Source: Bugula neritina (Eukaryota; Bryozoa; Gymnolaemata; Cheilostomatida; Bugulidae). From it: 64,000 nucleotides of DNA. The position numbers and the translations under genes are program-made. The notes under the pieces are model-generated. The model had not been told where the DNA came from. It saw only the letters and a program-made list of their open reading frames with translations, and made no database searches. The DNA lies in NCBI GenBank assembly GCA_964035545.1, contig OZ037773.1:8210751-8274750 (forward strand), in the 5' to 3' direction. This document shows positions 1 through 64,000 of this stretch, one piece after another (position 1 is the stretch's first letter; every line of letters begins with the position of its first letter).

Positions 1-58
1 GGAAACAGGTCACTGCAAAGCATCTCCCCCTCCCCCCTTTCTTTCACATCCACCACAG

Positions 59-214
59 GAAATCCCACTCGGTTCCATTGCTGCTTCATTAGTCACCATA
101 CTGTCATCAGACAAAGATACCAAAAACTATAGTCCAATTTCTCAGCTGCTACAAGAATTATTACTAAATAGTCTATATAATGTGTACAGTGCATTTGTTT
201 CAATACAGCAATAG
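59..214 (+). CDS. Terminal coding exon of an unrecognised upstream gene (partial)
   Basis: A long polypyrimidine tract (about 24-50) leads into a CAG acceptor at 56-58. From 59 an open frame of 51 codons runs to TAG at 212-214. The peptide starts EIPLGSIAASLVTILSS and ends YSAFVSIQQ; it is not low-complexity and reads like a helical protein end. It has no ATG, as expected for a 3' terminal exon, and the rest of the gene would lie left of the window. I do not recognise the family. The strong acceptor and phase-0 open frame are the only evidence. A chance open frame next to a pyrimidine tract cannot be excluded. Confidence 0.5.
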   Translation, partial: EIPLGSIAASLVTILSSDKDTKNYSPISQLLQELLLNSLYNVYSAFVSIQQ

Positions 215-504
215 CCAGTGATGTTGGCACATGTCAACAGGTGAGTGTACGTCTGTAACTACAGTGCAGTGGCATACATTAATCAGAGTTGTCCTCTCTG
301 CTAAAGCTTGATTATATTCATGAGAATCCTATTTCAACATTCTTATGCATTAATGTATATATAATATAATATTGTGTCTTTCATATTCTATAGAATGTAA
401 TTACTATACGGTATCAGTGATATATACTGTATAGAGTGTAATTAATATACAGTATGATCAGTATTACATACTGTATAAAGAGTAAAACCCACAATACTTA
501 TGTA

Positions 505-506
<2 letters not shown>

Positions 507-575
<69 letters not shown>
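507..575. repeat. (TA)n microsatellite
   Basis: Uninterrupted alternating TA over about 68 bp. Confidence 0.97.
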
Positions 576-578
<3 letters not shown>

Positions 579-871
579 TACAGCATAACATGGTATATAG
601 TGCAGTGTATTGTGTTAGGTTTTACAGAGCCTCTTGTTGGGTTTTAAAGTTGCCTGTCTCAAATAAGCTATTCCAGCTTGAATGCCGCAAAACATCTTTT
701 GTGAGTGTATTTATAGAACTGAGCTGCTCAGTCTGGTTTGAGGGCAAATTCTTTCCTGGGTGTTATATTATAGTCAGAGGTGTTTTGGTACTACTAGAGA
801 TAGATCAGAGGGAATGAGAATTTTAGTTTTAGTTATTTCAACACTGGTAGCAGTCGATTCAGGTTTGAGCA

Positions 872-937
872 TGCAATGCTGCCGCTGCTGCTACTGCTGC
901 TGCTACTTCTGCTACTACTTCTGCTGCTTCTGCTGAT
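872..937. repeat. CTG/CTA/CTT trinucleotide-rich tract
   Basis: Imperfect CTG-type triplets with CTA and CTT variants. No acceptor or coding context, so treated as a degenerate microsatellite. Confidence 0.8.
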
Positions 938-1151
938 ATTGCCATAAGAAATGTGAGAAAATAGACTCACTAGAATACTAAGCTGTTAGCACATCTCAGA
1001 GCCTGTGGTAAATTTTGCTGCCCATTAGATTGCTAGTCATTCAAATACCAGACAGCTTTATTAAATCAAGATGTAAAGAAACTACTGTGGATTACTCTTT
1101 ATGTAAAATAGAAATCAGCTGTGGTTATCCACAGAACTATGCTAGATTGGG

Positions 1152-1256
1152 CGTGTGTAGTCTGTAGTGTGTAGTCTGTAGTGTGTAGTCTGTAGTGTGT
1201 AGTGTGTAGTGTGTGCGGTGTGTGTGGTGTGTGTGGTGTGTAGTGTGTAGTGTGTG
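1152..1256. repeat. GTGTAGT-type tandem repeat
   Basis: Degenerate repeats of TGTAGTG and TGTGGTG motifs. Confidence 0.9.
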
Positions 1257-1404
1257 CTCGGGTGAAATACAGTACACTACATTACGATACTTTATCTTAC
1301 TGGGTACATTTTGGTATACACATATATCTTACATAATATTACGCGGCATACAGAATAAGAGTGGCATTTATATAGCTGTTCATTTTAATAATCTTAATTG
1401 CTGC

Positions 1405-1489
1405 ATATATTCTAATGCAATGTATATATTCTAATGCAATGTATATAGTCTAATGCAATGTATATATTCTAATGCAATGTATATATTCC
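1405..1489. repeat. 19-bp tandem repeat, about 4.5 copies
   Basis: Unit TATATTCTAATGCAATGTA repeated head to tail with one or two substitutions per copy. Confidence 0.9.
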
Positions 1490-2373
1490 ATATATCTATA
1501 AGGCAGTGTATATAATTATTCTGATGGTAATAAGGTATGGCATATAGTGCCAAATGTGATTATTTCAGCTTTGCATAAACTAAATGGGGAGGAGGGGAAT
1601 GCATTGCACTAGTTACCACGCAGAGAATACGTAAACTCACCTTATAAACAACATCATGCAAGCATTAGAAGGCTGCACGCCAGTTCCACATATATAGTAA
1701 ATATCACGCATGTGTTCAAAGCTTAAGCAAATCTATTCTCTACAGTTACAATAAGCTGAGCTTTACTAAATCATGATTTTATTACCCAATTACAGCGGCC
1801 AACTAGCATGCAGGGGAATGCACTGTTATAATTAGATTAAGGGAGCAGATTGTGAGTGTTGAAATCTAGGAGGAGCGTGGGTGGATTAGTATTGTGCAGT
1901 GATGCGTGCAGCGTAGAGCTAGCAATGTGTAGGAGTGAGAACTATGCCTTGGTGTAACACCATCAGCTCTGTAGTTGGTCTCTTTTCAGCTAGCTTTGCT
2001 AGTCATTAGCTGGATTACACTTTAGATAGAGTTGGCTGCACCATTACATTACTAGACGCTTAGGTTCGTACCTTATTACATAACTTCTGTAGGTATGTTT
2101 TCCTTTTGGTATAAAAGATTTGGGTTTGTGGAATTTTTAGTAGACTAGTAAGTGACTAGTTGCGTGAGTTTATAGATTAAGTTTTCGAACCAAAAGACCC
2201 AAATTTTATGCAATCACCAATTGCCAAAGCTGTGAAAGTTTCACTGGTTAGCATCTAATTTGGTGCAGTGGGTTTCACCATCTGCAGTATTGCACTTAGT
2301 TGTAACATTGTAACTGGACTGCTTTTTTCAAAAATTGACCAGGAAGGTAAGATAAGCTATAGTGTTGCTACCT

Positions 2374-2596
2374 TATAGACGCTCACAAATGTTTATAGTC
2401 ACCATCCCTCTGAGAACACCTGAGGGAAAGGTTTTTTCTAAAGCGGGCTAAAAACTTAGTCAGATGTGGCACAGGAGTAATTATGACTGGATGTTCTTCC
2501 TAACATCACCAGCGGCTTTTATTGGGATTCGAACCCATGACTTCTTGTTTGCTAAGCCAACATTCTAAAGTCTAACCCCTAGACCATGGCTATAGA
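2374..2596 (-). mobile_element. tRNA-derived SINE, copy A
   Basis: Read on the minus strand, the element starts with a tRNA-like head: a box-A-like GGGGTTAGACTTTAG and a box-B GGTTCGAATCCC. It continues with a body containing GGTGATGTTAGGAAG and ATCCAGTCATAATT, and ends near GGTGACTATAAACATTTG. Three further copies (20686, 26420, 27624) share head, body and tail in the same order, which defines the family. The tRNA head is degenerate, so this is not a functional tRNA gene. Confidence 0.85.
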
Positions 2597-4829
2597 CTGT
2601 ATAACACACACTATACTGAGCATAACCACCCATATTACATCTGCTATGCAACTCTTGCAAAGTCTGTATGGGTGCGTATTGCTGCCAAAACTGCTGCTGC
2701 CCAGATGCTCATTATTGGTGAGATGTTAGGCAGCATAAACAAAGCTAAGTGCAACCAGTACTCTCACTTGTACTTAGTCTACACGTATTTGTCTTATGTC
2801 ATGTTTATGCAGGTGGGTTTGCACCACCTGCATAAATAACATATTTATTATGTAAGGATAATTATAGAGGTGGTTGCGTATGGCCACAGTTACACTGGTA
2901 TAATATGCTTAGTATGTACGCATGGTGTAAGATTGCACTGGTATAAAAAAGGCGTATAATGTATTATTGAAGTATTGCAGATCACTTTCAGTTAATCAAC
3001 TTTTTGCAGCCCGTGACGTAGTGCAAGCTCATCATGCCATAGCGGTTTACCTCTCTTTAACCTCTTCACTTGTACTCTATACACAATATATCAACACGCA
3101 AATGTCTAACATATATTTGCATGTTGGTTTATGTGTATTGCATCCACTGTTAGCTCATTAGGTGGCATCTAAGTTCTATATACAATCGCTATACCGTGAG
3201 GCTGTTCACTAGCCATTTCCTAGCCTTTTGTATTGACTAATGTAGTTGCCTAATTCTTTTAGTTTTATCCCCATTATTAGGACTAGAAAATCAAACAAAA
3301 TCTCAGTTCAATTATTTCGAACAATTAGACTTTGAAGGAAGTACAATGGCTGTGTAATAAGGGAGAGCATAGTAGTGTATCAAATGGAATAGCTGTTGTA
3401 GAGTAGGATTTATACAACTGTTAACACATGTAGATATCAAACACTGCACTGTGGGATATGCATACAGGCTAACAAATGCTGATAGTAGTAAAGTTGAGTC
3501 TATCTAGAATGATAAACTTGGTTCATTTAGTCAGCTTGTGTTGAACTCTACTAAACCTTGACCGTCTCCCTACTCTGCCCCTTTTTCTCTTTGAGAAAGC
3601 CTTCTGATTATTTAGCAGTAATTTAATCAGATCAGCTGCCCCTAGCAGCGGTTTCCTGCAGCATTAAACTTTCCTCCAAGTAACCTTCTAGTCAAGGTCA
3701 TGTAAAGGTGGCAGCAGAGTATTATTTTAGGCTGGTGTACTTTCTGAGTCAATCAAGGTTATTGGGTTATAATGAAGTGTCATCAAATTAATTGTCATCT
3801 GCCAGCTCATCAATGTCATCTACGTAGCCTCAGCTTTATGATGAGTGAACATGGAAATAAGGCAAACAACCCACCACCCCACTAACGTCATCAGTATAGC
3901 CCTAGTTTTGTGAGCAGTTAAATACAGATAGAAGGATAATTTCTGCATCTATTTTGGTTCTCTACATGCAGATGTTTTGTGATGTAAGGATTTGAACTTT
4001 GGCTTGGAAGATCCAATTCTTTGGCAGAGTAGGCCAATACTACTTTGTATCACCCAAAAAATGGTGGGATAGTTTCTATGCTAAATCTTACCTGCAACAG
4101 GGTAAGCTAATGCTGTTAAGGGACAACGAACTGATTATTTGAGTGATAAGATGAGTCACATTCTAACTCTCTCTTAGAATGTTCTGGCACCTGATTAATT
4201 TTTCAGTCCGAAGTTTCCTCTTATTCTAAAAAAAATTCGGTTGTAGTTTTAATGCCTATTAGATTTTATAGGAATTAAACTAAGCAATACATAGGTATAG
4301 ACTATAGTTCATCACAGTTCAAAAGTCAAACTCCTTTTTCCCTAAATAATTGAATGCATTGAAATTAACTGGCTCAAAGCAGGTATTTCAGTAAATCCCA
4401 AACACACCAAGTAAAAGCAATCAAACTTTTCCAAGTTCCGATCAGGTGATTGTCTATACCTGGACCTAATGGTGGGACAACTCCTTGTCATCAGTTAATT
4501 GCTGCTATGCTATAGAATATACAAGCATGGGTTTTTGCTTTCTTTGCATAATAAATATCAATTTAATCAAATTAAACTCGCTACAACCTCAACACTAGTG
4601 TTTTTAGAGAAATTATAATTTGCCCTGTTTTACAACAAAACTTCTCACTTTAACTGATTAGCATTCGAGTCAATTTTATACTCAATTCATCTAACTCTTA
4701 TACGAGGGCTGCTTTGCACTACAATCTGCATACTATCAATATAATTATTATACTCCATAATATACAGCATAGAGTACTACTATAACTCTATGCTGTATGT
4801 TAGCTAGTTCCTAGGAGCGTAATTACCTT

Positions 4830-4843
4830 GTAACCATGGTTAC
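4830..4843. promoter_or_regulatory. Palindromic RFX X-box-like motif
   Basis: GTAACCATGGTTAC is a perfect 14-bp palindrome fitting the RFX X-box consensus (GTNRCC-N(0-3)-RGYAAC with the relaxed right half). It lies about 860 bp upstream of the exchanger start codon. Binding is inferred from the motif only. Confidence 0.35.
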
Positions 4844-5120
4844 ATTGGTTTTATTTCACTAGAATGTGTTTTAGCCCTAGTAGTGAGTAGAAACAGGTAA
4901 AAATGTATTAAAAACTATTTCAAAAGTTGTTGTTTTAAGCACAGTGATGGCCAAGTTGTGAACATTATTTGCTGAGTGAAATGTTATTTCTTTTCAATTC
5001 ACTGAGAACACAGAAACTCAGACATGAGTTTGAACTATAAATAACCTGAACTGCTTTACAGTGAGATACATTTAATGATGTTATAAATTAGTGAACAACT
5101 ACTTCCTTCCCAACATCCTT

Positions 5121-5148
5121 TGACCTTGACAGCAACATGTGACCTTGA
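5121..5148 (-). promoter_or_regulatory. Two ERR/FTZ-F1-type nuclear receptor half-sites
   Basis: TGACCTTGA occurs at 5121-5129 and 5140-5148; its reverse complement TCAAGGTCA is the extended monomer site used by ERR and FTZ-F1/SF-1 receptors. Both lie about 550 bp upstream of the exchanger ATG. The same 9-mer occurs elsewhere in the window, so these may also belong to a dispersed repeat. Confidence 0.3.
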
Positions 5149-5688
5149 AAATCCATATCGGGTAAATCAAAGTGCTGTGATCCATTTTCTGTGTCAAATA
5201 AAACAACATGAGACAGCACCTTCCGTCACTGTTGAAAAAACATTGATGTCATTTACCTGCATAGTCTGAGTGTGCCGGGTCCTATTAGGAGTTGTCTTTA
5301 CTATAATAGATAATCTTTTTGCAAGATGTTTCCAATAAACTGAAGCCCTCACAGGGGGAGTAGTTATAGTAATATATCATACACTGTGACATAAAGGGAC
5401 ACCACAGGTCAATATTATAGTAGTTGAATGGTACTTATACCTACAGATGTCCAGGTCTATAGGGTAATCCAATCAAAAGCTAACTGTTGGTTGGTGCGCC
5501 ACTGGCTACATATAGTGCATGCCTTCTAGTTGCCAGCCTAAGTAAAGGTCAACTGCTCAACCTAACACATCATTAGCACAACAATCAAGACTGCTTATTC
5601 ATAATTTACATGTTTATTATATTATCTTGTAGGCTACACAGCATTGCTGCCTTTGCTGCCGCAAATCCTACTACTACCTCTACACACA

Positions 5689-8019
5689 ATGAAATCTGTA
5701 CTAGGAAATTTAACTTTAGCCGCCGTGGCAGTGACTGTGTTCGCGCAAGTTGCGTTAGCAGAAGACAATGTAACGACAACTACGCCATCAAAAAGTGGAG
5801 TCAAAGTACCGGAATGTAAGAAAGGCATACTAATACCGCTATGGGAGCCAGTAGACAATATTTCAAAGGGAGACAAGGCTGCCAGAGCCATTGTATATTT
5901 TATAGCTCTCGGCTACCTCTTCCTAGGTGTGTCTATAATAGCTGACAGGTTTATGGCTAGTATAGAGGTCATTACTTCTAAGGAGAGAGAGATCATAGTG
6001 AAGAGACCAAACGGGGAAGTGATGAAAGTATCGGTGAAAGTGTGGAACGAGACGGTGTCCAACCTCACCCTAATGGCTCTGGGATCGTCTGCTCCTGAGA
6101 TTATGCTGTCCATCATAGAAGTGGTTGGTGAGTCATCCAGCACTTCCACTTTCTCTCTTTGTAACTTTACTTCCTGGTCAGTAACTGTGAGAGCCTAGTG
6201 CAGAGTTTCTGAAAGTTGCAGGTTCTAACAGAACTTTGTATATAAGAATTGACTGACTAGCAAATAAAGCAATGACTCTCTAAACCCAAAAGCTAAACTA
6301 AAACTTATACACTAATGTTATACAGGAATGCACTTCTCTGCACTTGTTAGACAGAATTCTATACAGATAAACTGCTTAATTGATACTTTCGACTAAATAA
6401 CTGTAAACTATCGGCGCAAAGACACAAGTTCTTGTTGCTTAGTGACCGATCACGCTGTAGATAACATCGAATACACAATTTCCTAAAGTTTCATGCTGTA
6501 ACCTCAACCTCTTAAACCTTCCAATGTCATATTTATAGCTTCATATTTTACTACTAAGAAAAGCAAGGATTGTATTTATATGACTTAATCTGTGTGACTT
6601 GATCTGTGTGACTTGATCTGTGACTTAATCTGTGTGACTCAATTTGTGACCTAGTATGTGACTCGGCTGATGGAAGCAGTTTTTATCTTCTACTAGTCAG
6701 GTTTGTCACTGCATATCTCTACTAAAAACTTCTCTGCCTCCATAAGACTAGTAAAGAATGTTAGCTCATTCCTCTACCTCTCATAAAATAGGCCCTTACC
6801 AACACTGTCAGTACAACCAATTGAGTTCTATCCTATAGTAGTAAATTAGTTACCTGCGTGCACTGTAACTACAAGTGTCAGCGCTGTAAATAAGTGACAT
6901 CTAGCTGCATGTGCTTCCATTTTCTCATGACATGACTAGAAGGATATAACCGTACCAAGAAAGGTTAACAGATATATAAATATAGGTAGAAAAGTAAAGC
7001 AAGACGCTTAGAACGTCCAAATGCATGGCCAACTTAGTTGCTGTTCCACGTGAGATGTTATTTGCATATCGTATAATGTAAGTTGAGCATGGCCGTTACT
7101 ACTACCAGAGGAACTACTACCAGAGGACAATGAGCTTCTATTCAGCCTTAGGCCAGGCAATCAATTGTAGCATCAGAAGTTGTTTGCTCCTTAGAACAGA
7201 GTCATTTTGTCACATTCTAACTTGAAACATAGAGTAGAAATTTTGGATGCATCACCTTTTCATTCAACTATTTTTCCCTCAACTTTAGCAATGAACTAAG
7301 TGTAAATAACCATTAAAATAGTTCCATCCCTCTAATCTGGCATGTTGGCTATTACAAAAACCAAACATTACTCTTGGAAAATTGCAGCTTAAGTTAGATA
7401 TGGATTCCAGGGTAATTAAATTGTAATTTATGTGCAGGATTCAGCTGCTAGCCATGTCTCTAGTAAAAGGAGGTGCAGTAATGGAGAAATTGAGAAAAGT
7501 CTGTGTTTTAGATTAGAAATGTAGCAAAAGAAGTTATGTTCCCGCAACAATTTCAACCCGCCACGCCCCAAACGAAAATTTTAAAACAAAATTTAAGAAC
7601 TTATGCTATCTCAATTTCTCTGCTACTGCTCCTATATGATAAAATAAGCATCAGCTTTCATTAGCAATCAGAAGAACTGCCTGAAACTCGTGTTGATATT
7701 AATTTGCTGTGTTTTTGTTGTGCAGGTAGAAACTTCAAGGCCGGAGATCTGGGACCGGGTACCATTGTTGGCTCAGCAGCATTTAATCTCTTTGTTATCA
7801 TCGCAATCTGTATATACGTAATCCCAAGCAACGAGGTGCGTCAAGTCAAACATCTCCGGGTATTCTTCGTGACTGCATCATGGAGTGTCCTGGCCTATGT
7901 CTGGCTCTACCTCATCATTGCACACATATCTCCTGGGGAAGTTGAGGTAGCTAAGCCACCCTTGTTTCTGAGATTGAAACGTTTGGTTCTCAAGCTGATT
8001 ATTTTGTCAGTTGATTGAT

Positions 8020-8054
<35 letters not shown>

Positions 8055-11000
8055 CTTATTTATTTATTTGTTTATTTATTTATTGGATGTCATAGAAATT
8101 CAAAGTGTTGCAAAATTCAGTGTAAGTTGTGTTTGAAGTTTTCAAATGATGGCAAATTTTGACATGAAACCATCCAGCATTCATTCTGTGCTGTCGAAGA
8201 GAAACAAGCTTCAGACTGTATTAATTCTTACATATAGCAGACCTCTTGCAGCCTCCTAAAATGTTTATCAGTTAGGAAAGAGTGGGAAAGACTGTGTCTT
8301 CCAATGGTTAATAATCTGTTCTACCTGTGAGACATACTAAATACACTGCGATCTAAGATTGGAATATTAACTTTACATAATTCATTTATATATATGTTTA
8401 TCTTTGGCAGCTCTTCTTTAAAATGAATATTGGTGGTTAGAAAACAAAAAAAGACGCAGCCTTGCTTGCTTGGGCTTTTGATTGCTTTTTAGTGAGTCAA
8501 TTTTAATTAGTTTTGGAAACTCATTTTGGAAAATTAAAGGAGTAAACACACAACTTGAAATAGAGAATACTTGAGTATATTATGTTGTTAGCAATGTCAC
8601 TAACTAGCATCATCTACTGCGTGACCATCACTAAAACAATATAATATTTTATATATATATTTATTTCATCATAAATCAAACTACTTTTTAAATATCAACA
8701 AACAGCATAACATATCGATATATTTATAATTATCATTGTTTTCTGTTTTTACTTCTGTGATTGCTCGCACTTTCACCTGGCTTTTATTTTTTTGACCAAG
8801 AAAAACAGATATAAAAAAATAAAATAGATCAAAAATTTGGCAACTAGTGTTCCACCATATTATCATACTTGCGACAGGTGAATGGTAAAAATACACATTA
8901 GTTAACCTTGTCAACTGCAGTTTACATTGTGTAATTGTGCTCTGGTTGATAGAAAATGTATTATTAGTTTAGAGTATGGCTTGTAAAGAGTATGAGTGAA
9001 ATGGATTCATCATCAAACGCACAGTTGTTCAATTAACTTTCAATGTTTTTTAAAACTAACTTGCTTTAAAGAAATTTTAACAAGTTTTAGCAAAATTAAT
9101 GTTTGTCTAAACAAACTATCTTGACCTTGTTACAGAGATCATCTACAGAATACTTATTTAGCTACAAATAACCTTGACATTGTATCTTGGCTATATACTA
9201 CTTGTTGTACAGATCTGGGAAGGAGTGCTAACCTTCATCATGTTCCCGGCCACGGTGATAACTGCGTGGATAGCGGACAGGAAGCTCTTCCCAAAGTTCA
9301 TAGCTAAAAAGTATCACACCAGCCGACACAAGGGAGTGATTGTTCAGTCGGAGGGCATGACTGACATTGAGATGGAGGCTGATAGAGAGGTCAGTTATGA
9401 AAGTCGCGCAAACACTCGCTTTTATTTTCGTGCTCATATCATAAAAAGTATTTTGAATGATAACCAGCCAGTACCTAACTGGTAAAATGAATTTTCTCGG
9501 CTCATGAAACTAAAACTAGAAAGCATATTACGTTTAATTTTTTTGTAAACTGCAATTTGATATCCGAAACATCATGCATTTAAAGGAAACAACTCCAAAT
9601 AAACTGATAGTATATGAAAAAATTACAGTTCCAACGTTTTAAGGTATAAAAAGTGACAATTTGACATAATGCGAATCAAAAGATATAAACAAGATGACGT
9701 AATGCCACTAGTAACGTGATGAGCAGCAGCAAATAAACCTGTTAGTAGTAAGAATTCTTTTATTCCAAATAAGCAAATTTCCTGTTAGTAGAGAATTAGC
9801 TGCAGTGCAACTCTTCTATTACCTCAATTATTCAGCAACAAAGTGTTGAGTCTATCATTTTCATTGTGAATTAATGGCCAATATTATTCATCAATAAAAT
9901 CAGTTAACTAGTGGTTATTGTAGAACATTACTTCTGCTAATTGAGATATTACATCATCGCCTCGCCCTATCCCTATGATGTTAGCAAGTTTGATATTGCG
10001 TTGGTACTTTATATACTATATGGTTATTCATTGCTCGGATCAGAATAGATAGTGGGTGTTCACTTTATCACTGGACAGCCATGTTGCCATTTTCTCATTT
10101 AGTCCTTCATACGTCTGCGATATCCACTGCACATCTCAAAGCTTTTATTTTTGTCAAACTGACAATAAATTTGTCGAGCAAAACCTGAACAATTTTCTGT
10201 TTTTTCGTGGGTAGACAACTTCTTATTCTATATTTATTCTTTAAAGCCCAGACCTCATATACCTTAAAATTCTAGTAGAAAGAACCACGTACATGTTGTG
10301 TATACTAACTCTTTAATCCATGTTCACATTGCACCAACTACTGTTTGCAATTTCATCACGTTAATAATTTGTTTATAATGTTTCAGATGGCTAATGAAGA
10401 TACAGATGTGTTACTGTTTGAGCAACACAGAAAGGAATACATTGAAATTATTAGAGAATTACGAAAGAAGCATCCTAATATGGACATGAAGAGTTTGGAG
10501 GAAATGGCAGAGTACGAGGTTGGAATCAGATACTCAATAATTCAATCAATGTCACTCATTTAGTCTGTCAATCACTCAGCCAGTCACTGTAACTAGTTTA
10601 GACAGCTAGTTACTTAGGTAATCAGTAACTGTCAATCAGTCAGTCATTTAGTTATCTAATCAACCAAGCCAACTCTCAGCTAATTTTTTCATCTTGTATT
10701 GCTAAATTACACACTGTATATCATTCTGTTTGATTGAACACATAAAGTAGTTCTGTTATACTATCTAAATAGCATATAATTCAACTCAAATTTTTAAACT
10801 TACGACACCAGGTTATGAATCGAGGACCTAAGTCTAGAGCCTTCTACAGAATTCAAGCTACTCGAAAGCTTACAGGGGGAGGTAACGTAATAAAGAAAAA
10901 GTTGGACAGAGAGCATAAGAAGAACCAAGGTAAGACAGTTTAATGCAGTGTGTATCTCTACTACTTCTACACTCTATTTTTGTTTTAGAGGAAGATATTT

Positions 11001-14000
11001 GTCATCAACTTAGACAATTGTGAATCTCATGCCATCTAATGGCTAATAAATTAAAAATTCACAAATCCTGTCACACAACTGCAAGTTTTCCACTGTATTA
11101 AGAGCAACTTGCTAGTTTGAAATGCTTCAAATTAATAATAGATAAACACAAATAATCATTATTATCAATGCCATTATCACTAATTCAAACTTTTATATAT
11201 GACTGTTGCCTTTAATATATGCTGTTGTTTATCAATTATTTGTGATGCATTAGAAATTGTCTTCACTTTTGCTTCTATGAATTTTACAGAGCTGATTCCA
11301 GGTAAAGTTAGTTTTTATATTGTAATCTTGTCGTAGAGATTTTTTAAATTTCTGATTAGTGCATCGATTTCTTGATCATGAATTTCTCATCTGTTTGATT
11401 TGTTCTGTTGTTAGTGAATGTTGGGAGTTGTTCACTTTCGGAACCAGTTAGAAAATATTTGAAAAATAAATTGATCTCAAATTAAGTACTACCTCATAAA
11501 CATGTTTAAATGTTTTTCATGCAAATATATTCAAACTGTATAAAAGTATAGGGAAATTAAGCAGAAGAAGAGGTTAGCATCTATACAACTATTATAGTAT
11601 GTTTCATGGCTCAAAACTTCTCATGCAACAAATTATTTACAAAATTTTGAAAACTGCCACTAACAGTTTAAAATTAATAGATTATTATTTTACTTGATGA
11701 ATTTTTATAATCATGAATAGCTGATTGAGTAAAGTTTTTACTTGTTTGCAGCTATATAAAATTTCTTATTTTCTAATTGCTGGTATTGGCTGGTTGTTAG
11801 TTACTAGTTACTAGTTGCTAGTTGCTAGTTGCTGATTGCTAGTTACTAGTTGCTAGTTGCTGATTGCTAGTTACTAGTTATTAGTTGCTGATTACTAGTT
11901 ACTAGTTGCTGATTGCTAGTTACTAGTTGCCAGTTGCTTGCTACTAGTTACTATGTAACTACTGATAGCTTTTTGCTAGTTACTGCCAAGTAAGAACTTC
12001 TTATGGATCTCCTATGATTAAAGTTTCTGCTCTAAGTCAATCCTATCCATTATGAATGCTGTATATTTCTGTTGTGATTTTATCTTTCAGTATAATAGTA
12101 GTATGTAGAAAATACTGAAAAGTAATTTCAAGTTTGATTCACACCTCAATCTGTATGACATTTCATCATGGATGTTCCAAATGGAAAGACACCATATTAT
12201 TTCTGGCAGTTTTTGGACTGTTGTCTGCATACATATTCAGTAACACATGTTTGTTGTTAACTAATAGTACCTTCTGCTGTTTAGGCTCAGTGTATGACCG
12301 TGAGTATCTATTCAATGCCTAATCAGCTTGCGTTTGGTGATAAAATATTCCTTCATGCACATCTTGTACTACGAGAAGGCAACTCCTGTTTTATATTTCA
12401 CAATACTTGTCAATTATATTTAATGTTCTAAAGGTTATCCACGCCTTATTTGAATGGCTTAAATTCTCAAGACCTAAAATCTTTGTCCAAGTAGACCTTC
12501 AATGAAGATTTCAACATTTTAATAAAATTTTATGTGCTAAAATTTGGTATTTCAGTGTTCTAAAAATTCTTGCTTTTAAAAACAAAACAACTTGCTAAAA
12601 ATAAAAGCAGACAAAGGTTGAAAGCTTTAGTGAATAAGTTAAAGCTAGGATTGCAGCATAAGTTAGATATGCGAACAAAGTTGCTGTAAAAACTGACATG
12701 CAATTTTATAACTTTCTTTGGCATATTGGCAAAACAAGTGGAGATGTTTTGAAGGAATATTATTTTACTAAGATAAGCAGCGAGAGTGCAAGAAGTGTGG
12801 TAGGAAGAGTATACAACTACTAACTTTGAGTAACTCATAGCTATCAAAGTGATAATATTGAGTGAGTGTTTATAGCTATCAAAATGATAATATTGAGTGA
12901 GTGTTTATAGCTATTGAAATGATAATATTGAGTGAGTGTTTATAGCTATCAAAATGATAACAGTGCAGTGCAGCTTTAGCCAGTGCAGCTTATAGTGCTT
13001 GTTTGGTAGTCTTTTCTTTAGCACTTGGTTTCTACTAGATCATTGAATATAGTCAGGTCTGCACTTTCAACTCTTGCATCACATGTGCACGATTATGTTG
13101 TGTAGAGAATTTAGGAAGATGGTGGATGGTTGGCTAATATCATTTTAGATAGAAGATAGTAGTTTATAGCATTCGATGGCTTTCATGAAATTTTGTTCGA
13201 ATTTCAGCTAGCAATAGTATTTAAAATTAAAATTTAAATACTTCAATTGAGGTTGCTGACTGACCTTGAACTTTAGAAAGTATTTATGGCATCAGGTCGA
13301 CTGCATGTAAAATCACATTTTGGCTGCATTTTGATTGGACAGTTTCATTGCTTATTGGTTTCTTTCCAACAGCCTATAATTATATTGATATCTAGTTTTT
13401 ATTGTATTAATTGGAGCAAAATGTTTTTTTGTACAATAAAGACATCTAGTTTTAGCTGAAGTGGATGAAGAGGGAGTGTTGATGATGTCACTTCCTTTCA
13501 TGTTTCGCATGATAATCTATGATTCCGTTACTTAATGTGTTGCTCAAACACTTAAAAGAAGGGAAATAATAATATTATTTCCCTTGGTATTTTAAGTAAT
13601 GTGTGTATATTATACACACATTACTTAAAATATCAAACTGCTTTAGATTACCCACATTTTCAAGACAACTTGTTGGAAGTTGTTACATAAAACTTTTGAG
13701 AAATTAGGCTATAAGTAGTCAAGTTACTATAGTCTTTCCATCTTTGATTCCAGATCTCCAATCTCTGTAAGGTTTAACAGCCCCAAAGTTACAACACATT
13801 GTGTAACCACTCTACATTATGACTATATAGCTTATTTAGGGTGTAAACCTGTTGAATAGAATGGATTACAAAATGTAAAACAGTATATAAAGGAAACCAG
13901 CATAGAGTCTAACAAAATATCAACTTTTAGACTTGAAATACGAAAGCTGTGTGGCAAGGCGTGAGTGTTACCAGACAATACCAGACATTGTCTGCTGTTT

Positions 14001-17000
14001 CTACATGCCTTCGATGACTAAGATATGCACTAAGGCTAAGTGTGTTCTATTTAGTGGTGGCCACTACAGAAGACCCGCAGCTAACGGAAGTGTTTTTCGA
14101 GCCCGCTCACTACACGGTGATGGAGAACGTAGGATCCATGGAGGTGAGGGTGAAGAGGGCAGGAAGTAACCTCAACTCTACGCTCTGCGTCGACTACTCG
14201 ACTGCAGACGGATCGGCTAACGCTGGCTCAGACTACGAGGCCACGCGAGGTACAACCACTGTGTATACTATGTAGTAGTACTGTGTGTACTATGTGGTAG
14301 TACTGTGTATACTATGTAGTAGTACTGTGTATACTATGTAGTAGTACTGTGTATACTATGTAGTAGCACTGTGTATACTGTGTAGTAGTACTGTGTATAC
14401 TATGTAGTAGTACTGTGTATACTATGTAGTAGTGCTGTGATATGTAATGTATACTATACAGGTACACTCACGTAATGTATACTATACAGGTACACTCACG
14501 TTCGGACCTGGCGAAGTGTACAAGACCTTCAGTGTTGCCATCATAGACGACGACATCTTTGAAGAAGATGAACACTTCCTTTGTACTCTATCAAACCTCA
14601 GACTTGCAGAGGTCAATGGTGAGTTTAGAGGTCACTTATGCATCAAATACCGATCTGCCACATTACTCTCAGAATACAACGAATGACTATATAGTGTATT
14701 TAGGTTTAGATCAATTTATTAGACATGAGATTTCTTTAGATCAATTATAGAACAATCTATAGAATATGGTTATATGGAACTTTCCTTTAGAGCAGTTATA
14801 GATTTCTCTATGAAATGTGAAGACACATTGTATATTTCCCTATAGACTACAACTGTATTAGCCTTGTTTTCTGTTATGATTTACAGGGACGATGAATAAC
14901 TCTGACAACTTAAACCTAAAGAACTTTCAACTAGGAACTCCTTCTACGGCTACTGTAATGATTCTAGATGACGATCATGCTGGAATATTCCATTTTGAAG
15001 GTGTCTCTATATGTTGTATATTATATATAACATTAGATGTATTATATAACATTAGATGTATTATATAAAATAATATACAATATAATGTATATTATCTAAT
15101 ATAATATATACAACATAACATAATATTTATTGTATAACATAATATATATTATCCATAGCAGATTCTTACCGTAGAAATATTTCTATGGGCCACGGTCTAA
15201 ATTATACATAATAAAGTATATACATATATAGACTGTGTTCTAGAATATGACTAACTCTGTGTAAACTGTGTTTCAGATTCTGATCATGAAACAGTGGAGT
15301 CGATTGGCCAGCTGCATATCAAAGTACAGAGAAGCTCTGGTGCCAGAGGTCATGTGGCGATTCCCTTCAAGACCATTGACGGCACGGCCAAGGCTGGTAC
15401 ACATTTCAGCGCTACCAGCGGGGAAATAATCTTTGCAAATGATGAGCATGAGTAAGTCACAATCATGAGTAATTCACTAATCATGAGTAAGTCACTGATC
15501 ATGAGTAAGTCACTATTCAACATCAAGTCACTACTTATGATTAAGTTCTCAATAATGAGTATAAGTTACTGATCATGAGTAAGTTTCTAATCATGACTAG
15601 TGACATATGAGTAAAGCCACTATTCACGAAAAAGTTATTAAAATTATGAGTTTTGTTTGATAGCATAATTGCTATTCAAGCTTTCTGAGAACAAGCAAAA
15701 AAAGCCTTCAGCTAAATAGCCAATATTTTACAGTAGATACTGTTTTCACTCTCTCTGTACTGAAAATCAAAATATATTCGTCACAATCTTACAATGAGTA
15801 ACTTACTACTCATAAGTAGGTCCCTGATCATGAGTAAGTTACTACTCATAAGTAGGTCCCTGATCATGAGTAAGTTACTACTCATAAGTAGGTCCCTGAT
15901 CATGAGTAAGTTACTATTCATGACTGTGTATATAGACAGATCTTGCTTGCAAAGTAAGTGTGTTTTATGGATTGTATTATTATACATATTGTCTTATTTT
16001 CTTTTCTAGTAAATACATAACTGTAAATATCTTTGATGACGAAGAATATGAAAAGAATATAATATTCTACATTGAGCTCGGGGAACCTGTACTTGTAAGG
16101 ACTGCGGCAGGTAATATATTTATCATCATTATATATTATGTATATATTACATTTTAGTATATATTATCTACTACGCATATATGAGTTATATTATGCTCTA
16201 TGTTATATTATAATATACATAATATATATTGTGTTGATATAATATTCTTTATATTTTGCAATATATAGTCATCTTGTGTGCTCATAAGCGCAACTTAGTT
16301 TTTTAAATCTCATTCCGAATTAATATATATGTGATTAACTGTTTTTAAAAAAGTTTGTAACTTCAATATAAAAATTTATTCCTGGCTCGATTTCTCATGC
16401 CATTAACTCCGCATTTCCACTAAAATGCAGCTTAGAGTATGGTACTACCACCTTCAATGCGGCTTCTTATAACCTGAAGATTCCTCTGGCCTCCTAACCC
16501 AAATATTGTCTGCATAAACCTTGTCCATCTGCAGCTGTATATATGCTAAACTCTTAGCATTTGAAATATTGTACCTGCTACTACATATGCTATTTTTTAC
16601 AGCCATCCCTTCAATACTAATAAATATTATCCAACCTGTAATACAGCTTTATCAGACAAGTCTCCACAAATTGCTTGCAGTATCAATAGCAAAAGTTGGT
16701 TGTGATTGGGTGGCAAAATAACAACTCCTCTTGTTAGGAGTAGTAGGTTTGCCTACTAAGTACTTTGATGAACATAATGTCCAACATTATGTAGCAATGT
16801 TATTTTAGAGTTGGGACAAAATTTGAAGAGTTTTTTAAATTTTTCTCACTGTATAGTTTTTACGCTTCTTCTGCCACACTAAAGCTAATTAGTTATAGAT
16901 TATATAATAACATAGTATGTTATAGTATAATATATGCGATTAATTTGACTACACAAAGCCATTGATTTAGCGGCACTAGTGTAGACATCCTGTATTTGCA

Positions 17001-20000
17001 CATTTTCCAGAGTACAGCACTGATGATTCAGGTATTTGCTACTAATCGTTATTTAGTGAGACAACTCCAAGTGGCCATATGTACAAGGTTAAAACATTAG
17101 TATCAGTGCACCTATACCAGTCAAGTGTTTATACGATAGCTTGTTTATACAAGTGTATACTGTATACTTGCCTGTCTATTAACTTGTACATGTGTATTTA
17201 TTTGGAGTTATCTCACCTGATAACTAGCGATACTCCGCTTATTCTAGCTAATTATTCTCCCGCACACTCTTTAAACCTTAAATACCCTCTCGCATCCCCC
17301 AAACCCCTTCCACACTCACCATACCCTCTCACATTCCCCTTCCCTCTATGCCCCCCACACTCACTATACCCTCTTGCATCCTCCCTCTCACTGTCACTGT
17401 TTCCTCGTAGACCCTACCCACTATGCGCTTTCACCCCTCGAATTATCTTCTCTCCAATTCATACCGTTCTTCAAAAGCTACTTTCACTTTCTACATTTAC
17501 ACTGTCCTTACAGTTATACATCTTCATTCTAATCAGCTTAACCACACTTTTACTCTAGAATCTAAACACTTCCACACAGCTTCACTAGCGTATGGGTCAT
17601 AACTCTTAACGCCCTTCCATACTCTCGCCTATCCCTTATAAGCACACACTAATTGCTTTGGTTAGTACATTTTAGTAAGAAGGTGCATTTACTTAGATGA
17701 GATTTGGTGTTATAGTAGAAGTAGATGCATTAATAGCATCGGTGTTGTATATTTTATAGCATGTTCTTGCTTTTATCAATCAATATATTTACATGCATTC
17801 TGTAGATGTGATTCATTTTTCAGTAGAGAAAAATTGTAGAGTTTATTGTTAGCATATTTTTTTGCTCTGCGACATCCATGGCCCCGGATGACACTTGTAA
17901 CAAGTGTCATAATTTTGATACTTGTGACAGATGTCATGATTTTGACACTTGTGACAGATGTCACAATTTTACCACTTGTGGCAGATGTCATTATTTTGAC
18001 ACTGGTGGGAGATGTCATAATTTTGACACTTTTGGCAGGTTAAATTCAATTGGGCTGTAAAAGTGGATTTAAGCTTGCAGCAATGATATCTTTGCCACTA
18101 GAGTTAGCTAGCTATTTTTTATTCAGTTGTTAGAACTTTGATACTTGGAGGCTATCTCGTCAGACTATTTACTAGTTACAGCCTATCATAATTTTTTAAG
18201 TGTTGTCTTCTCTTTTTACTGGCTTATAATGGCAATCATTTGGTATTCGTTTTTCTGCCTTTCAGCCTAGAGTTTCTGTTGAATTGTTCAATGAGTTTAT
18301 AAAAGTTTACAACCCTTAAATATGGGTATCAGGTAGACACACCCTTCCCTTCTGCATGCTGCTTAAAGTTTAGAACCTAAGGCTTAGCTTGCGCTTCACC
18401 AAGTTAAATAAAAACATATATGACTTAAAGTGCAGGTAAATTACTGTGTATCGTACGTAGCATACTGGTATATTGCTGTGTAGTGCATATCCAAGTATAA
18501 ACTTTATTCAAACAGGTCTAGCAGTGGATCAAAATGCTTTACCCAGAGATCCTAACAACATGAAAGAAGATGAGAGAATCGCAGAAATGGGTAAACCCCG
18601 TCTCGGTGATCATGACAAAATTAGAATAAATATCAAAGAAAGTGCAGAATTCAAGGTAATCGTTTATTTCCTGTTTCTTCCACATTTTATTATTTGATAT
18701 CCTGTGTTACACACATACTTTGTTAGAATGTAACTTTATTTCATTTTCTGATTAATATAAATTACACTATAAATACTGCACTTTTTATATTACAGAATAC
18801 AGTAAACTATACTAAATATTGCACTGTTTATATTACAAAATACAGTAGACAATACTAAATGCTGCACTGTTTATATTACAGAATACAGTATACTATACTA
18901 AATATTGCACTGTTTATATTACAGAATACAGTGGACAAGCTACTCGGACAAAACAACACAGGGTTTGTGGTGGGCACTTCTTCATGGGCCGAACAGTTCA
19001 AAGAGGCACTGACAGTTTCTGCAGGTGGGTGTTAATATATCATTTTACATTACAGTACGCTACATTTATTTTACAATACATTATATTGCCCACGTGCTAT
19101 CATATAATATAGTATTTATATAATAATTATGTGTAATATTATACACATAACATATTATGTGAATGCACTTGTACTAATTATTATAAGTTGTACACAATAA
19201 TAAACTACTCAATATTCATATGTGTCTTATACATGTATGCATGTATTACAGATATACATGTCTTAAACACGTACATTTATTAATGTATTACACCTTAAGC
19301 ATGTTTATACTACTCAAGCAGTATTAAGTATCTGTTTAAAGGCGTTCAATTTCCTGACGCTAATAGTTTTAGCCAAGGAAAAGCCTCGTTTTAACTTGAA
19401 ATTGTCATTTGTTTGTTTGCTGAAGAAAAGAATAAAAGGGCAGGTAACTCTATACCTTGATTCACGGCACATTAAGTTGTTTTGTTTTATATTCATACTA
19501 ACGTGAGACTGAGTTAGTGTTAATACAAGCTACAGATGCTAATGTCTTTAAATAGCCTTATCTTCTAGCAGCAAAGTCAATCAAAAGATTGGTTTTCATA
19601 TTAATGCCTCAACTCAATTTGCTAAAAACGCATATAAGGCTATTGAAAGATAAGTTGAGCCTCAATTCTGAGATCAGCGAAGGCTGTAGCAGCTAGCTAG
19701 TTTAATGGCCGTGATTTTACGTAAGTTGATGTTGTGTGGTAGCGTAGGCAGGGGAGTTTGTGGGGGGGCATAGGCAGAGGTGTAGCTTGCTAGAGTAGAC
19801 AGCTTCACACAATTTACGTACTGCTAGAGGTTCTATTATAGCGTAGCTTTACAATTTCTAGATTTTATTTTGTTACTTTTGAGTAACTGCAGTACCTATA
19901 TAGCTTCCAGATTGCTGTTGTTCAGGGAACTATCTTTGCCTCGTATTTTATTTTAACTTGATATAGAATCTTTTATTCAGTTTTTTTATGTTTTGTCTTT

Positions 20001-22713
20001 AAAACCAAGATGTAGTTATATATATTCATGGAAACATAAATTATGATTTAGAGATGTAGATATGAAGGGCGCCAGTAAATTATAGATAAATATTTTTTTA
20101 TATTTCTGCCATATATATGTGTGCGTGAGTTAGCGAGTGTGTGGCCTGTGTAGAGTTGCACCATAACAAACTCTCATAGCACACTAAAGCAGCGTATAAT
20201 GCTGCCAGCTGTATGATTTACAGGAGATGACGAGGACGATGAAAGTGAAGATGATGAAAGTGAGAAAGAAGAGAAGCTGCCATCTTGCGGTGACTACGTA
20301 ATGCACTACATCTCTTTGTTCTGGAAGCTTCTGTTTGCCACAGTCCCTCCTACTGGTGAGTATTACATCACTAGTGACTATATTACATAACTAGTGACTA
20401 TATTACATAACTAGTGACTATATTATACTACTAGTGGCTATATTACATCACTATCACTAGCAGTCTGCACTTTTCTTATAGTCGTTTCCATTGGCCCATT
20501 TAATTTTGTACTGTCAGCTTTTTGTTATACATTTCACAGTGATCGAAACTGTCTTCTACTGAGTGTGGTAAAAGCTCTGTTGTTTCAATGATAGCTTGCT
20601 AGTCTAAGAAAGCCAAAGTTTGAAGAAAAAGCTTTAAATTAAAGCTATTACAGTATGTAGTGAACAATTTGGAACTATTACAACAGTGAGCAGTTGTATG
20701 GTCTAAGGGTTATAAGAGCGTTTGCTCAGTAAATATGAATCCATGGGTTCGAACCCCAGTTAAGGACATTGGTGATGTTAGAAAAAGCGTCCATTCATAG
20801 TTGCTCCCGTACCTCATCTGAATAAGTTCTTAACCCGATTTAACAAAAAACCCTTTTCATCAGGGGTTTCTCACAGGGATGGTGACTATACACTTACGGG
20901 AGTTTTTTTGGAACTGTTACAACATGTGATTGCATATCCTCACTCCTTTTAGATCTGGTAGGTGGCTGGGCTTGCTTTGTTGTTTCCATATTATGGATAG
21001 GAATGTTGACTGCGGTTATTGGAGATACGGCAAGTGCATTTGGTTGCACAGTCGGCTTATTGGACAGTGTCACAGCTATATCGTTTGTAGCCTTAGGAAC
21101 CAGTGTACCAGGTAGGGGTTATACACCACACCTCATACTCACTCTGTGGTGACACAGCTATGTCGTTTCTAGCCTTACGAACTAGTATACCAGGTAGGAG
21201 TTATATACCACACCTCATACTCTCACTGCAGACTAAATATATCAATATACTTTAGTGTCAGCTAGTCAAGACACCTCACCTCTAAGTTCAAGAGTTGATG
21301 TTTACTCAAATGTTATTGAAAAATTTTTCAAAGCTGAAATACACACAAACTTGATATATCCTCATCAACTAGTAAAAATTTACCAAACACAGCATGATTA
21401 TCTGTGACTGTACACATGTATGACAGCATGTCACCATCATGTTCTTATAGCTACTCACTTATGTTTCAGACACATTTGCTAGCAAAGTGGCAGCAGTAGG
21501 AGACCAGTATGCTGACAGCAGTGTGGGTAATGTTACCGGCAGCAACGCTGTTAATGTCTTCCTCGGTGAGTGTGTATTATATGATATATGATGCGATTTT
21601 ATATGATATAGGATGTGATTTTATATGATATATGATATAGGATGTGATATACATGGTATACATATATGATATGAAATATTATAATATATGGTGAGTTGGT
21701 ATGTGATATGACATAGTATAATATAATACACATAATGATAATATATATGATATACTATAACAATATACATTATATGATATGGTGTACTATGGTAATATAT
21801 ACTATATGCTATACTATAATGATATATATATATATGATAATATACCATAAAAATACATTTGGTAATTGATATGATATGCTATAATAATATATATAATATG
21901 ATATATACTTTAATAATATATGATATACTCTAATAATACACATGGTATAACGATATACTATTATAATACACATGGTATAACGATATACTATTATAATACA
22001 CATGGTATAACGATATATTATTATATTGTCCTGTTTCCAGGTATTGGTATTGCTTGGACTATGGCAGCTATAGTAAACAAAGTGAGAGGAGAAAAGTTTG
22101 AAGTCGAGCCTGGCTCCCTGGGTTTTAGCGTAACCCTGTTTGTAGTGTTTGCCATCGTAGCTATAATCCTAATACTTATTCGCAGATCAAAGGCTATAGG
22201 TGAGCAACACAACGGCTATCATTTATTATTCAAAATATTTGGTTGTATTTCACTGAAGTTGTCTTTCTAAGGAGCAGAGCTCTTGCACTGATACAGCAGT
22301 TGCACCAAGTACATTCATGTGTTTGAACTTATATAATTTGATTTAATAAAATATATGTTGATTCTAAAGAAACTCTTTTACACATTTCCGTCGAAGTTTA
22401 CTTTGTGCATGAACATCTGTTAAGGCATTGGGTTGCGCAGCAAGTTATCCAATTGCAGCCAATTCAGTCGTAACCAAAAAAACTTTGCCCAGCTAAAAAA
22501 TGTTGCTATTCTCATAATATTCCATGTATCACATTGATAAATTCACATTTCACATTGGTATTGATATATTACATGTGTTTTACATATAAAGGTGGTGAAT
22601 TGGGTGGTCCAATGAAGTACAAGCTTCCTTCCTCTATACTCATGGCTAGCCTGTGGATCTGCTACGTCCTCATCAGCGCTATGGAAGCGTACGGCATCAT
22701 CGAGGGGTTCTAG
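5689..22713 (+). CDS. NCX: Na+/Ca2+ exchanger (SLC8/Calx family), complete, 19 exons, 913 aa
   Basis: Plasma-membrane 3Na+:1Ca2+ antiporter. Exons: 5689-6127, 7726-7946, 9213-9389, 10387-10518, 10812-10929, 11290-11301, 14055-14249, 14490-14618, 14887-15000, 15277-15451, 16010-16110, 17011-17031, 18516-18655, 18925-19024, 20224-20355, 20953-21111, 21470-21565, 22041-22199, 22592-22713. They sum to 914 in-phase codons; vertebrate NCX proteins are 920-970 aa. The start is the first ATG, followed by a signal peptide (1-24, ends AQVALA). Alpha-1 repeat: GSSAPE (132-137) and GSAAFN (162-167). Calx-beta 1 carries its Ca2+ ligands in [11 protein letters not shown] (from 451) and DDDHAG (from 501); Calx-beta 2 has FDDEEYEKN (from 579). 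An acidic stretch ([12 protein letters not shown]) precedes the second membrane half. Alpha-2 repeat: GTSVPD (784-789) and NVTGSNAVN (809-817). The protein ends EGF-stop. Exons 6 and 12 are tiny phase-1 cassettes. Several introns carry repeats that include splice sites. An acceptor at 5631-5632 suggests a 5' untranslated exon further upstream. Confidence 0.96.
6585..6655. repeat. 14-bp CTGTGTGACTTGAT tandem repeat (NCX intron 1)
   Basis: About five imperfect copies. The rest of intron 1 (6128-7725) shows no exon or RNA gene I can support. Confidence 0.85.
8016..8084. repeat. (TTTA)n microsatellite (NCX intron 2)
   Basis: About 17 copies of ATTT/TTTA with two substitutions. The remainder of intron 2 (7947-9212) is featureless AT-rich sequence. 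Confidence 0.95.
11290..11301 (+). other. Candidate 12-nt microexon 6 of the exchanger
   Basis: TTTTACAG precedes and GTAAAG follows a 12-nt segment that adds ELIP in phase 1/1. It lies between exon 5 and the first Calx-beta exon. Exons 5 and 7 join in frame without it, so it could be an optional cassette or a chance pair of sites. Confidence 0.45.
11795..11965. repeat. TAGTTGC/TAGTTAC 7-bp repeat (NCX intron 6)
   Basis: Degenerate heptamer array. The rest of the 2.75-kb intron (11302-14054) holds a 35-bp repeat (12836) and twin palindromes (13561), with no further exon seen. Confidence 0.85.
12836..12968. repeat. 35-bp tandem repeat, about 3.7 copies
   Basis: The unit begins TATAGCTATCAAAATGATAA and ends GAGTGAGTGTT; the copies differ by one or two bases. 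Confidence 0.9.
13561..13632. repeat. Two adjacent perfect palindromes
   Basis: 13561-13583 is a 23-bp palindrome (arms GGGAAATAATA and TATTATTTCCC). It is followed five bases later by a second one at about 13588-13632, with arms of about 22 bp containing TTTTAAGTAATGTGTGTATA. Together they could fold as two side-by-side hairpins. The function, if any, is unknown. Confidence 0.8.
14255..14440. repeat. 22-bp tandem repeat filling NCX intron 7
   Basis: Unit TAGTACTGTGTATACTATG plus TAG, about eight copies. It starts within ten bases of the exon-7 donor at 14250 and runs almost to the duplicated acceptor at 14460/14489, so the 240-bp intron is almost wholly repetitive. Confidence 0.9.
14443..14500 (+). 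repeat. 28-bp tandem duplication containing the exon-8 acceptor
   Basis: GTAATGTATACTATACAG followed by GTACACTCAC occurs twice. The exon uses the second AG (14488-14489); the first AG (14460-14461) lies 28 bp upstream and its use would shift frame. Confidence 0.9.
15441..15610 (+). repeat. Donor-derived 17-bp array after NCX exon 10
   Basis: The exon ends GAGCATGA|GTAAGTCAC, and the following sequence repeats ATCATGAGTAAGTCACT with decay, so copies of the 5' splice site follow one another into the intron. A related 36-bp array of the same motif lies at 15784-15915. Confidence 0.85.
15784..15915 (+). repeat. 36-bp array, ATCATGAGTAAGT motif
   Basis: Three to four near-identical units containing GATCATGAGTAAGTTACTAC and TCATAAGTAGGTCCCT. 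It sits in the same intron as the donor-derived array and is probably an expansion of it. Confidence 0.9.
17011..17031 (+). other. Candidate 21-nt microexon 12 of the exchanger
   Basis: TTTTCCAG precedes and GTATTT follows a 21-nt segment adding EYSTDDS in phase 1/1. It falls just after Calx-beta 2, the place where vertebrate NCX genes carry their cassette exons, so alternative inclusion is plausible. The intron before it (16111-17010) has no other feature. Confidence 0.55.
17893..18038. repeat. 27-bp tandem repeat (NCX intron 12)
   Basis: About 5.4 copies of a unit beginning ACTTGTGACAGATGTCA. Because 27 is a multiple of three, both strands stay open and give meaningless repeat ORFs. The rest of intron 12 (17032-18515) shows only a pyrimidine-rich stretch around 17260-17420. 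Confidence 0.95.
18785..18930 (+). repeat. Acceptor-bearing repeat, four copies, before NCX exon 14
   Basis: A roughly 42-43-bp unit containing GCACTGTTTATATTACAG and AATACAGT is repeated four times. The last copy is the real acceptor plus the first codons (AAT ACA GTG) of exon 14. One copy has lost its AG (ACAAAA). Use of an upstream copy would shift frame. Confidence 0.9.
20350..20462 (+). repeat. Donor-derived repeat after NCX exon 15
   Basis: The exon end plus donor, ACTG|GTGAGTATTACATC, is followed by copies of ACTAGTGACTATATTACATA at the same spacing. This suggests that the array grew from the exon-intron junction and that the GTGAG decayed to GTGAC. Confidence 0.75.
20686..20907 (+). 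mobile_element. tRNA-derived SINE, copy B, with target-site duplication
   Basis: Full-length copy with box-B GGGTTCGAACCCC and the family body. It is flanked by TTGGAACTATTACAACA (20669-20685) and TTGGAACTGTTACAACA (20908-20924), a 17-bp target-site duplication with one mismatch. It inserted in exchanger intron 15 in the sense orientation, about 45 bp from the exon-16 acceptor. Confidence 0.9.
21066..21238 (+). repeat. 82-bp tandem duplication of the NCX exon-16 end and donor
   Basis: The last 45 or so bases of exon 16, its donor and the first 35 or so bases of intron 16 are repeated with several substitutions (donor GT at 21112 and again at 21194). The second copy would encode [14 protein letters not shown] instead of [14 protein letters not shown], so the essential alpha-2 GTS is changed to RTS. 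Confidence 0.9.
21590..22020. repeat. ATATGATATACTATAATA-type arrays (NCX intron 17)
   Basis: Degenerate ATATGATATA repeats, ending in about three and a half copies of a 30-bp unit containing CACATGGTATAACGATATAC, about 20 bp before the exon-18 acceptor. Confidence 0.85.
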
Positions 22714-22836
22714 AGGTGGCCCGCACCAAATACATGGCAGTTGTCTCCCCTTCACTCAACTGATGCTGGCCAGAAAGATGATGCAGATGAAAGATATGCA
22801 TGAACGCTTGAGTTAGCCCTAGCTCCAGACTCGTGA

Positions 22837-22842
22837 AATAAA
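22837..22842 (+). terminator. Poly(A) signal of the exchanger
   Basis: AATAAA 124 bp after the stop codon, the first such hexamer downstream. Confidence 0.6.
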
Positions 22843-24504
22843 TGACAGCGGGCTAGTCTGGGCACCCTTTAGATGTGACACCCTCCCTGCATACATATGC
22901 ATCACTGTATTACTGTGTTTATATTGTTCTATTTTATGCAATGCCCCAGTCAATGTCCATTCAGCTGATCACGCCAACGTCTAATCTCTTCAAATGAGTA
23001 TTTTTAGTTCAGATACTGAGTTTAGAGTTGCCAGCTCTGGTGATTTAGAAACCCTTTAGAATGGAGTGGAAATCTCTTCAATCTATCGTCATAATACTGT
23101 GCAATTTAAAGCACTGGATGATTATATTATGATCATTATCGATATATTATATACATATTAGTTTGTTGAAGAAATAATGCAACAATATCAATATTTGATT
23201 ACACAAATTTTATCGTTTGATGGAATATCCATTCTTATGCATTAATTTTTACCATTAGCTTACACCGTATTAGGTTTTTGTTGATAAAATGCTACATTAT
23301 GTTACCTGCATTGAAATGTACAGCTATAGGAGTACTTCAGCCCATATTTAACGTTGAGTGTCTTGAGACTAAACAATCAAGGAATGATAACTTCTCGGTT
23401 TAACCAAAGTTCCCTTTTATTAATATTTATTCTTATATAATTTTTAAAGATATTTAGCAAAAGATATTTGATATTTTCCCATGAAGTTGTTAGGTATGTA
23501 AATGCTATACTTACTAAATTAATGTATTTTAGTTCCCTGCTTTTTATAATGAAAAAAGAAATTAGCCTATCCCAACTCTCTCCAGTTCTGCATGGTAACA
23601 GAGTTATGAATATGTAGACTTAGTAATCTCCGTAGAATGGCTCATGAATAAAGTGGTATGCAGACCAATATGTTACCATACAAGTCTTATTCTACTTAGA
23701 CAATTAACTGAATAATATCAAAGCATTAAACACAACTACTAGCCTTCTCAGTTGAAGACATCAGTCAATACAGACTTACTTTATATTTTTGGAGGCAATA
23801 ATTACTAACGTTGCCATGGCAACTAGTAACATTGCCATGGCAACTAGTAACATTGCATTTAGGGAATCAAAAGCTAGTAAACTTCACTTATATAACAGAT
23901 GGTATAGCTAGTAATCTGGAAGGCAGTAAAAAGTCAAACACAAGCTCAAAGCCATCTAGCAAACTTTCAGTATTGTCAACATCAGGTTTATTAAACAGTT
24001 TAATAATTAAGTAGGCTGTTCAACTTTGGATTAGAAGGAAATATAAAAATATGTTATCACAAGAGTTTATAAGTAATCAACAAGAAAACGATACATAATC
24101 CATGCAGTATTGTTAGCTTACAAACTATAGAAAATATTACATATACTTGTCATACAAGGAAAGATAGAATCTGTGTTAGTGTAGAGGTCAAAGGTAAACA
24201 TTATAGAAAGTGGACATGTTTAGCTTATGTTACTCTGCAAAACATCAACTGTTAGCAAAGCACTCACTTTATCTTCTTGATAAATAACTCAGTTTAATTG
24301 CAAAGAAAACTTTCGTTGCTGTGACTTGTGATGCCACAATTGTTAAATCATCAGACAAGTGCTAAGTTGGTTTTTAAGCGTAGTGTTCATACCTCGATTA
24401 TCAATAAAATCATACATTGCATTAACTGCAGTCTTCATTTAGAGGAGATAACTCCAACAGAGCACACAGCATAGAACAGACAACTCCTGTAGAAACGACC
24501 AAGC
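22843..24504. other. Intergenic region between the convergent exchanger and LDHD genes
   Basis: Presumably the 3' ends of both transcripts and AT-rich spacer. No exon seen. It contains the tandem X-box palindromes at 23810-23844. Confidence 0.7.
23810..23844. promoter_or_regulatory. Tandem RFX X-box palindromes
   Basis: GTTGCCATGGCAAC at 23810-23823 is a perfect match to the RFX X-box; ATTGCCATGGCAAC follows at 23831-23844 as part of a 21-bp tandem duplication. They lie between two convergent gene ends, so a role would have to be as a distal element. Confidence 0.35.
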
Positions 24505-27500
24505 TTATGGCAAGACTTTCCCAGGATTCATCAGGCCGTGTGGATCAAGCAAGTGTTTGATTTGCTTCATGAGTGAGACGGAGTCAGGCCCAGCTTCTCG
24601 GACTAGATATTTCTTCTTACCGAACCCCGTCCCATGTTCCCCGGTGCAAGTGCCGTTCAACTCCAAGGCTCGTCTGCAAACCATCCAATCATAAACGTGA
24701 TAACAGAACTGAGTTTTAGACTTGGTTCTGTCTAATTGACTCTCACAATAATGACAATATGACAACTATGAAAGAGGCACATTGTCTCTTCTCATTGAAA
24801 TATTTTCAATGATCAGAAGGCAAAGCATGGTCAGCTACATGTGAAATAGTATCATAATGGCCGGGTTACATACTCTACTCATACATAGAAATATTCCCAG
24901 CACAATAGCCGGCCCACATAACCTACACAGGAAACATGGCCGGACCGCATAGAAAACACCCCAAGAATATTGGCCGGGCCACACACTCTATATTATGTTA
25001 CTGAAACAAACTTTCATAAACTTCAAAACTTTAGTTAAGACAAATCATTCCTCGCTTAGACTTAATATAATTTTTCTCTGGTGACTAGGAATTGCAGCTC
25101 ATAAAGATATGCCATGTTTTCAGATGAATCTGTACAATAGCTAAGAACAGTATCTGTACATACAACATAAATCTTACTCAACGATTCTCTCCGACAGCTT
25201 GCCCACTAATTGCGTTTCTGATTCACTTCCCGTATCGTATAGAAATGTAACATGATAGTTACCATCTCCAACATGGCCGAGAATGTAACCTACAAGTTAG
25301 AACACGTAAAGTGAGTTACCTGACAAAGGTACATCTATCAAACTGAAACATAATCTCGTAACACAATTTGGTAGAAAATGTGTGTAAGTAGTAACGGAAT
25401 ATGAAATGAGGAAGGAATTCATTACAGGACACATTTCATAGCCCACTGTTGGGAGAAAAATGAATGAAATAATAAATTACTAGCCATATTATACTTGTCT
25501 ATGCTACGATGGTAAGATAACTGACTCAATAATTTGGTTATTCTGTTGCTGCCCTAAATCTATACCATCTATAAATCCTATACAATATATACAATATATA
25601 GAGTATACAGTGTATACAATCTATACAATATACAGAGTATACAATGTATACAATCTATACAATATACAGAGTATACAATGTATACAATATATACAATATA
25701 CAGAGTATACAATGTATACAATCTATACAATATATAGAGTATACAATGTATACAATCTATACAATATACAGAGTATACAATGTATACAATCTATACAATA
25801 TATAGAGTATACAATGTATACAATCTTATAGAGCATAAACTCATGTTAAGGTTGTCTTAGCTGCCACCAATAAAGGGCAGCACACAACTGAGCTGAAATA
25901 TGTACTCTGCACGAAGTGGGACGTGAAAAGGAAACAGTTTTGACCTTGAACTAAGAAATCTCACCTCTGTCCAAACACTGTTGAATCACATGACCAAATG
26001 CTCAGGTCTACAATAGGTTACTAAGAAACTCACCTGGTAGCTTGTGCTCCTTCAAATCCTTCTCCGTATCTGTTACGGCTTTGGTTAGTTGAGAGATGGG
26101 CACACAGACGTCAGTTGATAACTGGGTAATCTGTGTAATATATATTGTAACGTGACTGTCATATGTATTAGAATGTATGGAGTATAGTGTAATAAAGCAA
26201 CTGTCATTCAAGATGACAGTCTTATAACTGTAGTGACGTCATTTCAATTACCTGGGGACCTGGGCGAGTGGCTAGAATAGCATAGAGGGTGTCGTGTCTA
26301 GCCTTCCACAACCTGTTCCTTTCACTGAGACTAGAAGCCCATTGAAACCCTGAGGCTCCGGCATCAGCAAAAATATCACCTACACAAAACGCACAGTACC
26401 CCATTACTGCACTTTATTATTGGTTAGAGCGCTTGCTTAGTAAACATGAGGTCATGGGTACGAACGCCGACAAAGGCCATTGGTGATGTTAGGAAGATCA
26501 TCCAGTCATAATTGCTCCCGTGCTTCATCTGACTAAGTCCTTAGCCTGATTTAACAAAAACCTGTTCCATCACAAGTTCTCACAACTATAAACTGAGGTG
26601 AGTTTATTTATAAATAGAATTACAAACCAGAATAATTAACAATACTGCTAGTTACTTACAGAGTTACAACCCAGACTTACCAACAATACTAGCATCCTCT
26701 TCAGTTTGTTTCTCACTCCCATGAAATTCTATAAATATTGAGGGCTTTTCTTCATAAGAGAGTTTAGAGTAAGAATTTACAGCTCTAATCGTGTCGGCAC
26801 TCAAGAGCTCTACAAAATATCCTCTCGACATTATATGACAATAGTAATAGCCTCGCTACTGCTACGCCACACGTACCTATCCTCGCTACTGCTACACCAC
26901 ACGTACCTACCCTCGCTACTGCTACACCACACTTACCTATCCTTGCTACTGCTACACCACACTTACCTATCCTTGCTACTGCTACACCACACTTACCTAT
27001 CCTCGCTACTGCTACACCACACTTACCTATCCTCGCTACTGCTACGCCATACATACCTATCCTTGCTACTGCTACACCACACTTACCTATCCTCGCTACT
27101 GCTACACCACACGTACCTATCCTTGCTACTGCTACACCACACTTACCTATCCTTGCTACTGCTACACCACACTTACTTATCCTTGCTACTGCTACACCAC
27201 ACTTACCTATCCTCGCTACTGCTACACCACACTTACCTATCCTCGCTACTGCTACGCCATACATACCTATCCTTGCTACTGCTACACCACACTTACCTAT
27301 CCTCGCTACTGCTACACCACACGTACCTATCCTTGCTACTGCTACACCACACTTACCTATCCTTGCTACTGCTACACCACACTTACTTATCCTTGCTACT
27401 GCTACACCACACTTACCTATCCTTGCTACTGCTACACCACACTGTAGAACTTGCAGGACAGCTGTCACGGCACTCTCAACTTCATCAAACTGACACACGG

Positions 27501-30500
27501 CTGAAGTCATCTACAAGGACAACTAATGAGTATACAGAAGTGTAATCACCACCTGAGCCAGCGAATTTTCTAGTTAAATCTGTGGTCTTTTCTAATAAAT
27601 ATGCTAAATCATATTTATTTTATAAAAACTCCCACGGGTTTATAGTCACTATATCTGTGAGAAGCCCGGATGGAAAGGGTTTTTTTAAATCGGGCTGAAG
27701 ACTTATTCATATGTGGCACAGGAGCAATTATAACTGGATGCTCTTCCTAACATATCCAATGACCTTCACTAAAGATCAAACCCATGATTTTGGGTCTACT
27801 AAGACAGCACTGTAACCTTAGACCACGGCTATTACATATTCTATAGTTAAGTTAAAACTATAAACAGGGAGTTAATTCAACTTTATTTATGACTACTACT
27901 TTTAGCCAGTTATTCAGTTTCAACTATGATACAGCTCCGACTAATACTAAAATTTCAAATTCCACCGGCTTTCATTGAGAATTATGATTTTGAGGCTTGA
28001 TAAACACTAGTTGCAATATTCTATCACAAATGCTTCTGACCCAACAACTAGACAACAGTACAGAGACTAACAAAGTACATAACTCTGCACGTCTTAAATG
28101 GCAGGATACAGAGAGAGAGTAAGTAAAAGAGCAGTACCGTGTCTGGAATACCGTAGAGTTTCAGAGTGGCTGACGTAATAAATCCAAGAGTTCCTTCTGA
28201 GCCGACAAACAGATTGGTGAGGTTGTAACCCGCTGAGCTTTTGCTAGAGTAAGACACAGAAAGTAACTAGTACTCACAGTAACTAGTACTCACACAGTGA
28301 CTAGTACTCACAGTGACTAGTACTCACAGTGACTAGTACTCACACAGTAACTAGTACTCACAGTGACTAGTACTCACATAGTGACTAGTACTCACAGTAA
28401 CTAGTACTCACACAGTGACTAGTACTCACACAGTGACTAGTACTCACACAGTAACTAGTACTCACAGTGACTATTACTCACACAGTGTGGCGACCTTGAC
28501 CTGCTGTATGTATTACGGTCCCATCTGAGAGGACAACTTCCAAATTGCGGACATTTTCCCTCATAGTGCCATATCTGACAGCATTAGTGCCAGAAGCACT
28601 AGTGGCAGCCATTCCGCACAGACTTGCATCAGCACCGGGATCTAAATTACATGAAAACCTACAGAAACGAGAAACAGTGTTGACTGTATAGGATAGTGAA
28701 ATCTGTCTACAGCTGGGAAACACTTTCAATATTCAGACAGCAGCGGAAAGTTACTAGCAACGTTCAGATACGTCTAGCTGGCAATTATGCTGCCACTGTG
28801 CCAGGAATAACTTATTGAGTTGGATAGCAACAAGCATAGAGCAACAATCTGAATCTTTGAATTTATTGTCTACTCTTTGTCTTGTACTCTATCAAAATAT
28901 CAAAAATGGTTACATCCTGTACAAAAATATATACCTAAGAAGCCTTCAAATAATATCAACAAAAACAAAAACCTTAAAATTATAATGCCACTTACAAACA
29001 TCAGCTTTTTAGAACGTCTTCCTGGCAAGTGAACTATTAACACTTATAATGCAAACAAAAACAACATAACGAAAAGCCCAAAAAATAGCTAAATAAACTA
29101 CAAAAAGCTAACGCATACTTTCATTAAAATACTGGGCAAACAGCCAGGATTATCTCCCTGGCACAGCCACTACCTGAGTCAGAAGTATAGGCAGCACTGG
29201 CAGCAATTTAAATAGTTATGTTAGCTAACTCACTACATGTATATAGTGACTTACAGCAGACACACAGCAACAACAGAGTTGTTCATTCAATCATACTCAT
29301 TGTGTTGGCTATTTGTGACAAAACTAAAAGCAAAAATTTCATTTAAACTTGTTCATAAAGCAGAGCATCATTTCTTAAACTTGGCGAGCCAATGAAAAGT
29401 AAGACACACCAACAGGAAACCAGAGTCCATCTCCACGGAGGTACTCATTGAGAGCAAGTCTTGTCACGCCAGGTTCTACGCACACAGAGAAATCAGCGGG
29501 TTGGTACTCTCTAATCTCCGCCATTCTGCTGAGGTCTACACTGACTCCGCCCTGAACACCCAACAGCACACTAAACACCAGTTCAGAGCTCAAGTTTACA
29601 GTCACTGCTAATTATACTAGATATTGACTCACGTGTGTGCAAACACAGCCCCCCTCCATCCCTGTTCCAGTGCCAAAAGGCACCATAGCAACTTTCATGT
29701 CGGTACACACTTTAGCTACATTACTGACTTCCTGTATGTTACTGGGGAACACCACAATGTCGGGCATCTGTGCTCTAACGACATAAATATCTCACCTTAT
29801 TGCACGACCAATTCATACCTGTGTGTAAGCTATGAGCATAAAAGTTGAAATGTCAAAAATATGCAAAACGGTATCATTAAACTATCAATTTAATACCGTA
29901 TACTTGTCATGGTGACAAATCATAGTCGAATACAGACTCATACTAACTCGGCTCATATTTTTATCATCAATGATAGCTTAGATATTCTGTTAGTTCGTGT
30001 TTTGTCACACTAACTTAACATCAGAAATAAGCCCTTCCACCCGAATAAAGACATACTTGTGTGCGAGTTAATTTAAATGGCTTTGAAATAAATAGGGCTA
30101 ATGTAGGATACAAACTTGATTTAATTATTTATAGAGCAACTAGCGTACTCGACATGATACGACTTCAATTTGAAGTCCTGCTACTAATACATATCATTGA
30201 ACAAAGAATCCTGTAACAACAAATTTCGGAGTTGTTTACTCAAGATAGAGAAATCAGTCTAACCTATGGTGGGACTCATCCTTCCCGTGCTGTAACCTTG
30301 TAGATTCAGCAGTTGAAATATTCGGTGGTCCAACTACTTCACAAAGCCTTTCTTTCAATACCTAAAGGTGGAACACAAATAAAGAATACATGAATCGATC
30401 ATAATGATACTATAAATATTATCAGTATTACAAATAAAATATAGTTAAATTAGTTTTTGCAGAAAAAACTAACCTGTAAGTCTTCGTTGTTAAAACTAGA

Positions 30501-30656
30501 TGTCTTAGAAAAAAAGCGTTGCGATAATGGTAAGCTAAAGGGTTTTATATGAGCATAAAGTGAACGATTGAAATTGTTAAAATTGGAACTGAAATTAAAT
30601 GGCTGCTTAAAAATAACTTGCCGATATCTAGTAGACCAGCTGAAACTAAAGCGCAT
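24505..30656 (-). CDS. LDHD: D-lactate dehydrogenase (mitochondrial, FAD), complete, 12 exons, 519 aa
   Basis: FAD-dependent oxidation of D-lactate (and related D-2-hydroxyacids) to pyruvate in mitochondria. Exons in transcript order: 30656-30474, 30361-30264, 29774-29633, 29551-29410, 28641-28482, 28243-28138, 27510-27417, 26809-26681, 26379-26252, 26130-26034, 25289-25178, 24673-24505. They total 520 in-phase codons; human LDHD is about 500 aa. Residues 1-55 are rich in Arg, Ser and Phe without acids, a mitochondrial presequence ending near [11 protein letters not shown]-binding motifs: [40 protein letters not shown]. The C-terminal cap has [17 protein letters not shown] and [11 protein letters not shown], with the conserved histidines present, and ends [13 protein letters not shown]. 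The exon ending at 27417 is followed by about 19 further in-frame copies of its own end and donor, so the protein may vary by multiples of ten residues. Neighbours give no functional link. Confidence 0.95.
25580..25826. repeat. 34-bp TATACAATGTATACAATC repeat (LDHD intron)
   Basis: About seven copies, with interruptions, inside the intron between exons ending at 26034 and starting at 25289; not adjacent to a splice site. Confidence 0.95.
26420..26605 (+). mobile_element. tRNA-derived SINE, copy C
   Basis: Starts in box A (GGTTAGAGCGCTTGCTTAG), box B slightly decayed (GGTACGAACGCC), then the family body and a shortened tail. It is 5' truncated by a few bases. It is inserted in an LDHD intron, antisense to that gene. 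Confidence 0.85.
26851..27443 (-). repeat. 30-bp minisatellite made of an LDHD exon end plus its 5' splice site, 20 copies
   Basis: On the coding strand each unit is TGTGGTGTAGCAGTAGCAAG followed by GATAG|GTAAG. The copy at 27443-27421 is the genuine exon end (residues CGVAVARI plus the split Glu codon), with donor at 27416. Nineteen further junctions follow at 30-bp steps down to 26877. All keep GT: 11 read GGTAAGT, four GGTACGT, two GGTATGT and two AGTAAGT. Thirty bases is ten codons, so every donor joins the next exon (acceptor at 26810-26811) in frame. Confidence 0.95.
27624..27833 (-). mobile_element. tRNA-derived SINE, copy D
   Basis: Reverse-oriented copy in an LDHD intron. The tRNA head ends at about 27833 (GCCGTGGTCTAAGGTTACAG on the minus strand), box B is decayed, and the body and tail match copies A and B. 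Confidence 0.85.
28262..28481 (-). repeat. 16/18-bp array of GTGAGT donors after an LDHD exon
   Basis: On the coding strand the exon ends CACACTGT|GTGAGTAATAGTCAC, and the intron continues as copies of ACTGTGTGAGTACTAGTC in 16- and 18-bp versions, giving 13 GTGAGT sites in all. The exon-proximal site (28481-28476) gives the conserved protein. Other sites would add residues and often shift frame. Confidence 0.92.
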
Positions 30657-32207
30657 TTTGATTATGACAGTGAGTCCTAAATTTATTCATAAACTTAATA
30701 GTTAAGCATTTTATTTGGTAGCCCACTAAAACTGTCAACCACTTGTGAATTAATTTACTTAATTCTACTAAATCTAAGCTTCAGTCTGAGTCTGAACTAA
30801 AAGCAAATCTTTAGCTCTAATAGTATCACTAACTGTAAGTTGAAGCTCAACCTCTGATGATTTACTTTTATTTATGTTATTTTCATTTTTATGTTAAACA
30901 ACTATTCTAATTAAAATTATCTATTCCAAAGTTCAACTACAATCATTAATGCTGTGAATTAAGTAGAGTAACTCAGTGGTTGGTGCAAAAATGCGTGACT
31001 GGCGAGCTTATCTTTAAATATAATGTTGTACATCGAACTCTTTTCCAGCTCAGTGATGTTGTAGCTTGGTCTCCGGATGTAGGAAAATCCCACCACAGAC
31101 CGAGTTCAACGTATTTGCACGCCTTTGTTGAAATTTCCATCAAATGTAATCAATAAGCTATTGAAAATTTAAAGATTTTAGGTTATACAACAGCGCGAGC
31201 TGAGTTTCGCTATTATTGACTAGCGTGAGATAGTTTTTAGAAAAGACAACTTTCCAGTAATTATTATCAAATGAACTATCAACTGATTATGATCGCGTGA
31301 CAATTAATGTTTGTTTTGACAGTATTAGTTGCTTCTTTTCAGAATTTCAAAATTACTGATAGCTAAAATCAGCCTCACACTAGTCTCAGAGTTAGAAAAA
31401 CTGACGATACAAAGCATTTTATTAGGCACCCCAATTGCCACTAATTGCAAAATTATCATTTATTTGGAGAACTCTATACTCAAGTTAATTTATATATGAA
31501 TAATTCTAGCCGTTCAAGTAAAATGAACATTGTATCTCGGAGAAAAGCGCAGATGATTATTAGTGTTGGTTGTATGAAAATCAACAATTAGCTCTAAGCA
31601 TGTCCCTGCAGCTATGAAGTGAGAAATGAGGGCTCAGATGGTTATATATAATGTTAGAATCTAAATACCAACACATACTGCCTATGCTTTAAAATAATAA
31701 GCAATGAATCTTCTGGCAGTTTAACCCGACTGGAGAGAAGACATCAAATCTATTTTTAGAAACATAAATAAAGCCTATTCAGTTGGTCCAATATAAAATG
31801 AAATGTTGACAACCAACCAATGTGTTGAGTTGTTTTAAAATAATTCACCAATAGTGCATTAGTTTTAAGATGAGTTGAATGGTATATTTCATTAATTTAC
31901 CAAAAGGAAAAAAATAACACAAAATTCAACAATAATATAAGTTGAATGAACATGCGTATTCTATAAATCAAAATAATGCATCACTATTATCAACAAATAA
32001 AACTATTTACAGTGCAATAAAGCAATATAATAAAGCAATATAATAACTGGTAAAATACACCTAAAGCACAACTAAAACAACAATATACATGCATAGCATA
32101 CCAGATAAATCTGTACATGAAAGCTTTAGAACTCTACTTTGGTGAAAAGTAAAACAAATTATAAATTTGATTGTTAGGAATTGTCCCCCCACGCTAATTG
32201 GCATGCC
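30657..32207. other. Intergenic region between LDHD start and LBR end
   Basis: The LDHD promoter is expected just right of 30656; no TATA box is evident. The rest is AT-rich, with no exon, repeat array or RNA gene that I can support. Confidence 0.6.
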
Positions 32208-35200
32208 TTAGAATACATATGGAATGATCCTGTAGGGCACCTTCTTGCAGTAGGAGTCCCACGCCAATCCATATTTCTGTTTACAATACGCTTCATCACG
32301 AATCTGCCTGTGCACCAGGAGTATGAAGAAGTATATGGGGTAGAAGTAGGGGAGGAGATGGGTCGTCCCTGAAATATTCACATTATGAAATAATACCACA
32401 TACTATTAAAGTTCTACACTATAATATAATGTATTATTTAAGTACTATACTATAATATATTAATTAAGTTCTATCAACTCACCACATGTTAGACTCCAAG
32501 CCGTAGCCATAAGAATATCTCCCAGATAGTTGGGACGTCTGCAAATGCCCCAGTAACCAGCACAGAGGAGCTTTTTCCCTGCTGAGGTAGGAATAGTGGC
32601 TAAGTGGGCCACTGATGAGTCATTGGGGTTGTTACGGAACACATCTTTTTGGGAGTTGGCTCCCCGGAATATTATGTAACCAGCGGCTAAGAATAGAGAT
32701 GAGGTGAGAGTAATATATATGACTACAGAGAGCTATAGTAATATATATGACTACAGAGTAACACAGGAATAGCATGTAATACCTTTCACTATGCCGATAG
32801 CCACCAATCCATAGACATTGCTCACTGCTAACTCGGGGAAGTTGTAGATAAAATGAGCCTGGAGTGTGTAGAGAGCTGGAACCCATGCTAAGTCTCCAAA
32901 AGCTAACATGAAGCCAAAGCCTTCCGTGATGATGTCCATCGTGGTCAGAATTGAGGACTAGTAACATGTAAATGCTCACAGTGAAGGTGAACATAAAGAT
33001 AAACAAAGTTTTATAAATGCATAAATTTAATTATACAAAAAAGAAATTATGTAAAAGCATTTAAGCATTTATCTGAGCTAAAATGTCTGTTGAGGTAATT
33101 AGTTCTACTATGAAGAGCCAAGAACTAAAAACAGATTCTTTTATTTTACTAGCTTGTGTTGGTGTATCTATTTACTATGAAAATGGCGCTAAGTTTTGAC
33201 CTTGAGCATATATTAGGTCAAGGCCAAATATCAGTAAAATAAATAAAATGTTTGTAGCACAACTCTCTGTAATAAAACGTCAGACTACCTCATGTTTCAG
33301 CGCATCAAACACGTAAATAGTCTGGAATAGAGTAACCAAGGCTAGGGCGGGGGTGACGCCCCCGCTCTGCTGGTACTGGCTGGCACACAGACTCCAGTCT
33401 ATCAACATCCAGCCAATCAGACCAGGTCTCAGCTCGCACATGAACTTCAGGTCCAAACTGCCTACTCGGGGGTTCAGCTCACGTCCCATAAAGAAATCAT
33501 TAAACACAGAGCCTACAACACCATAGTTTAGTAGGTACAAGAGAGAAATAGAACTCATTGCCTTCTTACGCCACATGGAGCAAATTTCTGCACCAGATGC
33601 TAGCAAGCTCTTGGCACAGGGGGCAAAGGTAGGCTGAACAAGTTCTCATAGTAGCAATCTAATTGACTGAGTCCACTTTTGTGTTTCAGTTTTACGCTTT
33701 TATTTCAACCACAGCCAGATACAATTAGCATTTCATTGCTGCTACAATTTCGCATGTAAAATTCTACTTCATGTGGCTTAACCTTTAATATACAACAAAC
33801 CAATTAGACAAGTGACAAGAATCAGAGCCATGTATGCAGACACTGACAAGCACCTGTGCCAAGTGTCAGACAGCAGATATGGCATGCTTAGTGAAAAGTG
33901 AGTTGACAACTTTCACAGTTACAGAATACTTAACCAGACAGGTCTGCACTGAAGCTAAGTTAATCATACCTGTAGCCTCGGGGGCTAGTTCACTGTCGGG
34001 GACATAGAGGGCGTGTATATAGAGCCCCACAGCCAACACAAAGGAGTATACAATGCTAGCAGTGACAAACTGCAGCCAGTGCTTGGTTATGTAGTCCATG
34101 GGGGCACCTTGATAGAGTGCCACAGCAAATATCAGAACAGAGATGAGGAGAGCCAGGAAACCTACAAGATAGGCATAACATTACGTGCTCTGTGTGAGGA
34201 AAGACTATCATAGCAGGACAGTGTGACAGTAGATTGTTGTCATCTCCAGCTGTGGTGAAGCTTAATTTAAATGGCATTGACTTTGCATATATGAGGGGGA
34301 GGTGAGAACGTAAAGTATGCGTGTGCATTTTATTGTTTATCAAATGGTGCTATTCCAGGATACTCTAGTTACTACTATATCTCATAGTATTCTAGTATAT
34401 TATATTATATTACAGTATATTATAGTATATTATATGACATTACAGTATATTATATTACAGTATATTATAGTATATTATATTACATTACAGTATATTATAT
34501 TATATTATAGTATATTATATTACATTACAGTATATTATAGTATATTATATTATATTACAACATATTACAGTATATTACATTATATTACAGTACAGTGTGA
34601 GTTTATATTCAGCTAAAATGCTCCAGCAGTTGAATATGCAAATGAAAGACATCATGAGTGGAAGAGGGACATAAAGCTTGTATTACATAGCTAGAAGTAG
34701 ACCCTCAGTAACTAACCATTGCACCTGTAGAGAAGCCTCTTTCCACCTTTGAGCGGCTGCCCCATCACCTGGGGGCCCACAGGCAGCAGTGCCAGAAGCA
34801 CCTGCAGCAGGTACCAGCTGAGCACAACTCCAAACACTTTCACATCAAAGTAGTCTTTTATATCCATGGAGAAGGAAGGAAGTCTGGTGATAACACAGCC
34901 ATTTCTCTGTGGGAGAAAGTATACAAACAGGGGATGACAACTTCACACAGACTAAAGGAGGCAAGAAGTAGTTACAGCTGTGAATATCTGGGATCTATTC
35001 AATTGCTGACATTATACACCACACTAGGTTAGCACTTTACCACCACAACTACTACCACAGCTACTGTTACCATACCACTGTTATTATTTGGTAATAAGAT
35101 TGCTTGGATTTAAAGTAGATATCAGTTTATTGGTAAACGTGTTGCAGCATTTGTATAAGCAAGAATGACAATCTAGGTAGGAAACGACATCTACCACCAC

Positions 35201-38200
35201 AGCTACCACCACAGCTACCACCACAGCTACCACCACATCTACCACCACATCTACCACCACATCTACCACCACATCTACTACCGCAACTATCATAATTAGC
35301 AAACGAATATTCATGAGTAAAAGCAGTCAGCCTTTAAAACTCAGTTTCTGACAGCTAGTAAAAATTCTGAATAGAAAATGTTTGCAACTTGGCATAGTCA
35401 GAGTGATATGCAGAAGGGAGGGTGGCTGACTGAGAGCCCGCACTCTACTCTGGTTCAGGAAATACCTTGTCACATGCTATCACTACGGCGTAGACTAGTG
35501 CAGGAAGTAGAACTGACAAAGCAGCTCCGCCTACTGCTCCTCCGAACCCGATGACGTCATGTTGACTAGTCACTTCCTGTTTAGCTGGTGGCGTGGTTGA
35601 TGACGAGTTGCCGTTAGTTTTTAGTCTATTTCGTACCATAGTAACCTCTTCTTCCAGCTGGCAAACAGTAAGAGTTACTCAATAATAAGCCTTAGTGTAT
35701 AGTGCCCTAGTAGGGGGGTCTGCCTCACCACCCTACCTGTAGCTGATGGGGTAGGAGCTACACTACATACTCAGTATATCACTTGATCAACTCATTGCCA
35801 TTCAATCAGAGGTTAATGTACACCAATTACATAATAACACTGGCTAATAAAAGATGTGTAGTCAGTTTCAGACTGTTGATTGTAGTTATTCACACTGAGT
35901 ATTACTAACTGTAGTCTGACTAGATGTAAGATTGATTACACCATTCACTCACCTCAACTCCTTAATCTCAATGACAAATTACTGCTAACACCGGTGTAAG
36001 TGCAGTTCAAAGTGTGAAGAAGTTTAGCTAAAATATGCTTGTACTGCAGTTTAAGGGGGGGATACTCACACACCCGAACTTTATTCAAACACAATGTATG
36101 TAGAAATGAGGCTATCTGTTATGAAAGTCAAGATCAGCTTATATTGTAGCACGTACAGCTGTGAGCTGATAATCAATCAGCCAATCAAATCACACCTCAT
36201 GGAACGTGAGAATGGCCATCAAGTTGTTACTAATAGGGTATATAACTCCAACTTGACCATCATACCAAGTAGGTTGTAGAGTGTAGGGCATAGAGACAGC
36301 AAATATAGGGACTCAGTCTATAAACTGTAGACAGTAACTGACTTATACAACCCAAGGCTAATCATACTGGCTTTTTTAGCTTATAAACTTAGTAAACAAA
36401 CCAAAAACACAGGTGACCCCCATTGTTGCAAGTTTATATTAAAACTAGCGTACATATTACATAAGAGCTGATGAGATAACTACCAAACATGTTCATCATC
36501 ATTATCTCACATAATCTCATAAAATCTCACCTGTTTCCTGATTTTTTCTTGCAGTCTCAGACTAGCTCTAATCGGAGTGTCAGGGTCATCGTGAGATTTA
36601 AAGGCGGAGTCAGTTAAGACATTTTTGCGACTTGCACTCAGTGACCTACTTTTACGAATCGTTTCTGGCTTTGCAGGCGGAGAAGAGGTCTTTGTTTTGT
36701 TTGCTGAGCGAGACTTGGATACACTACGACCTCTAGAGCGCGACCTTGGCCTTCCTCTGTTAGCCTAGAATCATGTGACTAATATATAACTATCACATTG
36801 ATACCGAAAGTCTAAGAAACACAACTATTGCTTTTGATTTAAAAATATAACAAAGACTGGTCAACTTTTTAGCTTCATTGTTAGGATTAGAAGCTATTGT
36901 CTATGATGCTTGAAAAATACATTGCATATGTGCAGTACAAACAGTCATCCCTAAAACAGTTTATATAAGCTTTCAGTGGCCATGAATGCATTTTACTTGG
37001 GGAAAAAGAAACTGCATAATACTACATTTAAAGTGCATTTTGTACTGTGTCTGTAATATTAGTATTCCAACACATTTTTTTATTGAAAATAAAGTTTTTT
37101 TTCAAAGCTGCAAGAACTTAGCTGCTAATTTGTAGCAGCTTTCAGTATATTACACATGAAGAGTATGTCACGTATCAACATCCCAGCTGGATATCAGCCA
37201 TGTTGGCTAATAATTCATTGTCTGCAGCAGCCATGTTGAAATCGTTAACTAGACTTTAGGGTTTTAATTCACATGCTACAAGCTTCTGAAATTCAAACAT
37301 TTAAAAATCATGGAAATACTATCTTTACTTTTACCAATGTATGCAGAGCTGTTATGATATTTGCCAAATTTTAGATAGAAAATAAGATAACCTCTCTCAT
37401 AGCGCTAAATTCATAGAGATCAAGCAGAAATCTCTGAGTCGAAAAATAAAAGTCCAAGCAAAATATATCAAAGTAGAGGCAATAATTTAGTAGGATAATT
37501 CCAAAATCAAATACAAATCTCGGGTTATAACTTATAAGCAGTTCAAAGTGGCACAAAAAACTCATATGTCACTGACTCAGCTTATACAATAGAAGCCCTG
37601 GAAGTCTGGAGCAATAATAGCAAATCAATGAAGTGAAATGCAATAATTTACGACACTTGCTTAAACAATGTTTGAATGTTGTGTTCGCTACTTAGCAACT
37701 AGTAAATGCATTGTGATTCGTAGAGTTTTAGCACTTAACTTGAAACAAAAAAATCTTTTAGAAACCAGGCAAATATAGTTTATGTATTTAAAAACTTCAA
37801 TAGATATTTTCTAGAAACAGCCAGTTAGAGCTGATAAAAAGCAAAAAAACCCTTAAAATTTTGGAAAAACATTTTTTAAACATAATCAAAACTAAAGTAA
37901 ATTTAAAAGCAATAAAATATCAGCAATTGGGTTTTTTTTAATAACTGTGAAAATTATTAGTCAAATTTTCCTTTTTTGACAAATTTAAAATGCTGAAGAT
38001 AAAAAACTATCACTGCTATGATGCTTAAACATTTATTTAATTCTATCATATGCTTCATCAAACTAGAATAGTCTGAATAAAATCATTCTCCAGAAAAATA
38101 GCCTTGCATACATGAATATTTAACTTTAAGTTAGTTATTAATCATTACTAGATGAACAATCAATTTAACTTGACTTTCATGGTTACTGTAAGTTTCAACA

Positions 38201-38452
38201 TTTGAAAGTGTTTATTTGCCTTCAAAAAATAAATTGGTATGGCTTATTGAAATTTTTATTCCAACAAGTTGCTGACTAATTAGTAATCCTCATTACTAAA
38301 TTCATCAATTCAAAACAAACAATAACACTGCTAATAGAAAATAAAATTATTACCAATATTTATTTTTCTTAGCCACTCTGTAAGTGTAAGTGTTGGTTAA
38401 AACAAACTATTTTATTTCTAATAATCAACTTGTTTTTAGTTTCACTTACCAT
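32208..38452 (-). CDS. LBR: Lamin B receptor-type C14-sterol reductase without Tudor domain, 9 exons, 524 aa
   Basis: Polytopic inner-nuclear-membrane/ER protein of the ERG4/ERG24 family, which reduces the sterol C14-C15 double bond and in LBR tethers chromatin and lamins. Exons: 38452-38450 (ATG only), 36764-36531, 35657-35466, 34906-34717, 34161-33970, 33512-33289, 32957-32783, 32686-32483, 32368-32208; 525 in-phase codons. Residues 2-22 are an RS-rich tract (RSRSRGRS), followed by a basic linker, then about eight membrane segments. GRELNPRVG matches ERG4/ERG24 signature 1, and [18 protein letters not shown] matches signature 2. [13 protein letters not shown] and [15 protein letters not shown] are also LBR-like. 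Vertebrate LBR has an N-terminal Tudor domain before the RS tract; none is found here, including in the 1.7-kb first intron. The RS tract favours LBR over TM7SF2. The ATG at the exact exon-1 end is inferred from phase and from ATG|GTAAGT. Confidence 0.93.
34383..34593. repeat. TATTACAG/TATATTATAG AT-rich array (LBR intron)
   Basis: Degenerate 10-15-bp units of TATTATATTACAGTATATT. It is intronic and not at a splice site. Confidence 0.9.
35185..35285. repeat. 12-bp ACCACAGCTACC repeat (LBR intron)
   Basis: About eight copies of CTACCACCACAG or CTACCACCACAT; it produces an artefactual Val/Asp repeat ORF. Confidence 0.95.
36501..36530 (-). repeat. Three 10-bp copies of the LBR exon-2 donor
   Basis: On the coding strand the intron starts GTGAGATTTT, then ATGAGATTAT, then GTGAGATAAT: a short triplication that begins at the splice site. 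Confidence 0.6.
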
Positions 38453-39528
38453 TTCGAGTTTGAGTTCTTAGGTAGTCACAGACCCAATAATTTTAAACGT
38501 AACAGCAACTGTAAAATATATTAAAATTGTAAGTATATTCTGTGAAACGAATTTTTTTTGTCAGTTTAAGTTTTACTTAACAATGAATGCAAGTCATAGA
38601 TCATAGACGTAAAATGATTATAAAGACCATACGCTCAAAAACAGAACAGCAAGTCGATAACAATTGAAACACCAACACTATAAGTGTAAGAGTAACAATT
38701 TGAATTACCATCAGAATGAGAATATGAATATGAAAACCAATTCAATTGCAAATTGAAATAGTTTCAAATACTGAAATTTTCAAATAATTATAGTGACACC
38801 TACTACTTACTAGAATGTGACTTGAAATCACTATGGCTATTAACAATAAATTACTATCAGTTATCACTATCATAAAACTGCATTAGCAATTTAAATAATT
38901 AGCTACAAATGTTTTAATTTAAATTATTGAATTGCTACCAGTATGACTGTAACAACGCGCCTTATCTTGAGTTTACTACGTCTACTGTAGTAGCGTATCG
39001 TAGAAAAGGTTTAACTGGGCACAGTAGTTTCCCGCTGCTTAATTACTTTGCTGGCGTAACAAATTCACGAAATATTATTGGTGCTATGCGGCCATTATTG
39101 TCTTTGGATCGCAATCTACGTTTTCAATCTTTTAACCAATTATAGTGATTCCAACCAAATCCGTGAAATCAAGTACACGCCCACGGCGTTTCCTAGGAAG
39201 CTTTCAATGGAAGGCACATATTGCAATGCTAAGAAAGGAACTTTGTAACAATCTTCGGTTGTCAACCTAATCTTTTTAGCACTCCGCAGTTCAAAAGTCG
39301 TAATTTCCAATCATGGGAAATTCCATTTCATCACCATCATTGCTGCAAATCAATTTTTCAAGCAAAGCCATTCATCCGGAACTTTCCCGCCCCTTGTGAC
39401 CAAGGTAGATAAACAGCAGTTTAGTCCCGGAGTGATAGTCCTGCATTGCTTCACACCACTTATAGCCTACCATATCTATTATATTATTTAAATACAACTG
39501 TTGCTTCTTGTAAAATATAAGGAGCTGC
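38453..39528. other. Region upstream of LBR, probable promoter and 5' UTR
   Basis: About 38930-39430 is noticeably richer in CpG than its surroundings, with CCAAT boxes in both orientations, consistent with a housekeeping-type promoter for the minus-strand LBR. The 72-aa + ORF here shows no protein-like features. Confidence 0.4.
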
Positions 39529-39551
39529 TATAGTCTAGTTACTAGACTATA
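39529..39551. repeat. Short palindrome next to the fold-back element
   Basis: TATAGTCTAG and CTAGACTATA separated by TTA. Confidence 0.85.
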
Positions 39552-39573
39552 GTGGCTAGAGCACTAGCCTAGT
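39552..39573 (+). mobile_element. Left part of a tRNA-derived SINE split by the fold-back element
   Basis: GTGGCTAGAGCACTAGCCTA resembles the box-A part of the SINE family. The matching box-B and body parts resume at 41657, on the other side of the 2.1-kb fold-back. Confidence 0.6.
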
Positions 39574-41656
39574 AATAGACGATGTAAATTTGGTACATTT
39601 AGTACCTTGTACCAACTCTAGAATACTCACCACTATAACTTATATAAACTTCTGCAAGTTCAAATGCAAAATGCATACTTTTAGAAAATAGCTGTGCAAC
39701 TTTTATTACATGCATTATTTTATTTCATATCTTAAACTTATGAACCATGAGTTCATTTTTCAAAATGTTTAAATTAAGTGCTCAAAAAATGCAATTAAAA
39801 TTTTTATTCTTGCACAAATACCCTGGTGCAGTTTGACCACAACCCCAGCTGTTTTGACAAACACATTTAATGGTTTTTTTATTGACATAGTGGTGAATGA
39901 GCTGGTTGTTTTTGGCAGTTGGGTAGACTTGAAGCTTGGCAGCTTTTAAACAATTCTGATTGGCAGAATTTTACACGATAAGTTGATGTTTGTATCTGAT
40001 TGGCCTAATAATGCATTTGCATTTGAAAATGTAGAGTTTTATTTAAGCTATAATGGTGATATTTTAGAGTTGGCACACACCCCTTTTGGGTTGAGTTTTA
40101 TAGTCTGTTCCTGCTGCAGTCATCTACAACAACAGTGTATAGGGAAATTATTAGTATTACGAAATCTGTTTTGGCTTACTTTGCTATGCCAGTATTCTGA
40201 CTTAGTTTGTAATCAACTATGTTGGCAGTTAAAACTGAGGGTGATTTCATCAAAGGTGGACATTGCTGAGGCCTTAGAACATCAAATCAACCAGTGCTGT
40301 TACTTGGTTGTATTGTAAAGCAGTAGTGAGAGCATAGCACACTATCACAGTCACTGAGCTGCAATGACAGTGGCTACACCAAACTCGTCAGTTCTATTAT
40401 ATTATCTTATGTAAGGCACGTCAAAACAATATAGACCCACATGCAAGGCACTACATGCTAATACTCATTTTTATACAAAATTTCTACATTATCTATTGCT
40501 AATAGCTGTGCATTTAAATCCAATGCAGATGAATATGTGACAGAGTAAAAAGCTACTGTTTTACAAATTTAAAATAAAATAATAGTGCGGGTACACAAGC
40601 AAATAATTTATAGTTAGCGTAGGCTAATGCATTTGTAATGTGCATGTTAAACAACTTTTTTATAATTTATTACATTAGACTATGAGAATGTATTTAGTAG
40701 TATGTATTGATTTAAAACTAAATCATGAAATGATTATCATTATTGCAACCTCTGTGCTTGGTAGACAGGATAGAGAGGGGTGGTGTGACTGCTGTAACTG
40801 TGCTACTGCTCTACATACTAACAGAGACTAGGCTAGTGTTTTGACGTGCCTTACATACTGTCATTGCAGCTCAGTGACTGTGATAGTGTGCTATGCTCTC
40901 ACTACTGCTTTACAATACAACCAAGTAACAGCACTGGTTGATTTAATGTTCTAAGGCCTCAGCAATGTCTACCTTTGATGAAATCACCCTCAGTTTTAAC
41001 TGCCAACATAGTTGATTATAACAAAACTAAGTCAGAATACTGGCATAGCAAAGTAAGCCAAAACAGATTTCGTAATACTAATAATTTCCCTATACACTGT
41101 TGTTGTAGATGACTGCAGCAGGAACAGACTATAAAACTCAACCCAAAAGGGGTGTGTGCCAACTCTAAAATATCACCATTATAGCTTAAATAAAACTACA
41201 TTTTCAAATGCAAATGCATTATTAGGCCAATCAGATACAAACATCAACTTATCGTGTAAAATTCTGCCAATCAGAATTGTTTAAAAGCTGCCAAGCTTCA
41301 AGTCTACCCAACTGCCAAAAACAACCAGCTCATTCACCACTATGTCAATAAAAAAACCATTAAATGTGTTTGCCAAAACAGCTGGGGTTGTGGTCAAACT
41401 GCACCAGGGTATTTGTGCAAGAATAAAAATTTTAATTGCATTTTTTGAGCACTTAATTTAAACATTTTGAAAAATGAACTCATGGTTCATAAGTTTAAGA
41501 TATGAAATAAAATAATGCATGTAATAAAAGTTGCACAGCTATTTTCTAAAAGTATGCATTTTGCATTTGAACTTGCAGAAGTTTATATAAGTTATAGTGG
41601 TGAGTATTCTAGAGTTGGTACAAGGTACTAAATGTACCAAATTTACATCGTCTATT
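39574..41656. mobile_element. Fold-back element with roughly 820-bp inverted arms
   Basis: The left arm, about 39574-40428, is the reverse complement of the right arm, about 40838-41656. They are nearly identical, with a few substitutions, a 3-bp indel and an extra stretch of about 36 bp in the left arm (around 40370-40408). The loop of about 410 bp has no recognisable ORF. Termini begin AATAGACGATGTAAATTTGG. Each arm also contains a shorter internal inverted repeat (39590-39683 against 40010-40085, roughly three quarters identical). The 111-aa ORF in the left arm is not recognisable as a transposase, so this is a non-autonomous fold-back (MITE-like) element. No clear target duplication is seen. 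Confidence 0.85.
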
Positions 41657-41770
41657 GCACTGGGTCATTGGTTAAACCCCCAGCAGTCATTGTGACACCA
41701 GGATGAGCATCAGATCATAATTAGTCCTTTGCCATATGAAAGTTGCAGTTTCAGAAAAATATGAGTTTTC
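41657..41770 (+). mobile_element. Right part of the split SINE
   Basis: GGTCATTGGTTAAACCCCC aligns with the box-B region, and the following ACACCAGGATGAGCATCAGA plus TCATAATTAGTCC with the SINE body, all diverged. The intervening fold-back therefore landed inside an older SINE. Confidence 0.55.
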
Positions 41771-42549
41771 CCTGGTAACAGGCATGCTTAGAATTCAAAG
41801 CTCTTCCTCACTATCAACCTGTTATGAGTCAATGTCTCTATGCTCCGCAGGAGTTGTCTTTCTTCAGAGGATAGATTTACTTTTTATAGAAGATCAGTTG
41901 CCACTCTTCTAGAATATTTATATTTATCAGAAAAAGCAGCAAAGGTTGCTCTTTGTTATTATATTAGATTACTATTGAAGGAAAACAACAATTTATTTGT
42001 TAAAATTCTATTACTTTATAATATAGTTGTCAATCTTGTACAATAATGCAGTTGCTAAGCTCAATTGGCAATATCAGTTATCCTCACTACCAGTGAAGAT
42101 AACTTATTATGTAACGCTTCAACTGTTTAGCAGCTCTTGGTGTTTAATGTGAACAACTTTGTTATTCAAATTATGTTTTTTATTTGAAGTTTTCTTCTTT
42201 GCATAAACACAAGAAAATTCAAATTATGCATTATGATAAATCTATAAATCTATAATTTGATTCCATCTATAGAACATATGCAATATATGATTATAATAGG
42301 CTACTAAACACAGATGTACAAATACAAAAGTGAAAATATAATATTTTGTATACGAATATATTGGGTGTAAAAGTTTTTAAAATTTTGTTTTATAAACATG
42401 AGCAAGAGCATGGATAAAATTTTTAATAGGTAATGTTTTGGTTTATGACTTCAACTAAAATATATTGAGAGCTTTTGTATGTGTATGTAGGCATAGAGTC
42501 AGCAAGTTTTTGGTAAGCGCTTGAAAGCCAAAGGGCTTCTGTTTAAATT
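41771..42549. other. AT-rich spacer downstream of the ankyrin-caspase gene
   Basis: No exon seen; presumably 3' UTR of the minus-strand gene near 42549 and spacer further left. Confidence 0.5.
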
Positions 42550-45500
42550 CTAAATTGTCTGTCGATTTGGTGCTTGTCGGATCAGCCTATTCTGCGGTTT
42601 GAAACACCCAAATATAATATTATTAGCAACTGAATTATTCGAATTTGGTGGCTTGAAAATGTTTCTTAGACATAACTTTCGATCTAGAGTCGATCTGAGC
42701 TCCGATATTTGACCAGGAACTTCCGCCCTCAGTCTCTGTCTGGTCTTTAAGAAGATGTCGTAGATATCCTCATTACACCCGGATCTTCTGAGAATGTCTG
42801 CGAACATCTCAAACAGCTTTCCTCTGACAGCGCTTCCACCATTGATGGTAGACATCAGCACAATGAAGTCATCATGGAGGATGTCAAAATGAGTGCTGCT
42901 GGTGCTTGAAGAACAGCGTTCTTCTTCCATTTCATTCAGTTCCTTCTTCTCTGTTTCGATAAATTTTGTAACAGCGCCTGTTAACTGCTTGATGTGGTTT
43001 CTTTTCCAATTTCTATGCTTTTGAGTCGCACCAGCTGGGAGCATTTGGTCTATGACTGAGTCTGGCAGGGGCGGGGGTGACACAATGTGTGACGTCCTGT
43101 AGTGATGTGTTAGTATGGTGTTCAGGTTACGTCGTGTGAATGGGGAGATAGCACCAGGCATTTCCTGTTTATTTTTTGCGCCTGGTATTGGAGCATCTCT
43201 CACTAAGTCAGCATAACCTGAAGTAAAAAGGACTCAATAAATCTTATTATTAACAAGGCAGTTCATCTTAAACTTTTAATTTACATCAACTAAAAACTAA
43301 ATTCAACTATCACTTATATTATTGAAATGGGCTGCATACAAGTTTAGCTCTACAATTTAACCTTAGCAAGTTTCCTTATGCTTCCTGTATCTAACTATAC
43401 TCTCCATTGCCTTTTGTGAACATGTTTTAAAGCAGCCAAAAATAATACTTCTACTATTATTTCATACTACTTTTAATTTGAAAGCAAATTTCTAAAAGGA
43501 TCAAAGCGGAGTAGCAATTGTTCTTTGTATGTGTACCAACTTGAAATAAACAAATATCATTCTAACTCGATGAACCAAATTAATCGATTGTTGCTTATAT
43601 TCTAAATCAAGTTAATGTTTGATAATTTATAGTGAGCACATACAACAGCATGCCATATGCCAGGCTCGGAGTTCCGGGCATATTTAAACACCTGGAAGAT
43701 TAAATTAATGTATAGTTAAAGTTGTCTTTGCAATGACATTTGTAGCTAGTGTGTTGATAAATTAAACCAAACTTGCTAATTACTAGTTAGATACTGCTTT
43801 TACAAAAAACTGTTATTAATGTTAACAAATAAAGTGGTAGCTAAATTGTTCTGTTATTCAAGTAAAAACTTCAATAACTTAGAATTTTAAAACAGCTGTA
43901 ATATATACTTTCTATCTATTTTTAATAGTATTTAATTTATTTTAATCATAAATAGTACTTGTCATCATCAATAATAAATATAAAAATATTTTTGCAATAT
44001 TCACTAAATAATGAATTAAATTATACATATATAACTTTAAAACTTGCGTTAAAAACCAGATCAGATAATATTGTAAGGCTATGGCACTTAATTATGTTTA
44101 CCGGAGTTGTGTTTCCTCTTCCCATCCACTAGAGCAGTCACCTGACACGCTTGCAGCAGTAGAATCTACAAGTGAACCAGTCATCTGTATTTCGCATAAC
44201 TTTGAAATCTAGCATTTATAAATGTCAGGTATGAGATTTGAGACTTTTCTGTGATTGGTTGTAATTATACTACAAAATTATGCGCGCTTTTAATTTGAAC
44301 GTATTAACTCTGTACAGGTATCTGTGACTCACCTTTGGTTTTCCTTCCAAGACTTTTTGGTTCATAGAAATGAGAATATCCTGAATTCGCACCAACTCAT
44401 CCTTCGCCCAAACAGCCCCTTTAACGCCGTGTCCCATGACCGCAACCAGAAGACCTGATGAGTCTTCCTCAGACGCCGTTTCTCTTATCTGTTTCAGCAT
44501 GTCATGTGCGGATAAGTTTCGCTTTTTGGTTACTCTAACTTCAAATTCCGGAAGCACTTCCTCCAAGTACATGCACTCAACGTCGGCACCTTCTCGCTCC
44601 ACTGTCGTGTACAGAATCAACACTCTCACTGGACTAGTCAACAGGTAGAAACCTTCTTGGCTCTGCACCCAGCTCAGGAGTGATTTCATTGGCTGACTCA
44701 TTGTCACATTACAAGGCGTTTTCCCCTGACTGTTGGAGGCAAGAACCGCTTTGTTTTTATCAGCTTCCTGGAGGGAAGTAAGGTATTGGACTGCAGCTCT
44801 GTAGTGGTTCAGTTTGACTACCACGTGCAGAAACGTATCTCCTGTGCCTTCTACTGTTTCACCTACCAGATCCTTTGCTTCTGTAATTAAAACATGGTTT
44901 ATTACACAACTACAGGGATGAGATTCTGTAGTGATTCAATAACTGGAAGCAGATATTTCTAACAAATTATGTAATGTGGATTCAATTACATAATTGTTAG
45001 CATGTGATAAGTGGTTGTGGACTCATTCACAGCTCATGACATCTTCAACACAAATGTACATATGTTCCACTATATAATATTTATCATATACACATACATA
45101 TATTCTACTAGATGATCTATATCATATATGCATGTATGTATATATTATTACACATGTACAATCAGATAGGTTCTTTCATACACACACCCATATACATGTA
45201 TATGCAACCAGACTATTTATAACAAACACATGCTAATAATATTTACCCTCATTGCTCATTGGCCAATCATCAAGGAGACCCTCTGCCATCTGATGATCAT
45301 GTCTGCTAAGGAGATTCATTCTCTGTTGGCCATTGCAGGCCCGCAGCAAATGTCTAAGGAGATCTGATGCAGGCTGAGCTGACTTTTGAGTAATAATGCT
45401 ACTTATGACTGTGTCTCCATCTTTTTCTGTAATGTGTAACAAGTCTGTCCATTGTGGGTGTTCCTGGACCGAGTTCACCATGATTTTAGCCAACTTGAAA

Positions 45501-46756
45501 AGTCGTGAATCCCGTGACGCCACGAGTAAAGCAGTCTCTCTTTTTGCATTTGGCAACTTCAGAATAGCTAATCGGCTTTCTATATCCAAAGAATTGAGTA
45601 AAGATTTTAATATTTTCTCGCGCTTCTTTTCAATGTGCAAACAAAGATGAATGGCTGTTTCTTTTCTGAGATCCTGTAACTGGAGAAGGCTGTGTGTGTC
45701 GCGTTCAGTCAATCTGTTTAAGATGTAATCTATGGCCTCGTCGTCACACTTTTTTACTGCCACATGCATCACAGTTCTAAGATCTTCGCCTTGTTTAAGT
45801 AAAATGTTCACTTGCTCTCTTTCATTGTGATTTTCCAGAAGAAGTTTCAGTGCTTCAGAGTTGCTGTGAAAAGCGGCGCGTAGCACTCGTTTTGTCGCTG
45901 TATCTATTTTCTCTACATCATTAAAAGTGCATTCATTATGGGCTGATAATAGAGATTGCATTGGACCTACAAACCTTCTCTTCACAGCCAAATCATACGG
46001 AGTTCGTTGAGATTTGCTTTTAATTCCCAACATTTTGAATAGTACTGATCTGGGAACGGATTTGATAATAGCATTGGTCAAATTGAAATTGTTGTTACCT
46101 ACTGCGATGTGTAAAGCAGTTCGACCTGAGCACTTTGTTTGAATTCGCAGTAATTCAAACCGGTTGGCGACTTGCAGTGAATCCACGAGCATCATCATTA
46201 AATTTGTATCGTTTTTGTTGGCGCATAAATGGACTGCAGTGTATCCCTCTGAGTCTCTCTCTATCAGTAGTTTCAGTTTGTCTTGCTCTTCTAATCTATG
46301 GAGAATGCAATGTACAGCCTGTAGATTTGGCAGTTCATTATTCACGATATGATGTAAAACAGTTCTACAGTTTGCGTCTTTTGAGTTTAGAAAGAAGAAT
46401 GCCTGGTGTAAGCTCAGAGTTTCAGTGATATCTAAGATCGTTTCAATTCTGTTGTTGCTGGCCAGACAGTGGAGGACAGAGAATTTGTCGGTCGAAGACA
46501 TGTCTAACAGTTTTAGACACTCGTCATTGGACAAGCTGCTCAAGATGACTGCAATCTTATTGTAACAGTTAGAATTAGCCAATAAATGGAGTATCTGTAG
46601 CCCTGATTCATTCTTTTGAAGAAAGAAATTCGCACGCAGACCAGCCGGGGTTACATTCAGAAAGTCTTGTAGCTCTGTGTTACTAGAATGCTGGATTATT
46701 GATAGAAGGCTATCAATATCATACGAATATGCACTGGGTACCATTTCATCCTTCAT
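42550..46756 (-). CDS. Ankyrin-repeat/caspase fusion protein, 5 coding exons, 933 aa
   Basis: Predicted cysteine protease with a long ankyrin-type N-terminus. Exons: 46756-45247, 44880-44333, 44165-44142, 43691-43640, 43217-42550 (934 in-phase codons). Residues 1-570 form about 13 degenerate ankyrin-like repeats, e.g. GRTALHIAVGNNNFNLTNAI and GYTAVHLCANKNDTN, nearly all in one 1.5-kb exon. The caspase p20 follows (about 588-694), with catalytic His in VMGHG (H654) and a 24-nt exon encoding ILLLQACQ, which supplies the catalytic Cys (C693); the canonical pentapeptide is QACRG. A p10-like segment sits at 826-896: DDFIVLMSTINGGSAVRG, then SELRSTLDRKLCL, which matches the conserved caspase end. 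p20 and p10 are about 130 residues apart, far more than usual. The start ATG has an in-frame TGA just upstream, and a 5' UTR acceptor at 46780. The two smallest exons rest on phase and motif only; the donor at 43639 (GTGCTC) is weak. Confidence 0.8.
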
Positions 46757-47103
46757 TTTTCACCTTTAAATTCACTGATCTGAAAGGTAATAAAAGCAGT
46801 AGTTTTATGTAAAGCCTGAAGCTCACGCTAATACTTATAGCACAAGGACATGTATAGTTTTATTAGTTAGTTTCATGTAAGTTTTAAAAAATGCCTAACT
46901 AACAGCAATTTCTGAAACATTAGTCATAGCCTCTGTACCCTATCGTATTTTTCCTCAGGTTTTCAAGTTTTAGGTGCAATATTTAAGAATTAAATAACAA
47001 CTTTAAGCTGTAACAGGAAGCAGGTATGGGTACATGTAAAAAACCTGCATGGCTACGATAGAGGCAGAAGAATTATCGGGGATAGAATGATATAATAGCC
47101 TAC

Positions 47104-47247
47104 CTTTAAGGGCTTTATGACTACGAGTGTGAGACTGTGTGGCAGCTGAGCCAGGCACCCTTATACTGATAAAGCGGTGTAACACGGCGCTCCAGGTTGT
47201 GTAGCTATTTCTTTCCTCCTTAGTTCGCTCATGTTTGCCTTTATAGT
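47104..47247 (-). promoter_or_regulatory. Candidate TATA box and 5' untranslated exon of the ankyrin-caspase gene
   Basis: CTATAAAG on the minus strand (47247-47240), with a transcript start expected near 47213, is followed by a donor AAAG|GTAGGC at 47103. It would splice to the acceptor at 46780, just before the start codon. Positions fit, but no transcript evidence exists. A CACGTG E-box lies upstream at about 47450. Confidence 0.35.
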
Positions 47248-47557
47248 TGTGCCTACTCAAGAGATGAGTGTTTACTAGTTATCAATACAATGGTTGCCAA
47301 AAAGTGCTACTGATCCAATATGAGCTCGACTGGCAAATCAGTTTAGTTGATTGTTATAAATCACTGCCCATATAATCTTATCTATACCTCGTATCTTTTT
47401 GAATGAAGTGGGGAAATCCAAGTGTCATATTGCCTACCGATAGCTCAGTCACGTGATCGGTTCCGGTCCCAAACAAAGCACTTTATGCTGGTTGCTCATC
47501 CATAAAAAAATGATTTATAGTTAGAACGGATGTCATAAAACTTTCAATGTCACCCTG

Positions 47558-47761
47558 ATGTCCCAGCAGGAGACTGTTGTCATTTCATCATCCAGTAACA
47601 GTAACCTGGTGACTTTACTCCACCCTTTATCGGTGCTAGTTGCTTCCTGTGGGAGACCTCACCAACCACCACAAGATGATGCAATGAGAGCTGAGGCTAT
47701 CCTGCAAGAATGCAGTCCCACAGCACTCAGTGATATGCTAAATAGCACACCTTATAACTAG
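47558..47761 (+). pseudogene. Fragment resembling the N-terminal region of the ankyrin-caspase protein
   Basis: Open frame of about 63 codons after a CAGCAG acceptor-like site (to 47570), ending TAG. Its end, ILQECSPTALSDMLNSTP, resembles IIQHSSNTELQDFLNVTP near the start of the ankyrin-caspase protein: most of T, L, D, L, N, T, P align. It lies head to head with that gene and stops where the ankyrin repeats would begin. Most likely it is a decayed or truncated paralogue, though a terminal exon of a real gene is possible. Confidence 0.4.
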
Positions 47762-50700
47762 CCTGTATGGCGCAAGGGTTGCAGTAATTTGACTACTATA
47801 TTATTTCAGTAGAATTGATGCTGATCACTTGTAACAATTTATCAATTACTTTTGCTGTTGTCAACTTTACCATACAGTGAGTAGGTGCTGTGATGGGTGA
47901 TGCAGATGCACCAGTATGTATGTCCATGGGGAAAGTTCTAGAAAATACCGGAAACTTCTATCAAAAATATTGCTTCATAAAACAAATTTTATACAATAAT
48001 TAAAATAAATCTTTCTCCACTACTGCTCCTAAATAGCAGTCACACAATCCCATTCAGGGTGTTTCCTCTCAGTTACATTGTTATAAAGTATAAAGGAGTT
48101 GTGATTTAGTTTATTTTGTTTTATTTGCTAAGGTGTCCTCATACTGATAATCATTCATTAAAACCAATCAAGCTTGACATGTTTTGCTAAAGTAATAATA
48201 GCCAGGGCATTGTCAACTTTTTGCAACCCAAGATAAGAGGTTTCGTAACCGTGGTGACCAAAGTAAAACTTGCTGCAGCTCAATTTACTTAAAGAGCATT
48301 TGACACTCAGTCGCTGAGGGAAACAGCTGTTTGTGCTCAATATCCAGTGTTTGCTGTATTAATGTTTTTCAGCTGAGTTCAAATCAAAGTCGTGTAGGTG
48401 CAGCAATCAAAAGTACAATTATCAATTATCTTTATAAATATTTTTGGGGGCAAGGGTTGAAAGTCACAAGAGAATATAACTTCTAGCCTTTTTTCATATT
48501 TTCACATTACTACACCTATCCTATAAAGGAGAGGTGTTAAGTAAGTGGAAATTTATTTATTTTAATATATAATAAATGTAAGATTTTATGGCTGCATTAT
48601 CAATTTTCATTTTATTTTGAAATTATTCAAACAATATTTACTTAAATAACTTTATTTTTCAAAACTTACCAAGAGTTGTCTTCTTTTTCATTACTTCAGA
48701 CATATCAAGAATCAAGCAATATATCTGACGTCCTTAAAAATTAAAACAGATTTGGTGGAAGTGAAAGCAGGAGTTTAAGCAAATAAATGAGACAATCAGA
48801 TCTAGGCAATCATCTGCAGTGGTATGCAACACATCCATGGCACACGCAAGTTTGTTTCATTCAAATTCTAGCTTGTGATGTAATTTTTGTCTACAGCTCG
48901 TCAAGTCATCATTCCATCAAGTCATTATTCCATCAAGTCATCATTCCATCAAGTCATCATTCCATCAAGTCCTCATTCCATCAAGTCATTATTCCATCAA
49001 GTCATCATTCCATCAAGTCATCATTCCATCAAGTCATTATTCTATCAAGTCATCATTCCATCAAGTCATCATTCCATCAAGTCATCATTCCATCAAGTCA
49101 TTAAGTTATGAAGCAAAATTTTATTGACTTATAAAGCCACATTTTACTACAAAAATAAAAGTAAAATTAGCAATTAGCTGTCCAATGATTAGACCAAATA
49201 ATCGAAATTTGGTAAAGATTACATTATAATGCACCGTTTACAATCAATGAGTAAGTAACTGAAACTATAATAGAGTTGATAATGAAGAAAACTGCATATT
49301 GCTGCAGGAATTAAATTATCAGTTTCATAAGTCAAACGAAAGCTAGGAGTGGCTTCATTGTAAGCTTTATGACTGCTTTAAGTCACAGCTTAGACCAGGA
49401 AAAGCTAACTTTACAATATACTCATCGGCATAGAATGCTGCCACTATAATATAGTTTCCTCTCCCATAAAACACATTGTATATAGGTATTATATAACAAC
49501 TGGAATATGTAGACAACTGATTTAATTCTATGATTTAATGTAATAGCATACAATGCTGTCATTATAATATAGTTTCTTTTCCCATAAATCCCATTCTATA
49601 TAGGCCTATTATAGTAACAACTGTATGTTGGAATATGTAGAAAAATAATATAATTCTATGATTTAATGTAATAGCATAATATAGTAATGTAATATAATGT
49701 AATGCAGTGCAATACAATATAATATAATAATATAATATAATAACATAATATAATGATATGATATTTTATCCCAACTCAGCCAGGGAATTATCAAGTTCAG
49801 CGTTGGGGAAGATGAAGTCAATTCAACAAGTTTAGGTTGTGAATTCCTATATTTCCACTATCCATGTCATTAAACATTTATTTATTTTTCTATTTGTAAT
49901 TATGATTGACTGGAAAATAAAATCATTGTCCATCATTTTTAGCAAGCCTTTTTAGTTTTGAAAATTTGTAATTAATATAAGATTATGGTGAAATAAGTAG
50001 CAGATCTGAGCTAGGCACAACATATACTAGCCATCTTATCTCTAGACATTTAAAAGGAGTTGTGCTCTCTCTTATAAGAACCACTGTATAAAGATATATG
50101 ACATTATAAGTTATTTTTATGTAAAGAAAAATGGTAAAATGTTGCAGGAAGTACATGCCTGTGGTGAAACGGTACTGTGGGGCATTTTTCTACTTCCTGT
50201 ATAACATTATGAATGAAGCTTAGTTGGCAAGAGCTGCTGAAGTCCCCTGGGAGGGTACATCCCCTCTGGAGGGCACAGCATCCTCTCCTCCACTTTACCG
50301 CACTTCTCAGCTGCACCCAGAAGCACAGAGCAGCATTTACATTCTATCCGAATTGAAAGGCTTCGACTATTTTTGTATTTGGCAATGTTTCAAGGTTGTT
50401 CTGCATCTCGATGTTGTGAATGGTCCAATCACCACTCTGGGAAAACAATTCAACGGTGCCTTAGGCGTATATTATATAATAATGCAGTTCAAAGTTTGCT
50501 GCGATGAAATGATTATTCTATTAATTATGCAATTGCATATAAATTATATGACGTGTTTGTATAATTTGGTTGTTTTCTATTGTATACTGTTTGTTCAAGC
50601 ATAATTTCTTAGAATTTCAAAAATATAAACCAGGAATGTCCAGAGTCTCATTATTTTCACTTTTGCAGTTAACGACTAAAGTGAAGTAGCGAGATGTGAA

Positions 50701-52230
50701 ATACTGACCCCCAAACAGCCTTGACCGAAATAAGACTGCAAAGCAGGGCAAAACACATTAGGCTATAGTTAGTCTCATAGCAATACGAGAAAAGTATGAA
50801 CACATCCTGCACAACCTTCTGCTGGTATCACATTCCTTATTGTGGTTAAGAAGTTGTACCAGGTAAATTATTTGGGTTTCATCAATAGTTGGGGAACCTG
50901 ATTTACATAGCAGCAGGCATAGTCTGAGCCTCCCCCACACCTCTGAGTGTACATGTAGCCTTGTTCAGGAGTTTAGCTTAATGTAGAAACATAGTACTGT
51001 GTATGAGTGTAGTACAGGGGGTGTAGTACAGCGCAAAAGTGTAAGGGGTATAGCATATTGCAGGGGTATAGCACAATGTAGAAGTGTAGTACGGTGTGGA
51101 GAAGGAGGGGAAGGTGTAGGACAATGCGGGTACATTTACACAATACACAAGTCTAGAGTAGATGTACTCAGTTATTACCCTCATTGTTATTCTATTGATG
51201 AGGTCAGTGAACATGTAGGTTAGTTGGTCACACCTCTGTCCCATAAGTTGACATCAACTTGAGTGACTCCACCAGCTTCCTCTGCTGCCTTGGGCTACAC
51301 AGCTAACAGTGCTGCTGCTTTTCTACTCCCTAAATAACATCATATTTATTCTATTTTATAACTTATTTTATTAGATATTTTATTTGGTAATGACAATGCT
51401 CTAATTTATTTCTCACTTGTTGTTACAGAATAGATCATGGCGTGTTGCCTCCCACCATCTGGTGCGTGGGCGGTGGTGTGGATCCTAGGTAATGAACTAT
51501 AGAATTTTCTAGAACTCCTAGTGTTGTTATTGAACAGCTTAGAAAATATCATGGATATTTTAGGCAATTATGTAAAAAGCAATTTAATTGCATTAAAAAT
51601 TTCCAGCTTATTTTTTCTTAGCAGAAAGTGGTTATTTATGCTATTTTGTCATCAATCATAATATTAGATTATAGCTGTTACCTATCTACAACACAAATTA
51701 AACTGCATATCTATATTTATATGTATATTTGGCTATACCTATTATACACTTACATATGCAGCATAATGTATTGAGTTATATACTCATATGCTAGCAGTAT
51801 ATTACATCGCGTATATTATATGTGCATAGTAGGTTATATCTGTTGCACATCTACATAATTATGTAGTATATACGTAGCATATTATAGAATTGTATTTTAT
51901 ATATTCAATCATGTATTTTATATAGCATATAACATAATACAGTATCTATTATAGCATCATACTATATAAAAACTATAGATAAAGTATTAACAGTAGTTAT
52001 TATATACAGTAGTTGTATTACCTTTTCTTTATACTTTGTTGCACAAATCTAGCATTCCAACCAATGGAGTATTACTCATAGTTATGACATCTAGACTTCA
52101 GTTTATCACATGGAAAGTGTATTGTGATCTAGCAGGCAAGCTAGCAAGATCCTGCAGTACATTATGCAGCTATTATGTATTGTATGCAGCAATGGTGTGC
52201 TCTACACATACCCTGGGAGATGGAAAAAGG
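47762..52230. other. Intergenic region with repeats
   Basis: Contains a 16-bp CATCAAGTCATCATTC array (48896-49105), AT-rich TAATATAA repeats (49660-49770), a GC-richer patch (50220-50330) with ORFs on both strands that I cannot assign, degenerate 20-bp GGTATAGCACAATG repeats (50980-51130), and one exon-like segment at 51430-51489 discussed under rejected items. Confidence 0.5.
48896..49105. repeat. 16-bp tandem repeat, about 13 copies
   Basis: Unit CATCAAGTCATCATTC with occasional TTATT variants. Confidence 0.95.
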
Positions 52231-52251
52231 TTTAAAAGACTGGCGCCAGTC
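52231..52251 (+). promoter_or_regulatory. Candidate core promoter of the VOC-domain gene
   Basis: TATA-like TTTAAAAG at 52231-52238 runs into the perfect 14-bp palindrome GACTGGCGCCAGTC (52238-52251). The inferred start codon (52312) is about 60-80 bp further on, allowing a short untranslated leader. Confidence 0.4.
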
Positions 52252-52311
52252 GGTGGTTCTTCATAACAAAGTCAGCAGTCAGTTGGAGCCTGGAATCTTT
52301 AGACAGCAGTT

Positions 52312-55300
52312 ATGGTAAGTAGCGGTATTGTATAGCACACTTACATCTCTCACATGCCATTAGTATAAATATTTTAGTTTGATATAGCACAGTGCTAGCG
52401 CAGTGTAAAGATAGTGTAATATAGCACAGTGCTAGTATAGTATAAATATAGTGTAACTAATAGACATAGCACAGTGTTAACACAGCTAGTAGAAATATAG
52501 TGTAACTAATAGATATAGCACGGTGTTAGCACAGTATAAATATAGTGTAACTAATAGATATAGCACAGTGTTAGCACAGTATAAATATAGAGTAATATAG
52601 CTCAGAGAAAGCTTTTACCCAGTCGAGCTGATCTTTCTGATCTTCAGTACTAATACCAACAATTGGCACGATATCGTTTTCCAAGTCCTTTAAGTTTTTA
52701 TTTCTTATTCTTAAAACTGCAAGCTTGCATGAATAAAGGTCATCGCTTTGCTGATAAGAGCATAATTTTCTGAATGCAAATAATTTTGCAATACATTTTG
52801 TTCTATAGCTCCTCACACAATCCAAGCTTCAATATTGTTTCATGAAAAATAATTGCTATAATTTATTTCTCAACTTAACTTGTGTGTTAAAATAGTCTGA
52901 GTAGAAAGCAAAGCAAAAGCTTCTGTGGGTGTATTGAGCAGTGATATTTCGTTTTTAAACACTTTCGGTCATTTCTGATTTTTCGTCATGGGAGTTATTA
53001 CGTTATGAGATTTAATCAGGATGAATCAAAGTGTTTTATACACTTTTGCTTTAAATTGTACTGCCATATAATAATCCTGTACTGTCATATAAAAGTGCTG
53101 TGCTGTCATATAAAAATTTTCTACTGTTATTTAAAATTACTACATTGTTATTTAAAATTACTACACTGTCATATAAAAATATTTTAAAGCAATAGTCTTT
53201 TATGCTAGAAAAAATTTAAGCATTGAAAACTTTTGAAATTATGCACTATATTCCAATGAGGTAAAAGCTTTAGGCTAGCTTTATGTTAAGGTAATAAAAT
53301 AATTAAAGGGATAGAATGTTTATTATTTTAATATGTGCCTACTGTGCTTTTTATACAATTTAGTAAAAATACTATTTAGCTTTCACGCACATGTTCTATG
53401 ACATCATTGCTGCCTAAACATGCCGGGCAGCATATTATTGTATCTTATTAGAAAAAGAGATTATTGAATACGATCATAAAAAGCATGTTTTTAGGTTAAA
53501 CTGATATATTCATATTCTGTCTGTATTTTACTTTAGACATCAAAATAAAGCTTCTTTTTTTTTAAAATGGAAAAATAAATAATTTGCATTTAATTCAATT
53601 TATTGATTTAATTGAGTGAATAAAGCCTATAAAGCCTTATTGGATAATTGGATAGCCTGGCAAATTGATTAACTTTATAATAACATAGACACTGTCTACA
53701 AATCCTCAAACATTATAGTCTATAATTATAGACGCTATAAATTACAAACAGTTGCATAAATGCGAGAAATTAAAGTTTATGTGTTGCTCCTATAATACTT
53801 GGTTGCCTTTAAATATTGAAACCACACTGATGATGCCAAAATAAAACACTGCAAAAATCTATTTTCTGCTAATTCCTACAGCATCAAATATATTGACAGA
53901 CTAATTTCATAACCTTGCCTTTTTATCAAAAGTGGCAAAACTTCTAATCACCACAAGCATTCCACTTGTGGGTTAATGCATCTACGTGTAAGTAAAAAAT
54001 TAATGTTTGGATCCACAGTGTTTGTTATGGAAGCTTCAACTTTGACATTATTGTTAACAGACAGACTTGCTTGTTATCTTTGGACTTTATTTTTAGTCAA
54101 TGGATAAATGATAAGTCAGTTAAGTATTTTGCAATGTTGTGATTTTGGTCATAAATGTTTCATTTAAAATCCGCATCTTCTAACTTTAGCAAAAAATAAA
54201 AGATATGAACTCAGAAACAATTTTTGGTTGGTAAAACTGTAATTGTTGTCTTCCTACTTAACCAAGATTATTCTGGCACTGGTTTTCTTCATTTCTCGTA
54301 TTTTTTATAAAAAAAATTGCAAGTTTTGGGAAATGTCAACTATTTATAGACAATAATGGCCATAGGTTTGACCAACTGTATATTGGTTAATTGCATTAAA
54401 TGATATTCATGTTGACGCTTTGATTAATCTTCTTTACTTTCATTTATATCTTTAGCAGGTTTGCACTTCTTGTGTCCATCATAATAATTTGATACCAAAG
54501 CCAAGTTTAAAAACAATCCAAAATATTTAAAGAGTAACGCCACTGTAAAACATGTTTCATGTTATATATATCTATATTAGGAATTTATTAAAGTGGTTGG
54601 AGAGCTCAGTTTCAGGCAAAGATCAAAACAAATTATAATTAAAGTTAAATACAAATAGCATATTTAAAGTTACTGTTTTTATGCTTTCATATTGCATATT
54701 TATTCTATTTTTACAACTAAAAGCTTCATGCTGTGAAATTAAAAATAACTAATATTTTATTTTTTTTTCCAAAACTCTTTTTGCTTTAATAATAAATTAG
54801 TTCATGCACTTTTATATAATTGATATCAGAACATTTTCTGAAAGCAGTAAATCAAACCATTTAATTATTGTCTTATTTTTGTCTTTAGGAAAAAATTAGA
54901 AATTGAAGAACTTCTAAAAACCAAAAGCTAAGACTTTCTCATGAATAACTTATTTATAAAGTTTAGCATTTTAATCTCTTATGCACATTATATATATGGA
55001 TGTAAAGCATTGGCTAAATTAAAAGTAAACAATATATAGGTATGCTGTTCACTTTGCATATTATGTATATATATTATGTATATATATTATGTATATATTA
55101 TGTATATATTATGTATATATATTATGTGTATATATTATGTATATATTATGTATATATATTATGTATATATATTATGTATATATATTATGTATATATATTA
55201 TGTGTATATATTATGTATATATTATGTTGTGAAAAGATATCATGGAATCCAGTTTACTTTAAATTGCAAATTTTCAGGTAAATATTTTAGTTAATAACAT

Positions 55301-58300
55301 ATTAGTGTAAATCTGTTTTCACACACCTAGCATTCTATTGGTTCTAATGAAACATATTGTATAATGTATATTGTATATTATATAATGTGTCATATTTTGC
55401 TTGAATATTGCAATGTATGACAATGTATTACAGTATATTACAATGTATTACAATGTACTGCAATGTATTGCAATGTATTACAATGTATTGCAATGTATTG
55501 CAATGTATTACAATGTATTGCAATGTATGGCAATGTTGCAATGTTATCACTACTATCTCTGTAACAGTATTTTCTAATAGCCTGTTGTTTTTAGATCTCT
55601 AGAATTTATACGTATGTTCGATTTCTTCCAGTTGTACAGAAGACATGCATGCAGTCTGTAGCCTTAGCTCTATGTATTTCAGGATTTCCTTCGAGGTGTA
55701 GCCTGTGTTCTACTAGCTGTAGCTCTTGCTAATTGCACTGAAGAAAGGGAGAAGAAGTTGCACATTGTGGGAGTCAGCCATATTAATATCCGAGTATCCA
55801 ATCTCTCCTCCTCCACTTACTTCTACACTGAGGTAAATAGTTCCACTTCTGCTCTTCTCGTAGCCTCTCTTGACCCAAAAACTCAATCAACGTTCAGGTT
55901 TATAATTCTATGTATCATTAAAATCCAAGAAACATTAAAGAAAGCATTTTGAAAAAATATCACAAAGCTGAGGCTAGAAGATGTAAGGAGTCTGAGGTGG
56001 GATCACTTTTACATCGACTTGACCGTATCTATAATCCATAAGCAATACTGTAATAATAATAATTAATATAATAGAAATATTGTTAAAATTCTCACTCTAC
56101 ATGATTATTATATAACTAGAAAATTAACATGGAGTGTGTACCATACCACTAGATCTATATTATAAAGGACTAGTATTTTATAATATAGACCCAATATACC
56201 AAACAGTTGGTTAATTATTTGGTATATTTGTTCTTATAGCAACTACCGATTACCACTAGTATATTCACTGTACCATTTCTGGTGTGCCATTATGAGAATT
56301 GGTTTGTTGCAGATATTAGGTGGGAAGCTGGTTGATGAACTCTCTTGTTTGGAAGGTACTTCTGATATGGAATACATTAGACTGTGGACTAGAGAGGCTG
56401 CAGAGCAGATAGTTGAGGATTGTGCTGTGGAGGAAGCAGACTGTGACAAAATATCGCCAGTTTCCACCTCATGGAAGGTAACGATTAACCAACTAATTTT
56501 CTCTCTCCACTTCTCCTTCTTCTTCCCCCTCCCCTCCCCTTACTCGCACCAGAATCGACTGACTGAGCAGGCAATCTTATGATTCGTTCTTAACTCTCCT
56601 CTGAATTTCTTCTCATTGCTAATTGAACTTGGTGAAAGTGAGGCTTGCTTATGTATCTTGATTCATTGAGATAAATAGCATTCCATAGTAACACAGTCCA
56701 ATATTAGTAACAGCCCTACTCTGATATGATACTGATAATGCTTGCCAACAGACTGGCTGTAACACTTCATCACAAGTCAGTTGACAGGTCTGGGGGCCTT
56801 CTGTAAAGGTCGCTGCTCGCTGCCTTCTGCACTCTTACAGTGTAAATGCCATTCACTAAGGCTGCATGGCTACACCAAGTTCTAGTTTTCACTTTTGATA
56901 GCTTTAGCCTTCATATACATACCAACCTTCACCAGGAGCTTTCTGTTTCCTTCTTGACCAAATTACCTTTGGACTCCATCAGAGCTGGTACACAGACCTG
57001 CCAACTGTCCTCCACCCAGTATCCCATTGCTGCATCCTAGTCGCTGGTGACGAGAGCAACTCTTTAGTCAAGTCTGATCATTGCTTTTTGCTGAATGAGT
57101 TATCCAAGCCAAGAATTTAAAAACACGTCAGAAATTGTTGACATGTGGTTTTTACAACTGCATCAGCTGACCATGCATGCCTGTGTAGTTAATGATTACT
57201 CAGATCCTCTGAGATTTGTATACGTGAGGCTATTGGCTGTTAATATAATCATAGCCTTGGATTCTTGCGTAATTCAGTTGGAGAAAACATTTCCTACAGC
57301 TCAAGGTTCAAATGACAATGGAAATTGAAATAAACTTCAGTTTGAAGTCATAAGAAATTATATTATAGCCCATTTATAGATTATTTTGATTTTAATTGTC
57401 ATTCAATACTTCCCTATTGATACTAGTAATACAACTATAGTATTATTGACAATACTACTCAATTTTAAGGGTTTGATTTTTGCAGTTTGCTATATAGTTC
57501 CGGTTGTGGAGCAACTGCATATGCAGCACAAGTGCGTGTATGCATGTGTGCGTACAAGCATGTGTGTGTGTGTGTGCATGTGCGTATGTAAGTTATATTA
57601 TTATTAGTAATATAACGTTTATTATATCCGCACATTTCATATCTTGAGTACAATATCTATTGTTGCCGTATAACATAATAAGAATGCACTCCTGTACATA
57701 TTTGTAGAAAGATGACAGAAGTTGTACTCTCTTGTTGTAGGTGTACTTCGCTTCTGTACTATTCGACAACATGATGATGCAACTAGTTCAGTATGAGTCG
57801 ATAGGACAGGATGTTGAAGAGAACGTAACTCCAACATCTCCAATCCAAGACATGGCCGGGACTAAAATAGCTTTCTGGTTGGAAGACTCAGTAAACTTGA
57901 CAGAGTATGCTGAATATATAGAAGAGAGGTCTCAGAATTATGGCCTTGAGAAAGTATGTTAACTGCTCTCTTGTACTAGGAGGTAGAAACAGTCTTTTGC
58001 CTTTTGTAATGAGAGATAAGTCAATATAATTATTGCATCAATTTATTCAATAGCTACATGTATATCTTCTGACTTAGCTGAAAATATCCATAGCTCATAT
58101 ATTGTTTGTTGTTTGTGCTAGTGAAACGTGAAAATTTAAATTAAGCTAGAAAAGAAATCTTTCTTAACATGCCTTTTGTAGAGTAGATAACTCTGAACAT
58201 GTCCCTTGTAGAGTAGATAACTCTGAACATGTTCCTTGTAGGTCAGGTTCATGAGACCACTATTGTTGTCGGACAATGCCAACTTCAGAGAGGCCAATAA

Positions 58301-60546
58301 AGGTGTACGTGAATTGCGAGATGAGAAACTGAAAGGCCTTTCTATTGGCTATGCTAAGGGTAAGACGATGAGAACAGTATTGTACATCTACAAGTATTAT
58401 TTCTTACTGTCATTGCGATTGGTTTTTCTATATATTATGTATGCTGTAATTGGTCCTTATACGTATTATATGCTCTGATAGGTCCTGATGGAGAGAATAT
58501 AAAAGTTATTCAATTGGTCGAGTCCAGTAAAAATAGTTTTGGGAGACATTACTGCCAGGCTAAAATGATTTCTTCAGCTTTACTCAACTCGGATAGATGT
58601 GAGTATCACTACAGTATGAACATGTGGTGGTACAATGTGTACATGTTATAGTACAGTGTGTACATGTTATAGTACAGTGTGTACATGTTATAGTACAGTG
58701 TGTACATGTTATAGTACAGTGTGTACATGTTATGGTACAGTGTGTACATGTGTATAGTACAGTGTGTACATGTTATAGTACAGTGTGTACATGTTATAGT
58801 ACAGTGCGTACATGTTATAGTACAGTGTGTACATGTGTATATGCAGGTGAGCACAGTCACCACGGCAACCAATCACGACTGAACGGAGTTAATCACATAA
58901 GCATCATGACGGCAGATGTTAATAGCACTCTCGAGTTTTTCATTAACAAAATGGGTGCCTATTTCATAGATGATGTCCAGCCTAGTCACTTACAAAGTAT
59001 GTATTTATACACTAGCTTGTTTGCACATACTCAAATACTTAGACTTTATGGGATTGGCTAATTGTCTTACACAGTTTACATAATTGGTTAGATTCTGTGG
59101 AGCTTGATCTTTACGGAATAGATGTCAAATAGACCTTTTATATAGCATGATGATGCTAAAAACGTTCTGGTATTATGTCCAAGTTTTCTAATACGAAATG
59201 CTATACAGGAAATTTATATGTGGTATTGCACTGTGACTGTTTCTGTACAGTGGGTGCATAAATTACTAAAGTGTGCGTATAAAGAGCTACAGTGATCATA
59301 TATTATATACGTTAGTGCTAAATCCAGCACTGTCACCTGTCAATAACCTGGTTACCTGTTGTCACCAGGTCCCAGCCTGTCCAAGATAATGGTGGACAAA
59401 CTCCTGGCTCGCTCTACAAATGGTGAAGGAGTAATCCTGGAGGATGATGATTTTAAGGTAAGTATATTGCATAATATAATATTCTAGGTAGTCTGTTGTT
59501 ATGTGCTGTAATCTGCTGAAATATGCAGTAATATATTGTTTACAAAGTTTATAAATATTTATCACACAAATCTTTTTCACTCTTTGTATCTACAGTAGCC
59601 TCCATATGTTTACTCGTGCAAATAGCTTGACTGTTTTTAGCACTTCATATTATTTTTTCTGCTGATTTTCCTTCTTATAGTCCAAACTGCTGCAGATGGT
59701 ATCCTCGGTGGAGCTTAACATGCGTTACATCCTCTTGGGCAATATCATGGTAGAAGTTGTCTTTCTTACAGGTGTGTTATCTAGAATATTCCATCTGCTC
59801 AGCTTCCACATCTGTAACCACCGTTTGACATGCTAGTCTGCATTACCATGTTGATTATACTGTAGGCCTTCCCCCTAATAGTGGAGACAACTTCAAGATG
59901 TTTGACATCATGCCGGACTCTTCCTTTTCTCTACCGGGCAGTACTGAGATTGCTTTCATGTTCTCAAGGAAGAGAGATTTGGAAAACTTTGCAGCAGAAA
60001 ATGTAAGTTTTTTGATAAAAATTTCACGTACTAAAAATTCCGTTATAATAGCAACACGCTGTCTATATAATCCTCTGAATAAATTATATATACCCTGAAT
60101 TCCATGTTTGTAATACTATTGAATAAAAGCTAATCAATTTTATGTGTGACTAGAATCAGGATTGAAACAATTAATTGGAGAGTTATCTACTAACGTCGCA
60201 TGAATTCAAAGCAAAAACTAGAAACTTAAGCTAAGCTGAATATTATAGCACATGTGATGTAGTGAATAAGTATCAATTTATTTTACAGGGTGGGCTGGTG
60301 CAGCCCTCAACCATCAGCAAAGGGCCTCTGCAAGGATTGACGTCTGCACTGATGACATCACCCAGCAAGCATACAATCCGACTGGTTCACTTTAGCCATA
60401 GTTCTAAACACCACCTGCACAGCAGCATGAGGAGGCATGGCGCCGTACACCCTGCCTTTGATGGTCTCAACCCATGGCTATCCGAAGGCTATTACGATTT
60501 CTGTCAACAGTTTGAAACACTCAGCGAATCATCAGAAGTCGAGTGA
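52312..60546 (+). CDS. Secreted protein with two glyoxalase-like VOC domains, 11 exons, 496 aa
   Basis: Exons: 52312-52314 (ATG only), 55683-55832, 56313-56477, 57741-57953, 58242-58359, 58482-58598, 58847-58996, 59369-59457, 59681-59771, 59866-60002, 60289-60546; 497 in-phase codons. The ATG sits at the exon end (ATG|GTAAGT) and completes a signal peptide, MDFLRGVACVLLAVALA. VOC domain 1 starts VSHINIRVSNLSSSTYFYTE, continues ILGGKLVDE and includes GPDGENIKVIQLVE (about 217-230). Domain 2 starts GVNHISIMTADVNSTLEFF (about 269). The first-strand His (H34, H272) and the terminal Glu typical of the VOC metal site are visible in domain 1; the Glu is unclear in domain 2. VOC folds serve glyoxalases, dioxygenases and resistance proteins. 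Substrate and activity are unknown, and secretion would be unusual for a glyoxalase. The His-rich C-terminus ends SEVE-stop. I infer exon 1 from phase, motif and signal peptide. Confidence 0.85.
52378..52595. repeat. 50-bp TATAGCACAGTGCTAG repeat (VOC gene intron 1)
   Basis: Four to five copies beginning about 60 bp after the exon-1 donor. The rest of the 3.4-kb intron is AT-rich with two further arrays (55058, 55408). Confidence 0.85.
55058..55225. repeat. TATATATTATG repeat
   Basis: About 14 copies of TATGTATATAT-type units. Confidence 0.95.
55408..55540. repeat. CAATGTATTA/CAATGTATTG 10-bp repeat
   Basis: About 13 copies, ending about 140 bp before the exon-2 acceptor. Confidence 0.95.
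58172..58241 (+). repeat. Three 30-bp copies of the VOC exon-5 acceptor
   Basis: TTTTGTAG (58181), CCTTGTAG (58211) and CCTTGTAG (58241) are spaced exactly 30 bp apart in repeats containing AGTAGATAACTCTGAACATG. The last is the true acceptor; earlier ones would hit TAA after two codons. Confidence 0.9.
58622..58841. repeat. 21-bp repeat filling VOC gene intron 6
   Basis: About ten copies of TACAGTGTGTACATGTTATAG, occupying almost the whole 248-bp intron from 24 bp after the donor to 5 bp before the acceptor. This gives spurious Cys/Val/His ORFs on both strands. Confidence 0.95.
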
Positions 60547-62008
60547 CAGAAACTAGACTTCAATGGCTTTTGTGACAATTTGAAACTTTTTAAACTTTAT
60601 AATTTTACAGCTTTCTTTATTGTTTACTTTGTAATATTTGATATTCCAAAGAGTAGTTCCCTATAAAACATATATTCCAATGTTGGTGATTTTGTTTTGG
60701 GTGTATGTTGAGTTTCATTTTTAAAGCTTTAATTTATAATTTGCTAACACTTTTGACCGTTTCAAGTTGACTGTTGAACCATTCAAAGTCACACAATTTG
60801 TGGTAGCACAACCCTTTTAAAATAACTATGAGTTTTGGTGTTTTAAGTGCTCTACTTGATTTCACAAAGTCCTCACATGTTCGCGCATGCATCTGTCCAG
60901 TCACAATAGTCGATGTGATTTGATGAGAATATTCCGTTGTAATTACTTTATCCCTTTCTGCTATATCTTTTCAGTTTGTATAGTCCTACAGCATAATTAT
61001 GTTTTGTGCATTCTATTCTGCTGTTAAATTCACTAAGTATTTATTATATTCTTACATATTGTAAATGTATATCCTAAAAGTGCATAATAAAATATATAAT
61101 TCCTTGTTGTTAAAAACTGCAATGAAGTTGAAATGTATTTTATAATTAAAAGTATAGAGCTTTAAGGGAAGTTAATATTAAAAACCACATAGTTGCAGTG
61201 GTTTCATTCCTCAAATTTTTCAAGTATGAAAGTTAGTCTTCTGCTAGTCATTGATTAGAAAACAGCTTCCCAGGTGAATACAACTTCCAAACTCAATTAA
61301 ATTAATATATCCAACACATACTGTATACTACTGCATGTTGCTCTGTTAATTGTAGTATAAACCAGAATTTATTAAACTCATTTAGCTGAATGGAGACATA
61401 TCAATTAAAATTACTCCTTAGTTAGCTATAGCTTTTGATAAATGATGTCTATTTAGTTTATCAACTGTCGGACCACCTGATGACTGAATTTCACATTAGA
61501 CTATGGCAATGAAACCTCATAGTTAGCTCAAAGTCTCTTGTTGTATTTTTTTAGCATTATTTTAATTTTATGTCCTTCAATTTATACTGTGATTGATGAC
61601 CTTGAATTAGAACTAAGTTAAAGTAGCTATTCCATTAATACTCGAATTAAATGTAGTCCGGGTAGACAACTCTCCTAACCAAACTTGAAATATTATAATC
61701 TATTGTGTTTTATGATCCTATGTACCAAAGCACTTACTTTGTATATTACTTTACTATTATTTATCGCAATCAATCCTTCACTTCTCTTTCAAGAGCAACT
61801 ATAGTTTGTGATAAATTAGTTGTATCACTTATAAGTCATGTATATTAAGCTCCTTTTACTGTATGTAATATCACGTCACATATAGTACTACAGGTTTACA
61901 GGGAAATAGTTTGCTGTACTTACCCCACATAGCTTGTATTTACTAGATCTACACATTCACTGAAGTAAACACACTTTACCATACAGTCTTAGCATCTCAC
62001 AGCCTGTG
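60547..62008. other. 3' UTR of the VOC gene and spacer to the galectin
   Basis: An AATAAA at 61086-61091, 540 bp after the stop, is the clearest poly(A) signal. No exon or RNA gene seen in the rest. The galectin promoter should lie near 61900, where I see no clear core element. Confidence 0.5.
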
Positions 62009-64000
62009 ATGGCTTTCTATGGAGCACTTGGTAGACATCCAGGTGGCCCTGCTCATTCTAGCCTGCAGGTAAATTGCTATACATAAATAACAACTTTACT
62101 TGAGTACTATTTAGTCAGACTAATACGAACTCTCTAATTGATATATTGTTTATATTTTGACACATTTACAAGTATTGCAACATTGACGTTTTTAACGCTG
62201 CATACCATCTGAGTGCATTTAGCATCATATATATGGCTAAAAACTGAGTTAAATAAATATGCTCACTCTATACACTTGGATTTTTTATAAATATCCTATT
62301 CAGGAGCAAAGTTTACCTAAGATGTTATTAAACTATATATTAGCTTAATTATTACATTATATTATTTATATCATATCACGCATCTGCAAATTATAACTTT
62401 CAAATAAAGATTTTGTGCAACAATTTACCCAGTTACAACCACAACTGTTTTCTTATACATACTCACTGCAGGCATCTACTGTACACATTCACTGTAGACA
62501 TCCACTGTACGTACTCACCATAGGCATTCACTGTACACATTCACTGTAGACATTAACTGTACGTACTCACCACAGACATTCACTGTAGACATCCACTGTA
62601 CATAACAAAATTGCATGATAGAAAATATAAATAGCAAATATTATCCTACTCCTTAGGGTACTTCATACGGACAGCAAGCCTACCCTGTGATTGGTGGACT
62701 CTGGCCAGGAAGGATGATGCGAATCACCGGGATGCCCACCCCAACTGCTAACAGGTTTGTGATTGGTCTACAGACTACAGACGACATTAGAAGAGCTGAC
62801 ATTATCTTCCATATGGATGTGCGGTTTCTATGGGGTGGGGACTCAATGGTGGTCTTACGAAACTCCAGGTTAGCAACCCCTTTTTATCTCCGTAAGAATT
62901 AAGGCTATATGTGTAGAAACTGCACTAACATAAATAAATTCAGTTTTACCTTTTGCAGTGTATGTTAAGTATACATACATGCAGAGTATACAAATTACAA
63001 AGAGTATATATACAAAGAACACATACATAGAATATATGCAGAGAGTATATAGTAGATAATACAAAGCATACATACAAAGAGCAGTGGCAGAAAAAGAGTG
63101 TAAAAGTTTGATGTTTGGTACTAACTATAGTTTGGAAAATACGTGATTCAAAATTAACATACTCAAAACTTCTGTTACTTTTTATGTAAAATGGCTTAAA
63201 AGTAATTATAATAGAAATTATTATTTCATTCTATGTTATGTAATGGGAAAAACAATATAATATGTCAATTTTGATGTTTTAAGACTTTAAATCTAATATT
63301 AACATAATTATATGTTATATTATTTATCATATAATATGTTGGTTTTGGAATAGCTATTTTCTTGTAAGAGCAGCTTATGCCTTCACAAAAAAAGATAAAT
63401 CCTCATTAAATGCAACATTAGCAGCTGCATGCTTCTTAAATGTTATATTTTTAGAAAATTGTGCATTAAGTCATTGCATTCTCAGGTACGGTTACTTTAG
63501 ACTGTGTTCTTTGATCTTTATGATACAGGATTAATGGAGAGTGGCTGATACCTGACAGATACACACCATTCTTTCCATTGCTACCTGGAGCTTACTTTGA
63601 GATCTTAATCTTTGTAGAAGCTCTCTGTATAAGAGTAAGTTATCTCCCCTGACTACAGGCTACATGGAAAGACCTGTATGAACTGGTGGAGTTATCTTAT
63701 TTTGTCAAAATGAGCTTTGTGGAACTATAAAGTTGTCTCCCAAGAACTTTATTTAGCTTCCATTGAATTCTTTATTTTTAAATTCGAAAAATATAGTATT
63801 TTTAGTACAACAATTGACCATTATACAGCCATTTTTTCATTTGTTTAAAAAATAGCCTTGGTGCATTTATGCCTGTTATAATTACAGGTGCTCGTCAACA
63901 ACCAGCCGTGGTTTGAGTACAGTCATGACAACCATGGCTACCCCCTGCACAGTATTACATGCCTCTGGATAGCAGGGGACGTGATGCTTCATCATGTACA
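62009..64000 (+). CDS. Galectin, 5' part (four exons, runs off the window)
   Basis: Beta-galactoside-binding-type lectin fold, usually cytosolic and secreted by a non-classical route. Exons: 62009-62068, 62657-62868, 63529-63634, 63888 to beyond 64000, all in phase. The start ATG (CTGTGATGG context) gives a short Gly/Pro N-terminal tail without a signal peptide, typical of galectins. Core strands: FVIGLQTTDD, ADIIFHMDVRF, DSMVVLRNSRINGEW, PGAYFEILIFVEALCIRVLV and PLHSITCLWIAGDV. The carbohydrate-site residues deviate: H-N-R is H-D-R (FHMDVR), and WGxExR is WLIPDR, so Glu is lost and Arg kept. One domain is seen so far; a tandem-repeat galectin could continue to the right. Sugar specificity is probably altered or lost, which is inference. 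Confidence 0.88.
62455..62600. repeat. ACTGTAGACATCCACTGTAC-type repeat (galectin intron 1)
   Basis: About five imperfect copies of a 20-30-bp unit with CACTGTACGTACTCACC; intronic, ending about 55 bp before the exon-2 acceptor. Confidence 0.85.

Follow-up and report, generated by a model that had tools for sequence, protein, structure and literature searches.

A tandem repeat of an exon end and its 5' splice site in the LDHD gene of the bryozoan Bugula neritina

The LDHD gene and its surroundings

The window, that is, the whole stretch of 64,000 nucleotides of Bugula neritina DNA analyzed here, harbors an LDHD gene on its minus strand. The coding region (24505..30656) consists of 12 exons and encodes 519 amino acids when the first donor of intron 5 is used. 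Coding exons 1-4 lie at 30656-30474, 30361-30264, 29774-29633 and 29551-29410, coding exons 5-8 at 28641-28482, 28243-28138, 27510-27417 and 26809-26681, and coding exons 9-12 at 26379-26252, 26130-26034, 25289-25178 and 24673-24505, all on the minus strand. The labels exon 5, intron 5 and exon 6 used below follow our own numbering, in which "exon 5" is the seventh of the 12 coding exons. Exon 5 (27417..27510, minus strand), placed by comparison with homologs, ends in ...CGVAVARI-G in phase 1, and exon 6 (26681..26809, minus strand) starts with AG CTC at 26809. With the first donor, intron 5 (26810..27416, minus strand) has 607 nt and its acceptor AG is at 26811-26810. The Glu that follows ARI at this junction is nearly invariant among 26 aligned proteins, and it is restored by the split codon G/AG across the join of exons 5 and 6 (here and below, a slash marks the splice site).

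The closest proteins come from B. neritina itself and from Watersipora subatra. The predicted LDHD matches the B. neritina protein P0001 at 91% (BLASTP) or 97% (multiple alignment), and the W. subatra LDHD P0002 at 66% identity. Solved LDHD chains match at 1.4e-161, the family homology is full-length, and P0001 carries PF01565 and PF02913. The original prediction had recognized this gene and its strand correctly, and the end of exon 5 at 27417, the start of exon 6 at 26809 and the acceptor at 26811-26810 were also found where it had placed them. P0001 runs CGVAVARI-E, with the repeat described below absent. Its junction corresponds to an in-frame inner acceptor within exon 6, with the first exon base at 26728, and by joining there it loses 27 residues that are kept in the other aligned animals. 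P0001 is consistent with use of the first donor, but it is weak support, both for the difference at its next junction and for its probable origin: the B. neritina draft gene set is described as AUGUSTUS predictions with transcriptome hints (PMC7576161), and we infer that P0001 belongs to this draft.

Other elements were seen around these exons. An exon of an ERG4/ERG24-type sterol reductase lies at 32208-32402 of the window, on the minus strand. Intron 4 of LDHD contains a short dispersed element (27590-27696) with at least 40 further matches in the genome, at 79-92% identity. Intron 6 contains a candidate that we take to be a tRNA-like SINE head (26420-26470); ARAGORN reports no tRNA.

The intron-5 array and its reading frame

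A 30-bp minisatellite (26851..27443, minus strand) lies across the end of exon 5 and its donor. TRF gives 19.8 copies with period 30, 94% matches, 0% indels and a score of 1025, in agreement with the 20 repeats in 30-bp register previously proposed. Each unit combines 25 nt from the 3' end of the exon with the 5 intron nt that follow, and the repetition runs from 27441 onward. In the 20 units read on the minus strand, GT is kept in 19 (27441 down to 26872), so that the 19 candidate donors in one phase were confirmed unit by unit. The first donor GT (27415..27416, minus strand; ATAG/GTAAGTGT) is probably the one used. It is followed by 18 more donor-like GT sites at 30-nt spacing (26875..27386, minus strand), from 27386-27385 down to 26876-26875, and by a 20th, decayed edge unit in which the GT is lost (26842..26871, minus strand). 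The donors are of four types, 11 ATAG/GTAAGT, 2 ATAA/GTAAGT, 4 NTAG/GTACGT and 2 ATAG/GTATGT, and the 19 are similar in strength by eye.

Units 2-8 are letter-identical to units 9-15, a block duplication of 7 units (210 bp). Units 1-19 have 0-3 mismatches to the consensus and unit 20 has 9. Variable bases make up 3 of the 10 in the donor stretch and 3 of the 20 elsewhere in the unit, and thus there is no sign of constraint on the donor stretch. The unit was also considered as a dispersed repeat or transposon, and this was rejected, since its 20-base core occurs outside the array at only 3 places, each time with 2 mismatches.

Joining any of the 19 donors to the acceptor at 26811-26810 gives one open frame (19/19), with predicted proteins of 519, 529 ... 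699 aa and introns of 607 down to 67 nt. Both the ten-residue steps and the range of intron lengths agree with the original prediction. With donor 2 or 9, the residue after the junction would be Lys in place of Glu. The openness of this frame needs no selection: 25 of the 30 nt of the unit come from exon codons and are read in the original frame, stop-free by descent because the period is a multiple of 3, and the phase-1 donor reads GGT AAG (Gly-Lys).

In the predicted structure of the Watersipora LDHD (mean pLDDT 80, with a mean of 91 for the block around the junction), the junction Ile273/Glu274 lies inside a beta-strand (272-276). An insertion of 10 to 180 residues at this point would probably be harmful, as it would split the predicted strand. 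No repeat-bearing protein was found at E <= 0.001 in two database searches (7995 and 7996 candidates scored), one of which had a length window that shut out full-length LDHD proteins; this absence is weak evidence, since such transcripts need not be in these databases.

Splice-site arrays elsewhere in the window and in the genome

A second donor-spanning array, missing from the original prediction, is present in intron 3 of LDHD (28262..28487, minus strand), with 18/16-bp units around ACTGT/GTGAGTACTAG. It is unrelated to the intron-5 array, is built from the intron's own donor (ACTGT/GTGAGT) and fills most of the 238-nt intron (28481-28244); splicing from its next donor would introduce a stop. 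On the plus strand, the end of a Calx-beta exon is spanned by an 18-bp donor array (15447..15596; CATGA/GTAAGTCA, GT at 15452), and a similar array is found in the same intron at 15794-15921. An acceptor is involved in one case, a 28-bp duplication of 2.1 copies (14444..14501, plus strand; TATACTATACAG/GTACACTCAC) at the Calx-beta intron 14250-14489, in which the protein stays open with the exon-proximal copy alone, the outer acceptor leading to a stop.

This 240-nt Calx-beta intron is nearly all tandem repeat. Within it, 14258-14439 was rejected as a donor array, as it begins 8 nt past the Calx donor and the donor is not inside. Also rejected were 12837-12960 of the window (GTGAGT x3), where no adjoining exon was seen, and 415-643 of the sample L025, an array with GTGAGT that is antisense and lies upstream of a frame presumed to encode a reverse transcriptase.

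In a random 200 kb, with upstream frames judged by eye, 1 of 21 arrays spanned the donor of a named exon. It is in the 10-kb sample L026, where 45-bp copies of PAIIHC-AG/GTAGGT come after a protein-tyrosine-phosphatase (PTP) exon. The PTP sample comprised 21 exons, among the matches listed, whose profile match ends at 177-180 (150 of 285 candidates scored); L026 was already known, and the other 20 were fetched by this profile end alone. Donor arrays occur in 6 of the 20 fetched exons and are lacking in 14. The six are five C1 neighbors of L026 and L049, which has an unrelated 26-bp unit. In the six paralogs of the C1 cluster (L026 and the five neighbors) there are 3-9 units per array, and sister genes thus differ in array length. 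GT is present in the first donor of all six and in 20 of the 24 later donors. Reading on past the first donor gives IIHCR-stop, and this stop falls inside the PTP catalytic signature. Within a paralog the units differ from one another no less (3.18 of 45) than they do across paralogs (2.84). Clusters of PTP exons, which look like a lineage expansion, were seen in C1 (3.97-4.23 Mb), C6 (8.02-8.43 Mb) and parts of C3 and C5, with at least 153 matches among those scored.

Donor 16-mers had at least two downstream near-copies in 11 of 33 introns, namely LDHD introns 3, 5 and, weakly, 6, the Calx intron and seven PTP introns, the PTP donors having been placed one base too far 5' so that their 16-mer is off by one base; this is not a genome rate, because part of the set was picked for its arrays, LDHD intron 5 being the finding itself and LDHD intron 3, Calx and L026 having been spotted as arrays. 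Acceptor 16-mers had at least two upstream copies in 0 of 31 and one copy in 2. The Calx-beta acceptor duplication is outside the 33-intron set and counts against a pure donor rule. In shuffled trials, donor-junction 16-mers with at least two downstream near-copies arose in 0.09%, and the LDHD donor array is not a product of chance.

Genome-wide, AGGTRAGT repeated three times at tandem spacing is found 3574 times, and the reversed word 95 times. A scrambled word gave 93 matches, and the reverse of the scramble, GTARGTAG, gave 2771; the latter includes GTAAGT when R=A and hence is not an independent control, but it does show that tandem words rich in G, T and A abound in this genome. In 264 kb, GTRAGT runs rank 13th of 180 permutations, and GTRAGT is present in 6 of 46 arrays, where shuffling gives 2.4 +/- 1.4 and at most 7. 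As these controls are mixed, the motif counts are not taken as proof of a genome-wide class.

The initial 100 of these 3574 matches, those listed, belong to 14 arrays within 8.6 Mb from the start of C1, and the flanks of each array were fetched. At 6 of these arrays the first donor ends a recognizable coding exon: ITPR (4e-24), PUF60/half-pint (1e-22, a fragment below the curated cut-off), caspase (1e-9), OATP (9e-7), MCT (3.5e-6), as well as an Ig match that stays under the Pfam cut-off. In the caspase array only the AG of the exon is common with the unit. At 3 arrays (L059, L060 and L068) the frame is open but unnamed, and two of these frames gave no match in further searches either. At the other 5 (L058, L061, L063, L067 and L070) no exon was evident, as judged by eye. 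Scaling up points to some hundreds of donor-array loci, with a wide error.

The consequence of skipping the first donor was compared across 14 donor arrays; three lie at the unnamed open frames of L059, L060 and L068 and the other 11 at named exons, the weak Ig match included. The next donor would lead to a stop or a frameshift in 12 of the 14 (the stop in L059 was read off the sequence) and stays open only in LDHD intron 5 and ITPR. Among the 14 motif-listed arrays, 4 have periods that are multiples of 3, about what chance would give. As the first donor alone gives an intact protein in most of the genes compared, it is simplest to assume the same for LDHD.

Origin of the array and comparison with known systems

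We interpret the LDHD array as a minisatellite of the mirage type, discussed below for amphioxus, of which the 5'-most donor is used, and we give this reading a probability of about 80%. The end of the exon would have been duplicated in tandem together with its 5' splice site, and the array would then have expanded by slippage or unequal exchange and become partly homogenized. The spliceosome would take the donor at 27416, the other 18 donors would leave with the intron, and the enzyme would stay at 519 aa. What was observed is that the units are repeated with their donors intact, that a block of them was duplicated, that the far edge has decayed, and that other exon ends carry like arrays; the Calx-beta acceptor duplication agrees with the choice of the exon-proximal site. 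The good state of the downstream donors may reflect the youth and homogenization of the array, and not selection. Choice of the first donor could depend on exon definition, upstream exonic enhancers or the order of transcription, although this is a guess. As far as the sequence tells, the mechanism is ordinary, an expanding minisatellite that engulfed a splice donor, and the array is probably a harmless stutter ignored by splicing.

The sequence by itself does not forbid other donors in intron 5, as these look similar and all 19 joins are open. A leaky choice as in IFI6, where the first few downstream donors would be used at a minor level and yield isoforms of +10, 20 or 30 residues with no special function, is the strongest competitor, though still an unlikely one. 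It would fit the similarity of the donors, their single phase and the absence of stops, and it has a precedent in human IFI6, where donors in two of the downstream units are functional and three mRNAs arise (PMC4526556). However, a repeat-bearing protein was not found among the scored candidates, the insert would split the predicted strand, and the mirages of amphioxus are reported not to interfere with splicing (PMC3087553). The original prediction went further and saw in the array a VNTR that couples splice choice to protein length, so that array length and donor choice together would set the length of LDHD as a functional and variable trait. The 30-bp period, the phase 1, the 19 donors and the open joins led in this direction, but an open frame is largely automatic in exon-derived units, use of the next donor would disrupt the protein in 12 of the 14 arrays compared, the periods are not enriched for multiples of 3 (4/14), the predicted strand would be split, and the repeat-bearing protein did not appear in either search. 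The coupling is not supported, and we regard such a trait as very improbable.

Even less credence is given to a cluster of donors kept for a role at the RNA level, for instance in recruiting U1, in the efficiency of splicing or in switching transcripts between a productive and a dead form. Donor arrays do occur at several genes, and most of the downstream donors would yield stop-bearing or shifted RNAs; against this, the later donors decay in the PTP paralogs (4 of 24 lost) and 14 of the 20 fetched PTP introns have no array. An assembly error behind the array is unlikely, and an artefact of assembly or consensus is to us the least plausible of all the readings. The exact duplication of a 7-unit block could mark a misjoin, but the genome that holds the window, tzBugNeri2.1, is a HiFi assembly of about 132-fold coverage and QV 53.7, with an alternate haplotype deposited (PMC11480708). 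The array, of 593 bp, is far below the mean HiFi read length (about 9.7 kb, by our own division from the assembly figures), and similar arrays are present at unrelated loci.

For the genome as a whole, we see an even chance that B. neritina has a class of hundreds of introns that start with 3-20 tandem, near-perfect copies of the 5' splice site of their own exon, the exon-proximal one being consistently taken and the introns growing from their 5' ends. What is unexpected is how often such arrays seem to have arisen in one animal. They seem to provide a natural series for the choice among equal 5' splice sites, with near-identical donors at fixed spacing, and include the PTP sister-gene arrays of differing length as well as arrays where a wrong choice truncates the protein. 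If the downstream donors are silent, position alone would be the rule; if they are used, these loci would make variable proteins or dead RNAs.

Mirage minisatellites of amphioxus were reportedly described by Canestro et al. in 2002. According to PMC3087553 they are tandem repeats over exon-intron boundaries, found in Adh3 (unit length 10-72 bp), globins and other genes, and AG/GT signals are present in many. PMC3087553 and PMC3902484 add that their interiors are homogenized with the edges excluded, that their length is unstable, and that regular splicing is undisturbed, as seen by RT-PCR for the globins. The LDHD array is similar in that the repeat lies over an exon-intron boundary with the GT signal in 19 of 20 units, and in its homogenized interior (units 2-8 equal to 9-15) and diverged outer edge (unit 20). 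The variation in length seen in Bugula is between paralogs, in the PTP arrays of 3-9 units. Amphioxus mirages are found at both boundaries, whereas those of Bugula are mostly on the donor side in the introns examined (11/33 vs 0/31, plus one acceptor duplication). Further differences from amphioxus are the bryozoan host, the 19 donors in one array and the signs of many arrays in one genome. A search of the open-licence PMC literature, not specific to LDHD, found no report of a mirage array in a bryozoan, and a mirage in this group, with signs of wide spread in one genome, is apparently new.

A splice-donor minisatellite in human IFI6 (6-16) is said to have been described by Turri et al. in 1995. 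As in LDHD, a minisatellite supplies many donors at one exon end in IFI6, but there the downstream donors are reported to be in use (PMC4526556), and the gene is unrelated. In the model of Rogers, named in PMC3087553 (see also PMC4974935), a tandem genomic duplication that carries AG/GT proto-splice sites gives rise to a new intron. The LDHD array shares with this model the tandem duplication of a splice-site sequence. In contrast to intron gain, it is an existing intron of LDHD that appears extended at its 5' end, and such donor arrays show a route by which introns may be lengthened from this end.
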